NCBI GenBank assembly: GCA_027064085.1
Contig: JAMOQH010000179.1
Location: 1 to 64,000, forward strand
Source of the DNA: a bacterium
Lineage (GTDB): Bacteria; UBP6; JAFGXH01
Length of the DNA stretch: 64,000 nt
Direction: 5' to 3'
Positions 1 to 64,000 of this stretch are shown here, in pieces; position 1 is the first letter of the stretch, and each line of letters begins with the position of its first letter. The notes below the pieces were generated by a model. It had not been told where the DNA came from, made no database searches, and saw only the letters and a list, made by a program, of their open reading frames with translations. Both the position numbers and the translations under genes were made by a program.

Positions 1-75
1 TTATAAAACTTCAACTACACTTTGTGTATTTTCCGTTTAAAAATTAACCAATTATAAAAATTGTTTAATTTTTTA

Positions 76-99
76 TATTTTTATAATGTTAAATAAATA
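76..99. repeat. 24-bp direct repeat, copy 1
   Basis: These 24 bases are identical to 7455-7478 in the same orientation. Both copies are intergenic and lie on either side of the three-gene cysteine-rich secreted protein operon (118-7384). The sequence is AT-only except for one G, so chance or duplicated intergenic sequence cannot be excluded. Confidence 0.5.
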
Positions 100-117
100 G
101 ACAGAAATAATTAACTC

Positions 118-1467
118 CTAAGGAAAATAGTCAAATAGTATTTTATTGTTATCTATTGCATTTTGAACAGAAGAACAGCTTGAATCATAATTAGTTTTCT
201 TTAGCAAAAATTTGTTTTGAGTATAGTAATCGGTTTGATTAACATTAATCATAAAATATATTTCAGGAAATTCTTGATTTTCTTCTAGTTTTATAAATGT
301 ATAAAATGTAGAAACTTGGCTATCTGGATAAATAGCTTTAGCACAAGTGTTTATTTCATCTTTTAACTCTGATAATTCTTGAATAAGAGTATCATTTTTA
401 GAAGTATCTGAATAGTAGATGTATGGTATTTCTATCAATTGAACTTCTTTATCTTTATTAAAGCTAAAATTAAAAGAATGACTTGCTATAGAAATACCTT
501 GCCAATGAATAGGCATAAAATCTCTTATAAAGTCTGTTTTAATTTCTTTGCTCATAGCTAAATGTCCTTTCCAAAACCTTAAAGGAAGTATGTTGTTTTT
601 ATTATAGACCGGTAAAATATCTTCTAAAAAATTAGAATTTATAACGATATTTTTAAAATCTTTATTAAATAGTCTCATGTCTTCATCTGTATAATCTGCA
701 AGGCTAAATTCTATTAAATTTGGATGATTTTTAGATATTTTTATTGTATCTACACCCCATTCATTTTTTCCATTTGTTTCAATAGTGTAGTCACCACAAG
801 TGGTTGTGAATGTTTCTTTATTTGGTAATTTGCATTCAAGACTAGGTAAAAAACGATTTAGTAATTCTATAATAATTTCTTTTCTTGATGGTAAATCTTC
901 ATAAGATTTACTGCAATAATTATGTCTATAATCACATAAGTTTTCAAATTTATTATTAGGACAATCCGAATTTTTGCTACACTCTTTAGAACAATGTTTA
1001 TATCCATCACAAATTTTACCATTTCCACAGTCAGTATTGGTTTTACAAGTTGCTAAACAAGTTCTAGTTACTGGGTTTAAGTATTCATTTTCTCCACATG
1101 GGTGTTCTGTATAGTAAACTCCTATATCTACACATTTATTTTCTTTTTTTAAACATATTTCATTTTTACCGACACAATCTTTATCTGTTTCACATTTTTC
1201 AATACACTTATAATCAGTAGAACATATTTTGTTTTTAAATACAGAACAATCACCTTGTTCTTCACATGTATTTATAGCACAAATACCATGTTTTGTTAAA
1301 CTTGCATTGTCATTACATTTACAAAAAGCTCCATTACTTTTTTCAACACAAGTTCCTTCTATGCAACTTAAATCTTTACAAGTTTTTTTGTTTTCTGGTG
1401 TTTCGTTACCTCCACAAGAAATAAATATAGTTATTGTTACAATAAAAATTAATAATAATTTGTTCAT
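118..1467 (-). CDS. cysteine-rich EGF-like lipoprotein
   Basis: A 449-residue exported lipoprotein. The N-terminus is a type II signal peptide with lipobox IFISC, giving lipidation at Cys18. Residues 30-190 hold a dense run of cysteines in short EGF-like and 'C-x-T-D-x-D-C' modules, each about 25-40 residues. Residues 200-449 form a cysteine-poor domain opening with a TCGDY motif that is also present in the neighbouring 551-residue lipoprotein, so the two are paralogues. It is the last gene of the minus-strand operon starting at 7384; only 3 bases separate it from the upstream gene. No catalytic motif is seen. A surface-adhesive or structural role is inference from the module type; the specific function is unknown. 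Confidence 0.8.
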   Translation of the reverse strand: MNKLLLIFIVTITIFISCGGNETPENKKTCKDLSCIEGTCVEKSNGAFCKCNDNASLTKHGICAINTCEEQGDCSVFKNKICSTDYKCIEKCETDKDCVGKNEICLKKENKCVDIGVYYTEHPCGENEYLNPVTRTCLATCKTNTDCGNGKICDGYKHCSKECSKNSDCPNNKFENLCDYRHNYCSKSYEDLPSRKEIIIELLNRFLPSLECKLPNKETFTTTCGDYTIETNGKNEWGVDTIKISKNHPNLIEFSLADYTDEDMRLFNKDFKNIVINSNFLEDILPVYNKNNILPLRFWKGHLAMSKEIKTDFIRDFMPIHWQGISIASHSFNFSFNKDKEVQLIEIPYIYYSDTSKNDTLIQELSELKDEINTCAKAIYPDSQVSTFYTFIKLEENQEFPEIYFMINVNQTDYYTQNKFLLKKTNYDSSCSSVQNAIDNNKILFDYFP

Positions 1468-1470
1468 TTT

Positions 1471-3126
1471 TTACTCCTCTATACAAGCAGGTGTTTGACC
1501 ATTAGCGTTACTAATATAGCCAGCTTCACATGTACAATAATAATCACTTCCTTCATTAACAGAATGACAAATAGTTTGATGTGCTTCTATAGTACATGGA
1601 TTAGGTGTACATGGGTCTTCTGAATGTGGGCTTACGGCATTTTCTACAGATTCATAAGTTCCATCATAGTCTGATTTGATTAATAAATGAAAAGCATTAT
1701 CAACTTGTAATAAAAATACTAATTCAGGACCAGTTTCAAATATAAAATATGCATATTTTGAATTAGTTTCATCTTCTGAATTATATTGAATTAAATATTG
1801 TTTTATTTGTTCATTTTGAATATTAAGTTCATCTATTAAGGTTTGATCTTTAATTTTAGGTTCTAATGGCAAAAAAGCAATTTCCATATAAATATATTCC
1901 ATAGATAAATTTAAAGTAAATAAAGCATTTGCTCCTAATACAGGAATTCCTCCCCATACTCTAGAATAATCAAGTCTAACTTGATTAACAAGTTTGTTTG
2001 TTTCTGTCCATTCATGATAGCCATTATATACTTCTGCTTTATAAAGTTTAAAATCATAATCTTTAAAATTTGTATTTAAAAAACTTTTTGTTTTAGCTTT
2101 TGCCATTTCAATTAAATTATCTCGTTCTGATTTGCTATTAACATTTGCAGAACGATGTTGATAATCATAGTTTTCGTTTTTTATAGAGATAATTGTTATA
2201 AAATGTTGAAATTCATGTCCTTTTTTAGAGTTAATATTATAATCTCCACAAGTTTTATCGAAAAATTGCTCTTCTGGAGCTTCGCAATTATCTATAGCAA
2301 ATTCTTTAATTATAGAATTTGTAGCTTTGCTTTCAGAATCAATTGTTTGAGTTAATTCTTTTACACAAGAATTATTTTCTGTATCACAAATATTACCATA
2401 GCTAAATTTATCATTTATACAATCTTGGTTTGTTTGGCATGGTGGTACACAATGCCTTTGAGTATCGCATACAAAATCAGTATTATATGGATAACAATCC
2501 ATATTTGTATTACAAAGATTCATACATTTAGGTTTTTGTTTATTGTCATCTCTTGAATAAATATCATAATATTTACCATCTTCACAAGAATTTAGCTCGT
2601 CTTCAATAGAAATACAATAATCTCTTTTAGTTTCTTTATAACAATATTCATTGTTTTCTATGCAATCATTATCAGCATCACAACTTGCAGTACATTTATG
2701 TTCAGAAGAACAAAATAAAGACTTAATATCGGGATGACCATTTTCATTAAAAATTACTAAACCAGAACATTCTTTACTTTTTTCACAATAATTTTCTAAA
2801 CAAGTAGATATTTTTTCTTCTTCACTATATTTATAAATATATCCTTCATCACATTTACAATAATAGGCATTGCCAAAATGTGGTACACAAACTCCTTTGC
2901 CACAATTGATATTTAATTTTTTACATGCATTAATCTGACAAACTCCTTCTTTATGGCTTCCTGTTTTGTCACAATAATATCCTTCACCATATCTTTTACT
3001 TTTTATACAATCATTATCTGCATAACAAGGTGGAATACATTTATCTCCATTACAATCTCCTGGAGAGTTTGATTCACAAGAATAAAAGCCTAAAAGAAAT
3101 AATATAATTAATAATAAATACTTCAT
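1471..3126 (-). CDS. cysteine-rich EGF-like lipoprotein, paralogue of downstream gene
   Basis: A 551-residue lipoprotein with lipobox FYSC (Cys17). Residues 20-260 are cysteine-rich, mixing EGF-like modules (for example CKCDEGYIYKY) and repeated D-x-D-C modules. Residues 275-510 carry the same TCGDY-containing globular domain as the next gene. An additional EGF-like module with the pattern CTCEAGY closes the protein. The start is ATG at 3126, preceded by an AGGAGG-like ribosome binding site. It lies 11 bases after the large secreted protein gene in the same operon. The duplicated architecture indicates local gene duplication. Surface location is well supported by the lipobox; function is not known. 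Confidence 0.8.
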   Translation of the reverse strand: MKYLLLIILFLLGFYSCESNSPGDCNGDKCIPPCYADNDCIKSKRYGEGYYCDKTGSHKEGVCQINACKKLNINCGKGVCVPHFGNAYYCKCDEGYIYKYSEEEKISTCLENYCEKSKECSGLVIFNENGHPDIKSLFCSSEHKCTASCDADNDCIENNEYCYKETKRDYCISIEDELNSCEDGKYYDIYSRDDNKQKPKCMNLCNTNMDCYPYNTDFVCDTQRHCVPPCQTNQDCINDKFSYGNICDTENNSCVKELTQTIDSESKATNSIIKEFAIDNCEAPEEQFFDKTCGDYNINSKKGHEFQHFITIISIKNENYDYQHRSANVNSKSERDNLIEMAKAKTKSFLNTNFKDYDFKLYKAEVYNGYHEWTETNKLVNQVRLDYSRVWGGIPVLGANALFTLNLSMEYIYMEIAFLPLEPKIKDQTLIDELNIQNEQIKQYLIQYNSEDETNSKYAYFIFETGPELVFLLQVDNAFHLLIKSDYDGTYESVENAVSPHSEDPCTPNPCTIEAHQTICHSVNEGSDYYCTCEAGYISNANGQTPACIEE

Positions 3127-3137
3127 TTTTCCTCCTA

Positions 3138-6100
3138 CTAATATATTTTAATTGGTGTTATTGTATGTTTAATTAAATCATATTTTAAAATTGATGGTCT
3201 ATGTTGATTTTTTTGTTTAACATATTTAATTTTATAATTATTTAATTTATCTTTTTCTTTAAAATTTTGTAAGTCTCTTAATATTTTTTTAGCATTTATA
3301 CTTTCTTTAGTTTTATTTAAACTTCTAATACTTGATTTTACTGTAGTTGTTTTTTGGGTTATTGGGTCAAAACCTAAAGTAATAGAATTTGATTTAAGAA
3401 AATACCCTGTACCACTATGAAAATAAAAAGTAAATAATATTTCATTTATCATTGCTTTAGTTCTATTTCCCTCATAAGAAAATTCTTGTTCTAAACCGTA
3501 ATAAAGTTTTATATCTCCTAAAAATAAATCATCAAGTAAATGTTCTTCTTTTATAATTTCAATAATATCATAAGCTTTTGAGTATAAATCAACAATCAAA
3601 CTTGAATCAAGTTTTTTTTCAGGAATTTCAGGATTAAAGTTATTATTATTTATCTCTATTTCAATATTATTATTATTATCTGTAAAATAATACAAATTAT
3701 TTAATTTTTTATTTGCCTTAATGCTTATATTTTCATAATCAGATATAATATTTGCAATATATTCGTTTATATTGTTATCATTTTCATTAAATACAGGCCA
3801 ATTCTCTTCTGGTCTTGGAGTAACTTGAGTATTAGATGTTGCAGTATTTCCTATTATATCAGAAAATGCATATCCTCTGCTACCATTAGCATGGCTATAA
3901 TAGCAAAAACCATATTCTTTTAAATATTTTTTAGAGGGGTCTTTTTTAGGCCCTGTTTTAATCCCAAACCAATAATCTTTATGCATATATTCAGAACAGC
4001 TTCCGGGAGAAATAAAGCCTGCATTTCTTTCAGGATCATCACTATACATTAAAAACACCCAAGTTTTTCCTATAGGAAGTCTATCATAGATTAATCCTAT
4101 CCAAAATCTCATACCTGTATTATAAAAAGGACCATCATCCCAAAATGAATCTTTATAAAAACCACCAATTCCATGTAATCCGTTTGCAAATAATTCTCTA
4201 TAACCCCATATCGCTTCTTGGTCACTAGTTCCTGATTTTCCTAAACTCTGGCAACTTCCTGTTAAAAACCATTCTAAATCAGAATCGCCCAGTGAACCTC
4301 CAAATAGAGGATCTTGGAAGTTTATTCCAAAAGAGCCAGTATAATTAGGATTTGCCCCAGTGTTAGTTGTCCAAGAACCGTGAGAATCTTGTAAAATTAA
4401 ATCAGCCCCATCTAGGGTTTCTGCTTGTTTTTTATTTTCATATATTAAATCAGGAATAACCTCATTATCTCCTACTCCTGGATAAAAATATTCTCTTGTT
4501 ACTCCATTTTCACCATAAGGAGAGCTTTCGAAAAAACCCCAAGCGTATTCAGGAGTGGGGGTATTATTTGAACGAATTGCTTTAAATGTTGGTTTATACG
4601 GAATATTTTTACCTAGTATATTAATTTTATTAAGAATATCTTTATTTGAATAATAATCATTTCTGTCTAAAGTAATTTTATTATTGGAATTATTTATAAA
4701 TTCAGGATTAAGGTTCCCAACTATTTTAATAGATTTTATCTTATCTCCAGTGATAAGATTATCAGATAAATCTTCATCATCTTGCCAAATAACTTCTCTT
4801 TTACCTTTAAAGTTTTCTTTTGTAAATAATTCAATGTATCCTTTTAGTCCTTTTCCTTTTTCTAAATACTCAGAATGCCCATAATATTGAATAAATTTAT
4901 CGTAATTTTTAGGATTTATAAATAAAGCTCCCAATTGGTAATAGTGATTTAACCAATCGTTGTTTAATTCTAGTTCTGATGATGCTGTATCTGTATTTTC
5001 ATCTAAATAAATACACTCATTTCTTATAATTTCTGGATTTTCACCACTCATCATATCAGTGGGGCAATAATAAGCTTCCCAACCTTCATTGATTTTAATT
5101 TTTAAATTGCTGGATAGTGCATCATATTCGCAGTAATTCAAATGATTACTATTTCTTTCAGAGTTACAGGCATCAGGAAAGATTAATTGCTCATCTTTTT
5201 TTATAGATGAATAAAAATGTCTAGCAGGATAATCTTTACAAATTCCTTTTTTGCAATTATCTCCATTGCAGTATTCTTGATTATATAAATTTTCTCCATT
5301 AGATAAATCACAGTATTGGTCATAATCACACTGAGCATTGCTTAAGCATCCAGATTCACAATGATTATGATAAGTATTACAGATATAACCACTAGGACAA
5401 GTCTCATCTTGTTCGTTAATATTAGTATATTGGGTACAATAAATTTCTTTTCTACAATACCAATCATTGCCATTATTTTGACAACTATATCCCTGTTCAC
5501 AAATATCGCTATTGTATCCATAACATAACTTTCTATGAATTCTGTGTGTTTTATTGTCGCATTCATAAACTTCAGTATTGTATTGGCTGTTACAACTTTT
5601 TCCATTTAAATGAGATATTTCAACTCCACCATTTTCAATATCATAAGTTTTAAATTTATTATTGGTTTTAATATCAAGCCTAATTGATTTATATCCAAAT
5701 TTAGCTTTATTTACTTTATTTGGTACTATAAAACCCATTATTGTATTATAATATGAACCACTACCATTATCTATTGTTTTTTCATCAAAAATAAATGAAG
5801 TTGCATCAGTATTTGTTAAGTATCTGTCATTTTTAATATTGTAACTAGGCTCTATTGAATTAGTATTTAAATAAGTTCTGATATTATTACTGCTTGTTTC
5901 TATAGACCTAACTCTTAATATTGAATTATTTTGTAAGCCATTTATACTATAAATAATATGATTACCATTAAAGTTAGGCTCGTCATAAGTAATAACGTAT
6001 TCTTTATTTGCATAAAACTCATTAAAGGTATCTGTATTTAATTTAGCTTGAACAATAATTTTTTTTATTAATCCCATACCATGCCAACCGCTATTTTCTT

Positions 6101-7384
6101 GATATTTACATTCTTTTATATCATCGTTTTCATGTTTACATAAAAAAGCTTCCCAACCATCATTTAAATAATATAAAGCATGTTCTAGTTTATTACCAAA
6201 TTCACTATTGCTTACACAAATGTTATCTCCTGGAATATAAATTTTCCCTTTACTACAGTTACTCCATTCAGGGTTAAAGTTGTCATTAAAAGTGATATGA
6301 TTATTTATGTTATAGCAGTTATCATTATTATTACATAAATAAACTCCATTTCCGTTACTTTCATTTGAAGTCCTAGTAACTAATTTTACATATAATATAC
6401 TAGTCATATCAATACCATCGGGTAATTCAAATAAATAATCATCTGGGTTAGGATTTTGCTCTGCAATACTAGCCCATGGGTCAAAAGTAATTTCTTCTCC
6501 ATTAAAATTAATTAAAATTAATTTATAACTAATTTCAAACCTAATTTTTTTTAAGTTTAAGTTACTTACTATCCTATCTTCTCCTGCAATATAATAAGTT
6601 TCATTCATATAAGGTTCTGTTATTAACTCAAATGAATGTTCATCTTCAGTATAAAGTTTAAGATATTTCTTATTTGGATATGTTATTTTAAATTCTTCAT
6701 AATTACTAGGGGAAACTTTAATATACATTCCATATATATTTAAGTTATTTTTAGTTGTATCCCAGTTGTTGGCAGAAAAACAATTACAAACAGGATAGTA
6801 GGGGCTATCACAAATACATGCATCCCTTCCTTTGCTTAACTTAAATGATTTAATTATTCTATCTTCTGAATCAAGTTGATTATCTATCCAAAAATAAGCA
6901 GTTGAGTTACTATTTAGAAGAAATTGACAAAAACCATTTAAATTATTTTTACTACAAATTAATAACCCCAAATCGTTAGTAATGTTTTCAGGATTATTAC
7001 TCATACACAAAAGATGATTATTAAGTAGAGTATCATTACAACTTAATTTATAAATACTGTAAAAATTTTCATAGCCTACTGGTACAAGCCCATCACATGG
7101 GTCAAAGTTTTCACAACTTTTAGCTTGACAAGTATCTCCTTCTCTAATATACCCGTCTAGGCAGTCTCCACAACTCATAATACCATTTTGATAGTTGCAA
7201 GTACGATTCATAACCGTGCAACGGTTATTTGTTAAAAAACAGGGATTTAATATTTGCTGATTTGTAATGCTTAAATCCCCCCCCCCGCAATATGTATTCC
7301 ATCTCTATAGTTACTTAAATTAAAATGATAATTATTTAATTGTGCAACCAAAGAAAATGAAAATAATAATAATAATAACTTCAT
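3138..7384 (-). CDS. very large secreted cysteine-rich protein, frameshifted at a G10 tract (probable phase-variable gene)
   Basis: The body is an uninterrupted 1357-codon frame from ATG 7211. A much better start is ATG 7384, with GGAG ribosome binding site and signal peptide MKLLLLLFSFSLVAQL. That frame enters ten G residues (plus-strand C at 7277-7286) and stops at TAA three bases later. With 8 or 11 G residues, the frame runs through GGG-DLSITNQQ to an extra CFLTNNRC segment and joins the body, giving about 1415 residues. The body has EGF-like or cysteine modules near residues 1-30 and 550-680, and two regions with 'NEGWEAYYC' or similar wording suggesting an internal duplication. A domain around residues 900-1130 contains DSHGSW (His944) and TGSCQSL (Cys987), which resembles a clan CD peptidase dyad. 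No lipobox is present. Whether it is ON or OFF in the cell depends on the tract length. Confidence 0.75.
7277..7286 (-). repeat. G10 homopolymer tract (contingency tract)
   Basis: Ten consecutive C on the plus strand, G10 in the coding strand, in an otherwise extremely AT-rich window. It lies 33 codons after the start of the 7384 gene. With 10 bases the gene terminates at once; with 8 or 11 the full protein is encoded. Slipped-strand mispairing at poly-G tracts is the established phase-variation mechanism in Campylobacter, Neisseria and others. A sequencing error in the homopolymer is the main alternative. Confidence 0.8.
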
Positions 7385-7413
7385 CTTTACTCCAAAATTA
7401 ATTTCAATAAGTT

Positions 7414-7442
7414 ATATTACACTTAGATTTGAAAAATATCAA
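7414..7442 (-). promoter_or_regulatory. sigma70-type promoter for the secreted-protein operon
   Basis: On the minus strand TTGATA (7442-7437), a 17-base spacer and TAATAT (7419-7414) lie 30 bases before ATG 7384. This independently supports 7384 as the true gene start. The assignment is by consensus only. Confidence 0.5.
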
Positions 7443-7454
7443 ATAAATATTAAA

Positions 7455-7478
7455 TATTTTTATAATGTTAAATAAATA
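7455..7478. repeat. 24-bp direct repeat, copy 2
   Basis: Identical to 76-99, same orientation; see that entry. It lies upstream of the promoter of the 7384 gene. Confidence 0.5.
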
Positions 7479-7505
7479 AATTTATTTTTTACAAATAATA
7501 TAAAT

Positions 7506-7519
7506 CCCACTGCTGTGGG
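7506..7519 (-). terminator. probable terminator after prepilin peptidase
   Basis: CCCAC-AGCA-GTGGG hairpin on the minus strand, 10 bases after the stop of the prepilin peptidase gene, followed by ATTTATATTATTT. The stem is only 5 bp and the T-tract is interrupted, so efficiency may be modest. Confidence 0.5.
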
Positions 7520-7528
7520 TGGAGAGAA

Positions 7529-8047
7529 TTAATATTTAAACAAAGATAGAATGCCATAGTTTATAGCAAGATAATTCCACACTATTCCAATTAAAATCAT
7601 AGGTCCATAAGGAAGATATATCCTTTCTGCTTCCTTTTTTTTAAATTCAGAACGCTTAAAGAACATATTAAAAGAATTTGTTAGTGTTTTAAGCATTTGT
7701 CCTTTCCAAATTAAATATATAACAACAAAAAATCCACCTGCTATTCCTATATACATAACGGAAGTTAGAGTAAATAACCAACCTTTTAATGCTCCAACTG
7801 CTCCTAGTAATTTAACATCACCTCCACCAAGGCCAAATATCATAAATATTGCAACTCCAACAACCCAACCTATAGCTGAATTTTTTATTCCTGCAAATTG
7901 AAAAAACACAGCATTTAAAGCTAAACCGATAATAGCAACAGGAATAGTTAATTTATCATATATTTTTCTTGTTTTTAAATCTGTGATTACTGCAATAATT
8001 AGAGTTACGAACAATATAGTATCTATAGTAAGTTCTTTATAAGTCAT
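7529..8047 (-). CDS. prepilin peptidase, A24 family (short TadV/CpaA-like form)
   Basis: A 172-residue integral membrane aspartic peptidase that cleaves the leader of type IV pilin-like precursors. The two conserved catalytic aspartates are visible: one in the first loop (ITDLKTRKIYDKLT, Asp about 22) and one in the GLGGGDVKLLGA motif (about residue 75). Six hydrophobic segments are predicted by eye. The N-terminal methyltransferase domain of PilD is absent, as is normal for the CpaA/TadV subgroup. The ATG lies one base after the stop of the upstream lipoprotein gene, so translation is probably coupled. No pilin gene is in the window, so the substrate is unknown. Confidence 0.9.
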   Translation of the reverse strand: MTYKELTIDTILFVTLIIAVITDLKTRKIYDKLTIPVAIIGLALNAVFFQFAGIKNSAIGWVVGVAIFMIFGLGGGDVKLLGAVGALKGWLFTLTSVMYIGIAGGFFVVIYLIWKGQMLKTLTNSFNMFFKRSEFKKKEAERIYLPYGPMILIGIVWNYLAINYGILSLFKY

Positions 8048-8048
8048 A

Positions 8049-8525
8049 TTATGGAATTAATTTAATATCTAAATAAACACAAGCTTTATCTCCAATTCCT
8101 ATATTGTAGGCATCTTCCGGCAAAGGCTCTATTCCTAAAGAAGAACACTTTATTGCTTTTTGGCAGTCATGTCCTTTTTTATCTCCATTTTTATCTTTTA
8201 AAACCGCGTAAATAGTTTTTACACCAGGCATAATATTAACATTTGTTTTAGATAATATTATATCTTCTGTGCCTTCTGGGATTTTAAAATTAATTAATTT
8301 TTCTTCTTTTTCTGTAATAGAGTTATTTGTATTTAAAAAATCAGTGCATGTATTAGCAGTATTATTGTAAATCATTACTCCAATTTGCCCACCTCTATAA
8401 TTATCCAAAAAACCATTCATGTTAATTGTGGTATTAATTGGAATTAAGTTTTCTTCTTCATTTCCACAAGAAATAAATAAGGAACTAGTTACTATTAGTA
8501 ATATTAATATTAATTTGTGCTTCAT
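8049..8525 (-). CDS. small lipoprotein of unknown function
   Basis: A 158-residue lipoprotein: MKHKLILILLIVTSSLFISC with Cys20 in the lipobox. I choose ATG 8525 because AAGGAG lies 7 bases before it; a longer frame from 8549 would place eight residues before the signal peptide. The gene start overlaps the end of the upstream TPR gene by 41 bases. The mature part has four further cysteines and a glycine/asparagine-rich N-terminal half; no family recognised. Position between a TPR protein and a prepilin peptidase suggests an envelope role, but that is inference. Confidence 0.75.
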   Translation of the reverse strand: MKHKLILILLIVTSSLFISCGNEEENLIPINTTINMNGFLDNYRGGQIGVMIYNNTANTCTDFLNTNNSITEKEEKLINFKIPEGTEDIILSKTNVNIMPGVKTIYAVLKDKNGDKKGHDCQKAIKCSSLGIEPLPEDAYNIGIGDKACVYLDIKLIP

Positions 8526-9375
8526 TAGGTGCTCCTTCTTTTGTATCACTCAACATAAAATATGCTCCACCACCTATTGCTCCAACTGCAATTATTGCAA
8601 CTGTTGTAATAAACCAAGTTGATTTATACCACTCCTTAGATGAATTATCATAATCATTTAATGCTCCTCCCGGAACATTAATTTTAACTGTTGCAGGAGA
8701 TTTTTTGTTTTTAATTTTATATAAAAGTTTTCCATCAATATCATATAATTCAAGATAATAATTAAGTTTGAAATCTATAGTTGGGTCGTTTAAAAATGAT
8801 AAATTAAAACTTGCTATATAATTTTTAGCTTTAACATCTTTTATTTCTATTTGGGAGTACTTTTTTTCACTGTCTTGTTTATATTTTAAAATAGCATAAC
8901 TAATATCTAAGTTAGGGTCATGCCATTCTACTTTTAAATTTATTCCAGCATTATAGGTTATTTTTTTTGTGTTTAATAAATATACCTTTGATTTTATTCC
9001 TGGAGTCCTAAGCCAAGTATTGTGATAATCCTTAAAGTAGTCTGATATTTTAGGAGTAACAGTTGTATAATCCAAATCAAAATCGGGATATATTTCAAAT
9101 AATTTTGAGTAATAGAATTCTGATTTATCATCATCTTGTTTTAATGTATAAGTAAAAGCTAAGTACTTAAAACAAGTTGCTTTTTCCATTCGGTTATTTG
9201 TTTTTTTTATTACTTTATTGAAGAGTTTTATTGCTTTGTCAAATTCAAGATTTTGGTAAAACTCAATTCCTTTTTGTAAATCTTTGTTTTTAAGATTTGC
9301 ATCATCAAAAAAGGCTGAGTTACCAAAAACAATAGAGCTAGTCATAAAAAATATAACAATAAACATGTATTTCAT
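8485..9375 (-). CDS. TPR protein with C-terminal membrane anchor
   Basis: A 296-residue protein read from ATG 9375 (GTGGGA upstream); 15 additional in-frame codons exist but lie before the signal peptide MKYMFIVIFFMTSSIVFG. Residues 25-110 form two or three TPR-like helices (KGIEFYQNLEFDKAIKLFNK), followed by a beta-rich domain and a single membrane helix near the C-terminus (STWFITTVAIIAVGAIGGGA). The same order, signal peptide-TPR-beta domain-STWF/EWWFW transmembrane segment, is found in the protein at 47580, so the two are paralogues. It heads an operon with a lipoprotein and prepilin peptidase. Role unknown; envelope scaffold is a guess. Confidence 0.8.
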   Translation of the reverse strand: MKYMFIVIFFMTSSIVFGNSAFFDDANLKNKDLQKGIEFYQNLEFDKAIKLFNKVIKKTNNRMEKATCFKYLAFTYTLKQDDDKSEFYYSKLFEIYPDFDLDYTTVTPKISDYFKDYHNTWLRTPGIKSKVYLLNTKKITYNAGINLKVEWHDPNLDISYAILKYKQDSEKKYSQIEIKDVKAKNYIASFNLSFLNDPTIDFKLNYYLELYDIDGKLLYKIKNKKSPATVKINVPGGALNDYDNSSKEWYKSTWFITTVAIIAVGAIGGGAYFMLSDTKEGAPNEAQININITNSN

Positions 9376-9736
9376 ATAGAATCCCACATAAACAATGATT
9401 AATATTAAATTTTTTATCAAGAATTGTCAAGTTATTATAGATATAGAGTAAAACATAAGATACTGATTATTTTATTTATATAAAAAATCATTTCTTTCTT
9501 GACTAAAATCTAGATTTTTGATAGAAGATTATCAATTATTAGAAGAGAAAAATGTTACAAGTTACAAGTTACAAGTTACAAGTTACAAGTTACAAGCAGG
9601 TGTATATTGCAGTGTATCTCAACGAGACAAAAAGCTTACTTTTATTTCTCTAAGAAAACGATCTCCTTCTTTAGGTAATATGTTAAAAGAATTAACGGTA
9701 AATTTAAATTTTAACTATTATAAAAAAGGAGAAAAA
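9376..9736. other. 361-bp intergenic region with heptamer repeat
   Basis: This lies between the divergent TPR gene and the 1305-residue exported protein. It contains TTGACT at 9499 as a possible -35, the six-copy heptamer repeat at 9554-9595, and about 140 bases after it that are open in the downstream gene's frame but have no ribosome binding site of their own and encode no recognisable protein. That stretch is noticeably richer in G+C than its surroundings; I cannot assign it to any element. Confidence 0.5.
9554..9595. repeat. tandem heptamer repeat (GTTACAA)6
   Basis: Six perfect copies of GTTACAA in a row, upstream of the exported-protein gene at 9737 and downstream of a possible -35 element at 9499. 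Because the unit is 7 bp, copy-number changes would alter promoter-to-gene spacing rather than a protein. A regulatory role is inference. Confidence 0.85.
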
Positions 9737-12700
9737 TTGAAAAAGTATCTAATTTTAATGTTTTTAATGTTTTCATTGCTTGCAATGGCTACTGCCACTG
9801 AAAGAAGTTTTTTTGAAAAAAAATTAAATAATATTGTGACTTTAAGAGTGCTAGGAGTAACACCAGCTAAGATTTGGGATGACTTAGGGGTAGGCCAAGA
9901 TGTAAATTTTTATTTTAATGAAGATTATGATTTATATGAATGTAAGGATTTTCAGATTAATAATGAATATTGTACTAAAATATATATAGATAATGACTTC
10001 CCATATCATATTAAAGATAGCTCGATAATTAAAGGATATGCCTATGTTTTTAATAATAATGATGTAATAACAAAAGAAAATAGTTATATAATTGCTAAAA
10101 ATTATGTAATTGATGAAAACTATAGTTATGATAAAGGAACAGGATTATTAATTGATAATGATTGTATCTATGATGATACAAATGATTGTATTATTTCTGA
10201 CGGCCAAATAAATAATATTATAGAAAATCTTACTCCTTTTTACAATAGTTGGAAATTAAAGGAAACGATCAATAATAATTACACTGAATTAATAAGAAAT
10301 ATCAATATTACGACACTTAATATTATTTCTGATTCAGAAAATCCATTTAAAGGTACTTCTTCTGTTCCAAAAATACCTTATAATGCAATAAGGGTAGCAT
10401 TAACTGCTAATATCCTAAATAATTTAAATATTGCTTTTGAAAGAAGTGATATAAATGGGGGCGGAAATATATATATTAACAATAATTCTGGTGAAGAAAC
10501 AGATTTTAGTTGTGAAATTTATAAGTTAATAGGACATGTTCCTTTTAATAATTTGTTTAATATGGATTTATGTGATTTAGAAAATACATTTAGTCACCCT
10601 GAAAATATACTTGGAGTTGAAAAAAGGGTTTTATATCAAAAAGTAAAACCCAAAGACAACTCAAATTTTTATTTTGATGATACTACTAAAATAATTAAGG
10701 AAAAAGGGTATGAAAACTCCATTGATACTGAATTAGAAAATTCTAATCCAATAAATCAATCATTAATTTCTAAGTTAACTAATGAGTGGAGTGATGATTT
10801 AATTGTTAACACTAATATTTTTACAAAAGCAACAAAGTTAAATATAAATACTTTTAGTTTCCTTACAAATAAAGATTATGCCAATCAAAATCTCTGGAAA
10901 TTGGTTTCAATAATAATAAATAGAACATTTCAATTTTATGAAAAAAAAGCAAAGGCAAAGGCAAGAATTAAACAATTTATGGAACTTAAAAGTATTGGAT
11001 TATTTTCAAATTATAGATGGCAAGAACTTGGCTTTAATTCATATAAAAATAATGTTAAATCTGAAATAGAAGTAGATGATTTGCTTAGTCTTTATGATAA
11101 CTTTTATGCACAGGATTTAAATACGATAACAGGAGATAATTATAAAAGAATATTTACTGATTCTAAGTACAATATATTGTTTTTAGCTAATTTATTAAAA
11201 AAATTAAACTTAAAAATGATTAATGGTAAGTTATATCATGATTATGATGCAGAATTTATAATCAATTTAATAAAAGTAGATAAAGAAAAAGGATATGAAA
11301 AGTATAGAGAAGAATTATTGTTAGAAAAAGATGCTATACTTGTTAATTTTCATGGAAGCAATGAGGAGTTTTTAGTATTATTTTTTAAACTGCAAACCTT
11401 AAATAAGTTAATTGAAGTATTAAAAACAAATGGGTTTAAAAAAACAATTCCTAATTTCAAGTCATGGTTAGAATATCAAACTAGTAATGGCATATATAAA
11501 GATATATATAGTCAGTTTTCTCAGGAATATATTGATATTTTGGTTAAAGTATTAGATTCTCCTAAAGACGAATCTATTTCATCTTTTAGAGAAATATTAA
11601 TTGATAGTTATGATAATTTAGTTAAAGAAAGTAGAATTGAGGAAAATGGTAATTATGAAGAATTGAGTGAGATTTATTCTAAATTAGAGAATATCGAAAT
11701 AATTACAAGTGATTATAGTAATTTAGATAATGCTGAAGAAATAGAATCAAATAAGAGTGAATATTTTCTTAAAAATTTAATGAATTTAAGAGAAATAAGT
11801 CCCGTTTCTTTCCAAAATATGGTATTAAGTACGAAAAATTTACTTTACAACAAAAATACAAATTTATATTTTATATATAAGCCTTATAAGGAAAATATAA
11901 ATACTTTGAATGCTAATGATGGCTTAAAGAGGCTATTAGTAAATAATATCATAATTACAGATAGTAATGAAGAGGTTTTTAATGATATTAGCTCTTATGC
12001 AAATTTTTCATATTATTTATCAAGTATTTTAATTTCATCACATCATTCAATATATGAAATAGCTGGAGAAATTATTAAAAATTTAAGTTTTTCAGAAAAA
12101 GAAGGTGTAAATTTTGATAAATGGGTTGACGCTTTAAATCAATATGGTATAACGACTGATGGTATTTGGAGCTTTTTTGGAGTTGACAGAGATTCTCTAT
12201 TAACAGAAAAAGAAGAAAAAAATATAGAAGTAAATAAACTTATAAAAAATTATGATTCATTAAATTTTATTGTAAAAAAATATTTAGGTTTAGAAACATA
12301 TTTATATTCTGAAAGCTACGATATAAGTTCCATGTTTTTTGACCCTATAACATCATTACTATTATCTAGAATCTTGGTGGAAAAAGGATATTATGTTGAT
12401 AAAGATGAAAATGGAAATGATGCAATTTTTGATATCAATGGAGAAATTATTTATTTGTCTTTGAAAGTTGATGATTTGATAAGAGAAGTTGGCGATAAAT
12501 ATAATTTATTTAATGATGATTTTGCTAATCTATTTTCAAATACCTCCCTCAATGCTTATTTGGGTAATAAAAATAATAATTCAGCTGACTTAGATAGAAT
12601 GATGGGGTTTATAAAATATTCATATACAAAAGATATACGGACAGGAGAAAGAAATATTAGTTTTACTTTTGGAGTTGACAATATTAGTGATAAATATATC

Positions 12701-13654
12701 TGGAGTAGAATTACTGGAGGTATAGGAGGCCGAGCTGGATTTTGGTCAGCTTTTGCTAAAGTTTCAATGAAATTTGGTATTCCTGGTATTATTCTTGGAT
12801 CTGTTGTTTCATATTTTGTAGGTGATTATATGGCTACTAGGCGAATAGAGAATGAAAGAAGAATCTTAAATGATTTGAGGATAAAACATAGCGGTTACAA
12901 TATTATTGATGATGTCGAAAATGAAAAATATATTAGGGAAAAACATAATGATGGTTGTGAATTTGCTGTAATACAAGATATATTGCATGATATGACTGTT
13001 AAGTCTAAGGAAATATATGATAAAGATAGAAAAACTTTGATTGTAACTTATAGCTTATTACAAGACGCCAAAGATTTTTTGAAATTGGCAAATAATCCCA
13101 AATCCAAAAAAAAGTATGAAGCAGATATTCAAGAGTTAGAGCAAAAGAAAACGGAATTAATTAAAAAAATAAATAAGGAAGAAAAAGTTTATAAAAGAAA
13201 TGTACAAAAAGAAAGAACTGCAGTTAATATAATCAAAAAAATAAAAGAAGAAGAAAAAGAAAAAAAAGAGAAATCAAAACCTAGTAAAATGTGTAGAGCG
13301 GATACTTATGATGAAAATTGTGATTCTGGAGTTGGACCTTCAGGAGACCCTAGATTGATATTAATAAAAAAAGGCGGATTAGGGAAAAAACTTCTTGAGT
13401 TGGCAAATAGAAGAATTGCTAATATACCGCATCAGGAATGTAATATAATAACAAGAACTTGTGGTAATACAATTGAAGTTACAGCAAATGAATTACAAAG
13501 AATGATTAAATCAATTGCGGATAAAGCAAGTAGTGATGATGGTAGTTGTGATTGGAGCCTATTAAATGGGTGTTCATATTTTGAGGGAGGTAATGGCGGA
13601 AATTCTAGTTATATCGATTTATTATGGGATCCCGTTCCTCCATTTGTAGAATAA
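9737..13654 (+). CDS. 1305-residue exported protein of unknown function
   Basis: I start the gene at TTG 9737, which follows AAAAAGGAG by six bases and opens directly into a signal peptide ending AMATA; 73 further upstream in-frame codons cover the heptamer repeat and are not protein-like. The mature protein is rich in Asn, Lys, Ile and Asp and largely alpha-helical by eye. A hydrophobic segment near residues 1010-1030 (GIPGIILGSVVSYFVGDYMA) is followed by a long charged coiled coil (about residues 1085-1190, KKEKSKP end) and a final cysteine-bearing tail ending PPFVE. No family recognised. It is followed immediately by an intrinsic terminator. The membrane segment late in the chain would leave the long N-terminal part outside the cytoplasm if the signal peptide is real. 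Confidence 0.75.
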   Translation: MKKYLILMFLMFSLLAMATATERSFFEKKLNNIVTLRVLGVTPAKIWDDLGVGQDVNFYFNEDYDLYECKDFQINNEYCTKIYIDNDFPYHIKDSSIIKGYAYVFNNNDVITKENSYIIAKNYVIDENYSYDKGTGLLIDNDCIYDDTNDCIISDGQINNIIENLTPFYNSWKLKETINNNYTELIRNINITTLNIISDSENPFKGTSSVPKIPYNAIRVALTANILNNLNIAFERSDINGGGNIYINNNSGEETDFSCEIYKLIGHVPFNNLFNMDLCDLENTFSHPENILGVEKRVLYQKVKPKDNSNFYFDDTTKIIKEKGYENSIDTELENSNPINQSLISKLTNEWSDDLIVNTNIFTKATKLNINTFSFLTNKDYANQNLWKLVSIIINRTFQFYEKKAKAKARIKQFMELKSIGLFSNYRWQELGFNSYKNNVKSEIEVDDLLSLYDNFYAQDLNTITGDNYKRIFTDSKYNILFLANLLKKLNLKMINGKLYHDYDAEFIINLIKVDKEKGYEKYREELLLEKDAILVNFHGSNEEFLVLFFKLQTLNKLIEVLKTNGFKKTIPNFKSWLEYQTSNGIYKDIYSQFSQEYIDILVKVLDSPKDESISSFREILIDSYDNLVKESRIEENGNYEELSEIYSKLENIEIITSDYSNLDNAEEIESNKSEYFLKNLMNLREISPVSFQNMVLSTKNLLYNKNTNLYFIYKPYKENINTLNANDGLKRLLVNNIIITDSNEEVFNDISSYANFSYYLSSILISSHHSIYEIAGEIIKNLSFSEKEGVNFDKWVDALNQYGITTDGIWSFFGVDRDSLLTEKEEKNIEVNKLIKNYDSLNFIVKKYLGLETYLYSESYDISSMFFDPITSLLLSRILVEKGYYVDKDENGNDAIFDINGEIIYLSLKVDDLIREVGDKYNLFNDDFANLFSNTSLNAYLGNKNNNSADLDRMMGFIKYSYTKDIRTGERNISFTFGVDNISDKYIWSRITGGIGGRAGFWSAFAKVSMKFGIPGIILGSVVSYFVGDYMATRRIENERRILNDLRIKHSGYNIIDDVENEKYIREKHNDGCEFAVIQDILHDMTVKSKEIYDKDRKTLIVTYSLLQDAKDFLKLANNPKSKKKYEADIQELEQKKTELIKKINKEEKVYKRNVQKERTAVNIIKKIKEEEKEKKEKSKPSKMCRADTYDENCDSGVGPSGDPRLILIKKGGLGKKLLELANRRIANIPHQECNIITRTCGNTIEVTANELQRMIKSIADKASSDDGSCDWSLLNGCSYFEGGNGGNSSYIDLLWDPVPPFVE

Positions 13655-13669
13655 TAAAAATTTTTATTT

Positions 13670-13692
13670 GGGCAGGACTTCCTGCCCTTTTT
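13670..13692 (+). terminator. rho-independent terminator
   Basis: GGGCAGG-ACTT-CCTGCCC (13670-13687) followed by TTTTT, 16 bases after the stop of the 9737 gene and 13 bases before the next start. The 7-bp GC stem with T-tract is canonical. Its closeness to the next ATG means readthrough may still express the downstream lipoprotein. Confidence 0.9.
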
Positions 13693-13704
13693 ACTGAGGT
13701 AAAC

Positions 13705-15240
13705 ATGAAAACAACCTATTTTCTTATATTTTTAACTATATTTTTAACTATATCTTGTGCAAAAGATAAAAAAGAAAACCCCGACAAAAAATGTAATGAA
13801 GGATTTACATATAGGAAAGATTGGGATAGTTGTATTGATATTAACGAGTGTAAAACAAATAATGGAGGTTGTGAACAAAATTGTACAAATAAAATTGGAG
13901 CTTTTGAGTGTAGTTGTAATGAAAAATTTGTTTTAAATGATGACGGAAAAACTTGTAGTGATGTAAACGATTGTAAAGAAAATAGTTGTAGAAATAATGG
14001 AAAATGTATTGATAAATTAGATTTTTTTATTTGTGAATGTTTTAAAGGATACTCTGGAACTAATTGTGAAGAATGTGCAGAAGGATTTGAATTATATAAT
14101 GATAAATGTTTACTTAAACCTAATAGTCTAGAATGGGGTAGTAAAGAATATGAAACTGATATTGCCGAAGATTTTGTAACTGATAGTAAAGGAAATATTT
14201 TTGTTATTGGTTATACCTATGGGGAGTTCGATAATAATAATAATTTGGGTCAAGAAGATTTTTTTCTAAGTAAAATTAATAAAAATTTTGAAATACAATG
14301 GACTAAACAATTTGGTTCATCTGAAACTGAACAAAACACTTCAATTGCAATAGATAATGAGGATAATTTATACATTGCAGGAGTGACAAATGGATCTTAC
14401 TTTGGAATTAGCAGTGGTAATAGAGATATTGCATTAACTAAAATAGATAGCAATGGTAATATTATTTGGAAAAATCAAGCAGGAAGTTCTGATGATGATG
14501 TTGTTTTTGATATCGCTTTAGATACTAATAAGAATATTTATATCGTTGGTTATAGATATAATGAACAACAAGAAGAAAAATTGTTATTTTTGAGAAAATT
14601 TAATAATTTTGGAGATGAAGTTTGGACAAAAGAAGAAGATATTGATGGTACTGAATTTTCATATCACCTTGCAATAGATAGTGAAAATAATATTTATATA
14701 GGAACAACTACTTTAGGGAATCTAGATGATACTGAAAATTTAGGAAGTGCTGATTTACTTTTAATTAAATATGCCGCAAATGGTAATAGGTTATGGGACA
14801 AACAATGGGGAACTGATAAATATGATGATATTTTAAATATTTTAATCAGCAATAATGAAATATATGTTACAGGGTTTATTAATGGGCACGAAAAACAATT
14901 TATGGGTGCAAGCGGAGATATCTTTTTAACTAAATTAGACGAAAACGGTAGCATTATATTTGATAAAACCTGGGCTACCGAAAATGATAAAAGAGGAACT
15001 GATATTATAATTTCTCCTGATAACAAAAATATTTATATCAGTGGATATACTTTAGGTGTGAACTCTGATATGGTATTAAAAAAAATAGATAATAATGGAG
15101 ACTTAGTATTTAGTAAAAGATGGTTTAGTGGAAATCAAATGTTAGTTTCGTTACTATTCAGTAATGAAACTTTATATGCTTTAGGTGTGATTTATCATTC
15201 ATCAGATTACAATCCCTTTTTATTAAAGTTTAATTTTTAG
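13705..15240 (+). CDS. EGF-domain and SBBP beta-propeller lipoprotein
   Basis: A 511-residue lipoprotein from ATG 13705 (GAGGT upstream), lipobox LTISC with Cys18. Residues 30-130 contain calcium-binding-type EGF modules: DINECKTNNGGCEQNC, then DVNDCKENSCRNNGKC and GYSGTNCEEC. Residues 145-505 form repeated units of about 50 residues with a G-G/S-x-D-x-x-x-x-x-I-D-x-x-x-N-I-Y-I-x-G pattern, matching SBBP (PF06739) beta-propeller repeats. About six or seven blades are visible. EGF plus SBBP lipoproteins are typical of Myxococcota-like cell surfaces. Function is presumably adhesion or protein binding; no enzyme motif is present. Confidence 0.88.
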   Translation: MKTTYFLIFLTIFLTISCAKDKKENPDKKCNEGFTYRKDWDSCIDINECKTNNGGCEQNCTNKIGAFECSCNEKFVLNDDGKTCSDVNDCKENSCRNNGKCIDKLDFFICECFKGYSGTNCEECAEGFELYNDKCLLKPNSLEWGSKEYETDIAEDFVTDSKGNIFVIGYTYGEFDNNNNLGQEDFFLSKINKNFEIQWTKQFGSSETEQNTSIAIDNEDNLYIAGVTNGSYFGISSGNRDIALTKIDSNGNIIWKNQAGSSDDDVVFDIALDTNKNIYIVGYRYNEQQEEKLLFLRKFNNFGDEVWTKEEDIDGTEFSYHLAIDSENNIYIGTTTLGNLDDTENLGSADLLLIKYAANGNRLWDKQWGTDKYDDILNILISNNEIYVTGFINGHEKQFMGASGDIFLTKLDENGSIIFDKTWATENDKRGTDIIISPDNKNIYISGYTLGVNSDMVLKKIDNNGDLVFSKRWFSGNQMLVSLLFSNETLYALGVIYHSSDYNPFLLKFNF

Positions 15241-15249
15241 TAAAATCCG

Positions 15250-15588
15250 TTACAAAATTAAATACTTTTTTAACATTTCTACTTTCTTTTTACCTATTCC
15301 CTTAAATTTTTTAAAATCTTTGAATGTTTTTATGTTTTTCTTGTTTTTATATATCTTTTTAGCTAATTTATGAGAAATATTAGGTAAATCGTCAATTTCT
15401 TTTAAAGTGATTTTATTAAAATGATACTTTCCGGTGAAAATATACTCTTGAGATGAAATTTCTTTTGTTTCTAATGTTTTTGGGTATAAATTAAATAAAT
15501 AAGCTATTGTTATTAGCACTAAAATTAAAATGGAGAGAATTAAATCTTTATGGGCAAACTTCTCTAACTCTTTGATGACATTTTTCAC
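15250..15588 (-). CDS. ComEA-like membrane-anchored helix-hairpin-helix protein
   Basis: A 112-residue protein with one transmembrane segment at residues 15-37 followed by tandem helix-hairpin-helix motifs (NKITLKEIDDLPNISHKLA and FKDFKKFKGIGKKKVEMLKK), the ComEA DNA-binding layout. In competence, ComEA binds incoming double-stranded DNA on the outer face of the inner membrane. The gene starts inside the end of the upstream cytochrome gene (41-base overlap) and would be co-transcribed with it. No ComEC or other competence gene is in the window, so a competence role is inference from the domain. Confidence 0.75.
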   Translation of the reverse strand: MKNVIKELEKFAHKDLILSILILVLITIAYLFNLYPKTLETKEISSQEYIFTGKYHFNKITLKEIDDLPNISHKLAKKIYKNKKNIKTFKDFKKFKGIGKKKVEMLKKYLIL

Positions 15589-16432
15589 AAGACCTCTTTT
15601 CTTTTACAGCTCTTTTACATATATTTTTTACTCTTTTATGTGGGCTTTCATCTTTTTTATGGCAACTCAAACAATCGTTTTCTGTATGGCAACTGACACA
15701 ATTGTTTATATTTTTATATGCAGCATTTCCGTGATTCCAATTTTTAGGGTGAATTCTGTATTTTCTATTTTGTTTTTGTAAATCACTAGTATCAATTCCT
15801 GATTTTTGATGGCAAGCCTTACAGTATTTTTCTTGTTTATGACAACTTGAGCATGAATTTAGATTTTTTTCATATTTATGAATAGTAATATAGTCAAGTG
15901 GGTGAAACTTTTCAGTTGAATTGAACTTTGATGATGAATTATGGCACTTTAAACAATATGATTTTTGGTGACACTGTAAGCAATAATTTTCGTTAGTTAC
16001 TATATGTTTAGTTTTATAATTAAATTTATCGTGTGACAATGGTTTATAGATTTTATTTTTATAGTGAGTTATAAATTTTTTATTATATGTATGGCAAGTT
16101 GCACAATCAGGTTTATTGCTATTCGTCTTTGGGTTATGACAGTTGTTACAAGTTTTCATTTTGGGTTTTGTTATCTTACTTGCATTAATTGTATGGCAAT
16201 TACTGCAAGAGAGGAATGTATGTAATTCGTGATTAAATTTAACTCCATTAGTACTTTTTAACTTAAAAACATATTTTTTATTATTATTTTTGTTCTGATG
16301 ACACTTTTCACAAGTTTTTTTATTGGTTTGTAGTACCTTTTGAGCATCTTTTATATTATGGCAACTTATACAACTTATATTTTTATGCTCAAAGTGGCTA
16401 AATGTTAAAAATATTAATAACCAAATATTCAT
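15548..16432 (-). CDS. dodecahaem c-type cytochrome
   Basis: A 294-residue protein with twelve CXXCH haem-c attachment motifs (CISCH, CEKCH, CSNCH, CNNCH, CATCH, CLQCH, CLKCH, CSSCH, CKACH, CVSCH, CLSCH, CEKCH) spread over the whole length. The short hydrophobic N-terminus (MNIWLLIFLTFSHF) can act as a secretion signal; cysteine motifs begin at about residue 21. One haem per 24 residues is typical of periplasmic multihaem electron carriers. Neighbouring histidines (for example GVKFNHELHT) could serve as distal ligands. No oxidoreductase partner is nearby; the downstream gene is the ComEA-like protein. The electron acceptor is unknown. Confidence 0.92.
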   Translation of the reverse strand: MNIWLLIFLTFSHFEHKNISCISCHNIKDAQKVLQTNKKTCEKCHQNKNNNKKYVFKLKSTNGVKFNHELHTFLSCSNCHTINASKITKPKMKTCNNCHNPKTNSNKPDCATCHTYNKKFITHYKNKIYKPLSHDKFNYKTKHIVTNENYCLQCHQKSYCLKCHNSSSKFNSTEKFHPLDYITIHKYEKNLNSCSSCHKQEKYCKACHQKSGIDTSDLQKQNRKYRIHPKNWNHGNAAYKNINNCVSCHTENDCLSCHKKDESPHKRVKNICKRAVKEKRSCEKCHQRVREVCP

Positions 16433-16584
16433 ATACCCTCAAATAGTATACATTTAATATCATTATAGCATTTAATATTCAAGATAAATTAGAATAATCT
16501 TAGTTTTAATTAAAGATAAATAAAATTTTAATTGATAAAATTTAAAAAATACGGTATTTTTTATTAAATATTTTGGTTTCTTTT

Positions 16585-17931
16585 ATGAAAAAATTTAAAA
16601 TCATTATTTATTTATTGCTATTGCTAGAGTTAATGATATTAACTTCTTGCGTTTCTCAAAAGCCTAATTCTTATTTATGGAAAAAAGATTTTGATGGCCT
16701 AAAAAATAAAATCATTAAAAATCCTGATTTTGTTAAAAGGAAAGTTTGTAAGAATAGATATTGTTATTATTGGGACTATTACAGTTTGGTTGATTTACTA
16801 TCTATGCATAACTTTAAAGGAGAGATTGAAGATGGAGATTTATTAAAATTTTTAATTCAAAATGGTGCAGAAATTGAAAATAAAGATTTTATGAAAACTT
16901 ATTATGTAAATCCACTAAAAAGGGCATTAAGGGCTAAAAGAAATTATATAGCAAAAATATTAATTGAAGCTAGTGCGAATACAGAAGATGTTGATTATAT
17001 GCAAAATTCGGCATTAATGATAGCTGTTCAATTAAGAAATAATGAAGAGATTATTAAGTATTTAATAAGTAAAGGCAACAACTTAGATGCAACTAACAAA
17101 AGAGGATTTACCGCTCTAGAAAAGGCTGTTGCGTTAGATTCTAATGATAAAAATATAGAATTACTACTAAAAAATGGGGCTAATCATAACTTCAAACAAG
17201 ATATTCAAGTTGATTCAAGATATTTAAGCAATTTAAAGCTTTTGTTAAAGTATAATATTTCAATAATCTTAAATAATAATTATGACTATACTAAAAATAG
17301 GAGTACTATTAATGAAATAGTGAGAGCTTATGTCAAACCATTAAATGCAGATTTAACTCTTGAAGAAAGTGATTATCTAAGAACTATACACAAATTAATA
17401 CTACTTGATGATTTTGCTATGACTGAAAAAGCAATTAATTTATGTTTAATAAAAGAGCAAAATTGTAAAAGCTTTTTAAGTTCTTATACTTATTTAGGTG
17501 TATCTCCACTTATGATGGCTATTGAAAAAAATAATTATGAGTTATTGAAATTTTTACTTTGTAAAGGAGCTGATATAAATAAACAAAATAAATTAGGTAT
17601 GACTGCTCTTCATATTGCTATTTTACTAGAAAAAAAAGATGCAATTAAAATTTTATTAGAACGCAATGCAAATACAGAATTAAAAGATATTAAAGGTAAT
17701 ACTGCAAAAGATTTATATAAGCAAGTATTTAAATCTTCATTACCTGAATATCCTAAATTAGAAATTAAATGTTCTGAACCAGCAAATGAAGTAACTCCAA
17801 ATTTAAATAAAAATGAAAATCCTATAGAGTCAAAGCCTAAAAAAATAAATCCAAAAGAAATTAAGCCAAATAATAAAGATGAAAATGTTATTGATTTAAC
17901 TACAAGTGATGTTGAATCCCCAAAGTTATAA
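16585..17931 (+). CDS. ankyrin-repeat lipoprotein
   Basis: A 448-residue lipoprotein from ATG 16585; lipobox LTSC, Cys22. Ankyrin repeats are clear at about residues 120-200 (NSALMIAVQLRNNEEIIKYL, then GFTALEKAVAL) and 300-380 (GVSPLMMAIEKNNYELLKFL, then GMTALHIAILLEKKDAIKIL), each with the L-L-x-x-G-A-D/N-x-N end. The C-terminal 60 residues are Lys/Pro/Asn-rich and disordered. It is monocistronic and convergent with the FliJ-like gene (4 bases between stops). Ankyrin repeats mediate protein binding; the partner is unknown. Confidence 0.88.
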   Translation: MKKFKIIIYLLLLLELMILTSCVSQKPNSYLWKKDFDGLKNKIIKNPDFVKRKVCKNRYCYYWDYYSLVDLLSMHNFKGEIEDGDLLKFLIQNGAEIENKDFMKTYYVNPLKRALRAKRNYIAKILIEASANTEDVDYMQNSALMIAVQLRNNEEIIKYLISKGNNLDATNKRGFTALEKAVALDSNDKNIELLLKNGANHNFKQDIQVDSRYLSNLKLLLKYNISIILNNNYDYTKNRSTINEIVRAYVKPLNADLTLEESDYLRTIHKLILLDDFAMTEKAINLCLIKEQNCKSFLSSYTYLGVSPLMMAIEKNNYELLKFLLCKGADINKQNKLGMTALHIAILLEKKDAIKILLERNANTELKDIKGNTAKDLYKQVFKSSLPEYPKLEIKCSEPANEVTPNLNKNENPIESKPKKINPKEIKPNNKDENVIDLTTSDVESPKL

Positions 17932-17935
17932 TAAA

Positions 17936-18370
17936 TTATTCTTTACGAAATTCTCTATTGCTTACAATTTCATCTAATTCTTTTTTTTCATTGTACTTTT
18001 CAAGTTCTGTTTGAGTTTTAATGTGATTTTCTTCTAATTTTTCAAATTTTTTAAACTCTATTGTAGCATTTTTTATAATTATTTTTTGGCTTTCTATTTT
18101 TTTATCAATTTCTTGTATATTATTTTTATTTTCCTTTATTTCATCAGAAACTATATTTAAATTATCATTGTATAAATTAACCAATGAAAGATTAAAATTA
18201 TCATTGTATAATGCTCTTATTTTTGATTGTATGCCTATATATTGATTTTCTAATTCATTTATTTTCTGTAAAATACTTTTCTTTTCTTTTATCAACGTTG
18301 CTAATACTATTTCCTCTTTATCTTTTATGAGTTTTTTATATTTTTTTATTTCTTTGAATTGGAATGTCAT
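17936..18370 (-). CDS. fliJ: FliJ-like flagellar export chaperone/stalk protein
   Basis: A 144-residue almost wholly alpha-helical coiled-coil protein. The N-terminus (MTFQFKEIKKYKKLIKDKEE) and the C-terminal pattern (FKKFEKLEENHIKTQTELE followed by KELDEIVSNREF) match the FliJ family, which has about 145 residues. FliJ links the FliI ATPase ring to FlhA in the flagellar type III export apparatus. It lies 7 bases downstream of a small rod-like flagellar gene in the same orientation. FliI, which usually precedes fliJ, is not here. Identification rests on length, coiled coil and the C-terminal signature; an unrelated coiled-coil protein is possible. Confidence 0.7.
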   Translation of the reverse strand: MTFQFKEIKKYKKLIKDKEEIVLATLIKEKKSILQKINELENQYIGIQSKIRALYNDNFNLSLVNLYNDNLNIVSDEIKENKNNIQEIDKKIESQKIIIKNATIEFKKFEKLEENHIKTQTELEKYNEKKELDEIVSNREFRKE

Positions 18371-18377
18371 TATTACC

Positions 18378-18659
18378 TTAAGCTTTTGTATTTATAATCG
18401 TTCCGGTTAATTCATCGGATGTTTTTAGAACTTTGGCATTAGCTTTATAGCAAACTTCAGAAAGCTCCATTTTAAGAAATTCTTGAGTTAAATCTACTTC
18501 AGTGTTATTGGTTAAAGTTATTTTATCTTCTATATTTGTAATTAAATCGTCAGAGTTATTACTACTAGGTAAACCTAATTTAGAAATTTTATCTGCTGAT
18601 TTATTAAAATCATTTGTAGATTTTTGTATTCCTTGAATAGAACTATTGATACTTAACAT
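18378..18659 (-). CDS. minimal flagellar rod/hook-like protein
   Basis: A 93-residue protein made only of the two conserved ends of axial flagellar proteins. The N-terminus (MLSINSSIQGIQKSTNDFN) resembles the flagellar basal-body rod N-terminal motif, and the C-terminus (VDLTQEFLKMELSEVCYKAN then AKVLKTSDELTGTIINTK) matches the rod C-terminal domain PF06429 (VDLxxExxxMxxAxxxYxANAKVIKTxDEMLGxLxxxK). The large central domain of FlgE, FlgF or FlgG is missing, so it is even shorter than FlgB/FlgC. Short proteins of this form are known next to flagellar genes in some Deltaproteobacteria; role unknown. A GGAGG ribosome binding site precedes ATG 18659. Confidence 0.75.
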   Translation of the reverse strand: MLSINSSIQGIQKSTNDFNKSADKISKLGLPSSNNSDDLITNIEDKITLTNNTEVDLTQEFLKMELSEVCYKANAKVLKTSDELTGTIINTKA

Positions 18660-18763
18660 AATAACCTCCTCTATTAAACTATAACTTATTTTTCATAAAA
18701 TTCAATAAATTATTTTTATTTCTATTAAAAATATGAAATCTTTTCTTTTTTTGTAATATAAAC

Positions 18764-18792
18764 TTGACTAAGTTTATATGTAAAGTTATCAT
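18764..18792 (+). promoter_or_regulatory. sigma70-type promoter
   Basis: TTGACT (18764-18769), 17-base spacer, TATCAT (18787-18792), 28 bases before ATG 18821 of the large cysteine-rich lipoprotein. By consensus only. Confidence 0.6.
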
Positions 18793-18820
18793 TATAAAGT
18801 ATTGTTTTAAGGAGTTGTGT

Positions 18821-21787
18821 ATGAATAAGTTAATTTTTTTCTTGTTTCTGTTGTTTTCGGTATTTTTTATTTCCTGCAGTGATGATCCGTCTGACCCCTG
18901 CGATAAATGTACTTCCGAGCAACGCTGTGCATCAGGAGTTTGTTTAAGTTATCATTGTTCGGCAGAGCATCCTAAAGGTGTTTGTAAAGCAGGAGAGCAC
19001 TGTGATGGAACTCAATGTGTTATATCTGTTTGTAGTGTAGAATATCCTAAAGGGCAATGTGCAAATGAAAATGAACACTGTGTAAGTGGTGTTTGTGAAG
19101 CTTATGAATGTAGTGCTGCTCATCCAAATGGAATATGCCCTAATGGTGAAGTTTGTTTGGCAAATCATCAATGCGGAGAAGTTGATTGTTCTGCAAATAA
19201 TCCAAATGGGCAATGTCAAAATGGCTATGTTTGTACAAATGAAGGCAATTGTGAACCTCTTCCATGTAGTGTTCAAGCTCCAAATGGAAAATGTGAAAAT
19301 ATAAATCAAGAATGTGTAGCTGGAACTTGTTTAGATAAAGACAGATGTACAGAAGATAACCCTCATGGTAGCTGTGCTTTACATCAAAGGTGTGTAGAGG
19401 GAACTTGTAAAGATATAGATTGTGGGCCTGGCAATCCAGATGGAGCATGTCCTGATGGTAAATATTGTGAAAGAGTTCTATCTTCTGGAGAGTGGACATA
19501 CTCTTGTAAAGATGTACCTCTTTCATGTACAGAAAATTCAGATTGTCCTGAAGAATATAAATGCGAAAGCGACAAATGTGTAGAGTATGTCTGCGACCCA
19601 GAATGTTCTCAATATCAAATTTGTAAATATGGTATTTGTCAAGATGATCCATTCTTTTGTAGTCCTGATAGTCAAAATGGTTGGTGTGAAGATGGTCTTG
19701 AATGTGTAGGTGGTTCTTGTCAAGTTCATGTTTTTAATCCTTGTGAAGGTGTTGATTGTGGTAACAATTATTGTATTGTAACAGATCCTAACAGTGATAC
19801 TGGTTATGAATGTGTAACAGAAAGCGAACTATGCTCTGAAAGTAATACAACTGGAAAGTGTAATGCTCCACAAGTTTGTAAAGATGGAGTTTGTTCAAAT
19901 CCTAATCCTTGTGATAACAAAACATGTAATGAGGGTGAAGTTTGTGACCCTACAGATGGAGCATGTGTTGAAAACTACTGTCAAGCACACCCTAACGCTT
20001 GTACTGAAGAACATACTATGTGTGTAAATAAATTTGGAGATACAGATAAGTTTTTCTGTCCATGTGAATTAGGATATGAATATAGTTATACAGAACAGAA
20101 ATGTAATTTAAGAAATGATGCTTGTACGGGAAAAGATTGTGGTGAAGGTATCTGTATTACTGATGATTGGGCTTCTGATGGTTGGTATTGTGAATGTAAC
20201 ACAGGTATGGAATATCTTGATGAAAATGTTAAACATTTATGCATAGACCCTGCTACTTATGATTATTGTACTAGTTGGGATTGTGGAGTTGGTACTTGTC
20301 AAGAAGTTACTGAAGATGATCATAAGTATGCAATATGTGATTGTCCCGATAATTTTATCTTTAAGTCTGAAGATAAAACTTGTGTTCCGGGTATAACATG
20401 TGGAAATACTATTTGTGATAACCCATTAAAGCAGTCTTGTGTAAATAATCAATTTTGTGAAGATCAGCTCTGTAGTGGAAACTTTCCTGAAGGAACATGT
20501 GGTAATGCTGAATCTTGTGTTCCATGTAATGAAACTGGTGACAATGATGGTTGTAATGGAGGTATGAAGTGTGAACTTACAGAAGAATGTAGTGCTTCTA
20601 CTTCTGCTGGTTATTGTATGGATGGATATTCATGTAGAATGGGTATTTGTTGTAAAGGTGGAAATTGTACTACAACAGATGCAACTTTAAAGCATATTAA
20701 TGAAACTTGTAATTTAGATACTAATAACTGTGTCAATGACGCAATTTGTGTTCCTACTCCAACAGGAGATGGCGTTTGTCATAAATTATGTGACCAAACT
20801 CAAGCAGACACTTGTAATGTACTAAATACAGGAAATACAGTTTATCATTGTGTTGGTAGAAATGTGTTTGATGGAATAAACTATGATAGAATTGGAGTTT
20901 GTGCAGTTGATGATAATTGTAATAAAACGAACAATGCTGGTTGTTATTCAAATCAGGTTTGTTTAAGTTTTAGAAGAACTAACTTTGATCAATGTTATGG
21001 ATTTGATGAAAATGCTACTCTTGGCTCATCTTGCTCAACAAGTACAGCTTCTATTGTTATAGATGACAATGGTCATACTAGACCTGGTTTTAATGTTGGA
21101 TGTGGAGAAAATCTATTATGTGTAGATGGAACTTGTGTGCCTAATTGTTCTAATAAACATAAATTTACTGATATTGATATTAATCTTTGTTATGATTCAT
21201 TTACTCAGAATTATAAAACAGATAACCTTAAAGTAAAAGACCAAGATAATTTAACTTTTGAGTCTGTAAAAAAACATACTGATATTTCAACTTGTGACCC
21301 TAGTAATAATACATGTAGTAATGGAAATTCTTGTATTAAGGTACAAAACAATGACTCTGTAAATGCTTCATCTAAGGATATTGGTTTTTGTAGCCAAACT
21401 TGTAGTTTTGATTCGGTAAATTATAAATCAGAATGTGGAGGTAGCGATGTTTGTTTTAAATCAGGAAATAATTCTATTTGTTTAGCCGCATCTGATTGTA
21501 ACCCTATTAATTCACAAGGCTGTGGTGAAAATGTTTGTTATCCTGTTACTTCAACTCTGAACTCTTGTATGACTCAAAGTGGTTTGGCACATATTGGTGA
21601 AGATTGTACTGGGATATCATGTCAGCAAGGATTGTGTGTAAATGGAATATGTGCTTATCCTTGTAGTATTGGAGATGATTCATCATGTGATGCAAATGCA
21701 GGAGAAAGTTGTCAGTCTACAACTGATGCATATTTAAATAACAGTTCTCATTTTGGTTCTCCATCAACTTATGGAATTTGTCAATAA
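18821..21787 (+). CDS. large cysteine-repeat lipoprotein
   Basis: A 988-residue lipoprotein from ATG 18821, with AAGGAG 6 bases upstream; lipobox FFISC, Cys19. Residues 25-380 consist of about a dozen repeats of 25-35 residues with the pattern C-S-x-x-x-P-x-G-x-C-x-x-x-x-x-C-x-x-G-x-C (for example CSAAHPNGICPNGEVC). Residues 390-560 include EGF-like units (CPCELGYEY, CECNTGMEYL, CDCPDNFIF). The remaining half has more widely spaced cysteines. The same PxGxC repeat builds the lipoprotein at 55297. Extensive disulfide bonding is expected outside the cytoplasm. No enzymatic motif; probably a surface scaffold or adhesin (inference). Confidence 0.85.
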   Translation: MNKLIFFLFLLFSVFFISCSDDPSDPCDKCTSEQRCASGVCLSYHCSAEHPKGVCKAGEHCDGTQCVISVCSVEYPKGQCANENEHCVSGVCEAYECSAAHPNGICPNGEVCLANHQCGEVDCSANNPNGQCQNGYVCTNEGNCEPLPCSVQAPNGKCENINQECVAGTCLDKDRCTEDNPHGSCALHQRCVEGTCKDIDCGPGNPDGACPDGKYCERVLSSGEWTYSCKDVPLSCTENSDCPEEYKCESDKCVEYVCDPECSQYQICKYGICQDDPFFCSPDSQNGWCEDGLECVGGSCQVHVFNPCEGVDCGNNYCIVTDPNSDTGYECVTESELCSESNTTGKCNAPQVCKDGVCSNPNPCDNKTCNEGEVCDPTDGACVENYCQAHPNACTEEHTMCVNKFGDTDKFFCPCELGYEYSYTEQKCNLRNDACTGKDCGEGICITDDWASDGWYCECNTGMEYLDENVKHLCIDPATYDYCTSWDCGVGTCQEVTEDDHKYAICDCPDNFIFKSEDKTCVPGITCGNTICDNPLKQSCVNNQFCEDQLCSGNFPEGTCGNAESCVPCNETGDNDGCNGGMKCELTEECSASTSAGYCMDGYSCRMGICCKGGNCTTTDATLKHINETCNLDTNNCVNDAICVPTPTGDGVCHKLCDQTQADTCNVLNTGNTVYHCVGRNVFDGINYDRIGVCAVDDNCNKTNNAGCYSNQVCLSFRRTNFDQCYGFDENATLGSSCSTSTASIVIDDNGHTRPGFNVGCGENLLCVDGTCVPNCSNKHKFTDIDINLCYDSFTQNYKTDNLKVKDQDNLTFESVKKHTDISTCDPSNNTCSNGNSCIKVQNNDSVNASSKDIGFCSQTCSFDSVNYKSECGGSDVCFKSGNNSICLAASDCNPINSQGCGENVCYPVTSTLNSCMTQSGLAHIGEDCTGISCQQGLCVNGICAYPCSIGDDSSCDANAGESCQSTTDAYLNNSSHFGSPSTYGICQ

Positions 21788-21799
21788 TTTAATATTATA

Positions 21800-21817
21800 A
21801 GGGGGTAAATTCCCCCT
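21800..21817 (+). terminator. probable terminator after cysteine-repeat lipoprotein
   Basis: AGGGGG-TAAATT-CCCCCT hairpin 13 bases after the stop codon at 21787, followed by a moderately T-rich GTTCTTGT. A 6-bp GC stem is rare in this DNA. Confidence 0.65.
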
Positions 21818-21973
21818 GTTCTTGTAAATATTAAATAAATAAATCTTATAATTAATAGAATTGGTATAAATGAAATATTTATATTTTATTTATTTTGGAG
21901 AAAAATAAAAAAAAACTAAATAATTAAAAACAAAAATCCGATTGAGCTAATATGAATTTTCTTGAATAATAAT

Positions 21974-22002
21974 TTGACAGAAATTTCATTAGGTGTTAAA
22001 TT
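21974..22002 (+). promoter_or_regulatory. sigma70-type promoter for the PqqD/peptide operon
   Basis: TTGACA (21974-21979), 17-base spacer, TAAATT (21997-22002), 26 bases before ATG 22029. The region between the preceding terminator and this promoter (21818-21973) holds nothing I recognise. Confidence 0.6.
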
Positions 22003-22028
22003 GTTGTATATATTTTAAGGTGCTATTT

Positions 22029-22289
22029 ATGATAAAATTAAACGATAAAGTTACATATAGAAAAATAGAAGATAGTATTTTAATTATTACTCCATGGGAT
22101 AATGCAATGCATACCCTTGAGGATATAGGAAAACTAATTTTTGAGGCGTTAATTGATGCCAAAGAAAAAGGTGATATTTTACAAGAAATATTAGATAATT
22201 ATGATGTAGAATTAGTAGAAGCTAAAAATGATTTAGAGCAATTTATTGATTCTTTAATTGAAAAAGAAATTTTTATAGAGGAGGAATAA
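22029..22289 (+). CDS. PqqD-like protein (RiPP recognition element fold)
   Basis: An 86-residue protein matching the PqqD family in length and pattern: an N-terminal beta region (VTYRKIEDSILIITPWDNAM), HTLEDIGKLIFEAL corresponding to the Y-x-L-N-x-x-G-x-x-I-W-x-L block, and a C-terminal winged-helix part (ILQEILDNYDVELVEAKNDL). PqqD-type proteins bind leader peptides of ribosomally made, modified peptides. The start is ATG 22029 with AAGG 8 bases upstream; 12 codons before it are unlikely to be translated. Its stop overlaps the ATG of the giant lipoprotein (TAATG). Together with the 39-residue peptide at 27441 and the HprK-related kinase and nucleotidyltransferase on the other strand, it suggests peptide handling. 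Family assignment is good; substrate is inferred. Confidence 0.8.
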   Translation: MIKLNDKVTYRKIEDSILIITPWDNAMHTLEDIGKLIFEALIDAKEKGDILQEILDNYDVELVEAKNDLEQFIDSLIEKEIFIEEE

Positions 22290-25200
22290 TGAATAAGTTG
22301 TTTATTTATTTTACAACACTTATTGCATTTACATTTGTCATTACTAGTTGTAGTAGTGGAAGTAGTAATAGTTGTAAAACTAGCGAAGATTGTGATAATG
22401 GTGAAGTTTGTGTTAATGAAGTTTGTAAAACGGATGAAACTAAAAGTAGTTTAAGTCTTATTGCTATTAATGATGGTGATTTTATTGATGGATATCGTTA
22501 TGATGAAAATGGTACTCTTGATGGAGTACAATTAACTATAAACGCAAAAGCTACTAATTTTAAAGATGGTACAGACATAAGTCTAGAAATTGCTACTAAT
22601 CCTAATAGTAAAGTTACAGAGAAGTTAAAAGTTTTAGATGATGGGACTAGCATAGTTAGTTTTAGTGATTTCACTTTAAAAAATGGACAAAATATGCTTT
22701 TGTTATCAGGTAAAGATAAATATGGCGAGTCTATTAATACAACAGTAACTATAACAGCTCAAGAACTTACTCTTGTAATAACTTCTCCAATAGAAGGAGA
22801 AACTCTTAAAGCTGCTGATGATCAAAATACTGAAGAATATTATATCCAAAAAGATGTTAAAGTAGATGTTAAGGGTTTAGTATCTGAAGATAATTTATTT
22901 GCGAAATTAGTTTTATTTGACGGAGAGCAAGCAAAATTTTCTTATGTGGCAGAGCCTAAAGATGGTGTCGCAGTATTCGAAAATGTTGATTTTAGAGCTG
23001 GAAATTGGAAACTAGTTGCTTCTATTGATACAAGAGCCAATTCTACAGTTAGCTCTACACCTGTTAATGTTATAGCAGAATCAACAGGCGATTGTGTAGT
23101 TAAAGTCTTTCCTGAAAATGGAACAGTGATAAATCAAAAATATTTAAAGGAACATAATATTGGTATTGATAATAAAATTCCCTTGAAAGTTGAATCAAAT
23201 TGCCCAGCTAATTTTAAAGTTAAATTTACTGTAAATAGTACTGAAATATACAATGGTATTCTTGTTCTTGATGGAGATAAAACTGTTGCAGAAACTTCAT
23301 TTGCTTTTCCTGAAGATATTGGTGGAGTAGGCTCTGAAGTAAGAGTAGACGTATCTGAAAATTTTGATGATACAAATGCTGATGGTGGTTTTATTGTTGC
23401 TACATATAATGTTGACACAATAGCACCTAACTTTGTTGAGGTAACAGAGCCTCTAGAAGATTCAATACTAAATACAGACACTGATTTAGATGGAGATGCA
23501 ACAAATGGTATTCAATTTTGGGTAAAAGGTAAAGTTGAAGGTTCTACTTCTAGTTTAAAAGTTTATATAGATGATTTAGAAAACCCTATTGGAGGAGTTC
23601 AAACTTATGATAATGCAATAGCACAAGATGGTACTTTTGATACTTCATTATTAGATAATAATCAATATACTAGTATTTCTGTTGGTGGAGAAAGAACAAT
23701 TATATTTGAAGCGGTTGATGAACATGGAAATAAATCTACTTTTAACAGAAAAGTAAATGTAATGTTGTCTAACCCTAATGAATTGTCATTAAGTTTTAGT
23801 GATAATAAATTGTTAAATCCAGATAATAAAATTAATATTAACACAGCTACAATTGGTGTTTTATTAAATAGGTTCTTAGAGGGTGTTTTGATTCTAAATG
23901 TAACCCTTAACGGAAATAGTTATGATTATACAAATAGCGTTAATATTGATGACCCTACAAATTTATTGGGATATTTTTCTTTTACTGATTTGAGTGACGG
24001 TAGGTATATAATAACTCCTAAATTCAAGGATACCAATAACTTTAACTACACCGGTGTTAATGGATATTTAAATGTTAAAACAGCTATACCGGTTTTTAGT
24101 AATCTAAATATTGTTCAAGATACTGACAATAATAATATTTTAAACATGGCAAAAGATGCAAATGCAACTTTAGAAGGGTTTCAAACTGATATTACTATAG
24201 ATACTGAAAATCTTTATTTAGATGATTTAGATTGCGAAAATGAATCAGATAGGGTGAAAGCAACTTTATATAAAATAAGTGATAATGGTGATGTTTTAAG
24301 TGAATCAGCTAAAGTTGCTTGTGATGGTAAAGTGAAATTTACTAATGTTACATTACCTGAGGGTAATTATAAATTATTTATAAAAGTAACTGATGGTTTT
24401 GGTAATATTGGAACTTTTGAAACTAGTGCTTTAACAGTAGATATAACACCTCCGGATTTAAATACTTTATTTTTAACTGCAACAACAAATTCTAATGAAA
24501 AGCCTGTTACAACAGACAGCTTGTTTTTATCTATAGATGATAAGGATAGTAATACCACAGGATTACAAAGTAATTTTAAGGCTTATTCTTTAGATTCTGT
24601 TTCAATTGAACTTAAATTTGATTCAATCGACCAAACTGAAGATGTTGTTAATGGAGTAGTTGATTTTGGCGACTTAACATTACAGAATGGTGCAACTAGC
24701 ATTGAATTAATCGCAACAGATAATGTAGGTAATATAACAAACAAAGAAATAACCAATGTAGTTGTAGATACACTAGTGCCTTCTTTGGAACTTTCTATGT
24801 CAAAAACAACTATAGATGATTCAGATGATGAAGATGATACAAGAGCAGGAATTCAATTTACGGTAACTATTAATAATATGCAAAATATTGAAGATGGACA
24901 AGTTATTTATATTCAAAAAAGTGTAGATGATGGTAATGGTAATATTACATGGAATAATGTAGCTCAAGTTCTTAAAGATGCGAATGATAGCAAAAATATT
25001 GTGATTACTCTTCCTCTTGGAACATATAAACTAAGAGCAATGGCTAGTGATGTTAATAACCAGGAAGGTTATTCTGCTGAAATTGATATGGATGTAACAT
25101 CTTCTAATTGTGCTATTGTTTCTGTGAAAAAAGGAAATTCTGAATTAGTTGCAGGTACAAACTTTTTTAATGCTAGCGATGTTGATGTAAATGGTAATGT

Positions 25201-27427
25201 TTCATTAATAATAACTTATACTGCATCATGTAATGTTTTAGGTGGAACAACTATTATAGCTAAGAAAAATGGTGCAAATGCAGCAAGTACTAATATAGAT
25301 ACAAGTTTAAGTTCAACTTTGGATATTCCTTTTACTGATGGCGAAAATATTTCATTATTATTTGAAATTAATTCCACTCCTGTTGGTTCATCTTCTTTTA
25401 CTATTAAGGTTGATACTAGTGCTCCTGCAATATCAAGAGTATTTCCAACATTATCAAGTATTACTTATGTTAATGCTAATAATACATTAATTGGAACAAC
25501 TGGTAATGAGGATAAAATTGGCGATTTAAATGATGCTTTACAAAATGCACAATTATCATTAACTGTAAAGGTTGAAGGGGCAAAAAATGGTTCAATTGAG
25601 ATGATTGCAAATGATGGAAGTAATGATGTGTCTATAGTAACCAAAAATAATATTGCCTCTAATGATGAAAATATTGTTTTAAGTGGAACAATTGCTGATA
25701 ATAAAACTCACGATTTAAAATTTAAGGTTACAGATGAAGCTGGTAATACAGTAACCACTTTATTATATAATGCAGTTGTTGATGTTACCAATCCTGGTAA
25801 TTTAGCAACTTTAGATTATGATGGAATGAGCAATACCGAAAGAAGAAAAGCTGAACTTAATTTAACATGGAATCAATCATCTACTGATGATGTGAGTAAA
25901 TATGTTATTAAATATTCAACAAGTTTGTTTGATGATACTAGTTTTGAAAATCTTGATGGAACAAATAATCAGGAAATTGTAATTAATTCACCTGATTTAA
26001 CAACTGCAAATTATCAAAAACTAATAACCTCATTAATTTTTCAAAAGAACTATACTTTTGGGGTAAGAGCTTATGATGAAGTTGGAAATGCAAGTAATAT
26101 TTTGATTCGTTCTACTGGAACTGATTTGAATTTATTATCAAAAACTTTAGATACATCAAGTTTTGATACTAATGATAGTATTTATAAGATAAAAGATGTT
26201 GGTGATATTAATGATGATGGATATAATGATGTTGTTGTTACTCAATATGTTGCATCGGGTTGGGACGGTGTAATTTATATTTTTTATGGAACTGGAGATC
26301 CCGATACTATTGTATCTCCACAGATTATCGAAGGAGTTGATGGAAGTTATGAAGGGCTTGGTTCAAGTATTACTTCTGGAGATTTTAATGGAGATGGTAA
26401 AACCGATTTGCTTGTAGGTTCAATATGGGCGGATTATTATTATGATTCAGGAAAATATTGTTATGGAGGTGGAGTATATGTTTTCTATAATCAGGGAAAT
26501 GGTACTCAGATTGATGCTTCAGATAAAACGTTAATAACAAACTCCAATCTTCATCCTGTTGCTAAATTAAGAGAGGAGGGGTCATATTACTATGGAAAAC
26601 TTGGAAAGTCACTTTCAGCATTAGGCAAATTAAATGGAAGTGTTTATGATAGTTTTGTTTTAGGACAAAGTTTTTCATCAGATGGTGGACGAGCTTTTAT
26701 AATAGAAGGTAGAGCTGGAAAGCCTTCATCAATAGATTTAGCTTCAGCATCTAATGTTGTGGAATTATCACATGATTTTGGAGTTAATAGTTATTTTGGA
26801 AACTCTGTTACAACTTTAGGTGATTTGAATAATGACAATATTGTTGATGTTGCTGTAAGTGACCCTGTAAATAAAAAAGTTGCTATTTATTATCTTGATA
26901 ACAACATTTATAGTAACACTACACTTATTGCAAAAGCTGATAATACGGGAGATGCAACAATTTTAGAAGCTACTGGAGAAAACTATGGTAGTGAAATTAT
27001 TGGCGACATTGATTTAAATAATGATGGTTATAAGGATTTGGTCGTTTCTGGATTAACTACAGGTTTGTTCTTATATTATGGTACAAATACCGGATTAGCT
27101 TCTGATTCAACATTTTCAAAGATAAATATACCCTCAGGAGGGATTGAAAATCATCCTAGTTGGAATAATAATTTCTCTGTTGCAGATTTAGATAATGATA
27201 ATAAGGACGATATAATTGTTGGAGAAAATAAGAAATTAAATATTTACCTAAGTAGAGTTAATAACTTTACGAATACATCAACACCTGATACCATCTTGGG
27301 TGAGAGTGATTTTGCTGTGGCTATTACAGGTACATTAAAAGCTTCTTCTTTTGATGTAAATGATGATGGGCTTAAAGATTTGGTTATTTGTGATATGGGT
27401 AGTAAGAATTGTTTTATTAAATATTAG
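22289..27427 (+). CDS. giant FG-GAP/Ig-like repeat lipoprotein
   Basis: A 1712-residue lipoprotein with lipobox VITSC (Cys21). After a small cysteine module (CKTSEDCDNGEVCVNEVC), residues 60-1170 form a series of roughly 100-residue Ig-like/cadherin-like beta domains marked by 'D-x-x-x-P' linkers (VDTIAPNFVEV, VDITPPDLNTL, VDTLVPSLEL, VDTSAPAISRV). A fibronectin III-like domain lies near 1175-1270. The C-terminus has about six FG-GAP-type blades with calcium-binding D-x-N-x-D-G/N-x-x-D motifs (GDINDDGYNDVVV, GDFNGDGKTDLLVG, GDLNNDNIVDVAV, ADLDNDNKDDIIVG). It is sandwiched between the PqqD-like gene (overlapping) and the 39-residue peptide gene (7 bases to its ribosome binding site region). 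This position implies joint expression; it could be the surface partner or the carrier of the peptide system. Confidence 0.88.
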   Translation: MNKLFIYFTTLIAFTFVITSCSSGSSNSCKTSEDCDNGEVCVNEVCKTDETKSSLSLIAINDGDFIDGYRYDENGTLDGVQLTINAKATNFKDGTDISLEIATNPNSKVTEKLKVLDDGTSIVSFSDFTLKNGQNMLLLSGKDKYGESINTTVTITAQELTLVITSPIEGETLKAADDQNTEEYYIQKDVKVDVKGLVSEDNLFAKLVLFDGEQAKFSYVAEPKDGVAVFENVDFRAGNWKLVASIDTRANSTVSSTPVNVIAESTGDCVVKVFPENGTVINQKYLKEHNIGIDNKIPLKVESNCPANFKVKFTVNSTEIYNGILVLDGDKTVAETSFAFPEDIGGVGSEVRVDVSENFDDTNADGGFIVATYNVDTIAPNFVEVTEPLEDSILNTDTDLDGDATNGIQFWVKGKVEGSTSSLKVYIDDLENPIGGVQTYDNAIAQDGTFDTSLLDNNQYTSISVGGERTIIFEAVDEHGNKSTFNRKVNVMLSNPNELSLSFSDNKLLNPDNKININTATIGVLLNRFLEGVLILNVTLNGNSYDYTNSVNIDDPTNLLGYFSFTDLSDGRYIITPKFKDTNNFNYTGVNGYLNVKTAIPVFSNLNIVQDTDNNNILNMAKDANATLEGFQTDITIDTENLYLDDLDCENESDRVKATLYKISDNGDVLSESAKVACDGKVKFTNVTLPEGNYKLFIKVTDGFGNIGTFETSALTVDITPPDLNTLFLTATTNSNEKPVTTDSLFLSIDDKDSNTTGLQSNFKAYSLDSVSIELKFDSIDQTEDVVNGVVDFGDLTLQNGATSIELIATDNVGNITNKEITNVVVDTLVPSLELSMSKTTIDDSDDEDDTRAGIQFTVTINNMQNIEDGQVIYIQKSVDDGNGNITWNNVAQVLKDANDSKNIVITLPLGTYKLRAMASDVNNQEGYSAEIDMDVTSSNCAIVSVKKGNSELVAGTNFFNASDVDVNGNVSLIITYTASCNVLGGTTIIAKKNGANAASTNIDTSLSSTLDIPFTDGENISLLFEINSTPVGSSSFTIKVDTSAPAISRVFPTLSSITYVNANNTLIGTTGNEDKIGDLNDALQNAQLSLTVKVEGAKNGSIEMIANDGSNDVSIVTKNNIASNDENIVLSGTIADNKTHDLKFKVTDEAGNTVTTLLYNAVVDVTNPGNLATLDYDGMSNTERRKAELNLTWNQSSTDDVSKYVIKYSTSLFDDTSFENLDGTNNQEIVINSPDLTTANYQKLITSLIFQKNYTFGVRAYDEVGNASNILIRSTGTDLNLLSKTLDTSSFDTNDSIYKIKDVGDINDDGYNDVVVTQYVASGWDGVIYIFYGTGDPDTIVSPQIIEGVDGSYEGLGSSITSGDFNGDGKTDLLVGSIWADYYYDSGKYCYGGGVYVFYNQGNGTQIDASDKTLITNSNLHPVAKLREEGSYYYGKLGKSLSALGKLNGSVYDSFVLGQSFSSDGGRAFIIEGRAGKPSSIDLASASNVVELSHDFGVNSYFGNSVTTLGDLNNDNIVDVAVSDPVNKKVAIYYLDNNIYSNTTLIAKADNTGDATILEATGENYGSEIIGDIDLNNDGYKDLVVSGLTTGLFLYYGTNTGLASDSTFSKINIPSGGIENHPSWNNNFSVADLDNDNKDDIIVGENKKLNIYLSRVNNFTNTSTPDTILGESDFAVAITGTLKASSFDVNDDGLKDLVICDMGSKNCFIKY

Positions 27428-27440
27428 TAAGGAGATGAAA

Positions 27441-27560
27441 ATGAAAAAAAAGTATATAAAACCAGTTTTAGAAACAGAAGAGATACTTGAAAGAGTTGTT
27501 TTGGGTTGTTCATTACAAGAAGGAGCTTGTGACCCTAAAGCTGGTACTTCAACAAGTTAA
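27441..27560 (+). CDS. 39-residue putative RiPP-type precursor peptide
   Basis: Starts at ATG 27441, 6 bases after TAAGGAG; an in-frame ATG at 27435 touches the ribosome binding site and is less likely. The N-terminal half (MKKKYIKPVLETEEILERVV) looks like a leader peptide: it contains Y5-x-x-P8-x-L10, the YxxPxL element known from lasso-peptide leaders, where it is bound by the PqqD-like RRE, followed by an acidic stretch. The tail LGCSLQEGACDPKAGTSTS has two cysteines (23 and 30) and a Gly/Ser/Thr-rich end. It is the third gene of the operon that begins with a PqqD-like gene and faces the kinase/nucleotidyltransferase/peptidase gene set. No lasso cyclase or radical SAM enzyme lies in the window. 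Precursor status is inference from context and motif. Confidence 0.7.
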   Translation: MKKKYIKPVLETEEILERVVLGCSLQEGACDPKAGTSTS

Positions 27561-27569
27561 AAGATGAAT

Positions 27570-28538
27570 TTAAATAAACCTCGCTAATTCTATTAAAAAA
27601 CTCCCTTTATCATTAATTGTTATTTTATTTAAAGAGTTATACAAAGAATGTTTTTTATTATAATGATAAACTGTAACAACATCTATAAAATATTCTGAAT
27701 TCATATCAAGTTTTTTATTAAATACAGAAAGTTTATCAAATGAGGTTAATATTTTAATCGTGTTTTTTAAAGTTTTTATTAACTTCATAAATGTATATGT
27801 ATCAAGCATTTTGTTTGAAATATCTTCAAATAGTAATGTCAAATATATTAATGCAATCTTTTCTATGGGCTTTAACAATACATAAGGATTTTTATTAATA
27901 AGAAAAGTATTTTCAAATCCTTTAATTAGATAATGATATCTAGGGAATTTATAGTTTTTTTGATAATAATTATTCCACATATTCCAATAGTAAAATATTT
28001 CATTTTGAGTTAATTTATAATTTTCTTTAAAAAATTCTATTAAATTTATATGATTATAATAATATCCTTCATAATCGGATAAATCATCTCTTGGAGTATA
28101 ATTATAAAAATCAAAACTAATATTTTTAGTTTGTTCAAAAAAATTATTTGTAGTAATGGGAGTTTCTCCGCTATCAGTAATAGAACAATCATAAAAATTT
28201 ATAGAAATAATATAAATATCATTTATTCTACCTAGAATTCTGTATGGGAATATATTACAAATATCAGGTTTCGCATATTTGCCATTCTCAATCTCTATAT
28301 GGCACTTTCCATCATTTCTTAATTGAGGGCATACTCCAAAATTTAGAATACTATGTTTTTCTTTAAAGCAACTACTATATTCTGATTTATATTTCTTATG
28401 AAGAAGGATTTTATCGTTTCTTGTACAACAATTTATTAAACAATTTTTACATGAATAATAGAAAAAAGAATCAGGAAATAAAAATTTAAATTTTCTACCA
28501 TTATTCTCTATTATTTTAAGCTCTTCAAGTTTTTTCAT
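27570..28538 (-). CDS. YkgJ/FliB-like cysteine-cluster protein
   Basis: A 322-residue protein with the cysteine signature of the YkgJ/CxxCxxCC (PF03692) family: CKNCLINCC at about residues 30-38 and CPQLRNDGKC...CNIFPY at about 68-98, the 'CPxL...C...CxxFPY' block. Members bind a metal or iron-sulfur centre; FliB uses the same domain for flagellin lysine methylation. The remaining 200 residues are helical and unassigned. It is the last of four tightly overlapping minus-strand genes (ATGA overlap with the kinase gene). A modifying enzyme for the peptide at 27441, or for another protein, is a reasonable hypothesis but unproven. Confidence 0.7.
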   Translation of the reverse strand: MKKLEELKIIENNGRKFKFLFPDSFFYYSCKNCLINCCTRNDKILLHKKYKSEYSSCFKEKHSILNFGVCPQLRNDGKCHIEIENGKYAKPDICNIFPYRILGRINDIYIISINFYDCSITDSGETPITTNNFFEQTKNISFDFYNYTPRDDLSDYEGYYYNHINLIEFFKENYKLTQNEIFYYWNMWNNYYQKNYKFPRYHYLIKGFENTFLINKNPYVLLKPIEKIALIYLTLLFEDISNKMLDTYTFMKLIKTLKNTIKILTSFDKLSVFNKKLDMNSEYFIDVVTVYHYNKKHSLYNSLNKITINDKGSFLIELARFI

Positions 28539-29335
28539 AATATTATATCCTTAAGTGGTTCGTTTAGATTAAAGCTTAATTCATCTACCGTAACATTATT
28601 ATAGATTTGATTGAGTATATTTAATATCAAATTATAAGTATATTTATCTGTATTATTATATCCAAAGATTAATTTTAGGATTTCTTGATAAAATTTTTTT
28701 TTATCAATATTTTTTAAATAATAATTTGATTTTCTTTTTAAGATAAAAATTTTTTTTAATTCTTTTTTAGGTAAAAAGTTTACAATATGTTTGGGATTAT
28801 AATTAAAAGGAGTAGGATAAATATAAAATTTTTCATTTAATTTTCTTATAAGGGTAATTTCATCATGAAGGATGGTACAGCCTTCAGATTTTAGTTTTTT
28901 AGCAAATGTTGATTTACCACTACCACTAATTCCACTTCCTACAATTCCATAATTATCATTTATAATAGAAGATGAATGTAGTAGTAATGCATTAAATTTA
29001 GGTAAAAAATTCAATAATATTGTTTTTATAATTAAAAAAAAATTATTTGAATCTTTATGTATTAAAAAATTTGCAGTATTTTCAATATAATTAATTTCAC
29101 CATGAATATCCCATTTTTTAATTATCATAATGTCATCATTTATATTGGTAATGAAATAATCCCATTTGCCATTAATAAGCTCGTAATCATCTATTTTTAT
29201 AAGTTTAACAAAAATATCATATTCTGAATTTTCTATAATAAAATCTTTTAATATTTGTTTCATTTTGTTATTAAATAATTGATAGTCAATTTCAAATGAT
29301 ATAATTATATTAGCAATAGATACCTGAAAACTCAT
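28535..29335 (-). CDS. HprK-related kinase
   Basis: A 266-residue protein whose C-terminal half matches HPr kinase-like domains: LLLHSSSII (about residue 117), Walker A GSGISGSGKST (133-143), and ILHDEITLIR (155-164), which corresponds to the acidic catalytic region after the P-loop. The N-terminal 100 residues are a beta-rich domain as in HprK-related proteins encoded beside PqqD-like proteins. These are not the PTS HPr kinases; family relatives phosphorylate peptides in some lasso-peptide clusters. Start overlaps the peptidase stop (ATGA) and the stop overlaps the next start, indicating translational coupling. Confidence 0.8.
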   Translation of the reverse strand: MSFQVSIANIIISFEIDYQLFNNKMKQILKDFIIENSEYDIFVKLIKIDDYELINGKWDYFITNINDDIMIIKKWDIHGEINYIENTANFLIHKDSNNFFLIIKTILLNFLPKFNALLLHSSSIINDNYGIVGSGISGSGKSTFAKKLKSEGCTILHDEITLIRKLNEKFYIYPTPFNYNPKHIVNFLPKKELKKIFILKRKSNYYLKNIDKKKFYQEILKLIFGYNNTDKYTYNLILNILNQIYNNVTVDELSFNLNEPLKDIIL

Positions 29336-29760
29336 AATTTTTTTTTCCTTTTGATTATCATTTTTATAATAGGGTGAAATGGCAGTATGTAATAATAGTA
29401 TATGTTTAATATGTGTGAATTAATTATTAAATTAAATTTATTTTTCTGTATTTTAAATAAAACACCAAAATAGTTATTTTCATTTATTTCATAAAAATCA
29501 TTATTTACATTATTGTCACCTTTTGTTATTATTTTATTATTTTTAATTTTGATAATTCTGTGTAGTATAAAATCATTCTTTTTAAAAAGAATAATATCCC
29601 CTTGTTTTAATTTATTAATATTTTTATATTTTATAAATACTTTATCACCCTTAGATATTAGTGGCCACATTGAACCACCGGTAGTTACATCAGTAATAAA
29701 TATATCTCCTTTTTTAAGAGATATTTTTAGTAATTCCTGTTTTATCTTATTTTTTTTAAT
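29332..29760 (-). CDS. SipW-like S26 signal peptidase with non-standard start
   Basis: The frame encodes an S26-type signal peptidase of the Ser-His class. The nucleophile motif reads TTGGSMWPLISKGD, followed by LKQGDIILF and ILHRIIKI with TKGDNN, the His and Asp blocks of SipW/ER-type peptidases. ATG 29670 falls right after the catalytic Ser codon, so starting there would delete the nucleophile. The open frame continues up to a stop at 29776-29778 but contains no ATG, GTG or TTG. AGAGGT (29775-29770) lies 6 bases before ATC 29763 and 9 before ATT 29760; I give ATT, uncertainly. A -1 shift from the overlapping nucleotidyltransferase gene is the alternative. A C-terminal hydrophobic segment (IYYYYILPF) may anchor it. 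It probably cleaves a leader or signal peptide of the same system. Confidence 0.7.
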   Translation of the reverse strand: MKKNKIKQELLKISLKKGDIFITDVTTGGSMWPLISKGDKVFIKYKNINKLKQGDIILFKKNDFILHRIIKIKNNKIITKGDNNVNNDFYEINENNYFGVLFKIQKNKFNLIINSHILNIYYYYILPFHPIIKMIIKRKKKL

Positions 29761-30744
29761 GATTTTGTTACCTCTTTAATGCCATTATTCTTAATTTTTA
29801 TAAATTTATCATTTAAAAACCTTTTGTAGTCATTTAAGTTGTCAAATGTATAGTAAAATAAAAAAATCTGATTAATTCTAAAATTATTAGTCATTATCAT
29901 ATTTTTTAAAATTAATTTTTCGTAAGTTTTCAAATTGATTAAATTTATGGGTACTTTCTTTAAATCAAGTTCATTTATTAATATATAAAATATTAAATAA
30001 CTAATTTTTTTTATTCTGAAAAGGTTTATCATTTTTAGGAGATAATTCCAATTAATATCCTCTTTTTTAATAATTAAATATAAATCTAGAAATTTTTTTT
30101 CTACATTGATAAAATAGTCATTGGATATCTGTATTATTAAAGCAATAAGCTGATGCTCGATACAGTTTTTTTCAAAAATAACAGAGTAATCAATATTAAA
30201 TTTTGCTTTTTGAATAAAGGCTATATGTAAGTCTAAACTAAGTTCATGTCCTTTATATTCTATCAAAAACTCATTTTCATAAAAACGATACTTATTTTTA
30301 TAAAAGGATTTATCTTTTTTATATTTTGTTATTTTAAAATTATTATCTATTAAATCTTTTACTCTGCTTAGTTGTTTTTCATCTATTAATAAATCAATAT
30401 CAGATAGAAATCTTTGTGCAATATTTTCATATATGTTTTCGGCAGTAAATGCTCCTTTATAGAAAAGATAATTAAGTCTATTTTTATTTAAAAGTGTTTT
30501 TAGCTCCTTTTTAAAGTTTAAAAGTATGATGTTTTTATATAAATTTGCTCTATATTCTTGATTTATTTTTTTATTTTCTAATATTTTTTTATTTATGGGT
30601 AAAAAATAAAACGAAACGCTTAATTTTTTGAATTGATAATATAAATCAGTTGTATAACCAATCTCCTTTTTTAAAACTTTTTTAAAATTACTATTTAAAA
30701 TACCATTTTTTAAGTAAAATATAATTATCTCCTCTTAAAAACAT
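29742..30744 (-). CDS. PF14907-type nucleotidyltransferase, apparent frameshift or non-AUG start
   Basis: The core motifs are intact: NYLFYKGAFTAENIY and AQRFLSDIDLLID, matching the 'KG-x-x-x-A-x-x-x-Y ... SDIDLLV' signature of the nucleotidyltransferase family seen beside HprK-related kinases. That frame runs without a stop from about 30731 to 29742, but the first standard start in it is TTG 30266, which would remove both motifs. ATG 30744 gives MFLRGDNYILLK and joins the frame if the A6 run (plus-strand T at 30706-30711) were five. Alternatively AGAGGAG (30735-30729) could drive an ATA start at 30722. Length would be about 330 residues. Its end overlaps the S26 gene. Either a pseudogenising indel, a homopolymer sequencing error, or unusual initiation applies. 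Confidence 0.7.
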
Positions 30745-30748
30745 ATAA

Positions 30749-32101
30749 CTACTTGTTTTGAGCTCTAAATAATTTTTCTAATCTATCATACACCTCAATA
30801 GCTTTTGCCCTAACTTTATAATTGAGCTTTTTATTTGTAGTTAATGAGTATAAAAACTTTCTGTTTTCTATGCTTAAATCTTCTATTTTATTTAATGTAT
30901 CAAGTATTTTAACCTGTAATAAATCAGGACGAGCTAAAATATAGTCATCTGCACCTTTATTGGTTTGGCTAATTGTTGGACACATTATTTTGCTTTCATT
31001 GAAGAAATCTTCTTTAAGCATTTTTTGCCCAGTTAAAAGTTTTAATTTTGCAATACCGACAACAGCTAAACATTTATGCTCTAGTTTACCTTTTTTATAG
31101 AAATTTTGAAATAATTCTTCAACTTTTTTTCTTGCTTCTTTTGATGCAGGAGTAGTATTTGCCAGAATCCAAATCATTGTGGTGTAATCCTTGATATTAT
31201 CTTTTTTATTTATCATAGCATTAAAGCTTTCACGGCCATCAAATGCTGCAACTGTTAATAGACATTCTCTTGGGTAGTTTACTCTTTTACATTCTTTTTC
31301 TATTTCTTTTGCATATTTAAAGTTTACAGAAAATAAATTTCTTTCAACTTTTATTTGTTCTGTTAATAATTTTAAATCATCACCTTCAGTAAATCTTTTT
31401 TTGGCTTCCTCTTCGGCATCTTTTATAGATAAGTCATAAATAGCAGAAACAGCATCTGCTACAACTTCAGGAGATTCAGAATTTAAATATTTTTCTATAA
31501 ATGGAATATCTTTAATACTTCCTCTTTTTTTGATATACCATATACCCCATGATTTAACTTTATCATATTTTGTTGTTTCAACAGTTTTTTTTATTCTGTT
31601 TAACATTTCATTTCTGTATGTAGGGTCCTGAAGATGATATAAGGATTCTATTGCTTCAATTTGTTTTTTTTCATTATTATATTTTAATTGTGAAAATTTT
31701 AATCCTACTTTGTTGTAGAAATCAAATATATTATTACTAACTTTATTAAATGCAAAAATATTTGCTCCAATTATCAAAACAAGTATAATTCGGAATCTTA
31801 ATTTATAATCTTTAAAATCTTTTCTAGCAATTTGTTCTTCTTTAGTTAATCTTTGAATTAATATTTCTTCCTTTTTCCAATAAATGTCAAAAAATAAATC
31901 TCCAGTTAAAACAGCTTCAAAACCGCCTAATATAACTATAAGCAAAAACCAAAAGAGCATCATAAAGAAATAAATAGTGATACTTTGCTCTGATGATCTA
32001 ATCATATTCGCCATAAAAACAGTATAAATACCTAAAATAATATTTAATATGATTATTGAGATTATGTTTTTAATTTTTGTTCCTAATAATTTATTTAGCA
32101 T
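30749..32101 (-). CDS. HEAT-repeat membrane protein
   Basis: A 450-residue protein with three hydrophobic segments (about 13-33, 42-64 and 103-120) followed by a long soluble alpha-helical part with HEAT-like repeats (IEAIESLYHLQDPTYRNEML, PEVVADAVSAIYDLSIKDAE). A GAGG site precedes ATG 32101. It ends 4 bases before ATG 30744 of the nucleotidyltransferase, so it may be co-transcribed with the peptide-associated genes. HEAT repeats mediate protein interactions; function unknown. Confidence 0.75.
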   Translation of the reverse strand: MLNKLLGTKIKNIISIIILNIILGIYTVFMANMIRSSEQSITIYFFMMLFWFLLIVILGGFEAVLTGDLFFDIYWKKEEILIQRLTKEEQIARKDFKDYKLRFRIILVLIIGANIFAFNKVSNNIFDFYNKVGLKFSQLKYNNEKKQIEAIESLYHLQDPTYRNEMLNRIKKTVETTKYDKVKSWGIWYIKKRGSIKDIPFIEKYLNSESPEVVADAVSAIYDLSIKDAEEEAKKRFTEGDDLKLLTEQIKVERNLFSVNFKYAKEIEKECKRVNYPRECLLTVAAFDGRESFNAMINKKDNIKDYTTMIWILANTTPASKEARKKVEELFQNFYKKGKLEHKCLAVVGIAKLKLLTGQKMLKEDFFNESKIMCPTISQTNKGADDYILARPDLLQVKILDTLNKIEDLSIENRKFLYSLTTNKKLNYKVRAKAIEVYDRLEKLFRAQNK

Positions 32102-32168
32102 AAAATCCTCTTATAATACTAACTGTAAATAAGATATATCATAATGAACATAAAAGCAATAATAAATT

Positions 32169-34013
32169 TTACAAGAAAAAATCAAAGACTTTTTTTGCAA
32201 TCTCTTTATTTATACCCTTAACCTTTTTAAGGTCTTGTAAGCTTGCTTTTTTGATATTTTCTATACTTTTAAAATGTTTAAGTAAAATTTGTTTTCTTTT
32301 ACTCCCTATACCGTCTATTTTATTTAAAACTGATTGAATACCTGTTTTGGCTCTTAGTTTTCTGTGGTATTCAATTGCAAATCTGTGAGCTTCATCTCTT
32401 AATTTTACAAAAACAACTATTTCAGGGCTATTTTGTTTTAGAATGATTGCTTCTTTATTTTTAACTTTAAAAACTCTTTCATAGTATTGGGCTTTGTCTT
32501 TATCATTTGATTTAATTTTAGCTAAAGATAGTAAGTCAACTGTGTTTTCAACATTTAATTCTTCTAAAGCTTCATAAGCTGAATTTAGTTGTCCTTTTCC
32601 TCCATCTACTATAATTAAATCAGGAAGTAAATTTTCTTTAAGGCCAGATTTAATTCTTCTTGATATAACCTCTTTCATCGATGCATAATCATTTATGCCT
32701 TCAACTGTTTGTATTTTAAAATGTCTATAACCTTTTTTGTATGGCATTGCATTTCTAAATTCTACTTTTGAAGCAACAGGATTAGCTCCTTGAAAATTTG
32801 AATTATCAAAGCACTCTATTTTATTTGGTATATTTATTAAATTAAATGTGTTTTTAATTGTTTCAAGGAGGTTTTTATTTTTATTTTTTAGATAATATTC
32901 CTTTTCTAAACTTATTTGAGCATTTTTATTTGCCATTATCAATAAATCATTTAATTTTTGCATTTTTTTGTTGCTTTTAGGGTAGAAAAAATTAATTTCT
33001 TTATTACTTTCATTATTAAAGTATGTATTAAATAATTCAAAATTAAAACTTTCTTCAGGTAATAAGACTTCTTGAGGGAAGGCTGTTCTTTTGGAGTAGT
33101 ATTGCAATATTATAGATTCTATCATTTCAATGCTAGGAAACTTGATATTATTAAAAATTTCTACTTTTTTATCTATTATTAAGCCATTTCGTAATATCAA
33201 AATTGAAATGCTCAAACTATCATTTAAAACAGAATATCCTATTATATCTATATCTTTCTTATAATCAACTGAAGCTAAATGTACTCTTAAATAATATTTT
33301 AGCATCTTAATTTGGTCTCTTAGCTTTGCTGCTTTTTCAAATAATAAATTTTCACTAGCATTATACATTTCTATTTCTAATTCTTTGATTAGCTCATCAC
33401 CTTGTCCAGATAAAAATTTTTTAAGTTTACTTATTTCACTATTATAGCTATTTTCGGTAATTTCATTTATACAAGGTCCACTACATCTATGGATTTCATA
33501 CTCTAAACAAGCTCTTTTACTTGATTTTAAAACAGAATCAGTACAAGTTCTTAATTTGAATAACCTATTTAGTGTAGAAACTAAATTTCTTACTCTACTC
33601 GACTGAAAAAACGGACCTATATAAAAAGCTTTATCTTGTTTATTGTATGTTCTAACTAATTCCAGCATAGGAAAGTATGATTTTGTATCAAGTCTAATTA
33701 AAAGTTCTTGCTTGCCATCTTTATATACTATATTAAATTTAGGTTTATGAAGTCTAATTAAAGTTGCTTCAAGTTTTAATGCTTCTTCTTCTGTGTTAGT
33801 AATAGTAACTTCAATATCCGATAATATATCAGATAAAAACTTTATGAAACTTCTGTTGTCTCCTGATTTTTGAAAGTAATTTTTAACTCTTTTTTTTAAG
33901 TTTTTGGCCTTACCTATATAAACAATTTTATTATCTATATCTTTCATGATATAACAGCCTGGTAATTCTGGAATTGTTTTTATAATTTTTTCATGATTAA
34001 AGAGAGTTGTCAT
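32169..34013 (-). CDS. uvrC: excinuclease ABC subunit C
   Basis: A 614-residue UvrC, the dual-incision nuclease of nucleotide excision repair. Domains in order: GIY-YIG nuclease (PGCYIMKDIDNKIVYIGKAKN, residues 18-38), the four-cysteine region (CTDSVLKSSKRACLEYEIHRC then GPC, about 158-182) that binds an iron-sulfur cluster in other UvrCs, the UvrB-binding UVR helix pair (LFEKAAKLRDQIKMLK), the RNase H-like 3' nuclease (ECFDNSNFQGANPVAS, LPDLIIVDGGKGQL) and C-terminal helix-hairpin-helix (IDGIGSKRKQILLKHF, VKGINKEIAKKV). Full length for the family. ATG overlaps the upstream stop (ATGA). Confidence 0.97.
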   Translation of the reverse strand: MTTLFNHEKIIKTIPELPGCYIMKDIDNKIVYIGKAKNLKKRVKNYFQKSGDNRSFIKFLSDILSDIEVTITNTEEEALKLEATLIRLHKPKFNIVYKDGKQELLIRLDTKSYFPMLELVRTYNKQDKAFYIGPFFQSSRVRNLVSTLNRLFKLRTCTDSVLKSSKRACLEYEIHRCSGPCINEITENSYNSEISKLKKFLSGQGDELIKELEIEMYNASENLLFEKAAKLRDQIKMLKYYLRVHLASVDYKKDIDIIGYSVLNDSLSISILILRNGLIIDKKVEIFNNIKFPSIEMIESIILQYYSKRTAFPQEVLLPEESFNFELFNTYFNNESNKEINFFYPKSNKKMQKLNDLLIMANKNAQISLEKEYYLKNKNKNLLETIKNTFNLINIPNKIECFDNSNFQGANPVASKVEFRNAMPYKKGYRHFKIQTVEGINDYASMKEVISRRIKSGLKENLLPDLIIVDGGKGQLNSAYEALEELNVENTVDLLSLAKIKSNDKDKAQYYERVFKVKNKEAIILKQNSPEIVVFVKLRDEAHRFAIEYHRKLRAKTGIQSVLNKIDGIGSKRKQILLKHFKSIENIKKASLQDLKKVKGINKEIAKKVFDFFL

Positions 34014-36538
34014 TTATTTTTACCTTTAAGTAGAGTTACTTTTTGGTTTTTACGATATATTTGTATATTATCTAAGAGTAGTTTTCTTTTATGTATAAAG
34101 TTTTTTATGTTTATATAAAAATTTTTATATCTATTTATTGCGATTACTTTTTTGGGTAAGTAAAATGAGTCTTTTATTTGTATTTTATTGGAGTTGGCTC
34201 CTATAAATTTATAATTTTTATCTAAGAGTTCTATGTTTAATTCAAAATCTTCTTGGTATGCTGATTTGATTTCTATAGGGTTTAATATTTTACTGTTGTA
34301 TATATACTTTATTAAGTTAGGTGACTGATTAAAAAATGGAGAGAATAATTCTGAAAAATAGTTTTTAATTTTTAAAAATTCTTTATTTTCTAGTTCAAAA
34401 TAGTCTAGTGGAGTTTTATTAATTCCTTTTATGTATATAGTCATATTATTTCTTGTTTTTTTTATTTCATAGTCGATTAGGGATGTATTTTTAATTTTGG
34501 TATTAACATATAATTCTAGTATTTTTGCTATAACTTCCTCATTTTTATATATTTTTAGCATATTTCTAAGGCCTGTTGTATAAAAATCATTTAAAGTTAT
34601 ATTCATTTCAAATTCGGCATAATCTAAATCTTTTAAAATTTTATAATTTATTACTACTTTATTATTTTTCACAAAGTTTTTTAATATTTTTTCATGTCTT
34701 TTATATAAATATGCTCCTTTGTTATCTATTGTTATATATTCTTTATTTTTTAAGAATCTAGGAATAACTCCAAAGCCCAAATAGGGAGTATTTAAGTCTA
34801 AGTATTGATTTTTGTATTGAATGATGGGGTAGTTGAAGAGTTTATTGTTGTAAATATCATTTTTTATATGAAATATTAATAGTTTAGTATTTAATTTTTT
34901 TAATTTACTCCATCTGTAAAAAACTAAGGCTTTATTTTCTATCTTCTTAGAATATAGAAAATAATAAGCCTTTTTAATATCATTAATTTTATTTATTGAA
35001 TCTGGTATTTCTAAATATGATAAATTTTTATAAAAATAGTACCATTTAAGCCCTGTAGGAGCTTTTATTGGCACATTTATAACATAATAAGGTAAGAAGT
35101 CTAAAGTATTGGCTTCAAAAGGCATTTTAAAATATGCTTTTATGTTTTTAGCTTGATTTTTGTTTATTAAATTATAATTATGACTATTTATTAGCTTGTA
35201 TTTAATATTTTTACTAAATTTTATTGAAAAGCTTTGTATATTAAAATATTTTTCTGGTATGAAAATTATGTTCTTAATTTTTGATTTTGTATACAGCTCT
35301 ATAAGCATATTATTTTCAATTTCTTTTAAGAAAATTTCATTTTCTGTAAACTTTGTTTCTAATGGAGTTTTTTTACCATTAATTATGGAATATACTCCTA
35401 AAATGTCTACAGAGCTAGGTATTCTAAAGTAGTCAATAAATTTAGTTGCATCTTTTACTGAAATTAAATAGTGGATATATTGATAGTATTTTCCTGCTTC
35501 TTTTTTTACTACAATATTTTTTTCTATAATTTCGTTTTGCTGTATTTTTTGAGAGTGAGGCGTTGTTATAGGATAAGGCAACGCCTTATCCGTACTTAAC
35601 GCCTTATTCACATATAAGATCTTTTCCTTGTTTTTACTAAAAGCAGGGATGTATTCTTTATAGAAGTCTTGTGTTTCTCTTTGAGAATAATAATTAATGC
35701 ACCTTTTTGCCCATTTTGTTAGATATTTATAGGCTTCGTTAGGGAGGTTATTTAGTAAGTAGAAGTTATATAGTTTGTAGTTGGCTAAGGGTGTGTTTTC
35801 CTTTATTAATTCCTCTATTTCTAATTTGTTATTGGGTAGGTATACTTCTTCGTTTTTAATATTCACGATTGTATTAACTTTTTGTACTGTTATTTCAGAA
35901 GCTAATTCTAATTGCCTATTGTTTTTGTTTTTTACATCACAAGATGCTCCTTTAATGTAAATTAGTCCATTTTTTTTATTATTTAGTTTTAGCGATAATT
36001 TGAAATATTTATTACTTCCTTTTATTATGAAGGCATTTCCATTTGTTTTTTTATTATTTATACAAGATGAGTCAGTTAAGTCATTGTAAAGATATACACT
36101 GTGCTTGTGCTTAAATTTACAAGTTGTTTCTAGTATATAAAGACCCTTTTTAAGCTTTTGAGGCCTTTTAAATTTAATTAATGATGATTCATACTTATTT
36201 TTTAATAAATTAATAGGTAATTCTTCAAATAATTCAATATTTTTAAATTGATATATATTAAATTTATTTATTACTCCATATTTTTTATTTAATTTTTTAA
36301 TTTTTTTATTGTTTCCTGAGTGTATATAAAATTCATTGAGTAATTTTATATATAGAGGTTCTGAATTTCTATTTATGTACTTCAAATTCTCTAATTTATT
36401 AATATATTCTTTTTCATTTTTTATTAAAAATGGAGCTTGATAGTAGTAAAGTAAACTTTGATAGTCATTTTTTACAATATTTAAATCATCAGTAATTGTA
36501 TTTTGAGCTGTAAGAATTAAAAATATTAAAACTATCAT
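34010..36538 (-). CDS. DUF3857/transglutaminase-like exported protein (tentative)
   Basis: An 842-residue exported protein from ATG 36538 (MIVLIFLILTAQNTITDD, signal peptide). The frame stays open upstream through the tRNA gene, but those codons (RVQVPPLAF) are just tRNA sequence. The middle and C-terminal parts resemble DUF3857 proteins with a transglutaminase-like domain: a beta-rich region with 'EIENNMLIELYTKSK', then a segment ending YLDLNTPYLGFGVIP, which recalls the 'xxxDpt...fG.lP' end of that fold. The catalytic Cys-His-Asp triad is not recognisable, so it may be inactive. A GC-richer palindromic stretch interrupts the coding sequence at 35565-35610. It overlaps uvrC by four bases. 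Confidence 0.6.
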   Translation of the reverse strand: MIVLIFLILTAQNTITDDLNIVKNDYQSLLYYYQAPFLIKNEKEYINKLENLKYINRNSEPLYIKLLNEFYIHSGNNKKIKKLNKKYGVINKFNIYQFKNIELFEELPINLLKNKYESSLIKFKRPQKLKKGLYILETTCKFKHKHSVYLYNDLTDSSCINNKKTNGNAFIIKGSNKYFKLSLKLNNKKNGLIYIKGASCDVKNKNNRQLELASEITVQKVNTIVNIKNEEVYLPNNKLEIEELIKENTPLANYKLYNFYLLNNLPNEAYKYLTKWAKRCINYYSQRETQDFYKEYIPAFSKNKEKILYVNKALSTDKALPYPITTPHSQKIQQNEIIEKNIVVKKEAGKYYQYIHYLISVKDATKFIDYFRIPSSVDILGVYSIINGKKTPLETKFTENEIFLKEIENNMLIELYTKSKIKNIIFIPEKYFNIQSFSIKFSKNIKYKLINSHNYNLINKNQAKNIKAYFKMPFEANTLDFLPYYVINVPIKAPTGLKWYYFYKNLSYLEIPDSINKINDIKKAYYFLYSKKIENKALVFYRWSKLKKLNTKLLIFHIKNDIYNNKLFNYPIIQYKNQYLDLNTPYLGFGVIPRFLKNKEYITIDNKGAYLYKRHEKILKNFVKNNKVVINYKILKDLDYAEFEMNITLNDFYTTGLRNMLKIYKNEEVIAKILELYVNTKIKNTSLIDYEIKKTRNNMTIYIKGINKTPLDYFELENKEFLKIKNYFSELFSPFFNQSPNLIKYIYNSKILNPIEIKSAYQEDFELNIELLDKNYKFIGANSNKIQIKDSFYLPKKVIAINRYKNFYINIKNFIHKRKLLLDNIQIYRKNQKVTLLKGKNK
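35571..35591. repeat. 9-bp perfect inverted repeat inside a coding sequence
   Basis: GGATAAGGC-AAC-GCCTTATCC, with a further direct copy of AACGCCTTAT at 35598-35607 and AGGCGTTGTTAT-type sequence at 35559-35570. The whole 35559-35607 block is richer in G+C than the gene around it and stays in frame (encoded NKALSTDKALPYPITT, a short internal repeat KAL). It looks like a small palindromic element inserted in an ORF. Confidence 0.7.
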
Positions 36539-36574
36539 ATTTCTCTGTTTTACTAGGAGCTTAAATAATGAAAA

Positions 36575-36656
36575 TGCGAGAGGCGGGACTTGAACCCGCA
36601 TGGCTCGCGCCACACGCCCCTTAAACGTGCGTGTCTACCGATTTCACCACTCTCGC
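36575..36656 (-). tRNA. tRNA-Leu, anticodon AAG (my fold)
   Basis: A class II tRNA of 82 nt. Acceptor stem GCGAGAG/CTCTCGC with discriminator A73; D-loop with GGTAGACAC; long variable arm GGC-GCGA-GCC; T arm GCGGG-TTCAAGT-CCCGC. Anticodon stem CACGT/GCGTG with loop TTAAGGG gives A34-A35-G36 (reads CUU, and more if A34 becomes inosine). The UAA register was tested and breaks two stem pairs. CCA is not encoded: TTTT follows the discriminator. It lies 37 bases before the DUF3857-like gene on the same strand. Confidence 0.93.
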
Positions 36657-36796
36657 ATGATTTATTACTAGTTTACCTGAGCAATAAATAGAAAGTATTT
36701 ATACAATAGAATTAATAAATTGTCAAGAATTAAGCTTGAAAAATTTGCTAGAGATGGTTTTTTAGATGATTATTTGATTAAGTTTATAAAAAAATC

Positions 36797-36825
36797 TTGT
36801 AAAAAAATTTAAAATTTGTTATAAA
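36797..36825 (+). promoter_or_regulatory. sigma70-type promoter for yajC-secDF operon
   Basis: TTGTAA (36797-36802), 17-base spacer, TATAAA (36820-36825), 43 bases before the TTG start of yajC. Confidence 0.6.
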
Positions 36826-36868
36826 AGCAGGCCGTGTTTATTTTGAAATACCCTTTTCGGAGGAAAAA

Positions 36869-37198
36869 TTGTTAGAATTTATTGATTTGATAGTAAAAGA
36901 GGGAGCTACTCCCACACCACAAGGTAGTGCATTAGGTATGTTTATACCAATGATTGCTGTTTTTGTTATTTTTTATTTTTTACTTATAAGACCACAAAAA
37001 AAGCAACAAAAACAACATAGAGAAATGTTATTGACATTAAAAAAAGGAGATACTGTTATTACTAATAGTGGTATTTTAGGAGATATCTTTACTGTTGAAG
37101 AAAAATTCTTCGTGTTAAATATTGCAGAAAAGACAAAAATAAAAATATTAAAAACTCAAATTGCAACAAAATACTCAGAGGAGAGTAACAATGGATAA
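36869..37198 (+). CDS. yajC: preprotein translocase subunit YajC
   Basis: A 109-residue accessory subunit of the SecDF complex. One transmembrane helix (FIPMIAVFVIFYFLLIRPQKK) is followed by the YajC hallmark RPQKKQQKQHREM and GDTVITNSGILGDI. The start is TTG 36869, five bases after CGGAGG. It overlaps secD by 8 bases. Confidence 0.95.
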   Translation: MLEFIDLIVKEGATPTPQGSALGMFIPMIAVFVIFYFLLIRPQKKQQKQHREMLLTLKKGDTVITNSGILGDIFTVEEKFFVLNIAEKTKIKILKTQIATKYSEESNNG

Positions 37199-39020
37199 AA
37201 ATTGGAAATTTAAAGTAATAATGACTGTATTATTGTCATTATACCTTGTTCTTTACACATTACCTACTTTTATTAGTGTTCCATCTTGGTACAAAACAGT
37301 TATAACTAGTAATAAGTTAAAATTAGGATTGGATTTAAAAGGTGGATTAAGTTTAGTTTATCAAGTAGAAGTTGATGATGCGATAATATCTAAATTGGAT
37401 ATGATTTCTGATGATATTAATACTAAATTTGAAAAAAATAAAATAGAACTCAAAGAAATGGCTCACACTATTGAGAATACTCAAGCGGTTACATTTGTTT
37501 TAAAAGATGACTCAAAAGCAAAGGAAGCAAAAGAATTTGCTCTTGCAACAAATTCAGCTCTTGTTTTAAAAGAAAGTAAAGATAATAGATATACTTTTAA
37601 ATTGGCTAAAAGAGAAATTGTTTCTTTAAAAAAAGATGCTGTTAATAAAGCTATTGATACAATAAGAAGAAGAATTAATACTATGGGTATTGGAGAGCAG
37701 GAAGTTGTTAGGTTTGGTGATGAATCAATGTATTCAATTGAAGTTAGGCTTCCTGGTTTAAAAGAAGAGGACTTTAATAAAACTAAAGAAATAATATCTA
37801 AAACTGCTCAATTAGAGTTTAAAGTTGTTGATGATAATGATATTGACAAGAAAACCGGAAAACGAGCTAATATTATGCAGACTTTAGCTGATGCTAATAA
37901 AGACAAAATGCCTAAGGATATCACTTATGTAAAATCATCTTATTTAGTTGAAAAAACTGGAGAGCAAGTTTCTGATTTATATTTTAGAACTCCTGATGTT
38001 GTAGAAGCTAATAAAAAGAAGAGACAAGAGATTTTACATAATCAATTAAAAGAATTAAAAGATTTTGTAAAAACTTTGAATTTACCTTTTACTCATAAGT
38101 TTGGTTATTCATTAAGAACAGTAGGAACCGTTAATTATTATAGAACATACTTACTAAGAAAGAAAACGGTTTTAACTGGTGAGTATATTTCAGAAGTTCA
38201 ATCTTTAGTTGATTCTAGAGATAACTCACCTTATGTAGCATTAAACTTTACTACAATAGGAGCTGAGATATTTGCAAAACTTACAGAAGAAAATAAACAT
38301 AGAAGAATGGCTATTGTTTTAGATGATTTAGTTGATTCTGCTCCTATTATTCAAGATAAAATTGCTGGAGGTAGGGCAAGTATTACTTTAGGGGCAGGAA
38401 CTTATCAAGAAAAGGTTAAAAAAGCAGAGATGTTAAAGGTTTTATTAAAGGCTGGTTCATTACCTGCTGCTTTAACAAAAGGTCAAGAAAGAAGAGTTGG
38501 TGCAACTTTAGGAGAAGCTTCAATCAGAGATGGTGAATTTTCAATGACTCTTGGAGCTATTTTTGTATTGTTATTCATGATGATATATTATAAAAAAGCT
38601 GGAATTATTGCAAATATTGCTTTAACTTTAAATATTTTCTTTATTCTATCAACAATGATTTTTCTGGGTGCGGCTATGACATTGCCAGGTATTGCAGGTA
38701 TTGTTTTAACTGTTGGTATGAGTGTTGATGCCAATGTTATTATATACGAAAGAATACGAGAGGAACTTGATGCGGGGAGGTTACCTATTTCTGCTGTTAA
38801 GTATGGATATGAAAAGGCATTTTCTGCAATTATTGATGCAAATATAACAACAATGATTGCTGCATTTTTATTATATCAATATGGTTCAGGTCCTGTTCAA
38901 GGTTTCGCTGTAACATTGATTGTAGGTATACTATCTAGTATGTTTACTGCCATTGTTGTTACAAGAATGTTCTTTGATCATGTAACAGTTAATAAAAAAG
39001 TTGAAAGCTTAAGTATATAA
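37191..39020 (+). CDS. secD: protein translocase subunit SecD
   Basis: A 609-residue SecD, the proton-driven membrane partner that pulls preproteins through SecYEG. Starts at ATG 37191 after AGAGGAG; ten upstream codons overlap yajC and are not used. Motifs: N-terminal membrane helix, LGLDLKGGLSLVYQVE (first conserved motif), a large periplasmic part with IDTIRRRINTMGIGEQEV, DSAPIIQDKIAGG, and the C-terminal five-helix RND-like domain with GMSVDANVIIYERIREE. Complete. It is followed by secF after 11 bases. Confidence 0.97.
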   Translation: MDKNWKFKVIMTVLLSLYLVLYTLPTFISVPSWYKTVITSNKLKLGLDLKGGLSLVYQVEVDDAIISKLDMISDDINTKFEKNKIELKEMAHTIENTQAVTFVLKDDSKAKEAKEFALATNSALVLKESKDNRYTFKLAKREIVSLKKDAVNKAIDTIRRRINTMGIGEQEVVRFGDESMYSIEVRLPGLKEEDFNKTKEIISKTAQLEFKVVDDNDIDKKTGKRANIMQTLADANKDKMPKDITYVKSSYLVEKTGEQVSDLYFRTPDVVEANKKKRQEILHNQLKELKDFVKTLNLPFTHKFGYSLRTVGTVNYYRTYLLRKKTVLTGEYISEVQSLVDSRDNSPYVALNFTTIGAEIFAKLTEENKHRRMAIVLDDLVDSAPIIQDKIAGGRASITLGAGTYQEKVKKAEMLKVLLKAGSLPAALTKGQERRVGATLGEASIRDGEFSMTLGAIFVLLFMMIYYKKAGIIANIALTLNIFFILSTMIFLGAAMTLPGIAGIVLTVGMSVDANVIIYERIREELDAGRLPISAVKYGYEKAFSAIIDANITTMIAAFLLYQYGSGPVQGFAVTLIVGILSSMFTAIVVTRMFFDHVTVNKKVESLSI

Positions 39021-39031
39021 GGAGAGTAATA

Positions 39032-40468
39032 ATGATTAGAATAGTAAAAAAGGATATAAATGTTGATTTTGTATCTAAATATAAGTTGCTCATAAGTGTA
39101 TCAGCTATTGTTGTTGCATTAAGTTTAGTATTGGTTGCAATATTTGGGTTAAATTTTGGTATTGACTTTAAGGGTGGTACTAATATCGTTTATGAGTTTG
39201 AAAAGACACCAGAAGTTAAAACTGTTAGAAAAATATTAAAAGATTCTGGCATTAAAGCTGTTGTTAGTTCTGTTGATAAAGAAATTTCTATTCAAATATC
39301 TCAAAGTATTTCTTTATTTAGTAAAAAACAATTAGATGAAGTAAAAAATTATTTAAACACAGTGTATAAAGGTAAAAATCTAAAATCAATTAAGGACTAT
39401 CAAAATAGAATAAGATTAACTTTTTCAGCTCCTCAAAATGCAGATGAAATTTTGAAAACAGTAAAAGAATATAAAAATAAATTCACTGGAGATAAAAATA
39501 AATATAGGGTAAAAGGTATTAAGCATTTTGGTTCTGACGAAAAATCTAATGCTAAATTAAATACTCATAAATATGATATTTCATTTGAGCCTTTATCAGA
39601 TTATGTTACCGAAATAATAGAAGAAAAAACTAATTCAGGTGTATCAAAAAAAGAAGTAACTAGTTTTAAAAGTGATTTAGATTCTAAATTAAAATCAATA
39701 GGAATGATTAAGTCTAATATCGCTTCTGATGGAAAAACATTTGTTGTTTCATTTGATAAAGATAAGACTAGTAAAGAAATAGAAAAAGCTTTAAGTCATG
39801 ATAAGTATTTATTTACAATAGAAAGATTAGAATTAGGTGAAAATGCTAAAACTTTTGATTATTCTATTAAGGTTTCAAAAATGAAAGTTGCTTCATTAGA
39901 GCAGGTTGGACCTAAAGTTGGTGCAAAGTTAAAGCAAGATGGTACTTTGGCAATGTTTTATGCATTGATAGCTATTTTTATCTATATTGCATTTAGATTT
40001 GATAGTAAGTTTTCACCTGGAGCAGTAGTTGCTTTGGTTCATGATGTTTCTATTACATTAGGAATTTTTGCTTTAATGAGAATTGAATTTAACTTACCTG
40101 TTGTTGCAGCTCTTTTAACGTTGATTGGTTACTCCTTGAATGATACTATTGTTATCTTTGATAAAGTAAGAGAAGTAGCGGAGAATAATAAATTAAATAA
40201 AAAACATAAGCTTGAAACAAAAGAAGTTATTAACAGAGCATTAAATTCTACCATGAGTAGAACATTACTTACATCATTAACAACATTGGGTGTTGTTATA
40301 TCTATGCTTATTTTTGGTGGTGCAGGTCTTAGACCATTTGCCATTGCATTATTTATTGGTATCCTTGTAGGTACATATTCTTCATTATTTATTGCTACAC
40401 CAATCTATCTATACTTAGAAAAAAAATCTAAAGAGAAATTAACTGAATTAGAAGAAACAGAAGCATAA
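39032..40468 (+). CDS. secF: protein translocase subunit SecF, enlarged periplasmic domain
   Basis: A 478-residue SecF. The signature GIDFKGGTNIVYEF follows the first helix, and the C-terminal part has five helices with YSLNDTIVIFDKVRE and the LTSLTTLGVVISML segment. E. coli SecF has 323 residues; here the first periplasmic domain between helices 1 and 2 is about 250-260 residues, roughly 150 longer than usual. The extra part is lysine-rich and has two repeated SecD/SecF-like beta-alpha units (KTVRKILKDSGIKAVVSSV, EILKTVKEYKNKFTGDKNK). Stop overlaps the recJ start (TAATG). Confidence 0.95.
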   Translation: MIRIVKKDINVDFVSKYKLLISVSAIVVALSLVLVAIFGLNFGIDFKGGTNIVYEFEKTPEVKTVRKILKDSGIKAVVSSVDKEISIQISQSISLFSKKQLDEVKNYLNTVYKGKNLKSIKDYQNRIRLTFSAPQNADEILKTVKEYKNKFTGDKNKYRVKGIKHFGSDEKSNAKLNTHKYDISFEPLSDYVTEIIEEKTNSGVSKKEVTSFKSDLDSKLKSIGMIKSNIASDGKTFVVSFDKDKTSKEIEKALSHDKYLFTIERLELGENAKTFDYSIKVSKMKVASLEQVGPKVGAKLKQDGTLAMFYALIAIFIYIAFRFDSKFSPGAVVALVHDVSITLGIFALMRIEFNLPVVAALLTLIGYSLNDTIVIFDKVREVAENNKLNKKHKLETKEVINRALNSTMSRTLLTSLTTLGVVISMLIFGGAGLRPFAIALFIGILVGTYSSLFIATPIYLYLEKKSKEKLTELEETEA

Positions 40469-42201
40469 TGTTTAAAAGAACCAAATGGATTCTACCTCAG
40501 TATAATACTGAACTAATTGAAAACTTAAGTAAAACATTTAATATTTCAAAAATTGTGGCAAAAACCCTTTCTAATAGGGGAATAACTTCCATAGATGAAG
40601 CTGATAAGTTCCTAAATATAAGCCTAAGTAATTTACATGACCCATATAAACTATTAAATATGAATGAAGCAGTTGATAGAATATTAGATGCTTTTAATAA
40701 AAACGAAGTGATTTATGGGTTTGGGGATTATGATGTTGATGGTTTAACGTCATTATCTATTTTATATTTATTTTTAAGCAATGTTTATGATAAAAATAAA
40801 ATATTTTATAAAGTTCCTAACAGGTATAGTTCTGGATATGGTTTAAATAATGACATAATTAAAGAGATTTATGATAATGGTGGAAACTTAATTATAACCG
40901 TTGATTGTGGTGTATCAAATTATAATGAAATAGCTTATGCAAATTCATTAGGTTTAGATGTAATTGTTGTTGATCATCATCAAGTTCCTACAATACTTCC
41001 AGAAGCGGTGTCTATTTTAAATCCATATTTAGATGGAGATAAGTTTCCGTTTAAAAATATGGCAGCAGTTGGAGTTACATTTAATTTGCTTATTGCACTA
41101 AGGAGTAAGCTAAGGGAGAATGGCTACTTTAAAGAAAAAGAAGAAATTGATTTAAGAAATTATTTAGATATTGTTGCAATTGGAACTGTTGCAGATATTG
41201 TTCCATTATTTGATGAAAATAGAATCTTTGTAAAAAAGGGTTTTGAACAGATGGCCAAAACACAAAATTTAGGTTTAAGAGCTTTAATGGAAGTATCTGG
41301 CGTTGAAGCCCCAATTGATTCAAATAAAATAAGTTTTAAAATTGCTCCAAGAATAAATGCTGCAGGAAGATTAAGTGATGCGACAAAAGTTGTTGATTTG
41401 CTTACTACTGATAGTCCTGAAGAAGCCAAAAGAATAGCTATGGAATTAGATGAGGAGAATAAAAAAAGACAAGAAATTGAAAGAGGCATTTATAATGAAA
41501 TATTAAATTTGATAGATAATAAAAAAAATCAAGATACTGCCATTATTGTTGCAAATGAATCCTGGAATCCTGGAGTTATTGGTATTGTTGCTTCTAAGCT
41601 AGTTGATAGATATAATAGGCCAACTTTTTTATTTTCAGTAAGAGATGGTATTGGACGGGGGAGTTCTCGTTCTATTAATAATTTTGATTTACATAAAAAT
41701 TTATCCAAATTTGAAGAGTTGTTTATTAACTATGGTGGGCATAAGTATGCTGCAGGTTTGTCAATAAAAATGGAATATTTTGAGGAATTTAAAACTAAAA
41801 TGCAAAGGGAAGCAGATATCTTTTTTAAAGATCCCGATAATTTAATACAAGAAATTGTTATTGATGATGTAATTAGTCCTCAAGATGTAACTATTTCAAC
41901 ATATAATGAGTTAAAAAAGCTTGCACCTTTTGGGCATAAAAATCCAGAACCGATACTAGGAATGAAACACTTATTTGTAGAAGATGCTAAAATAGTAAAA
42001 GATAAACATTTAAGAGCAAACCTTAGTTTAAGTAAAAAATATTTTCAAACAATAGGATTTAACTTATCACATTTAATTAAAGAAACTTCATCTTATGTTG
42101 ATGTTATTTTTAGTTTAAATCTAAATGTTTGGAGAGGGTATTCTAAGTTACAATTAAATTTAAAGGATTTAAAAAAAGATGAAAAAGATAATTTTAAGTA
42201 A
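40468..42201 (+). CDS. recJ: single-stranded-DNA-specific exonuclease RecJ
   Basis: A 577-residue RecJ, a 5'-3' ssDNA exonuclease of recombination and mismatch repair. All DHH-family motifs are present: GFGDYDVDGLTS (metal ligands), VDCGVSN, VVDHHQVP, INAAGRLSDA, and the C-terminal DHHA1 motif NYGGHKYAAGLSI. Coupled to secF by start/stop overlap, an arrangement known from several bacteria. Confidence 0.96.
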   Translation: MFKRTKWILPQYNTELIENLSKTFNISKIVAKTLSNRGITSIDEADKFLNISLSNLHDPYKLLNMNEAVDRILDAFNKNEVIYGFGDYDVDGLTSLSILYLFLSNVYDKNKIFYKVPNRYSSGYGLNNDIIKEIYDNGGNLIITVDCGVSNYNEIAYANSLGLDVIVVDHHQVPTILPEAVSILNPYLDGDKFPFKNMAAVGVTFNLLIALRSKLRENGYFKEKEEIDLRNYLDIVAIGTVADIVPLFDENRIFVKKGFEQMAKTQNLGLRALMEVSGVEAPIDSNKISFKIAPRINAAGRLSDATKVVDLLTTDSPEEAKRIAMELDEENKKRQEIERGIYNEILNLIDNKKNQDTAIIVANESWNPGVIGIVASKLVDRYNRPTFLFSVRDGIGRGSSRSINNFDLHKNLSKFEELFINYGGHKYAAGLSIKMEYFEEFKTKMQREADIFFKDPDNLIQEIVIDDVISPQDVTISTYNELKKLAPFGHKNPEPILGMKHLFVEDAKIVKDKHLRANLSLSKKYFQTIGFNLSHLIKETSSYVDVIFSLNLNVWRGYSKLQLNLKDLKKDEKDNFK

Positions 42202-42955
42202 TATATTATTAGTATTGTTTTTTATTGGTTGTTCTTCTTCAAGTGTTGAATATACTCCAGCGGTTATATATTTAAAGGCTCCTGAGGCAGTTATTATTAA
42301 TGGAAATAATAAAACATATTTTGAATTTGCGGTATCAGATTTAAATGAACTTGAGGGGACGATTAACTTAATCGTAACAGATTCTTCGGGGAATAAACTT
42401 TTAGATAAAAAATTAGAGAAATTATTATTTTCTACAGATGGAACAGTTATTTCTTTTTATAGTGATAAAATTAATACTTCTGATAAATTAAATTTTAATT
42501 TTAAAGTCTGTAATACCGAAAACTTATGTAGAGAACAGAGCTTTACTGGTATTGAGATTAATACAGCTAGTCAAAGTGATGAAATTGATATAAAGGGGAA
42601 ACTTATTTCAGATAATGATTCTTATGGTATCTCAATACATTTATCATCTATGATTAACAGTATTGCCTTAGATGATAATGGAAATTTTAGTATTGATAAT
42701 ATAAATAGTGGGAAATATGATTTATATACAAAAGGAAAGGAACTTAAAAATGGATTTTATAGGTACATTTATTTGAAATATATAAATTTTAATAAATCTA
42801 CAAATATTTTCTTATATATTCCTATTGATGAGAATGAAGAATATGATGAGCCATTAGTTAATTGTTCATATTCTTCAGGAAATAAAAATACTATTTATAT
42901 GGTCTTTTTCATGATATTTATGTTTGTAATATTGAGGAAAAACGAAAAAAGATAA
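42179..42955 (+). CDS. lipoprotein with Cys-TM-basic C-terminal tail
   Basis: A 258-residue protein overlapping the end of recJ by 23 bases. Lipobox FFIGC, Cys18. A carboxypeptidase-regulatory-like beta domain is seen at about 135-190 (IDIKGKLISDNDSYGISIHL, ALDDNGNFSIDNINSGKYDL). The C-terminus has a Cys (NCSYSSGNKN), a hydrophobic helix (TIYMVFFMIFMFVILR) and a basic end KNEKR, reminiscent of tripartite sorting tails such as MYXO-CTERM. If real, this protein would carry both an N-terminal lipid anchor and a C-terminal sorting signal. Function unknown. Confidence 0.75.
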   Translation: MKKIILSNILLVLFFIGCSSSSVEYTPAVIYLKAPEAVIINGNNKTYFEFAVSDLNELEGTINLIVTDSSGNKLLDKKLEKLLFSTDGTVISFYSDKINTSDKLNFNFKVCNTENLCREQSFTGIEINTASQSDEIDIKGKLISDNDSYGISIHLSSMINSIALDDNGNFSIDNINSGKYDLYTKGKELKNGFYRYIYLKYINFNKSTNIFLYIPIDENEEYDEPLVNCSYSSGNKNTIYMVFFMIFMFVILRKNEKR

Positions 42956-42973
42956 AAATTTATGTCTAAACAC

Positions 42974-43001
42974 TTGACAAAACAAAAAAATACAGTATAT
43001 T
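42974..43001 (+). promoter_or_regulatory. sigma70 promoter for dnaG-rpoD
   Basis: Perfect -35 TTGACA (42974-42979), 16-base spacer, TATATT (42996-43001); a TATTAT two bases later is an alternative -10. It lies in the 129-bp gap between the lipoprotein and dnaG and is the strongest-looking promoter in the window. Confidence 0.7.
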
Positions 43002-43084
43002 ATATTAGCTTTTTTTTGGGAGTATTGTGAGTCTAGGAAAATTTGGTAATTTTGATTTAATCATTAATATTTAAAAGTGAAACA

Positions 43085-44914
43085 TTGAGATATAAAAAAG
43101 AATCTATTGAAAATTTATTATCCATGCTTAATATTGTAGATATTGTTTCGGATAAATTAGAATTAAAAAAAAGTGGTGCAGGTTTTAAAGGTTTGTGCCC
43201 TTTTCATCATGAAAAGACATCTTCTTTTGTTGTTAGCCCTAGTAAAAACATATATAAATGTTTTGGTTGTGGAGTTGGAGGGGATCCCTTAAGTTTTATC
43301 ATGAACTATGAAAAATTATCATATATTGAAGCTATTGAATATCTTGCTGATAGGTATCACTATGATCTTGAACGAGAAAATTCTAATAATAAGGAAAGAA
43401 ATGATGAGTATGGAATTTTATATAAAATATTAGAAGAGAGTCGAAAGTTTTTTATAAACCAATTAAACTTAGAGAGAAGTGCTTTAAACTTTTATTTAGA
43501 GAAAAGAAACCTTGACGATTATTCTGTTAATGAATTTTCTATAGGTTTTGCTCCGGATTCATTTAATGCTCTTTATCATCATCTCAAAAGAATGAATTTT
43601 TCAGATGACATGCTGATTGAGGCAGGTGTTGTTACTAAAGGGAGAAATAATAAACTTGTTGATAGGTTTATAAATAGATTAATTTTTCCTATTTTTAATG
43701 AAAGAGGAAGGCCTATTGGTTTTGGAGGAAGGGTATTTAACGATTTGGATGCATCTAAATTTGGAAAATATATCAATTCAAAAGAAAGTAAAGTATATCA
43801 TAAGTCTGAAGTTTTATATGGTTTAAATTGGTCTAAACAAGAAATTAATTTAAAAAAAGAAGTCATTGTTGTTGAAGGATATTTAGATGTGATTGCTCTT
43901 TATAAATCGGGAGTTAAAAACATTGTATCTGCAAGTGGTACTGCATTTACGGATAAACAAGTTAAATTATTAAAAAAATATACTAATAAAATTATTTTAT
44001 GTTTTGATGGAGATGCAGCCGGAGAAAAAGCTGCTGAAAGAATGATAGCACCTATAATAAAAAATGATATTAACTGTAATGTTGTTGCTCTTCCGTTGAA
44101 TGAGGATCCTGATAGTTATGTAAATAAGTTAGGTAAAGATGTTTTTTTAGATTATATTAAAAATAATGAAGTTGATATTATTGATTTTTTTATAAATATA
44201 AATTTAAAAAAAGCTGTTTCTGAAAATGAAATTCTAAATAATCTTTTAGTGGTACTTTCTCCATTAGATGAAAATACGACAGTTTTTTTTATTTTAAAAA
44301 AATTATCTAAAAAATTTGAAATACCTCTTTCTACAATTACTAAGAGCTTTAGAGATATAAAAAATAAAAAAAACCTTAATAAAGATATAACTATCTCAAA
44401 TTTATTAGCTCAAAAGAATAGTGATTCAAGCCGTCTTAGCAAGATAATAAAAGATCTTGAGAGAGAATTGTTGTTGATTTTTTTAGAATATCCTAAGTTT
44501 TTAGATATGGAAATAATATATTTATTTAAGAACGAAGATACGAAAAAGGTTTTAAATTTATTATTAGAATATAATTACACCAAGGTTTTCATAAGTAAAG
44601 AAAACTTTTTAGATAGCCTTAGCTCTGAATTGTCTTTAAAACAAATTAATTATTTAAAGCTTACTAGACCTAAGTTTTTGGATGCTTTAGATGAAGAACG
44701 AATCAAGGATATTCTAAATGATTATCTTCGAAAACTTGACACTTTAAGAAATAAAAAGTACATAGAAGAAATAAAAAAAGAAATTATTAACATTAATGAT
44801 TTCTTTGAGGAGTTAGATAATGATGAGACTGAAAACCTTAAAAAAATAAAAAAAGCAGATATATCAGAGATAACTCATAAAATTAAACAAATAAAAAGCA
44901 TTAATTATCTTTAG
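43085..44914 (+). CDS. dnaG: DNA primase
   Basis: A 609-residue DnaG, which makes RNA primers at the replication fork. The CHC2 zinc finger ([11 protein letters not shown] with [10 protein letters not shown], residues 38-66), the RNA polymerase core with FGGRVFN, and the TOPRIM domain ([37 protein letters not shown]) are all present, followed by the DnaB-interaction domain. Start is TTG 43085; no ATG is available before the zinc finger and the ribosome binding site is weak. Followed 8 bases later by rpoD, the classical macromolecular synthesis operon. Confidence 0.96.
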
Positions 44915-44922
44915 GAGGAGCA

Positions 44923-46626
44923 ATGAACAACCATAAATTTGGTTTTAGAGAAATGAATTTAGCTACTATAAGAAAAAATTCAGAAGTAGCATCAATGCTC
45001 ATTAAAAAAGAAGATATTCTAAAAAGTTTAGAAAAAGATAAGTCATTTGGAAGTGATTTAGACGACTCTAAATATGTAAAAACATCAGATCCTATCAGGC
45101 AATATTTAAAGAAAATGGGGAATATTGAACTTTTAACAAGAGAGCAAGAAATTATAATTGCTAAAAAAATAGAAGAAGGGGAAATTAATATCATAAGAGC
45201 TTTAATGAAAACGGATTTTATCATAAAAGAATTAGTAAATATTGTATTAAAACTTAAAAGTGGTAAATTAACAGTTAAGAATGTTTTAATGGATTGTGAA
45301 GATGTTGATATTGCTAATGTAGACATTGAAAAAAAGAATAAACAAGTTTTTGATTTTGTTGATAAGTTTTTTGATTTATTTAAACAAGTTAAAATAAAGA
45401 AACAGTATGTTGAAGATGAAAATATAAAAGAGAATACTGTTAAATATAATAATATAAAGAAAGAAGTTAATGGACATTATGAAGAAATGTTAAGATTATT
45501 TGTTGAAATGAAATTTTCTAAAAATACTATAAAAATAATGATATTAAAAATTAAAAACTTAAAACAACATATTGATAATGCTAGAAGAGATATCCTCAAT
45601 GCAGTAAGTTTAATAGAGTTTAAGTCAATTCAATATGAAAATGGTATTACAAAGTATGTAAACTTAAATGAAAAAAAAGCAAATATACTTAATAAAGTAA
45701 CAGAGTACTTATATATTTTAAATAATAGAACAGATAATGATAATATTGATATTGATACCTTAGAATTAATGCATAAAACAATTAGGGCTGCTGAATTTAT
45801 AACTAGTTCTCACATGATGTTAAGAAGAATTTATATGAGCTCAAGAATGACTCCGGAGGCGTTGAGTAGGCTTTACAAAGAAGTGGAGAGAAGTGAAGAG
45901 ATTACACAATCGGCAAAACAAGAATTGGTTCAGGCAAACTTAAGGTTAGTCGTTTCTATTGCAAAAAGGTATACTAACAGAGGATTACAGTTTTTAGACT
46001 TGGTACAGGAAGGAAATATAGGTTTAATGAAGGCTGTTGATAAGTTTGAATATAGAAGAGGATTTAAATTTTCAACTTATGCTACTTGGTGGATTAGGCA
46101 AGCTATTACAAGAGCTATTGCTGATCAAGCAAGAACAATTAGAATACCTGTTCATATGATAGAAACAATAAATAAATTAGCAAGAATTTCAAGAAATTTA
46201 TTTCAAGAGTTTGGAAGAGATGCGTCTGCTGACGAAATTGCAGGAAAGATGACTGTTAATGTTGAAAAGGTTAGGAAAGTTTTAAAAATCAGTAAAGAAC
46301 CGATTTCTTTAGAAACACCAATAAGCGAAGATGATGATAGTCATTTAGGTGATTTCATTGAGGATAAAAAAATTGGTTCTCCTTATGAAACAGTGCTTAG
46401 AAATGACCTCGAATCAAAGATTTCGGAAGTTTTGAGTGAATTATCAGCAAGAGAAGAGCAGGTTTTAAGAATGAGATTTGGAATTGGGGAAAAAACTGAT
46501 CATACTCTTGAAGAAGTTGGTAAAAGTTTTGATGTTACAAGAGAAAGAATTAGGCAGATTGAGTTTAAAGCTATTGAAAAGCTTAGACACAAGAAAAGGT
46601 CAAAAGTTTTAGTTCCATTTTCTTAG
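44923..46626 (+). CDS. rpoD: primary RNA polymerase sigma factor RpoD
   Basis: A 567-residue sigma70. Region 1.2 ([20 protein letters not shown]), a non-conserved insertion, region 2 ([55 protein letters not shown]), region 3, and region 4 with the helix-turn-helix ([20 protein letters not shown]) are intact. The N-terminal region 1.1 is short or absent (about 50 residues). Very strong ribosome binding site AGGAGGAG. Its existence explains the TTGACA/TATAAT-like promoters found here. Confidence 0.98.
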
Positions 46627-46690
46627 GGCTACTACAACCATCTTATATAAATAGCTATTCTAATCTATTTTTATAAGCTGTTTTCCGTAG

Positions 46691-46723
46691 ATTTTTAAGC
46701 CTTTTATAGAAAGTCTTAAAAAT
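46691..46723. repeat. imperfect hairpin downstream of rpoD
   Basis: ATTTTTAAG-C-CTTT-tatag-AAAG-T-CTTAAAAAT: 13 paired bases with one mismatch. It follows rpoD by about 65 bases. AT-rich and not followed by a T-tract on the plus strand, so termination is uncertain. Confidence 0.45.
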
Positions 46724-46797
46724 AAAAAAGAAATTAATTAAAAAAATTGATAAATATGAAAAACTATTATATAATTACCTAATTGCTAGGAGGTATT

Positions 46798-47568
46798 ATG
46801 AGAATTATTTCATCAGCTTTGACTGATGTTGGAAGAAAAAGAGACCACAATGAAGATAATTTCTATTTACATAAAGAGGAAAACCTTTTTTTAGTTGCTG
46901 ATGGAATGGGTGGGCATGCTTCTGGTGAAGTTGCTAGTAAAATTGTAGTGGAGACAATAAGAGATTTTTTTACAAGAACAAGTAAAGATCCTGATGCTAC
47001 ATGGGCATACAAAATGTATAAAGATAAAAAATACGAAGAAAATAGATTGATAGTGAGTATAGAAGAAGGTAATAAAAGAGTATATGAACACTCCATGAAA
47101 GTTTCCAAAGATAAAAAAAGAGGAATGGGAACTACAATTACTGCTGTTTTATTTGTTGAAGGAGGTGCGTATATTGGTTGGGTAGGGGATAGCCGAATAT
47201 ACCGAATTAGAAATAATAAACTAGAACAAGTATCAGAAGACCATTCACTTCTAAATGAAATGATAAAAAAAAATAACATGACAGAAGAAGAAATTGAGAA
47301 TTTTCCACATAAAAATGTTATTTTAAGGGCAATTGGCCTTAAGCCAAGGGTTGAAGTTGATGTTAAATATTATCCTCTTCAAGATGGAGATATTTTTTTA
47401 TTATGTAGTGATGGATTATCTGGCGAGGTAGTTGATGATGAGATTGAAAGAATCATAATTGAGGCTGATGATCTAGATGATGCTAATAAAAAATTAATAC
47501 AAGAAGCAAATAAAAATGGTGGAAAGGATAATATTACTGCTGCATTAGCACAATATTTTGAAAATTAA
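46798..47568 (+). CDS. PP2C-family serine/threonine phosphatase
   Basis: A 256-residue metal-dependent protein phosphatase (Stp/PppA-like) starting at ATG 46798 with CTAGGAGG upstream. Metal-binding motifs are complete: RKRDHNEDNF, VADGMGGHASGEVAS, WVGDSRIYRIR, LCSDGLSGEV, GGKDNITAAL. The normal partner is a Hanks-type kinase; none is in this window. The next gene is a TPR/membrane protein 11 bases away. Confidence 0.95.
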   Translation: MRIISSALTDVGRKRDHNEDNFYLHKEENLFLVADGMGGHASGEVASKIVVETIRDFFTRTSKDPDATWAYKMYKDKKYEENRLIVSIEEGNKRVYEHSMKVSKDKKRGMGTTITAVLFVEGGAYIGWVGDSRIYRIRNNKLEQVSEDHSLLNEMIKKNNMTEEEIENFPHKNVILRAIGLKPRVEVDVKYYPLQDGDIFLLCSDGLSGEVVDDEIERIIIEADDLDDANKKLIQEANKNGGKDNITAALAQYFEN

Positions 47569-47579
47569 TGGAGATTTAG

Positions 47580-48395
47580 ATGAAAAGAATAATATCTTTA
47601 GTATTAATTATGAGTTTTATGAATACAAGTCTTTTATTTGCGAATGACTATTATAATAAAGCTAGAAGGCTTTATGATACTGTTGAATACAATGAAGCTT
47701 TAGAAGCTTTAGAAGATGCAACTTCCCGAGAAGAGAATGATAAAAAAACATTAATAGAAATTTATTATTTAAAAGCTAAAATATATGCTATACTTGGAAA
47801 AGAGAAAGATGCTAAAAAACAATTTGTTAAATTATTGTTTTTGGACAATGAATATAAAATTTCAGAAGATGAATCGCCTAAGATAGTTAAATTTTTTAAA
47901 GAGACTAAAAAGAAGTTTATTGAATCCTTAACTGTTAAACTTAATACTCCTGAAATAATATTTGAAGCAGTTAGGAATGTTAAATATCAAAAAAGGGTAA
48001 AAATAAAAGCTATTATTTCAAGTATGAATGAATCAAGAAATGCAAAAATATACTATAGAAGAATTGGAAGTTCTAAGTATCTCCAATCTGATATTTATCA
48101 ATCAGAAGGAGACAATTTTGAAGGCAATATTCCTTTACCTTTAAATATAGATAGAGATTTTGCTCTTGAATATTATATAGGGGTAGTTGATTTTTCTGGC
48201 AAAATGATAGCTCATTATCCTTCAGCAGAAGAGCCTTTGATTTTATCAGTAACTTTAAGCAAAAAACAAGATAAAAAAAACTCTCCTGAAATATCAGATA
48301 ATAGCTCAATATTAAATGAATGGTGGTTTTGGACAGTAGTTGGTGTTGTTGTTATTGGAGCCGGTGCTGGAACTTATTTTGCAGTATCTAAATAA
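47580..48395 (+). CDS. TPR protein with C-terminal membrane anchor, paralogue of 8485
   Basis: A 271-residue protein: signal peptide (MKRIISLVLIMSFMNTSLLFA), TPR-like helices (YYNKARRLYDTVEYNEALEA), a beta-rich domain, and a C-terminal membrane helix preceded by NEWWFWTVVGVVVIGAGAG. The layout matches the protein at 8485-9375. Here it lies directly behind a PP2C phosphatase and before GGDEF genes, so the family is not tied to one context. The terminal tail after the helix is very short (YFAVSK), leaving the bulk in the periplasm. Confidence 0.82.
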   Translation: MKRIISLVLIMSFMNTSLLFANDYYNKARRLYDTVEYNEALEALEDATSREENDKKTLIEIYYLKAKIYAILGKEKDAKKQFVKLLFLDNEYKISEDESPKIVKFFKETKKKFIESLTVKLNTPEIIFEAVRNVKYQKRVKIKAIISSMNESRNAKIYYRRIGSSKYLQSDIYQSEGDNFEGNIPLPLNIDRDFALEYYIGVVDFSGKMIAHYPSAEEPLILSVTLSKKQDKKNSPEISDNSSILNEWWFWTVVGVVVIGAGAGTYFAVSK

Positions 48396-48399
48396 TAAT

Positions 48400-49590
48400 A
48401 TGTTTAAAAAACTTAAACTAATTACTTTAATTTTAATAAAAATACTATATAGAAATGATTTAATAGATGATACTGATAAAAATACTTTAAAATTGATTTC
48501 TGAAAAAATTAAAAGTGCAACTACTGAGAAATCATTAAATAATATTTTAAAAGCTATTTTATTACTTGAACAAAGACTTTTAAATAATATTGAAACTCAT
48601 TTAAATATGAAATTAGAAAATAAAGTTATTTATGAATTTATTAAAAAAATAAGTGTTTTAACGAAAAATAATAAATTTATTAAAAAAATAAATAAAATAA
48701 ATGAAGAAAATATAAGTAATGATAATAAAGATTTATTGAGTTTATTTAAAGACTATACTGATTTTTTAGAAAAATATTTAGGTGATATAAATAAGCAAGA
48801 AATTAAATATAATGAAATTTCAGAAGTTTTAAATTCTATGTTTGAAATAATTGCAAAGTTACCTAAAACAAATAATGATTTTAAGGATAAATTATTTGAA
48901 TTAAAAGAAAAAATTGAACAGACAGATGATATAAAAAGTATTAAAAAATTAAAATCAACTCTTATGGTAATGATTGATGATATACAAATTGAAATATCAA
49001 GTTTTACTAAAAATATTAATATAGTATTAGAAGAAAATCTCAAATATGCTAATTTAAAAATAAAAGCACTTGAAAATAAGGTAGATAAAGTTGTTAAAGA
49101 TTCATATACTGATGCCTTAACTGGTGCGTTAAATAGAAAGTGGTTTAATGAAAATTTTAATGATTTCTTTTGGTTTGAAAAAAATAAGAATCATTTATTT
49201 GTGATTTTAGATATTGATTATTTTAAAATGGTTAATGATACTTATGGTCATAAAGCCGGGGACATTGCTCTTAAAAAAGTTGTTAAAAGGTTTAAAAATG
49301 TTTTAAGAGGTAACAGAGAAGATAAGGTTATAAGATATGGTGGTGACGAATTTATAATTGTTTTAGTAGATGTTAGAGAAAATGATGTTTCATCTATTCT
49401 TAATAGGTTGCTAGAGTCTATAAATTCAAAAGTAATAAAAGCAGGTGATGATGCAATGAATCTTACTATTAGTATAGGGGCATCTATGTTTACTGAAGCT
49501 GACAAACCTGAAAAACTTTTTGAATTAACCGATAAAAAATTATATATTTCAAAAGAAAATGGACGGAATCGTTTTACTAAGGATATTTAA
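48400..49590 (+). CDS. diguanylate cyclase, GGDEF domain
   Basis: A 396-residue protein from ATG 48400, four bases after the stop of the TPR gene. Residues 1-220 are a charged helical/coiled-coil sensor-like part without a known domain. The C-terminal GGDEF domain has DALTGALNRKWFNE, DIDYFKMVNDTYGHKAGD and the intact active site RYGGDEF. The inhibitory I-site RxxD is not conserved (NRED, Asn in place of Arg). It should make cyclic di-GMP from two GTP. Soluble; no membrane segment. Confidence 0.92.
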   Translation: MFKKLKLITLILIKILYRNDLIDDTDKNTLKLISEKIKSATTEKSLNNILKAILLLEQRLLNNIETHLNMKLENKVIYEFIKKISVLTKNNKFIKKINKINEENISNDNKDLLSLFKDYTDFLEKYLGDINKQEIKYNEISEVLNSMFEIIAKLPKTNNDFKDKLFELKEKIEQTDDIKSIKKLKSTLMVMIDDIQIEISSFTKNINIVLEENLKYANLKIKALENKVDKVVKDSYTDALTGALNRKWFNENFNDFFWFEKNKNHLFVILDIDYFKMVNDTYGHKAGDIALKKVVKRFKNVLRGNREDKVIRYGGDEFIIVLVDVRENDVSSILNRLLESINSKVIKAGDDAMNLTISIGASMFTEADKPEKLFELTDKKLYISKENGRNRFTKDI

Positions 49591-49592
49591 TT

Positions 49593-50561
49593 ATGTTGCT
49601 TTCATACAATAAACTTTTTTACATTTCAAAAGATTTATTATCCACAATTGATTTAAATATTTTAATGAATAAGTTGAATAGTTTATTTTATAAGTATCTT
49701 GATGTGCATTCTTGGGCAATTGTAATTAAACCACTAAACACGCTTTATGTATTTCATAATAATAAACTATTTTTTCTTGATAGCTATAATAGAGATATTT
49801 TTGATTGGATAGAGTTTGAAGATATGTTTTATGATTTTAGTCAAGATACAGATGGTAAAATATCTGATTTACTAAAACAAATATCAATAAAATTAAAAAA
49901 GAAGTTTATTGATGTTTTAGACTATAAAGAAATTTATTTTGAAGATAAAGATTTATGTAAGATTGAGATATATAATAATCGTGACTTTAATTTTAGGAAA
50001 AATAAAGAATTTTTTGAAATAGTAAATTTATCTATTTTAAATGTTATAAAATATAAAAAGCTTATTGAATTAAATAAGCAAGATAGTTTAACGGGGTTAT
50101 ATAATTATAAAGAGTTTTTTAAAATATTAAATGATGAAATACTAATTTCTAAAAAAGAGGATAAAGAATTTTCAATTGTATTTATTGATATTGATGAATT
50201 TAAACAAGTTAATGATATTTACGGGCATCTAACTGGTAGTCAAATTTTAATAGAGTTTGGAAATATTCTATTGCAGGATATCAGGCATAAAGATTGTATT
50301 ACAAGATATGGTGGTGATGAGTATCTTATTTTGTTAAGGGATACAAATAAGAAAGAAGCAGTGAGTGTTTCTAAAAGGTTACTAACTTTAATTAGGAATA
50401 ATAATTTTAGCAGTGAGAATAATGAAATTATTCATATCACTGCGTCAATGGGTATTGCAACTTTTCCTATAGATTCACAAAATAGTAAAGAATTAATAAA
50501 TATTGCTGATGAAAATATGTATATTGTTAAAAAAGATAGTAAAAATGGAGTAAAATGGTGA
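49593..50561 (+). CDS. diguanylate cyclase, GGDEY variant
   Basis: A 322-residue protein two bases after the previous cyclase. An N-terminal 150-residue domain of unknown type (possibly GAF-like) is followed by a GGDEF-type domain: DSLTGLYNYKEFF, DIDEFKQVNDIYGHLTG, active site RYGGDEY. The Phe-to-Tyr change at the last position is seen in active enzymes. An I-site Arg-x-x-Asp (RHKD) five residues upstream is present, unlike its neighbour. Ends 7 bases inside alaS. Confidence 0.9.
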   Translation: MLLSYNKLFYISKDLLSTIDLNILMNKLNSLFYKYLDVHSWAIVIKPLNTLYVFHNNKLFFLDSYNRDIFDWIEFEDMFYDFSQDTDGKISDLLKQISIKLKKKFIDVLDYKEIYFEDKDLCKIEIYNNRDFNFRKNKEFFEIVNLSILNVIKYKKLIELNKQDSLTGLYNYKEFFKILNDEILISKKEDKEFSIVFIDIDEFKQVNDIYGHLTGSQILIEFGNILLQDIRHKDCITRYGGDEYLILLRDTNKKEAVSVSKRLLTLIRNNNFSSENNEIIHITASMGIATFPIDSQNSKELINIADENMYIVKKDSKNGVKW

Positions 50562-53221
50562 AAAGTTCTAATGAAATAAGAAACGATTTCTTAAAATATT
50601 TTAAAAGTAAAAAGCATGAAATTATAAAAAGTTCTTCTTTGGTTCCTAATAATGATCCTACACTAATTTTTGTGAATGCAGGTATGGTTCCCTTTAAAGA
50701 TATTTTTTTAGGTAAAGAAGAAAAAAATTATAAAAGAGCCACAAGTACTCAAAAATGTATGAGAGTTTCAGGTAAGCATAATGATTTAGAAAATGTAGGT
50801 AGAACGGCAAGGCATCATACTTTTTTTGAAATGCTTGGAAATTTTTCTTTTGGAGATTATTTTAAAGAAGATGCTATTAAGTATGCTTGGGAATTCTTAA
50901 CTGAAAAGATGGGGCTTGATATAAATAAATTATGGATAACTATCTATGATGATGATGATGATGCTTATAATATTTGGAAAAATGTAAAAAATGTAAAAGA
51001 AGAAAGAATAATAAGGCTTGGTGAAAAAGATAATTTTTGGTCTATGGGGGATATAGGCCCATGTGGTCCTTGTTCTGAAATACATATTGACCAAGGTGAA
51101 CACATGAGTTGTGGTGATAATTGTGGTCTTGGTACTTGTGATTGTGATAGATGGTTAGAAATTTGGAATTTAGTTTTTATGCAATATGATAGAGATGAAA
51201 CAGGTAAATTAACTTTACTTCCAAAACCTAGTATTGATACAGGAATGGGTCTTGAAAGGCTAACTGCAATTATTCAAGGTAAAGAAAGTAACTATGATAC
51301 AGATTTATTTCTCCCTTTGTTGAATTATATATCTAACTTAGTGAAGAAAGAATATAACCCTAAAAGTCAATCAGAGGATAATGTAGCAATGAGAGTAATT
51401 GCAGACCATGCAAGGTCAACAGCGTTTTTAATGGCAGATGGGGTTATTCCTTCAAATGAAGCTAGGGGATATGTTCTTAGAAGGGTTATGAGACGAGCTA
51501 TCCGTTTTGGTAAGAAATTAGGTTTTAAAGATAATTTCTTGTATAAAGTTTGTTTAAAAGTTGTTGAAAATATGGGAGATGCTTATCCTGAATTGCTTCA
51601 AAATAAAGAAACAATAGAAAAAATAGTAATAAATGAAGAGACAAGATTTAGAAAAACTCTTGATAAAGGTGAAAAATTATTAAATTCCAAAATAGAAGAG
51701 TTATCTAAACAAAATTTAAATACAATAGATGGGGCCACTTTATTTTTGTTATATGATGCCTATGGTTTTCCTATTGATTTAAGTGAATTGATTGCTCAAG
51801 AAAAAGGATTTACTATTGATGAAATAGGTTTTAAAAAAGCTTTAGCTGAACAAAAATCAAGAAGTAGGGCAAAACAAAAATTTATTCATAATAATAAAGA
51901 ATTTAACAATATTTTAGATTCTTTGTATAAAAAGCATGGAAAAACTGAGTTTTTAGGTTATGATTTACTTAAGTCAGATGGAAAGCTATTATCTATTATT
52001 GCAGAAAATGATAAAGTAATAAAAGAAGCAGTTGCTGACGATGAAGCTAAATTTATTTTAATTTTTGATAAAACACCATTTTATGCAGAAAGTGGTGGAC
52101 AAGTTTCTGATAAGGGATATATTGAAGGCGATAATTATAAGGCTGAAATACTTGATATTCAAAAAACTGCTCAAGGAGTATTTTATCATACTGTAAGATT
52201 AACAAGAGGAATATTAAAATTAGATAATAGCTATAATCTAAGTGTTGATGAAAAAAATAGAGATAATATCACTAAAAATCACTCGGCGACACATTTACTT
52301 CAAGCTGGTTTAAGAGCTGTTGTCGGAGAACATGTTCATCAGGAAGGTTCTTTTGTTGATTCTGAAAAATTAAGATTTGACTTTAATCATTTTGAATCAT
52401 TAACAGATGAACAAATTCGTGATATTGAAATTTATGTTAATAAATTAATATTAGAAAATGAAAAAACTATTATTACTCAAATGAATATAGATGAAGCTAA
52501 AAACTCTGGAGCAACGGCTCTATTTAATGAAAAATATGGAGATATTGTTAGAACAGTTAAGCTAACAGACAAAAGTTTTGAATTATGTGGAGGGACTCAT
52601 GTAAAAAGAACAGGAGATATTGGGCCTTTTAAAATAATTTCTGAATCTTCTGTAGCTTCTGGAATAAGAAGAATTGAAGCAATTAGAGGAATGAAAGTTG
52701 TAAAGCTTATTCAGAGGCAACATAGTAATGAAAAAAGGATTATTACTAAATTAAAAGCCTCGAAAGGTTCTTTTTTAGAGAAATTAGACTATGTAATCAA
52801 AAAAAATAAAGAATTAGAAAGAGAAATTAATAGTTTAAAGCAAGAAATTAATCTTTTAAAACTTTCAGGTGGTACTTCTGATAAAAAAGATAATGTTTTA
52901 GAAATAAATGGTCATAGTATAATATTTAATGTAGTAGCTGATTTAAATCCCAAAGAGTTAAAAAGTCTTGGAGATAATTTAAAACAAAAAAATAAAAATG
53001 CAATAATATTGCTTTTATCAAAATCGAAAAAAGGCTATATGATTGTTTTAATGAAAGGAGATTCTTTAAGTTTACATTGTGGAAAGATTCTTAAATCGCT
53101 TATGGCTGAAATAAATGGCAGAGGTGGTGGAAAAGAAAATATGGCTCAGGGAGGAGCAACACTAGATTTTAGTCCAGAGCAAATTAAAGAAAAATTTATA
53201 TCAATAATTGAGTCTTTATAA
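50555..53221 (+). CDS. alaS: alanyl-tRNA synthetase
   Basis: An 888-residue AlaRS. Class II motifs 1-3 (FVNAGMVPFKDIFLG, RHHTFFEMLGNFSFGDYF, GMGLERLT), the editing domain (NHSATHLLQAGL, CGGTHVKRTGDIGPFKI) with zinc-binding His/Cys residues, and the C-terminal DHHA1-like C-Ala domain (GRGGGKENMAQGG) are all present. Normal length. Start ATG 50555 overlaps the previous gene. Confidence 0.98.
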   Translation: MVKSSNEIRNDFLKYFKSKKHEIIKSSSLVPNNDPTLIFVNAGMVPFKDIFLGKEEKNYKRATSTQKCMRVSGKHNDLENVGRTARHHTFFEMLGNFSFGDYFKEDAIKYAWEFLTEKMGLDINKLWITIYDDDDDAYNIWKNVKNVKEERIIRLGEKDNFWSMGDIGPCGPCSEIHIDQGEHMSCGDNCGLGTCDCDRWLEIWNLVFMQYDRDETGKLTLLPKPSIDTGMGLERLTAIIQGKESNYDTDLFLPLLNYISNLVKKEYNPKSQSEDNVAMRVIADHARSTAFLMADGVIPSNEARGYVLRRVMRRAIRFGKKLGFKDNFLYKVCLKVVENMGDAYPELLQNKETIEKIVINEETRFRKTLDKGEKLLNSKIEELSKQNLNTIDGATLFLLYDAYGFPIDLSELIAQEKGFTIDEIGFKKALAEQKSRSRAKQKFIHNNKEFNNILDSLYKKHGKTEFLGYDLLKSDGKLLSIIAENDKVIKEAVADDEAKFILIFDKTPFYAESGGQVSDKGYIEGDNYKAEILDIQKTAQGVFYHTVRLTRGILKLDNSYNLSVDEKNRDNITKNHSATHLLQAGLRAVVGEHVHQEGSFVDSEKLRFDFNHFESLTDEQIRDIEIYVNKLILENEKTIITQMNIDEAKNSGATALFNEKYGDIVRTVKLTDKSFELCGGTHVKRTGDIGPFKIISESSVASGIRRIEAIRGMKVVKLIQRQHSNEKRIITKLKASKGSFLEKLDYVIKKNKELEREINSLKQEINLLKLSGGTSDKKDNVLEINGHSIIFNVVADLNPKELKSLGDNLKQKNKNAIILLLSKSKKGYMIVLMKGDSLSLHCGKILKSLMAEINGRGGGKENMAQGGATLDFSPEQIKEKFISIIESL

Positions 53222-53233
53222 TAAAGGATAAAA

Positions 53234-53869
53234 TTGACAACTGATTATATTTTAACGGTTTTTATTACAATTTTTACTGTTGTTGACCCTCTTGGATTAA
53301 TACCTGTTTTTATACCTATTGCAGAAAACTTTAACAAGAAAGACAGAAAAAGACTTATTTTTATGTCTTTTCTTATTGCAACAATTATTGCTAGTATATT
53401 TTTATTACTTGGAAAGAAGTTATTTGGATATTTAGGTATAGAATTTAATGCAATTTATATTGTAGGTGGGATTTTATTGTTTTTAATTGGTTTAGATATG
53501 ATTTATGCTAGGCCAAGAAGAAGTAAATCCTCTCCAGAGGAAAAAGAAGATGCTATAGATGAAGAAGACTACAAAGAAGTTGCTGTTTTTCCTCTTGCTA
53601 TCCCAATGTTGGCAGGGCCTGGAACAATTGCAACTTTAATTATGTTTTCATCAAAACACCATACTACTGCCAATTTGGTAATTGTATTTTTGGCTATGCT
53701 TTTTGCATTCTTATCTGCTGTAGTTGCAATGTTATTTTCTGATAAAGTATTGAAGGTTTTGGGAAGAACTGGAATTAATGTTTTAGACCGGGTAGTTGGT
53801 CTTATTTTATGTTCTTTGGCTATACAATTTATTATAAATGCTATTGTTAGCATAATAAGAGGGATTTAA
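53234..53869 (+). CDS. MarC-family integral membrane protein
   Basis: A 211-residue protein with six hydrophobic segments and the MarC/UPF0056 signature: VDPLGLIPVFIPI near the start, GGILLFLIGLDMI, AIPMLAGPGTIATLI, and a C-terminal GLILCSLAIQFIINAI. Start is TTG 53234 following AAAGGAT. Function of the family is not established despite the name (multiple antibiotic resistance locus). Downstream of alaS by 12 bases. Confidence 0.9.
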   Translation: MTTDYILTVFITIFTVVDPLGLIPVFIPIAENFNKKDRKRLIFMSFLIATIIASIFLLLGKKLFGYLGIEFNAIYIVGGILLFLIGLDMIYARPRRSKSSPEEKEDAIDEEDYKEVAVFPLAIPMLAGPGTIATLIMFSSKHHTTANLVIVFLAMLFAFLSAVVAMLFSDKVLKVLGRTGINVLDRVVGLILCSLAIQFIINAIVSIIRGI

Positions 53870-54006
53870 CGGTTTCTTTTATTAAATTTATGTAAAATTC
53901 AGAAAAAAATTTAAAAATCCGATTAAAATAGACAAGTTAAGTTAATTATTTGACTATAATTCTTAATTTGTGCAATAATTTAATTGTTTTATTAGTAGGA
54001 GTGGAA

Positions 54007-55281
54007 ATGGCTATTGTTAGAAGTCATGGTGAAACCAATGTTGGGCGTAAAAGAAAGCACAATGAAGATAACTTTTTAATTGACAGTGATTTAAAATTAT
54101 ATATTGTTGCTGATGGAATGGGTGGTCATAATGCAGGTGAAGTTGCTAGTGAGTATACTATCAAAATAATTAGAAGAGAAGTTTTAAAAAATAAAGAAAT
54201 TATTCTTAAAACAATTAAAGCTGAAAAGGCTGGTAATCAAGGAGAACCTGAAGAAGCAATTAGGCTTGTTGAACATGCTATTCAGACTGCTTGTTATGAA
54301 GTGTTTCATATGGCTCAGGCAAATGAATCAAGAAAAGGAATGGGGACAACGGTGGTTGTTTTATTGATTGTTGGAGATAGAGCTATTGTGGCTCATGTTG
54401 GTGATAGTAGGGTTTATCTTGTAAGAAAAAATAAACTTCATCAAATAACAGAAGATCACTCTATGGTTCAAGAACAACTAAAACAAGGTAAAATAACAAA
54501 AGAAGAAGCAGAACACTCTCCTTATAAAAATGTTATTACTAGAGCAATTGGTATTTATGAATATGTGCCACCAGATATTATTTATTTAGAATTAGCAAGA
54601 GAAGATAGGTTTATGTTATGTAGTGATGGTGTTTATCCTTATTTTTCAGAAGATGAATTACTGAAAACTTTAATAACCAAAAAACCCCTAGATCAAATTT
54701 CTAATTTTATGGTAAACAAAGTTTTAAATGCTGGAGCACATGATAACTTAACGATTATTATTGCTGAAATAGTTAATATTAATACAAAAGTATCTCAAAT
54801 GGAAATTTCTAGTAAGTTAGATATTCTTAAAAAGATTCCTTTGTTTCAATATTTAGGTTATAAAGAATTAGTAAAAACTTATAGTATTATTTCTACTAAA
54901 AAATATAATGCTGGAGATATCATTATTCAGGAAGGTGATATAGGACAGGAGTTTTTTATATTATTTAAAGGTAAAGTTGCTGTTTTAAAAGGAGATGTTG
55001 AAGTCGCTCAATTAAATCCTGGAAGTAATTTTGGGGAAATGGGGCTTGTTGATAATGCACCAAGGTCAGCAACTATTAAAGCTTTAGATACATGTTATCT
55101 AATGGTTGTTGAAAGATCTAAGTTTTTTGAATTAATGAAAAAAGAGCCTAAGATTTCAGTTAAATTATTGTGGAGCTTCTTAAAGGTATTTTCTGCAAGA
55201 TTAAGAGCAACCACTAATGAATTATCTGAAGCTAAAAACACTAAAAAAGAAGATGATAATCTAGATCTTTTTGGTGAATAA
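54007..55281 (+). CDS. PP2C phosphatase fused to a cyclic-nucleotide-binding domain
   Basis: A 424-residue protein from ATG 54007 with TAGGAGTGG upstream; 19 additional in-frame codons are unlikely. Residues 1-250 are a complete PP2C domain (RKRKHNEDNF, VADGMGGHNAGEVA, HVGDSRVYLVR, LCSDGVYPYF, GAHDNLTIII). Residues 270-390 form a cNMP-binding/Crp-like beta-roll (YNAGDIIIQEGDIGQEFFIL, GSNFGEMGLVDNAPRSATI). The fusion implies that phosphatase activity is gated by a nucleotide or another ligand. The 'GEMGL..APRSATI' phosphate-binding cassette is intact (R in PRSA), consistent with real cAMP/cGMP binding. A possible promoter TTGACT sits at 53950. Confidence 0.93.
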   Translation: MAIVRSHGETNVGRKRKHNEDNFLIDSDLKLYIVADGMGGHNAGEVASEYTIKIIRREVLKNKEIILKTIKAEKAGNQGEPEEAIRLVEHAIQTACYEVFHMAQANESRKGMGTTVVVLLIVGDRAIVAHVGDSRVYLVRKNKLHQITEDHSMVQEQLKQGKITKEEAEHSPYKNVITRAIGIYEYVPPDIIYLELAREDRFMLCSDGVYPYFSEDELLKTLITKKPLDQISNFMVNKVLNAGAHDNLTIIIAEIVNINTKVSQMEISSKLDILKKIPLFQYLGYKELVKTYSIISTKKYNAGDIIIQEGDIGQEFFILFKGKVAVLKGDVEVAQLNPGSNFGEMGLVDNAPRSATIKALDTCYLMVVERSKFFELMKKEPKISVKLLWSFLKVFSARLRATTNELSEAKNTKKEDDNLDLFGE

Positions 55282-55296
55282 AGTCTAAGGAGTTAT

Positions 55297-56775
55297 ATGA
55301 AACTATCTATAAATGTAATACTCTTAATTTTTTTTTTTATAGGAATATCATCTTGTAATGAAAAGGAAAACCCTCCTAATGATACTTGTTCACCAAGCAA
55401 TTTAAATGGTAAATGTGAAGATAATAAAACTTGTGTAAGAGGTAGCTGTATTTATGAATGCAATGATAATCTAGAGTGTCCTAAAAATTATCATTGTGAT
55501 AATAATGTCTGTTATGATACAACCAAACTATGTTCGCAAAATAATTATTTTGGTACTTGCTCTGAAAATAAAACCTGTGTAAAGGGTGTTTGCAGGAATT
55601 TAAATCCATGTTCTGCCTTAAATACAAATGGAATTTGTTCATCTGAAGATAGAATTTGTTATAATGGTATATGTGTTAATAATAATAATGAGTGTAAGCC
55701 TTGGAACACAAAGGGAGATTGTCCTGAAAATTATTATTGTGATAATGGAAATTGTGTTCATAATAAAGTAGAATACCCTTGTTCATTACAATATCCCGAT
55801 GGGAACTGTTCTTCTAAATTTGATTCATGTATCAATGGGATTTGTATGGATACTGAATATGCATGTGGTAAAAGTGAAATCGGAATAGATTGTCCAGCAG
55901 GTCAGTCGTGTAGTTTAGGGAATTGTATTTTTGACAATGCTAAGCTTTGTTCTGTTGATTATCCCTTTGGTTATTGTGAAAATAGTAGAAAAAAGTGTTA
56001 CGATGGCGTTTGTTATGATTTAAAAAACTCATGTTCTACTATTGATAAATTTGGAAAATGTGAAGCAAATGAAATTTGTGATGATGGACTTTGTGTTCCT
56101 GTTTTAGTTGAATGCAATGAAACAGTTTCTTGTCCTGATACTAATAGGCAAGAATGTAAAGAGAATAAATGTATTGATAAGCCTATTTTTTGTGAAGATG
56201 GTGCTTTAAATGGATTGTGTCCTGAGGGTAAAGCATGTGTTGATTCTGAATGTAAAGATATAACAGAAGATTGTTCTAGTAGTAATTTAACAGGAAAATG
56301 CAATGCGTTAAATTTAAAATGTATAAATGGAACTTGCCTTGATAGTTCACAAGAAGATATTTGCTCATCTTTTAATTTAAGTGGTAATTGTCCAAGTGGA
56401 ATGATATGCAATAGTGGAATATGTACGGGTAATGTTAGTCAGGGAGAAATTGGTAATCCATGTGTTATTGATGCTCAATGTAAATCAGAACTATTATGTG
56501 AAAAAACATTTCTAGATGGTTATTGTACAAAAGAATGTTCAGAAAGTACAGATTGTGATGAAAATTCATTGTGTTATATGCTTTCTGCTACCAAAGGATA
56601 TTGTATGGCTAAATGTTCTGTCAATATACCGAATAGTTGTTCAAGAAATAATTTAGAAGATTATATTTGTTATCCTATAAATGGTAATGATGGTATTTGT
56701 TTATATGATTGCAAATATAATAATTGTTTTGAAACAAATAAAACTTGTAATCCTGTAACTGGAATTTGTCAATAA
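55297..56775 (+). CDS. cysteine-repeat lipoprotein, relative of 18821
   Basis: A 492-residue lipoprotein (lipobox ISSC, Cys20), start ATG 55297 after TAAGGAG. The mature chain is about a dozen repeats of about 35 residues with the pattern C-S-x-x-N/Y-x-x-G-x-C-x-x-N-x-x-C-x-x-G-x-C (CSPSNLNGKCEDNKTCVRGS, CSVDYPFGYCENSRKKCYDG). The same repeat occurs in the protein at 18821. A different cysteine module closes the protein (CVIDAQCKSELLCEKTF onward). It lies 15 bases after the PP2C-cNMP gene. A disulfide-rich surface scaffold is inferred. Confidence 0.87.
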   Translation: MKLSINVILLIFFFIGISSCNEKENPPNDTCSPSNLNGKCEDNKTCVRGSCIYECNDNLECPKNYHCDNNVCYDTTKLCSQNNYFGTCSENKTCVKGVCRNLNPCSALNTNGICSSEDRICYNGICVNNNNECKPWNTKGDCPENYYCDNGNCVHNKVEYPCSLQYPDGNCSSKFDSCINGICMDTEYACGKSEIGIDCPAGQSCSLGNCIFDNAKLCSVDYPFGYCENSRKKCYDGVCYDLKNSCSTIDKFGKCEANEICDDGLCVPVLVECNETVSCPDTNRQECKENKCIDKPIFCEDGALNGLCPEGKACVDSECKDITEDCSSSNLTGKCNALNLKCINGTCLDSSQEDICSSFNLSGNCPSGMICNSGICTGNVSQGEIGNPCVIDAQCKSELLCEKTFLDGYCTKECSESTDCDENSLCYMLSATKGYCMAKCSVNIPNSCSRNNLEDYICYPINGNDGICLYDCKYNNCFETNKTCNPVTGICQ

Positions 56776-56778
56776 GAT

Positions 56779-57006
56779 TTATTTCTCTTCTTTTTTTACA
56801 TAGAGTAATGTGTTTTCAAGTATTACAACATCTCCAGAATATACTTTTTTTCTTTTTCTAGTTTCAATTTCACTATTATATAGAACTTCTCCGTTTTCAA
56901 TAAGCATTTTGGCTTCACTTCCATCATTTACTAAACCTGCAAATTTTAATAACTTAAAGAGCTCTATGTACTCGCCTTTAATATTAATTTCTATTTTTTC
57001 TTTCAT
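56779..57006 (-). CDS. S4-domain RNA-binding protein (YbcJ-like)
   Basis: A 75-residue S4-like protein: FKLLKFAGLVNDGSEAKMLI and ENGEVLYNSEIETRKRKKVY, the S4 alpha-L RNA-binding motif, matching the free-standing YbcJ/YaaA-type family in length. GGAGAA precedes ATG 57006. It is convergent with the cysteine-repeat lipoprotein (3 bases between stops). Confidence 0.85.
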   Translation of the reverse strand: MKEKIEINIKGEYIELFKLLKFAGLVNDGSEAKMLIENGEVLYNSEIETRKRKKVYSGDVVILENTLLYVKKEEK

Positions 57007-57113
57007 ATTTTCTCCAATTTGAATAAATATTTATTATAGTATAAATTCATATATTTATCTAATAAAATTTTTTTTATAAATAATTTCGATTTACTGAGTT
57101 TTCTAAAAGAATA

Positions 57114-57142
57114 TTGTAAAAATAAATAGAATCTGTTATAAT
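57114..57142 (+). promoter_or_regulatory. sigma70-type promoter for glpABC
   Basis: TTGTAA (57114-57119), 17-base spacer, perfect -10 TATAAT (57137-57142), 59 bases before ATG 57202. No operator is recognisable. Confidence 0.65.
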
Positions 57143-57201
57143 TTACACCCTTAGGATTTGTTGAAACAAGTCATAATTTAATTATAGAGATAAGGAATAT
57201 A

Positions 57202-58857
57202 ATGCAAATTGATAATGAATTTCTTAACTATGACCTAATTATAATAGGTGGTGGAATTAATGGTGCCGGTATAGCAAGAGATGCTGCATTAAGGGGTATA
57301 AAAACAATATTAATTGAACAGGAAGACATAGGAAGTGGAGCTACTGGTGCTTGTAGTGGTATGATCCATGGTGGTGCAAGATACTTGATTTCAGACAGGG
57401 AAGTAACAAAGTTATCATCTATTGATAGTGGCTATATTCAATATATTGCTTCTCATTTAATATTTAGAATACCATTTATTCATCCAATCCCTAGCGATTA
57501 TCCAAATGGAAAATTATTTATTGAACAATTTGAAACATTTTTCTTTGCATATGACAAATTTCAACCTTACAAGAATGGTAAACAACATACTAGATTAACT
57601 CAAGAAGAGGTAAGTGAACTACATCCTGGAGTAACCAAAGACATACTTGGGGCAGTTACATTTGACGAATGGGGAGTTGATCCTTTTAGATTAGCACTAT
57701 TAAATGCTATAAGTGCAAGTGAAAACGGTGCAACTGTTTTAACCCACACTAAAGTTATTGATATTATAAAAGAAAATGATAAAGTAAATGGTGTTAAGGT
57801 TTTTGATAAACAAAGTAAGAGAATATATGAAATAAAAGGAAAAGTTATTGTTAATGCTGTTGGGTCTTGGAGCAATATTTTTGCTAATAAATTTAACTTA
57901 ACGATGAAAATTAGACCAGCCAAGGGTATTCATCTCGTTATAGCTAGAAGACTTTCTAATTATGCTGTTGGTGTTTTTGCAATTGATAACAGAGTAATAT
58001 TTATAATGCCACATAAAAATACAACAATAATTGGTACAACTGATGATGATTTTTATGGAGATCCAGGTGATATTCCCATTACCTCAGATGAAGTTAACTA
58101 TCTATTAGATTCTATTGAAAAGATAATTCCAGATATAAAAAAACATAGGATAATAAGGGCTTTTGCTGGGGTAAGGCCAACTGTTTATAATGAATATATG
58201 ATGGAAGATGATTTATCCCGAGATCATTTAATTATTGACCATGAAGCTATTGATAATATTAAAAATATGTATAGTGTTATTGGAGGGAAATTAGCATCAT
58301 TTCGATTTGTTAGTGAGGAGGTTGTTGATATTATATCTCAAAGATTATCTGTACATATAAGTTCAAAAACTTCACTAATTCCATTGCCAGGATCTGAAAG
58401 AAGTATTAATTTACAAGAGCTATCACACAAGTATAAATTATCATTATTTGTATTAAATAAACTATATAGTAAGTATGGTGATAGAATGTTGATTATTTTA
58501 AATATGATTAAGAGTGATAATTCTTTAAAAGTTAATATATGTAAATGTGAATCTGTAAGTGAGGCCGAAATAAGATATGTTATTAAATACGAACTAGCTA
58601 GAACTTTAGATGATATAAGAAGAAGAACTAGGTCTGGAATGGGGAGTTGTCAAGGTACTGGATGTACTTTAGCAATTTCTAGTATATTAAAGGATGAACT
58701 AAATTTAAGTTTTGAAGATGAAATGCTTGAAGTTAAGAGTTTTATTAAAGAAAGATATCATGGTAATAAGCCTATATTAAATAATAATATTTCTATACAA
58801 CAAATAGAGTTAAATATGGTAAATAATATGTTATTAACGGGATTAGATATTGATTAG
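57202..58857 (+). CDS. glpA: anaerobic glycerol-3-phosphate dehydrogenase subunit A
   Basis: A 551-residue FAD enzyme oxidising sn-glycerol 3-phosphate to dihydroxyacetone phosphate. N-terminal Rossmann motif IIIGGGINGAGIARDAALRG (residues 11-30), DAO-family IRPAKGIHLVI and FIMPHKNTTIIGTTDDDFYG, FAGVRPTV, and the GlpA-specific C-terminal BFD-like [2Fe-2S] region with cysteines in NICKCESVSEAEI and GMGSCQGTGC. The presence of that region and of glpB/glpC-like genes next door distinguishes it from aerobic GlpD. AAGGA precedes the ATG. Confidence 0.94.
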   Translation: MQIDNEFLNYDLIIIGGGINGAGIARDAALRGIKTILIEQEDIGSGATGACSGMIHGGARYLISDREVTKLSSIDSGYIQYIASHLIFRIPFIHPIPSDYPNGKLFIEQFETFFFAYDKFQPYKNGKQHTRLTQEEVSELHPGVTKDILGAVTFDEWGVDPFRLALLNAISASENGATVLTHTKVIDIIKENDKVNGVKVFDKQSKRIYEIKGKVIVNAVGSWSNIFANKFNLTMKIRPAKGIHLVIARRLSNYAVGVFAIDNRVIFIMPHKNTTIIGTTDDDFYGDPGDIPITSDEVNYLLDSIEKIIPDIKKHRIIRAFAGVRPTVYNEYMMEDDLSRDHLIIDHEAIDNIKNMYSVIGGKLASFRFVSEEVVDIISQRLSVHISSKTSLIPLPGSERSINLQELSHKYKLSLFVLNKLYSKYGDRMLIILNMIKSDNSLKVNICKCESVSEAEIRYVIKYELARTLDDIRRRTRSGMGSCQGTGCTLAISSILKDELNLSFEDEMLEVKSFIKERYHGNKPILNNNISIQQIELNMVNNMLLTGLDID

Positions 58858-58881
58858 ATATAAATAGAAATGAGAGTATAT

Positions 58882-60180
58882 ATGAAGGATAAAAAAGTTG
58901 TTGTAATTGGTGCGGGTATTGCAGGGATTACCGCAGTTATTAAATTAAAAGAGCTAGGTTATGAACCCATATTAATAACAAAAGGGGCGGGTTCTTCTGC
59001 AATGTTTTCAGGAAGTGTAGATATTGCATCATTAATTGAATCTAAACATTTAAAAGATATTAAAATCCCAGTAAAAGAACAAATAAAATTAGTACAAAAT
59101 AGAAATTCTAATCATCCATATAATAAAATTACTAATGTCTTATCTGTTCTCACAGAGTCTATTAATTTAGTTAATGATAAATTAAATTTAAATTTTACTA
59201 AACTAAATTTAAATAGGCCAAATTATATTATTCCCACTCAAACAGGATATCTAAAAGAATCGGCTTTAATTAAAACGCATAGTCTTGGTTTTGATTTAGA
59301 AAAAATAATGGAAAGTAATGATAATTATGGTATTTTAAATTTTACATTATTTAATAACTTTTTTTATGAGAATTTATTACATAATTTAAATTTAATAAAA
59401 AAAGAACAAAATTCTAAATCAAATTTTTTTATTATAAATTTTGATTTTTTAAGAAGAAGCACTGATGTTAATTTGAGAAATTTTAATTTTGCGAATATTA
59501 TAGAGGATAATAATTTATATATAGAATTAATAAATAAAATATCGGAGATTATAAAGCCAGAAAAAATTAATAATATTATTTCACCAGCAATTTGGGGAAT
59601 TGAAAAATATAATGAAATCAATACTTTTCTCAATTCTAAATTTAATATCATAGAGACACTTTCTAGTACTCCTTCTATTGAGGGAATTAGATTACAAAAG
59701 AAGATTAACCAATATATAAAAGATAACAATATTACTATTTTAAATGAAAAAGTTGTAAAATTTAAACATAAAAAGAGTAATGTTATAAGCATTACAACAA
59801 ACAAAAATAATGAAATTTATACTTCAGGTATTGTTTTAGCTACAGGTAAATTTATAGGTGGAGGAATTAATACTATAAATGGCTATTCTGAATCTATTTT
59901 TAATTTACCTTTGTTTTATAATGGAAAACCTTTATTTGAAAATTTTAAAGAGCCTATGTTTGAAAATGATTATTTTAAAAAACATCAAGCCTTTTCAATT
60001 GGCCTTAAAGTTAATGATAGATTTCAAGCATTAGGTATTGATAATAAAGTGATTTATAAAAATTTATTTGTTGCAGGTAATATTATTGCCGATTATAATT
60101 ATATAGCGAGAGAAGGTGGTTTTGGTGTTGCAATATCAACGGGGTATAAAGCTGCAAAATTACTCTCTCAAATTGTTTGA
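58882..60180 (+). CDS. glpB: anaerobic glycerol-3-phosphate dehydrogenase subunit B
   Basis: A 432-residue FAD/FMN-binding subunit B. N-terminal dinucleotide motif VVVIGAGIAGITAVIKLKEL, SSAMFSGSVDIASL, and C-terminal GNIIADYNYIAREGGFGVAI typical of GlpB. Start chosen at ATG 58882 (GAGAG upstream); ATG 58870 is in frame four codons earlier. Between glpA and the short glpC-like gene in one operon. Confidence 0.88.
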   Translation: MKDKKVVVIGAGIAGITAVIKLKELGYEPILITKGAGSSAMFSGSVDIASLIESKHLKDIKIPVKEQIKLVQNRNSNHPYNKITNVLSVLTESINLVNDKLNLNFTKLNLNRPNYIIPTQTGYLKESALIKTHSLGFDLEKIMESNDNYGILNFTLFNNFFYENLLHNLNLIKKEQNSKSNFFIINFDFLRRSTDVNLRNFNFANIIEDNNLYIELINKISEIIKPEKINNIISPAIWGIEKYNEINTFLNSKFNIIETLSSTPSIEGIRLQKKINQYIKDNNITILNEKVVKFKHKKSNVISITTNKNNEIYTSGIVLATGKFIGGGINTINGYSESIFNLPLFYNGKPLFENFKEPMFENDYFKKHQAFSIGLKVNDRFQALGIDNKVIYKNLFVAGNIIADYNYIAREGGFGVAISTGYKAAKLLSQIV

Positions 60181-60185
60181 GGAAT

Positions 60186-60659
60186 ATGAATAGAAAAAAA
60201 ATTAATGCATATTTTGTAATAGTAATATTATTTTTTAAGCATATAATAAGGAAATTTATTTTTAGACTTAAAAGAAATGATATTAATAAGTTTAAAGAAA
60301 ACTATTATCCCGAATATTTAATTGAGTTACCAATTGAATCTTATAAACAGCTCCCCGAATTAGAAAATTGTATAAATTGTTCGTTATGCGATGCATATTG
60401 TTCAAAATTAACAATACTTCATAGAGATGGACTTCCAAAGCTTTCAGAAATGATACTTTCAAATTCATCTTCTTTAGAGGACTTTAGGTTTTCATATAAT
60501 GAATTAGAAGTTTTTAATGATTGTGATACTTGTTTTGCTCCATGCTTATCTGTATGCCCTAATGAATATCCAATTTTTGATTTAATAAAAATAATGAAAG
60601 CTTATAACACTGAACTAGCTGAAAAAATTGAGTTATTAGAGGAAAATAATGGAAATTAA
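60186..60659 (+). CDS. short GlpC-like iron-sulfur protein with membrane segment
   Basis: A 157-residue protein from ATG 60186 with TTGAGGA upstream. It has an N-terminal hydrophobic segment (INAYFVIVILFFKHIIRKFI) and two ferredoxin-like clusters: CINCSLCDAYC and CDTCFAPCLSVCP. GlpC, the membrane anchor and electron carrier of GlpABC, normally has about 400 residues with two additional CCG cysteine-rich domains; these are missing here. The position directly after glpB argues that it fills the GlpC role, passing electrons to quinone or another carrier. It overlaps rlmN by 11 bases. Confidence 0.8.
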   Translation: MNRKKINAYFVIVILFFKHIIRKFIFRLKRNDINKFKENYYPEYLIELPIESYKQLPELENCINCSLCDAYCSKLTILHRDGLPKLSEMILSNSSSLEDFRFSYNELEVFNDCDTCFAPCLSVCPNEYPIFDLIKIMKAYNTELAEKIELLEENNGN

Positions 60660-61710
60660 AAATAAAGAAGAAAAAATAGATATAAAATCATTAACCTTAG
60701 AGGATATGAGGGCGTGGTTTATCGATATAAAAGAAAAGTCATTTCATGCAAATCAAGTTCATAGGTGGCTTTATGTTCAAAAAGTAAAATCATTTGATGA
60801 AATGACAAATCTATCAAAATCCTTAAGAGAAAAGTTAATTAAATATGCTTATATTAGTCAAATTGATGTTGATTTTATTGCTAGTTCAAAAGATGGTACA
60901 GTTAAAATAAGATATAAGTTAAATGATGGTGAGTTAATCGAATCAGTATTGATTCCTGATGGTAAAAGGCTTACTATTTGTATTTCATCACAAGTTGGTT
61001 GTGCTGTAGGTTGTGAATTTTGCTTTACTGCTAAAATGGGAATAAGAAGAAATTTAACAACATCTGAAATTGTTAACCAAGTTTTAATTGCTTCTGAAAT
61101 GGATAATGTTGAAATTACTAATATTGTTTATATGGGTATGGGTGAACCTTTAAATAATTTTGATAATGTTGTAAAATCAGCTAAAATATTTTTAAGTGAT
61201 AGGGGATTAAACTTTTCTAAAAGAAAAGTTGTAATATCAACAAGTGGCATATTAAATAATATTTTAAAATTGAGAGAAGAAGTACCAGTAAGACTAGCTT
61301 TATCTTTAAATTCATCTACAAATAAACAAAGAGATAGGTTAATTCCAATTAATAAAAAATGGAATATAGAATCCTTAATAGATGTATTAAAAAAGTTTCC
61401 TCTTGAGCCTAAAGAAAGTATAACGCTGGAATATGTAATAATTAAAAATATAAATGATACTCTTGAAGACGCTAAAAATGTGTTAAATATAGTGAAAAAA
61501 ATAGGAATTAAAAATATAAAAGTAAATGTTATTCCTTTCAATGAGCATGATGGTATTAATTTCTCTAGACCAAATGAAAAAAACATTGAAAAATTTCATA
61601 CTTACTTGTTTGAAAAAGGAGTAGATGTTCTTTATAGAAAAAGTCGTGGTGATGATATTGGAGCTGCATGTGGTCAGTTAGTTGTTCCTGAGTTAGTTGT
61701 TAAATTATAA
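60649..61710 (+). CDS. rlmN: 23S rRNA/tRNA adenine-C2 methyltransferase RlmN
   Basis: A 353-residue radical SAM enzyme that methylates A2503 of 23S rRNA and A37 of some tRNAs. The radical SAM motif CAVGCEFCFT (about residues 118-127), the SAM-binding YMGMGEPLNN, and the C-terminal catalytic cysteine region GDDIGAACGQL are present. The N-terminal accessory domain (FHANQVHRWLYVQKVKSFDE) is typical. Normal length. Confidence 0.96.
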   Translation: MEIKNKEEKIDIKSLTLEDMRAWFIDIKEKSFHANQVHRWLYVQKVKSFDEMTNLSKSLREKLIKYAYISQIDVDFIASSKDGTVKIRYKLNDGELIESVLIPDGKRLTICISSQVGCAVGCEFCFTAKMGIRRNLTTSEIVNQVLIASEMDNVEITNIVYMGMGEPLNNFDNVVKSAKIFLSDRGLNFSKRKVVISTSGILNNILKLREEVPVRLALSLNSSTNKQRDRLIPINKKWNIESLIDVLKKFPLEPKESITLEYVIIKNINDTLEDAKNVLNIVKKIGIKNIKVNVIPFNEHDGINFSRPNEKNIEKFHTYLFEKGVDVLYRKSRGDDIGAACGQLVVPELVVKL

Positions 61711-61787
61711 TTTTAATAAAGTTGTGAAGTTGTTATTTCTAATTACTTATGTTAAAATAAATCTGTTTGTTTTTTTGTAGGATAAAT

Positions 61788-63251
61788 ATGAAATTTGTTA
61801 AATATTTTTTGTTTTTATTAATGTTTTTAATTATTTATTCGTGTGGTAAGGATGAAGCTAAAAAAATAAAAAAATCTCCCGAATTTGAAAACCTATATAA
61901 TAAAAAATTGAATGAATTAAAGAAGAATCCACAGTTCCTTATTGATAATCTTGAATTATTATACCTAAAAAAGGGAGTATATAACAATGAAGCTAATCTT
62001 CTAATTGAAAAAATACCTAAAAAATATAAAAGAATTATTGCAGTATTTAAATTAGTGTTTTCAATAGAAGAACCTAAAGAAATCCCTTTAGATAGAAGAT
62101 TCTTATCTGTATTATTAAAGTTTCAAGATAATCAAAAAGTATTAGATTTTATTGCTAAAAATTATTATAAAGCAAAAGATAATTCTTCAATAAGGGCTTT
62201 TTATACTTTATATGCCTTAAATTATAATTTTACAGAAGAAGATTATGAAAATTATTTAAAAGTTGATAGTCTTTCAAAATTTATAAAATTAAATTTTATT
62301 TTACAAAAATTAGATTATTGCAAAGATAATTCATGTAGTGAAAATATTAATGATAAAGAAAAGTTTTTAAATTTTTTAAAAAAAGAGTTATATCAATCTG
62401 AAACTAGAAATTATAAAAAAATAAAAAAGCTATATAAGGACTCTTTAACTTTAATAAAAAGATTAAAAAAAGAAGTAAAAAAAATTGCTAGAAGAAATAA
62501 AAAGTTAAAAAGAAGACGACGACTTAAAGGTAAGTATGAGGAAGAGCTAAGTAATAAAATAGATGTATTAAATTTTTATAAAAAAGAATTAATACCTAAA
62601 TTTAAATTATATTTATATTTTTATGGAAGGCAAAAAAGATTTCCTAGAAAAATAGATAAATTAATAGTTGTAGAAAATTTTTTGATAAATAATACAAAAC
62701 CTAATAAGAAAATATTTTATTTTATATTTAATAATATAAAATATAAACATTTTTCATATAGAATTAATTTTTATAGATATTTAAAAAAAATAAAATTGAA
62801 ATTAAGCAAAAGAGAGTTTAAAAAGCTTGAATCTCTTAGGTATTCAAAAGGATATGATCTTCTTAAGTATGGCTATTATAAGAGATATTTTCCTAAATTA
62901 TTTAAAAAATTAAATGTAAAAAAATATTTAGATGTAAATTTTATATACATAATTGTAAAAGATTTTGATTGGTATTTTCTAGAAATACTTAGAAAAAATC
63001 CTAAAAATGTTAAAAATTTGTCTTATTTTCAATATTATCCTGGCTTAATTATAGCTCAGAAAGATAAATTGTTTACACTATACACAAAAGATAAATTAGG
63101 ACATTATAAGATATCAGGAAACGAATCATTGATATATAATCTTTTGAAGATATTGTTAAAAGCAGATGTTAAACTAACAAAAGAGCAAATAGATACTTTA
63201 GAACCAATAAAAGTTATATATATAAAAGAAATATTAAAATTCTTTTTATGA
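61788..63251 (+). CDS. lipoprotein of unknown function
   Basis: A 487-residue lipoprotein from ATG 61788 (lipobox IIYSC, Cys19; TAGGAT upstream). Lys/Tyr/Phe-rich helical protein with a very basic stretch around residues 205-255 (KKIARRNKKLKRRRRLKGK) between helical segments. No family recognised. Its stop overlaps the ATG of the glycosyltransferase (ATGA), so the two are probably co-expressed. Confidence 0.75.
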   Translation: MKFVKYFLFLLMFLIIYSCGKDEAKKIKKSPEFENLYNKKLNELKKNPQFLIDNLELLYLKKGVYNNEANLLIEKIPKKYKRIIAVFKLVFSIEEPKEIPLDRRFLSVLLKFQDNQKVLDFIAKNYYKAKDNSSIRAFYTLYALNYNFTEEDYENYLKVDSLSKFIKLNFILQKLDYCKDNSCSENINDKEKFLNFLKKELYQSETRNYKKIKKLYKDSLTLIKRLKKEVKKIARRNKKLKRRRRLKGKYEEELSNKIDVLNFYKKELIPKFKLYLYFYGRQKRFPRKIDKLIVVENFLINNTKPNKKIFYFIFNNIKYKHFSYRINFYRYLKKIKLKLSKREFKKLESLRYSKGYDLLKYGYYKRYFPKLFKKLNVKKYLDVNFIYIIVKDFDWYFLEILRKNPKNVKNLSYFQYYPGLIIAQKDKLFTLYTKDKLGHYKISGNESLIYNLLKILLKADVKLTKEQIDTLEPIKVIYIKEILKFFL

Positions 63252-64000
63252 AAAAACAAGTAATAATAACAACATCATTTCCTAAAGATAAAAATGATTA
63301 TAGTGGGTTATTTACATATAGTTATTTAAAACTTAATAAATTAGATTCTGTAGTTATTGCACCTCATGCTTCTAAGTTAAAAGAATTTGAACAGTGGGAT
63401 AATGTTAAAATCATAAGAGTAAAGTATGCTCCTGAAAAATTTGAAAAATTATTTTATAATTTAGGGGTACCTGATAACTTAAAAAATTCTTCTCTTTTAT
63501 CAATATTTGCTATTCCTTGGTTAATAAAATCATCATTAATAGCTTATAATCAGTTAAATAAAGATGATATTTTAATTACTCACTGGGCGTTTCCAACGGG
63601 TATATCAGGCGCCTTTTTAAAATTTATAAAAAAAGATATCATACATATAAATATTATACACTCTGCAGGTATTACAATTTTAAAAAATAAGAAATTAAAA
63701 TTTTTTACAAAATTTTTATATAAATATTCAGATAAATTACATTTTGTGAATACAGAGCATATAAAATGGTTTGAAGCTTTAATAAATAAAAAGTTAAATA
63801 AAGAAAAACTTATTTTAAAACCTATGCCTATTACTACTTGTATGAGTAAAACTATGGTTAATAATGTAGTAACTAATACTATGGAACAAAAAAAAGCTAA
63901 TCCTATAATAGGAGATAATAATATATTGTATCTAGGAAGAATTGTAAAAATAAAAGGCTTAGATTTAATGCTTGATGAGTTGAAATCAATAAAAAAAACA
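63248..64000 (+). CDS. GT-B glycosyltransferase, truncated by window end
   Basis: Open frame of about 250 codons from ATG 63248 to the end of the window with no stop. Begins MKKQVIITTSFPKDKNDYSG with YSYLKL, the N-terminal acceptor domain of family 4 glycosyltransferases, continues with THWAFPTGISGAFLK, HSAGITILKN and FVNTEHIKWFEAL, and ends in the start of the nucleotide-sugar domain (NILYLGRIVKIKGLDLML, the 'GRlvxxKGxdxLl' motif). Likely acts in surface polysaccharide or lipid glycosylation. Donor and acceptor cannot be told. Confidence 0.85.
   Translation, partial: MKKQVIITTSFPKDKNDYSGLFTYSYLKLNKLDSVVIAPHASKLKEFEQWDNVKIIRVKYAPEKFEKLFYNLGVPDNLKNSSLLSIFAIPWLIKSSLIAYNQLNKDDILITHWAFPTGISGAFLKFIKKDIIHINIIHSAGITILKNKKLKFFTKFLYKYSDKLHFVNTEHIKWFEALINKKLNKEKLILKPMPITTCMSKTMVNNVVTNTMEQKKANPIIGDNNILYLGRIVKIKGLDLMLDELKSIKKT

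Follow-up and report, generated by a model that had tools for sequence, protein, structure and literature searches.

A G10 tract in the gene for a predicted secreted DUF6345 protein: a candidate ON/OFF contingency locus in an uncultured bacterial lineage

In the 64-kb stretch of DNA analysed (64,000 nucleotides; the window), a run of ten G residues separates the 5' end of a gene, with its signal peptide, from an unbroken reading frame of 1357 codons. An ON/OFF switch based on slippage offers the best single explanation for this arrangement, which was seen in one assembly of the species, and was given an even chance of being correct. The gene would encode a secreted, cysteine-rich DUF6345 protein of approximately 1415 amino acids, whose reading frame would be set by the G10 tract that lies past the signal peptide and ahead of the first Cys-rich domain. 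Replication slippage would add or remove G residues and thereby toggle a cell between an OFF state (the assembled length of 10, or 9), yielding truncated peptides, and an ON state (8 or 11), yielding the full-length secreted protein; the tract would slip at a useful rate, with both states coexisting in the population. A more specific reading was judged to fall just short of an even chance: a previously undescribed ON/OFF contingency locus of an uncultured lineage, which controls a secreted DUF6345 protein and whose tract developed from a Gly-Gly codon pair once the lineage had separated from its sister genus.

The original prediction of a G10 tract in very AT-rich DNA was confirmed. The tract (7277-7286) is C10 on the + strand and hence G10 on the coding (-) strand, where it covers codons 33-36 of the gene; its first G, in codon 33, lies 98 nt from the start of the ATG. 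GC content of the window was 26%, and its G or C runs of lengths 1 to 5 numbered 11605, 2027, 293, 63, and 6, respectively, with 5 the next-longest length after the single run of 10. A first-order Markov model predicted approximately 0.002 G or C runs of at least 10 in 64 kb and 0.12 in the 3.65-Mb genome. The genome holds two, one of which is on a probably mis-binned contig (C175), so that the tract at 7277-7286 is its only native G run of at least 10. The tract is made of GGG codons, which account for 8.5% of the Gly codons in the window. Its length exceeds the minimum of 8 G within a coding sequence that defines poly-G contingency loci.

An ATG at position 7384 (- strand; read ggagtaaagATG) opens a frame that starts with MKLLLLLFSFSLVAQ, which by eye resembles a signal peptide, and is immediately preceded by a sequence that by eye is Shine-Dalgarno-like (ggagtaaag, 7385-7393, -). 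The predicted ribosome binding site and signal peptide, and a tract position 33 codons into the gene, were thus found as described. The promoter claimed in addition did not hold up: upstream promoter-like matches were not above chance (2 observed versus 3.3 expected in shuffles). At a tract length of 10, the 5' frame (7271-7384, -) ends after 37 codons at a TAA two codons past the tract, and the product, ending in GGGI*, would represent the OFF form. Joining to the 1357-codon frame occurs at tract lengths of 5, 8, 11, and 14 only, with fused products of 1415 amino acids at length 11 and 1414 at length 8, while lengths 9 and 10 truncate. This arithmetic agreed with the predicted stop directly after the tract at length 10 and read-through at 8 or 11, and it would allow the toggling between a truncated and an intact full-length frame by which contingency loci are recognized.

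Single-gene ancestry was evident from an ortholog in a metagenome-assembled genome (MAG) of a sister family (G001), on a contig that is apparently JAFGXH010000185.1. The ortholog is one continuous ORF of 1341 amino acids with a signal peptide and, as in the window, the next gene is Cys-rich and lipoprotein-like (resemblance by eye). Homology extends upstream of the internal ATG at 7211 through the bridging segment, LSITNQQILNPCFLTNNRCTV in the body frame (7212-7276, -), which is homologous to the opening part of the ortholog's Cys-rich region and includes cysteines. LNPC and TNNRCTVMNRTCNYQNGIMSCGDCLDGY match LNPC and SNDCTDENRECNWNSTSGITCGDCLEGF in the ortholog, where one extra EGF-like repeat is inserted between the two. 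The frame must therefore break at the tract or directly next to it, and the bridging codons, described as sensible in the original prediction, are truly coding. Together with the single ORF of the ortholog, the shared bridging cysteines indicated that the two halves are one gene split at the tract, as expected for a contingency locus whose relatives carry both halves as one gene. The internal ATG at 7211 was rejected as the expressed start; by eye it has no ribosome binding site, and initiation there would lose the conserved cysteines and the signal peptide.

At the position of the tract, the ortholog reads GTTGGTGGGGTTTTAAATCCATGC (GGTGGGG), without a G tract, and the longest G or C run in four more distant secreted DUF6345 loci of the phylum was 5. 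The tract is therefore lineage-specific and not part of a conserved contingency locus; conservation at the same place in homologs is common among such loci and not required of them. Most simply, these sequences suggest that the G tract was gained in this lineage. A contig scan of other genomes for this protein returned the sister MAG and one Myxococcota contig, which matched over 44 residues and was not accepted as an ortholog; no match was found among the viral contigs searched.

Recoding could in principle yield some full-length protein from the G10 form with the DNA unchanged, by RNA polymerase slippage or by a ribosomal -1 frameshift at the tract. A slippery heptamer, G-GGG-GGG, lies within the tract, and the shift needed at length 10 is indeed -1. 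However, RNA folding downstream of the tract was not stronger than in shuffles (z -0.73), the ortholog has no need for recoding, and the 37-amino-acid product has no evident use. Recoding was consequently regarded as very improbable.

The body frame (3138-7211, -) consists of Cys-rich modules, GWEA-x-x-C modules and a DUF6345 domain at residues 929-1083. It contained no stop codons, versus 104 and 265 in the other two forward frames. Its GC3 was 0.151, versus 0.143 for other genes, with a codon-frequency correlation of 0.945. No second lesion was found across the 1357 codons and codon usage was normal; decay of the downstream frame, named beforehand as a sign against a switch, was thus looked for in this assembly and not seen. 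The genome holds one copy of the gene.

The only Pfam match above cut-off was DUF6345 (PF19872; 3963-4427, -), with a score of 28.4 bits versus a gathering score of 26.9 (38.2 for the ortholog). A His-Gly pair (H944-G945) and a cysteine (C987) in this domain are invariant among five relatives. These residues recall the catalytic His/Cys pair of caspase-like (clan CD) peptidases, and the product may tentatively be called peptidase-like. Sequence searches of the PDB returned nothing significant, and an AlphaFold model of the C-terminal 498 residues, built from an alignment of two sequences, was too poor to use (pLDDT 33). Some stretches of the repeated GWEA-x-x-C modules that precede DUF6345 are beta/gamma-crystallin-like by eye. 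More distant DUF6345 relatives differ in their N-terminal part, which begins with a segment that by eye is LamG-like, whereas the N-terminus here is Cys-rich. The original description as a surface protein was retained in part: export is predicted from the signal peptide, the surface location was dropped, and the product is better termed a predicted secreted Cys-rich protein. Another secreted ORF in the window (9518-13654) is accompanied by a perfect (GTTACAA) x 6.1 array at 9554-9596, approximately 140 bp upstream of its likely true start. This array is possibly another variable repeat; one further (GTTACAA) array occurs in the genome (C140:21922-21970).

The genome (G000; 3.65 Mb) is a draft of 195 contigs, probably a MAG, and contains 13 separate G runs of at least 8. 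Six are native G8-9 runs within ORFs, mostly of housekeeping-type genes, and all six are in frame (C12, C65, C96, C141, C144, C188). Three G8 or G9 tracts occupy Shine-Dalgarno positions directly before start codons (C51, C182, C188; coordinates L030 6007-6014, L037 6075-6082, and L038 8998-9006), where length changes could tune translation, and two runs lie elsewhere (C61, C141). A G12 on C175 is also in frame, which leaves the G10 at 7277-7286 as the only frame-breaking G run of at least 8. The in-frame state of the other native intragenic tracts counts against a general poly-G assembly error and equally against a multi-gene phasome; a genome-wide phasome was accordingly rejected, and the several loci per genome that are common, and not required, in contingency systems were not found. 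C175 (L036) was not accepted as carrying a second contingency gene: its composition is deviant (GC 0.326; tetranucleotide distance 0.308, versus at most 0.226 for pieces of the window), suggesting mis-binning. This contig encodes two beta-helix-like proteins. Three unrelated genes (L032 6008-6016, L034 13288-13296, L038 6034-6042) share a 14-mer, AGGGGGGGGGCTGA, which in frame encodes R-G-G-A-(D/E), and the genome has 10 copies of GGGGGCTGA versus one of a reversed control. The assembly of a relative contains a G run of 50 bases (G010:C147:24055-24104) that is probably a sequencing artefact.

An assembly or sequencing error in tract length, with a true tract that is uniformly 8 or 11, a gene that is ON, and a tract that is perhaps still somewhat mutable, appears rather unlikely, in view of the correct frames of the six native G8-9 tracts and of the G12 on C175. 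It would agree with the draft status of the genome and with a body that is intact and normal in codon use, as for an expressed gene. As G10 is the longest native tract, length errors could be commoner there than at G8-9; in B. breve, reference tract lengths were wrong or unrepresentative at G11 (PMC9187656).

Lineage specificity of the tract and the lack of a phasome would also suit a recent, fixed frameshift, in which chance expansion of a Gly-Gly codon pair brought the tract to 10 and inactivated a gene whose decay is yet to come. The lack of a second lesion in 1357 codons of normal usage speaks against this scenario, as does the easy reversion of G10, which makes permanent fixation at one length unlikely while the frame is intact. 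A fixed frameshift was therefore considered improbable.

For the slippage switch, the evidence against comprises the absence of the tract from the ortholog and the four distant loci, the lack of a phasome, and MutS, which is encoded in the genome. Mismatch repair involving MutS would lower slippage rates, and some phase-variable species keep it nonetheless. In favour of a switch are the tract with its frames and its GGG codons, the single-ORF ortholog with homology through the bridging segment, the intact body, the status of the tract as sole native G run of at least 10, and parallels in Campylobacter and Bifidobacterium breve. Observed here are the tract, its effect on the frames, descent from a single gene, and a body that is intact. 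Most known poly-G switches come from host-associated bacteria. If true, a switch at this locus would extend their distribution to a little-studied lineage and would single out a secreted DUF6345 protein as one whose expression it pays to vary, for instance when phages or predators exert pressure. The ortholog, intact and without a tract, offers a before/after comparison for the origin of such a switch.

In Campylobacter, tracts of at least 8 G have been reported to mediate switching, with 9-10 as the commonest lengths (PMC6321876). The locus described here shares the intragenic poly-G on the coding strand and, with 10 G, one of these commonest lengths. It differs in number, since Campylobacter strains each carry 5-81 putative phase-variable genes, variable between strains (PMC6321876), versus one out-of-frame poly-G gene here. 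A structural parallel is provided by the sortase-dependent pilus loci bbr_0113 and bbr_1889 of B. breve, in which an intragenic G10-G11 tract stands between a signal-peptide ORF and a body ORF and decides their fusion by its length; the length recorded in a reference genome need not be the commonest in the culture (PMC9187656). An exported product is a further shared feature, predicted here for the DUF6345 protein. In B. breve, slippage was measured with maximum depth sequencing, and tracts are found again throughout the genus (PMC9187656), while the present locus is represented by one assembly, has an ortholog without the tract, and belongs to a different protein family.
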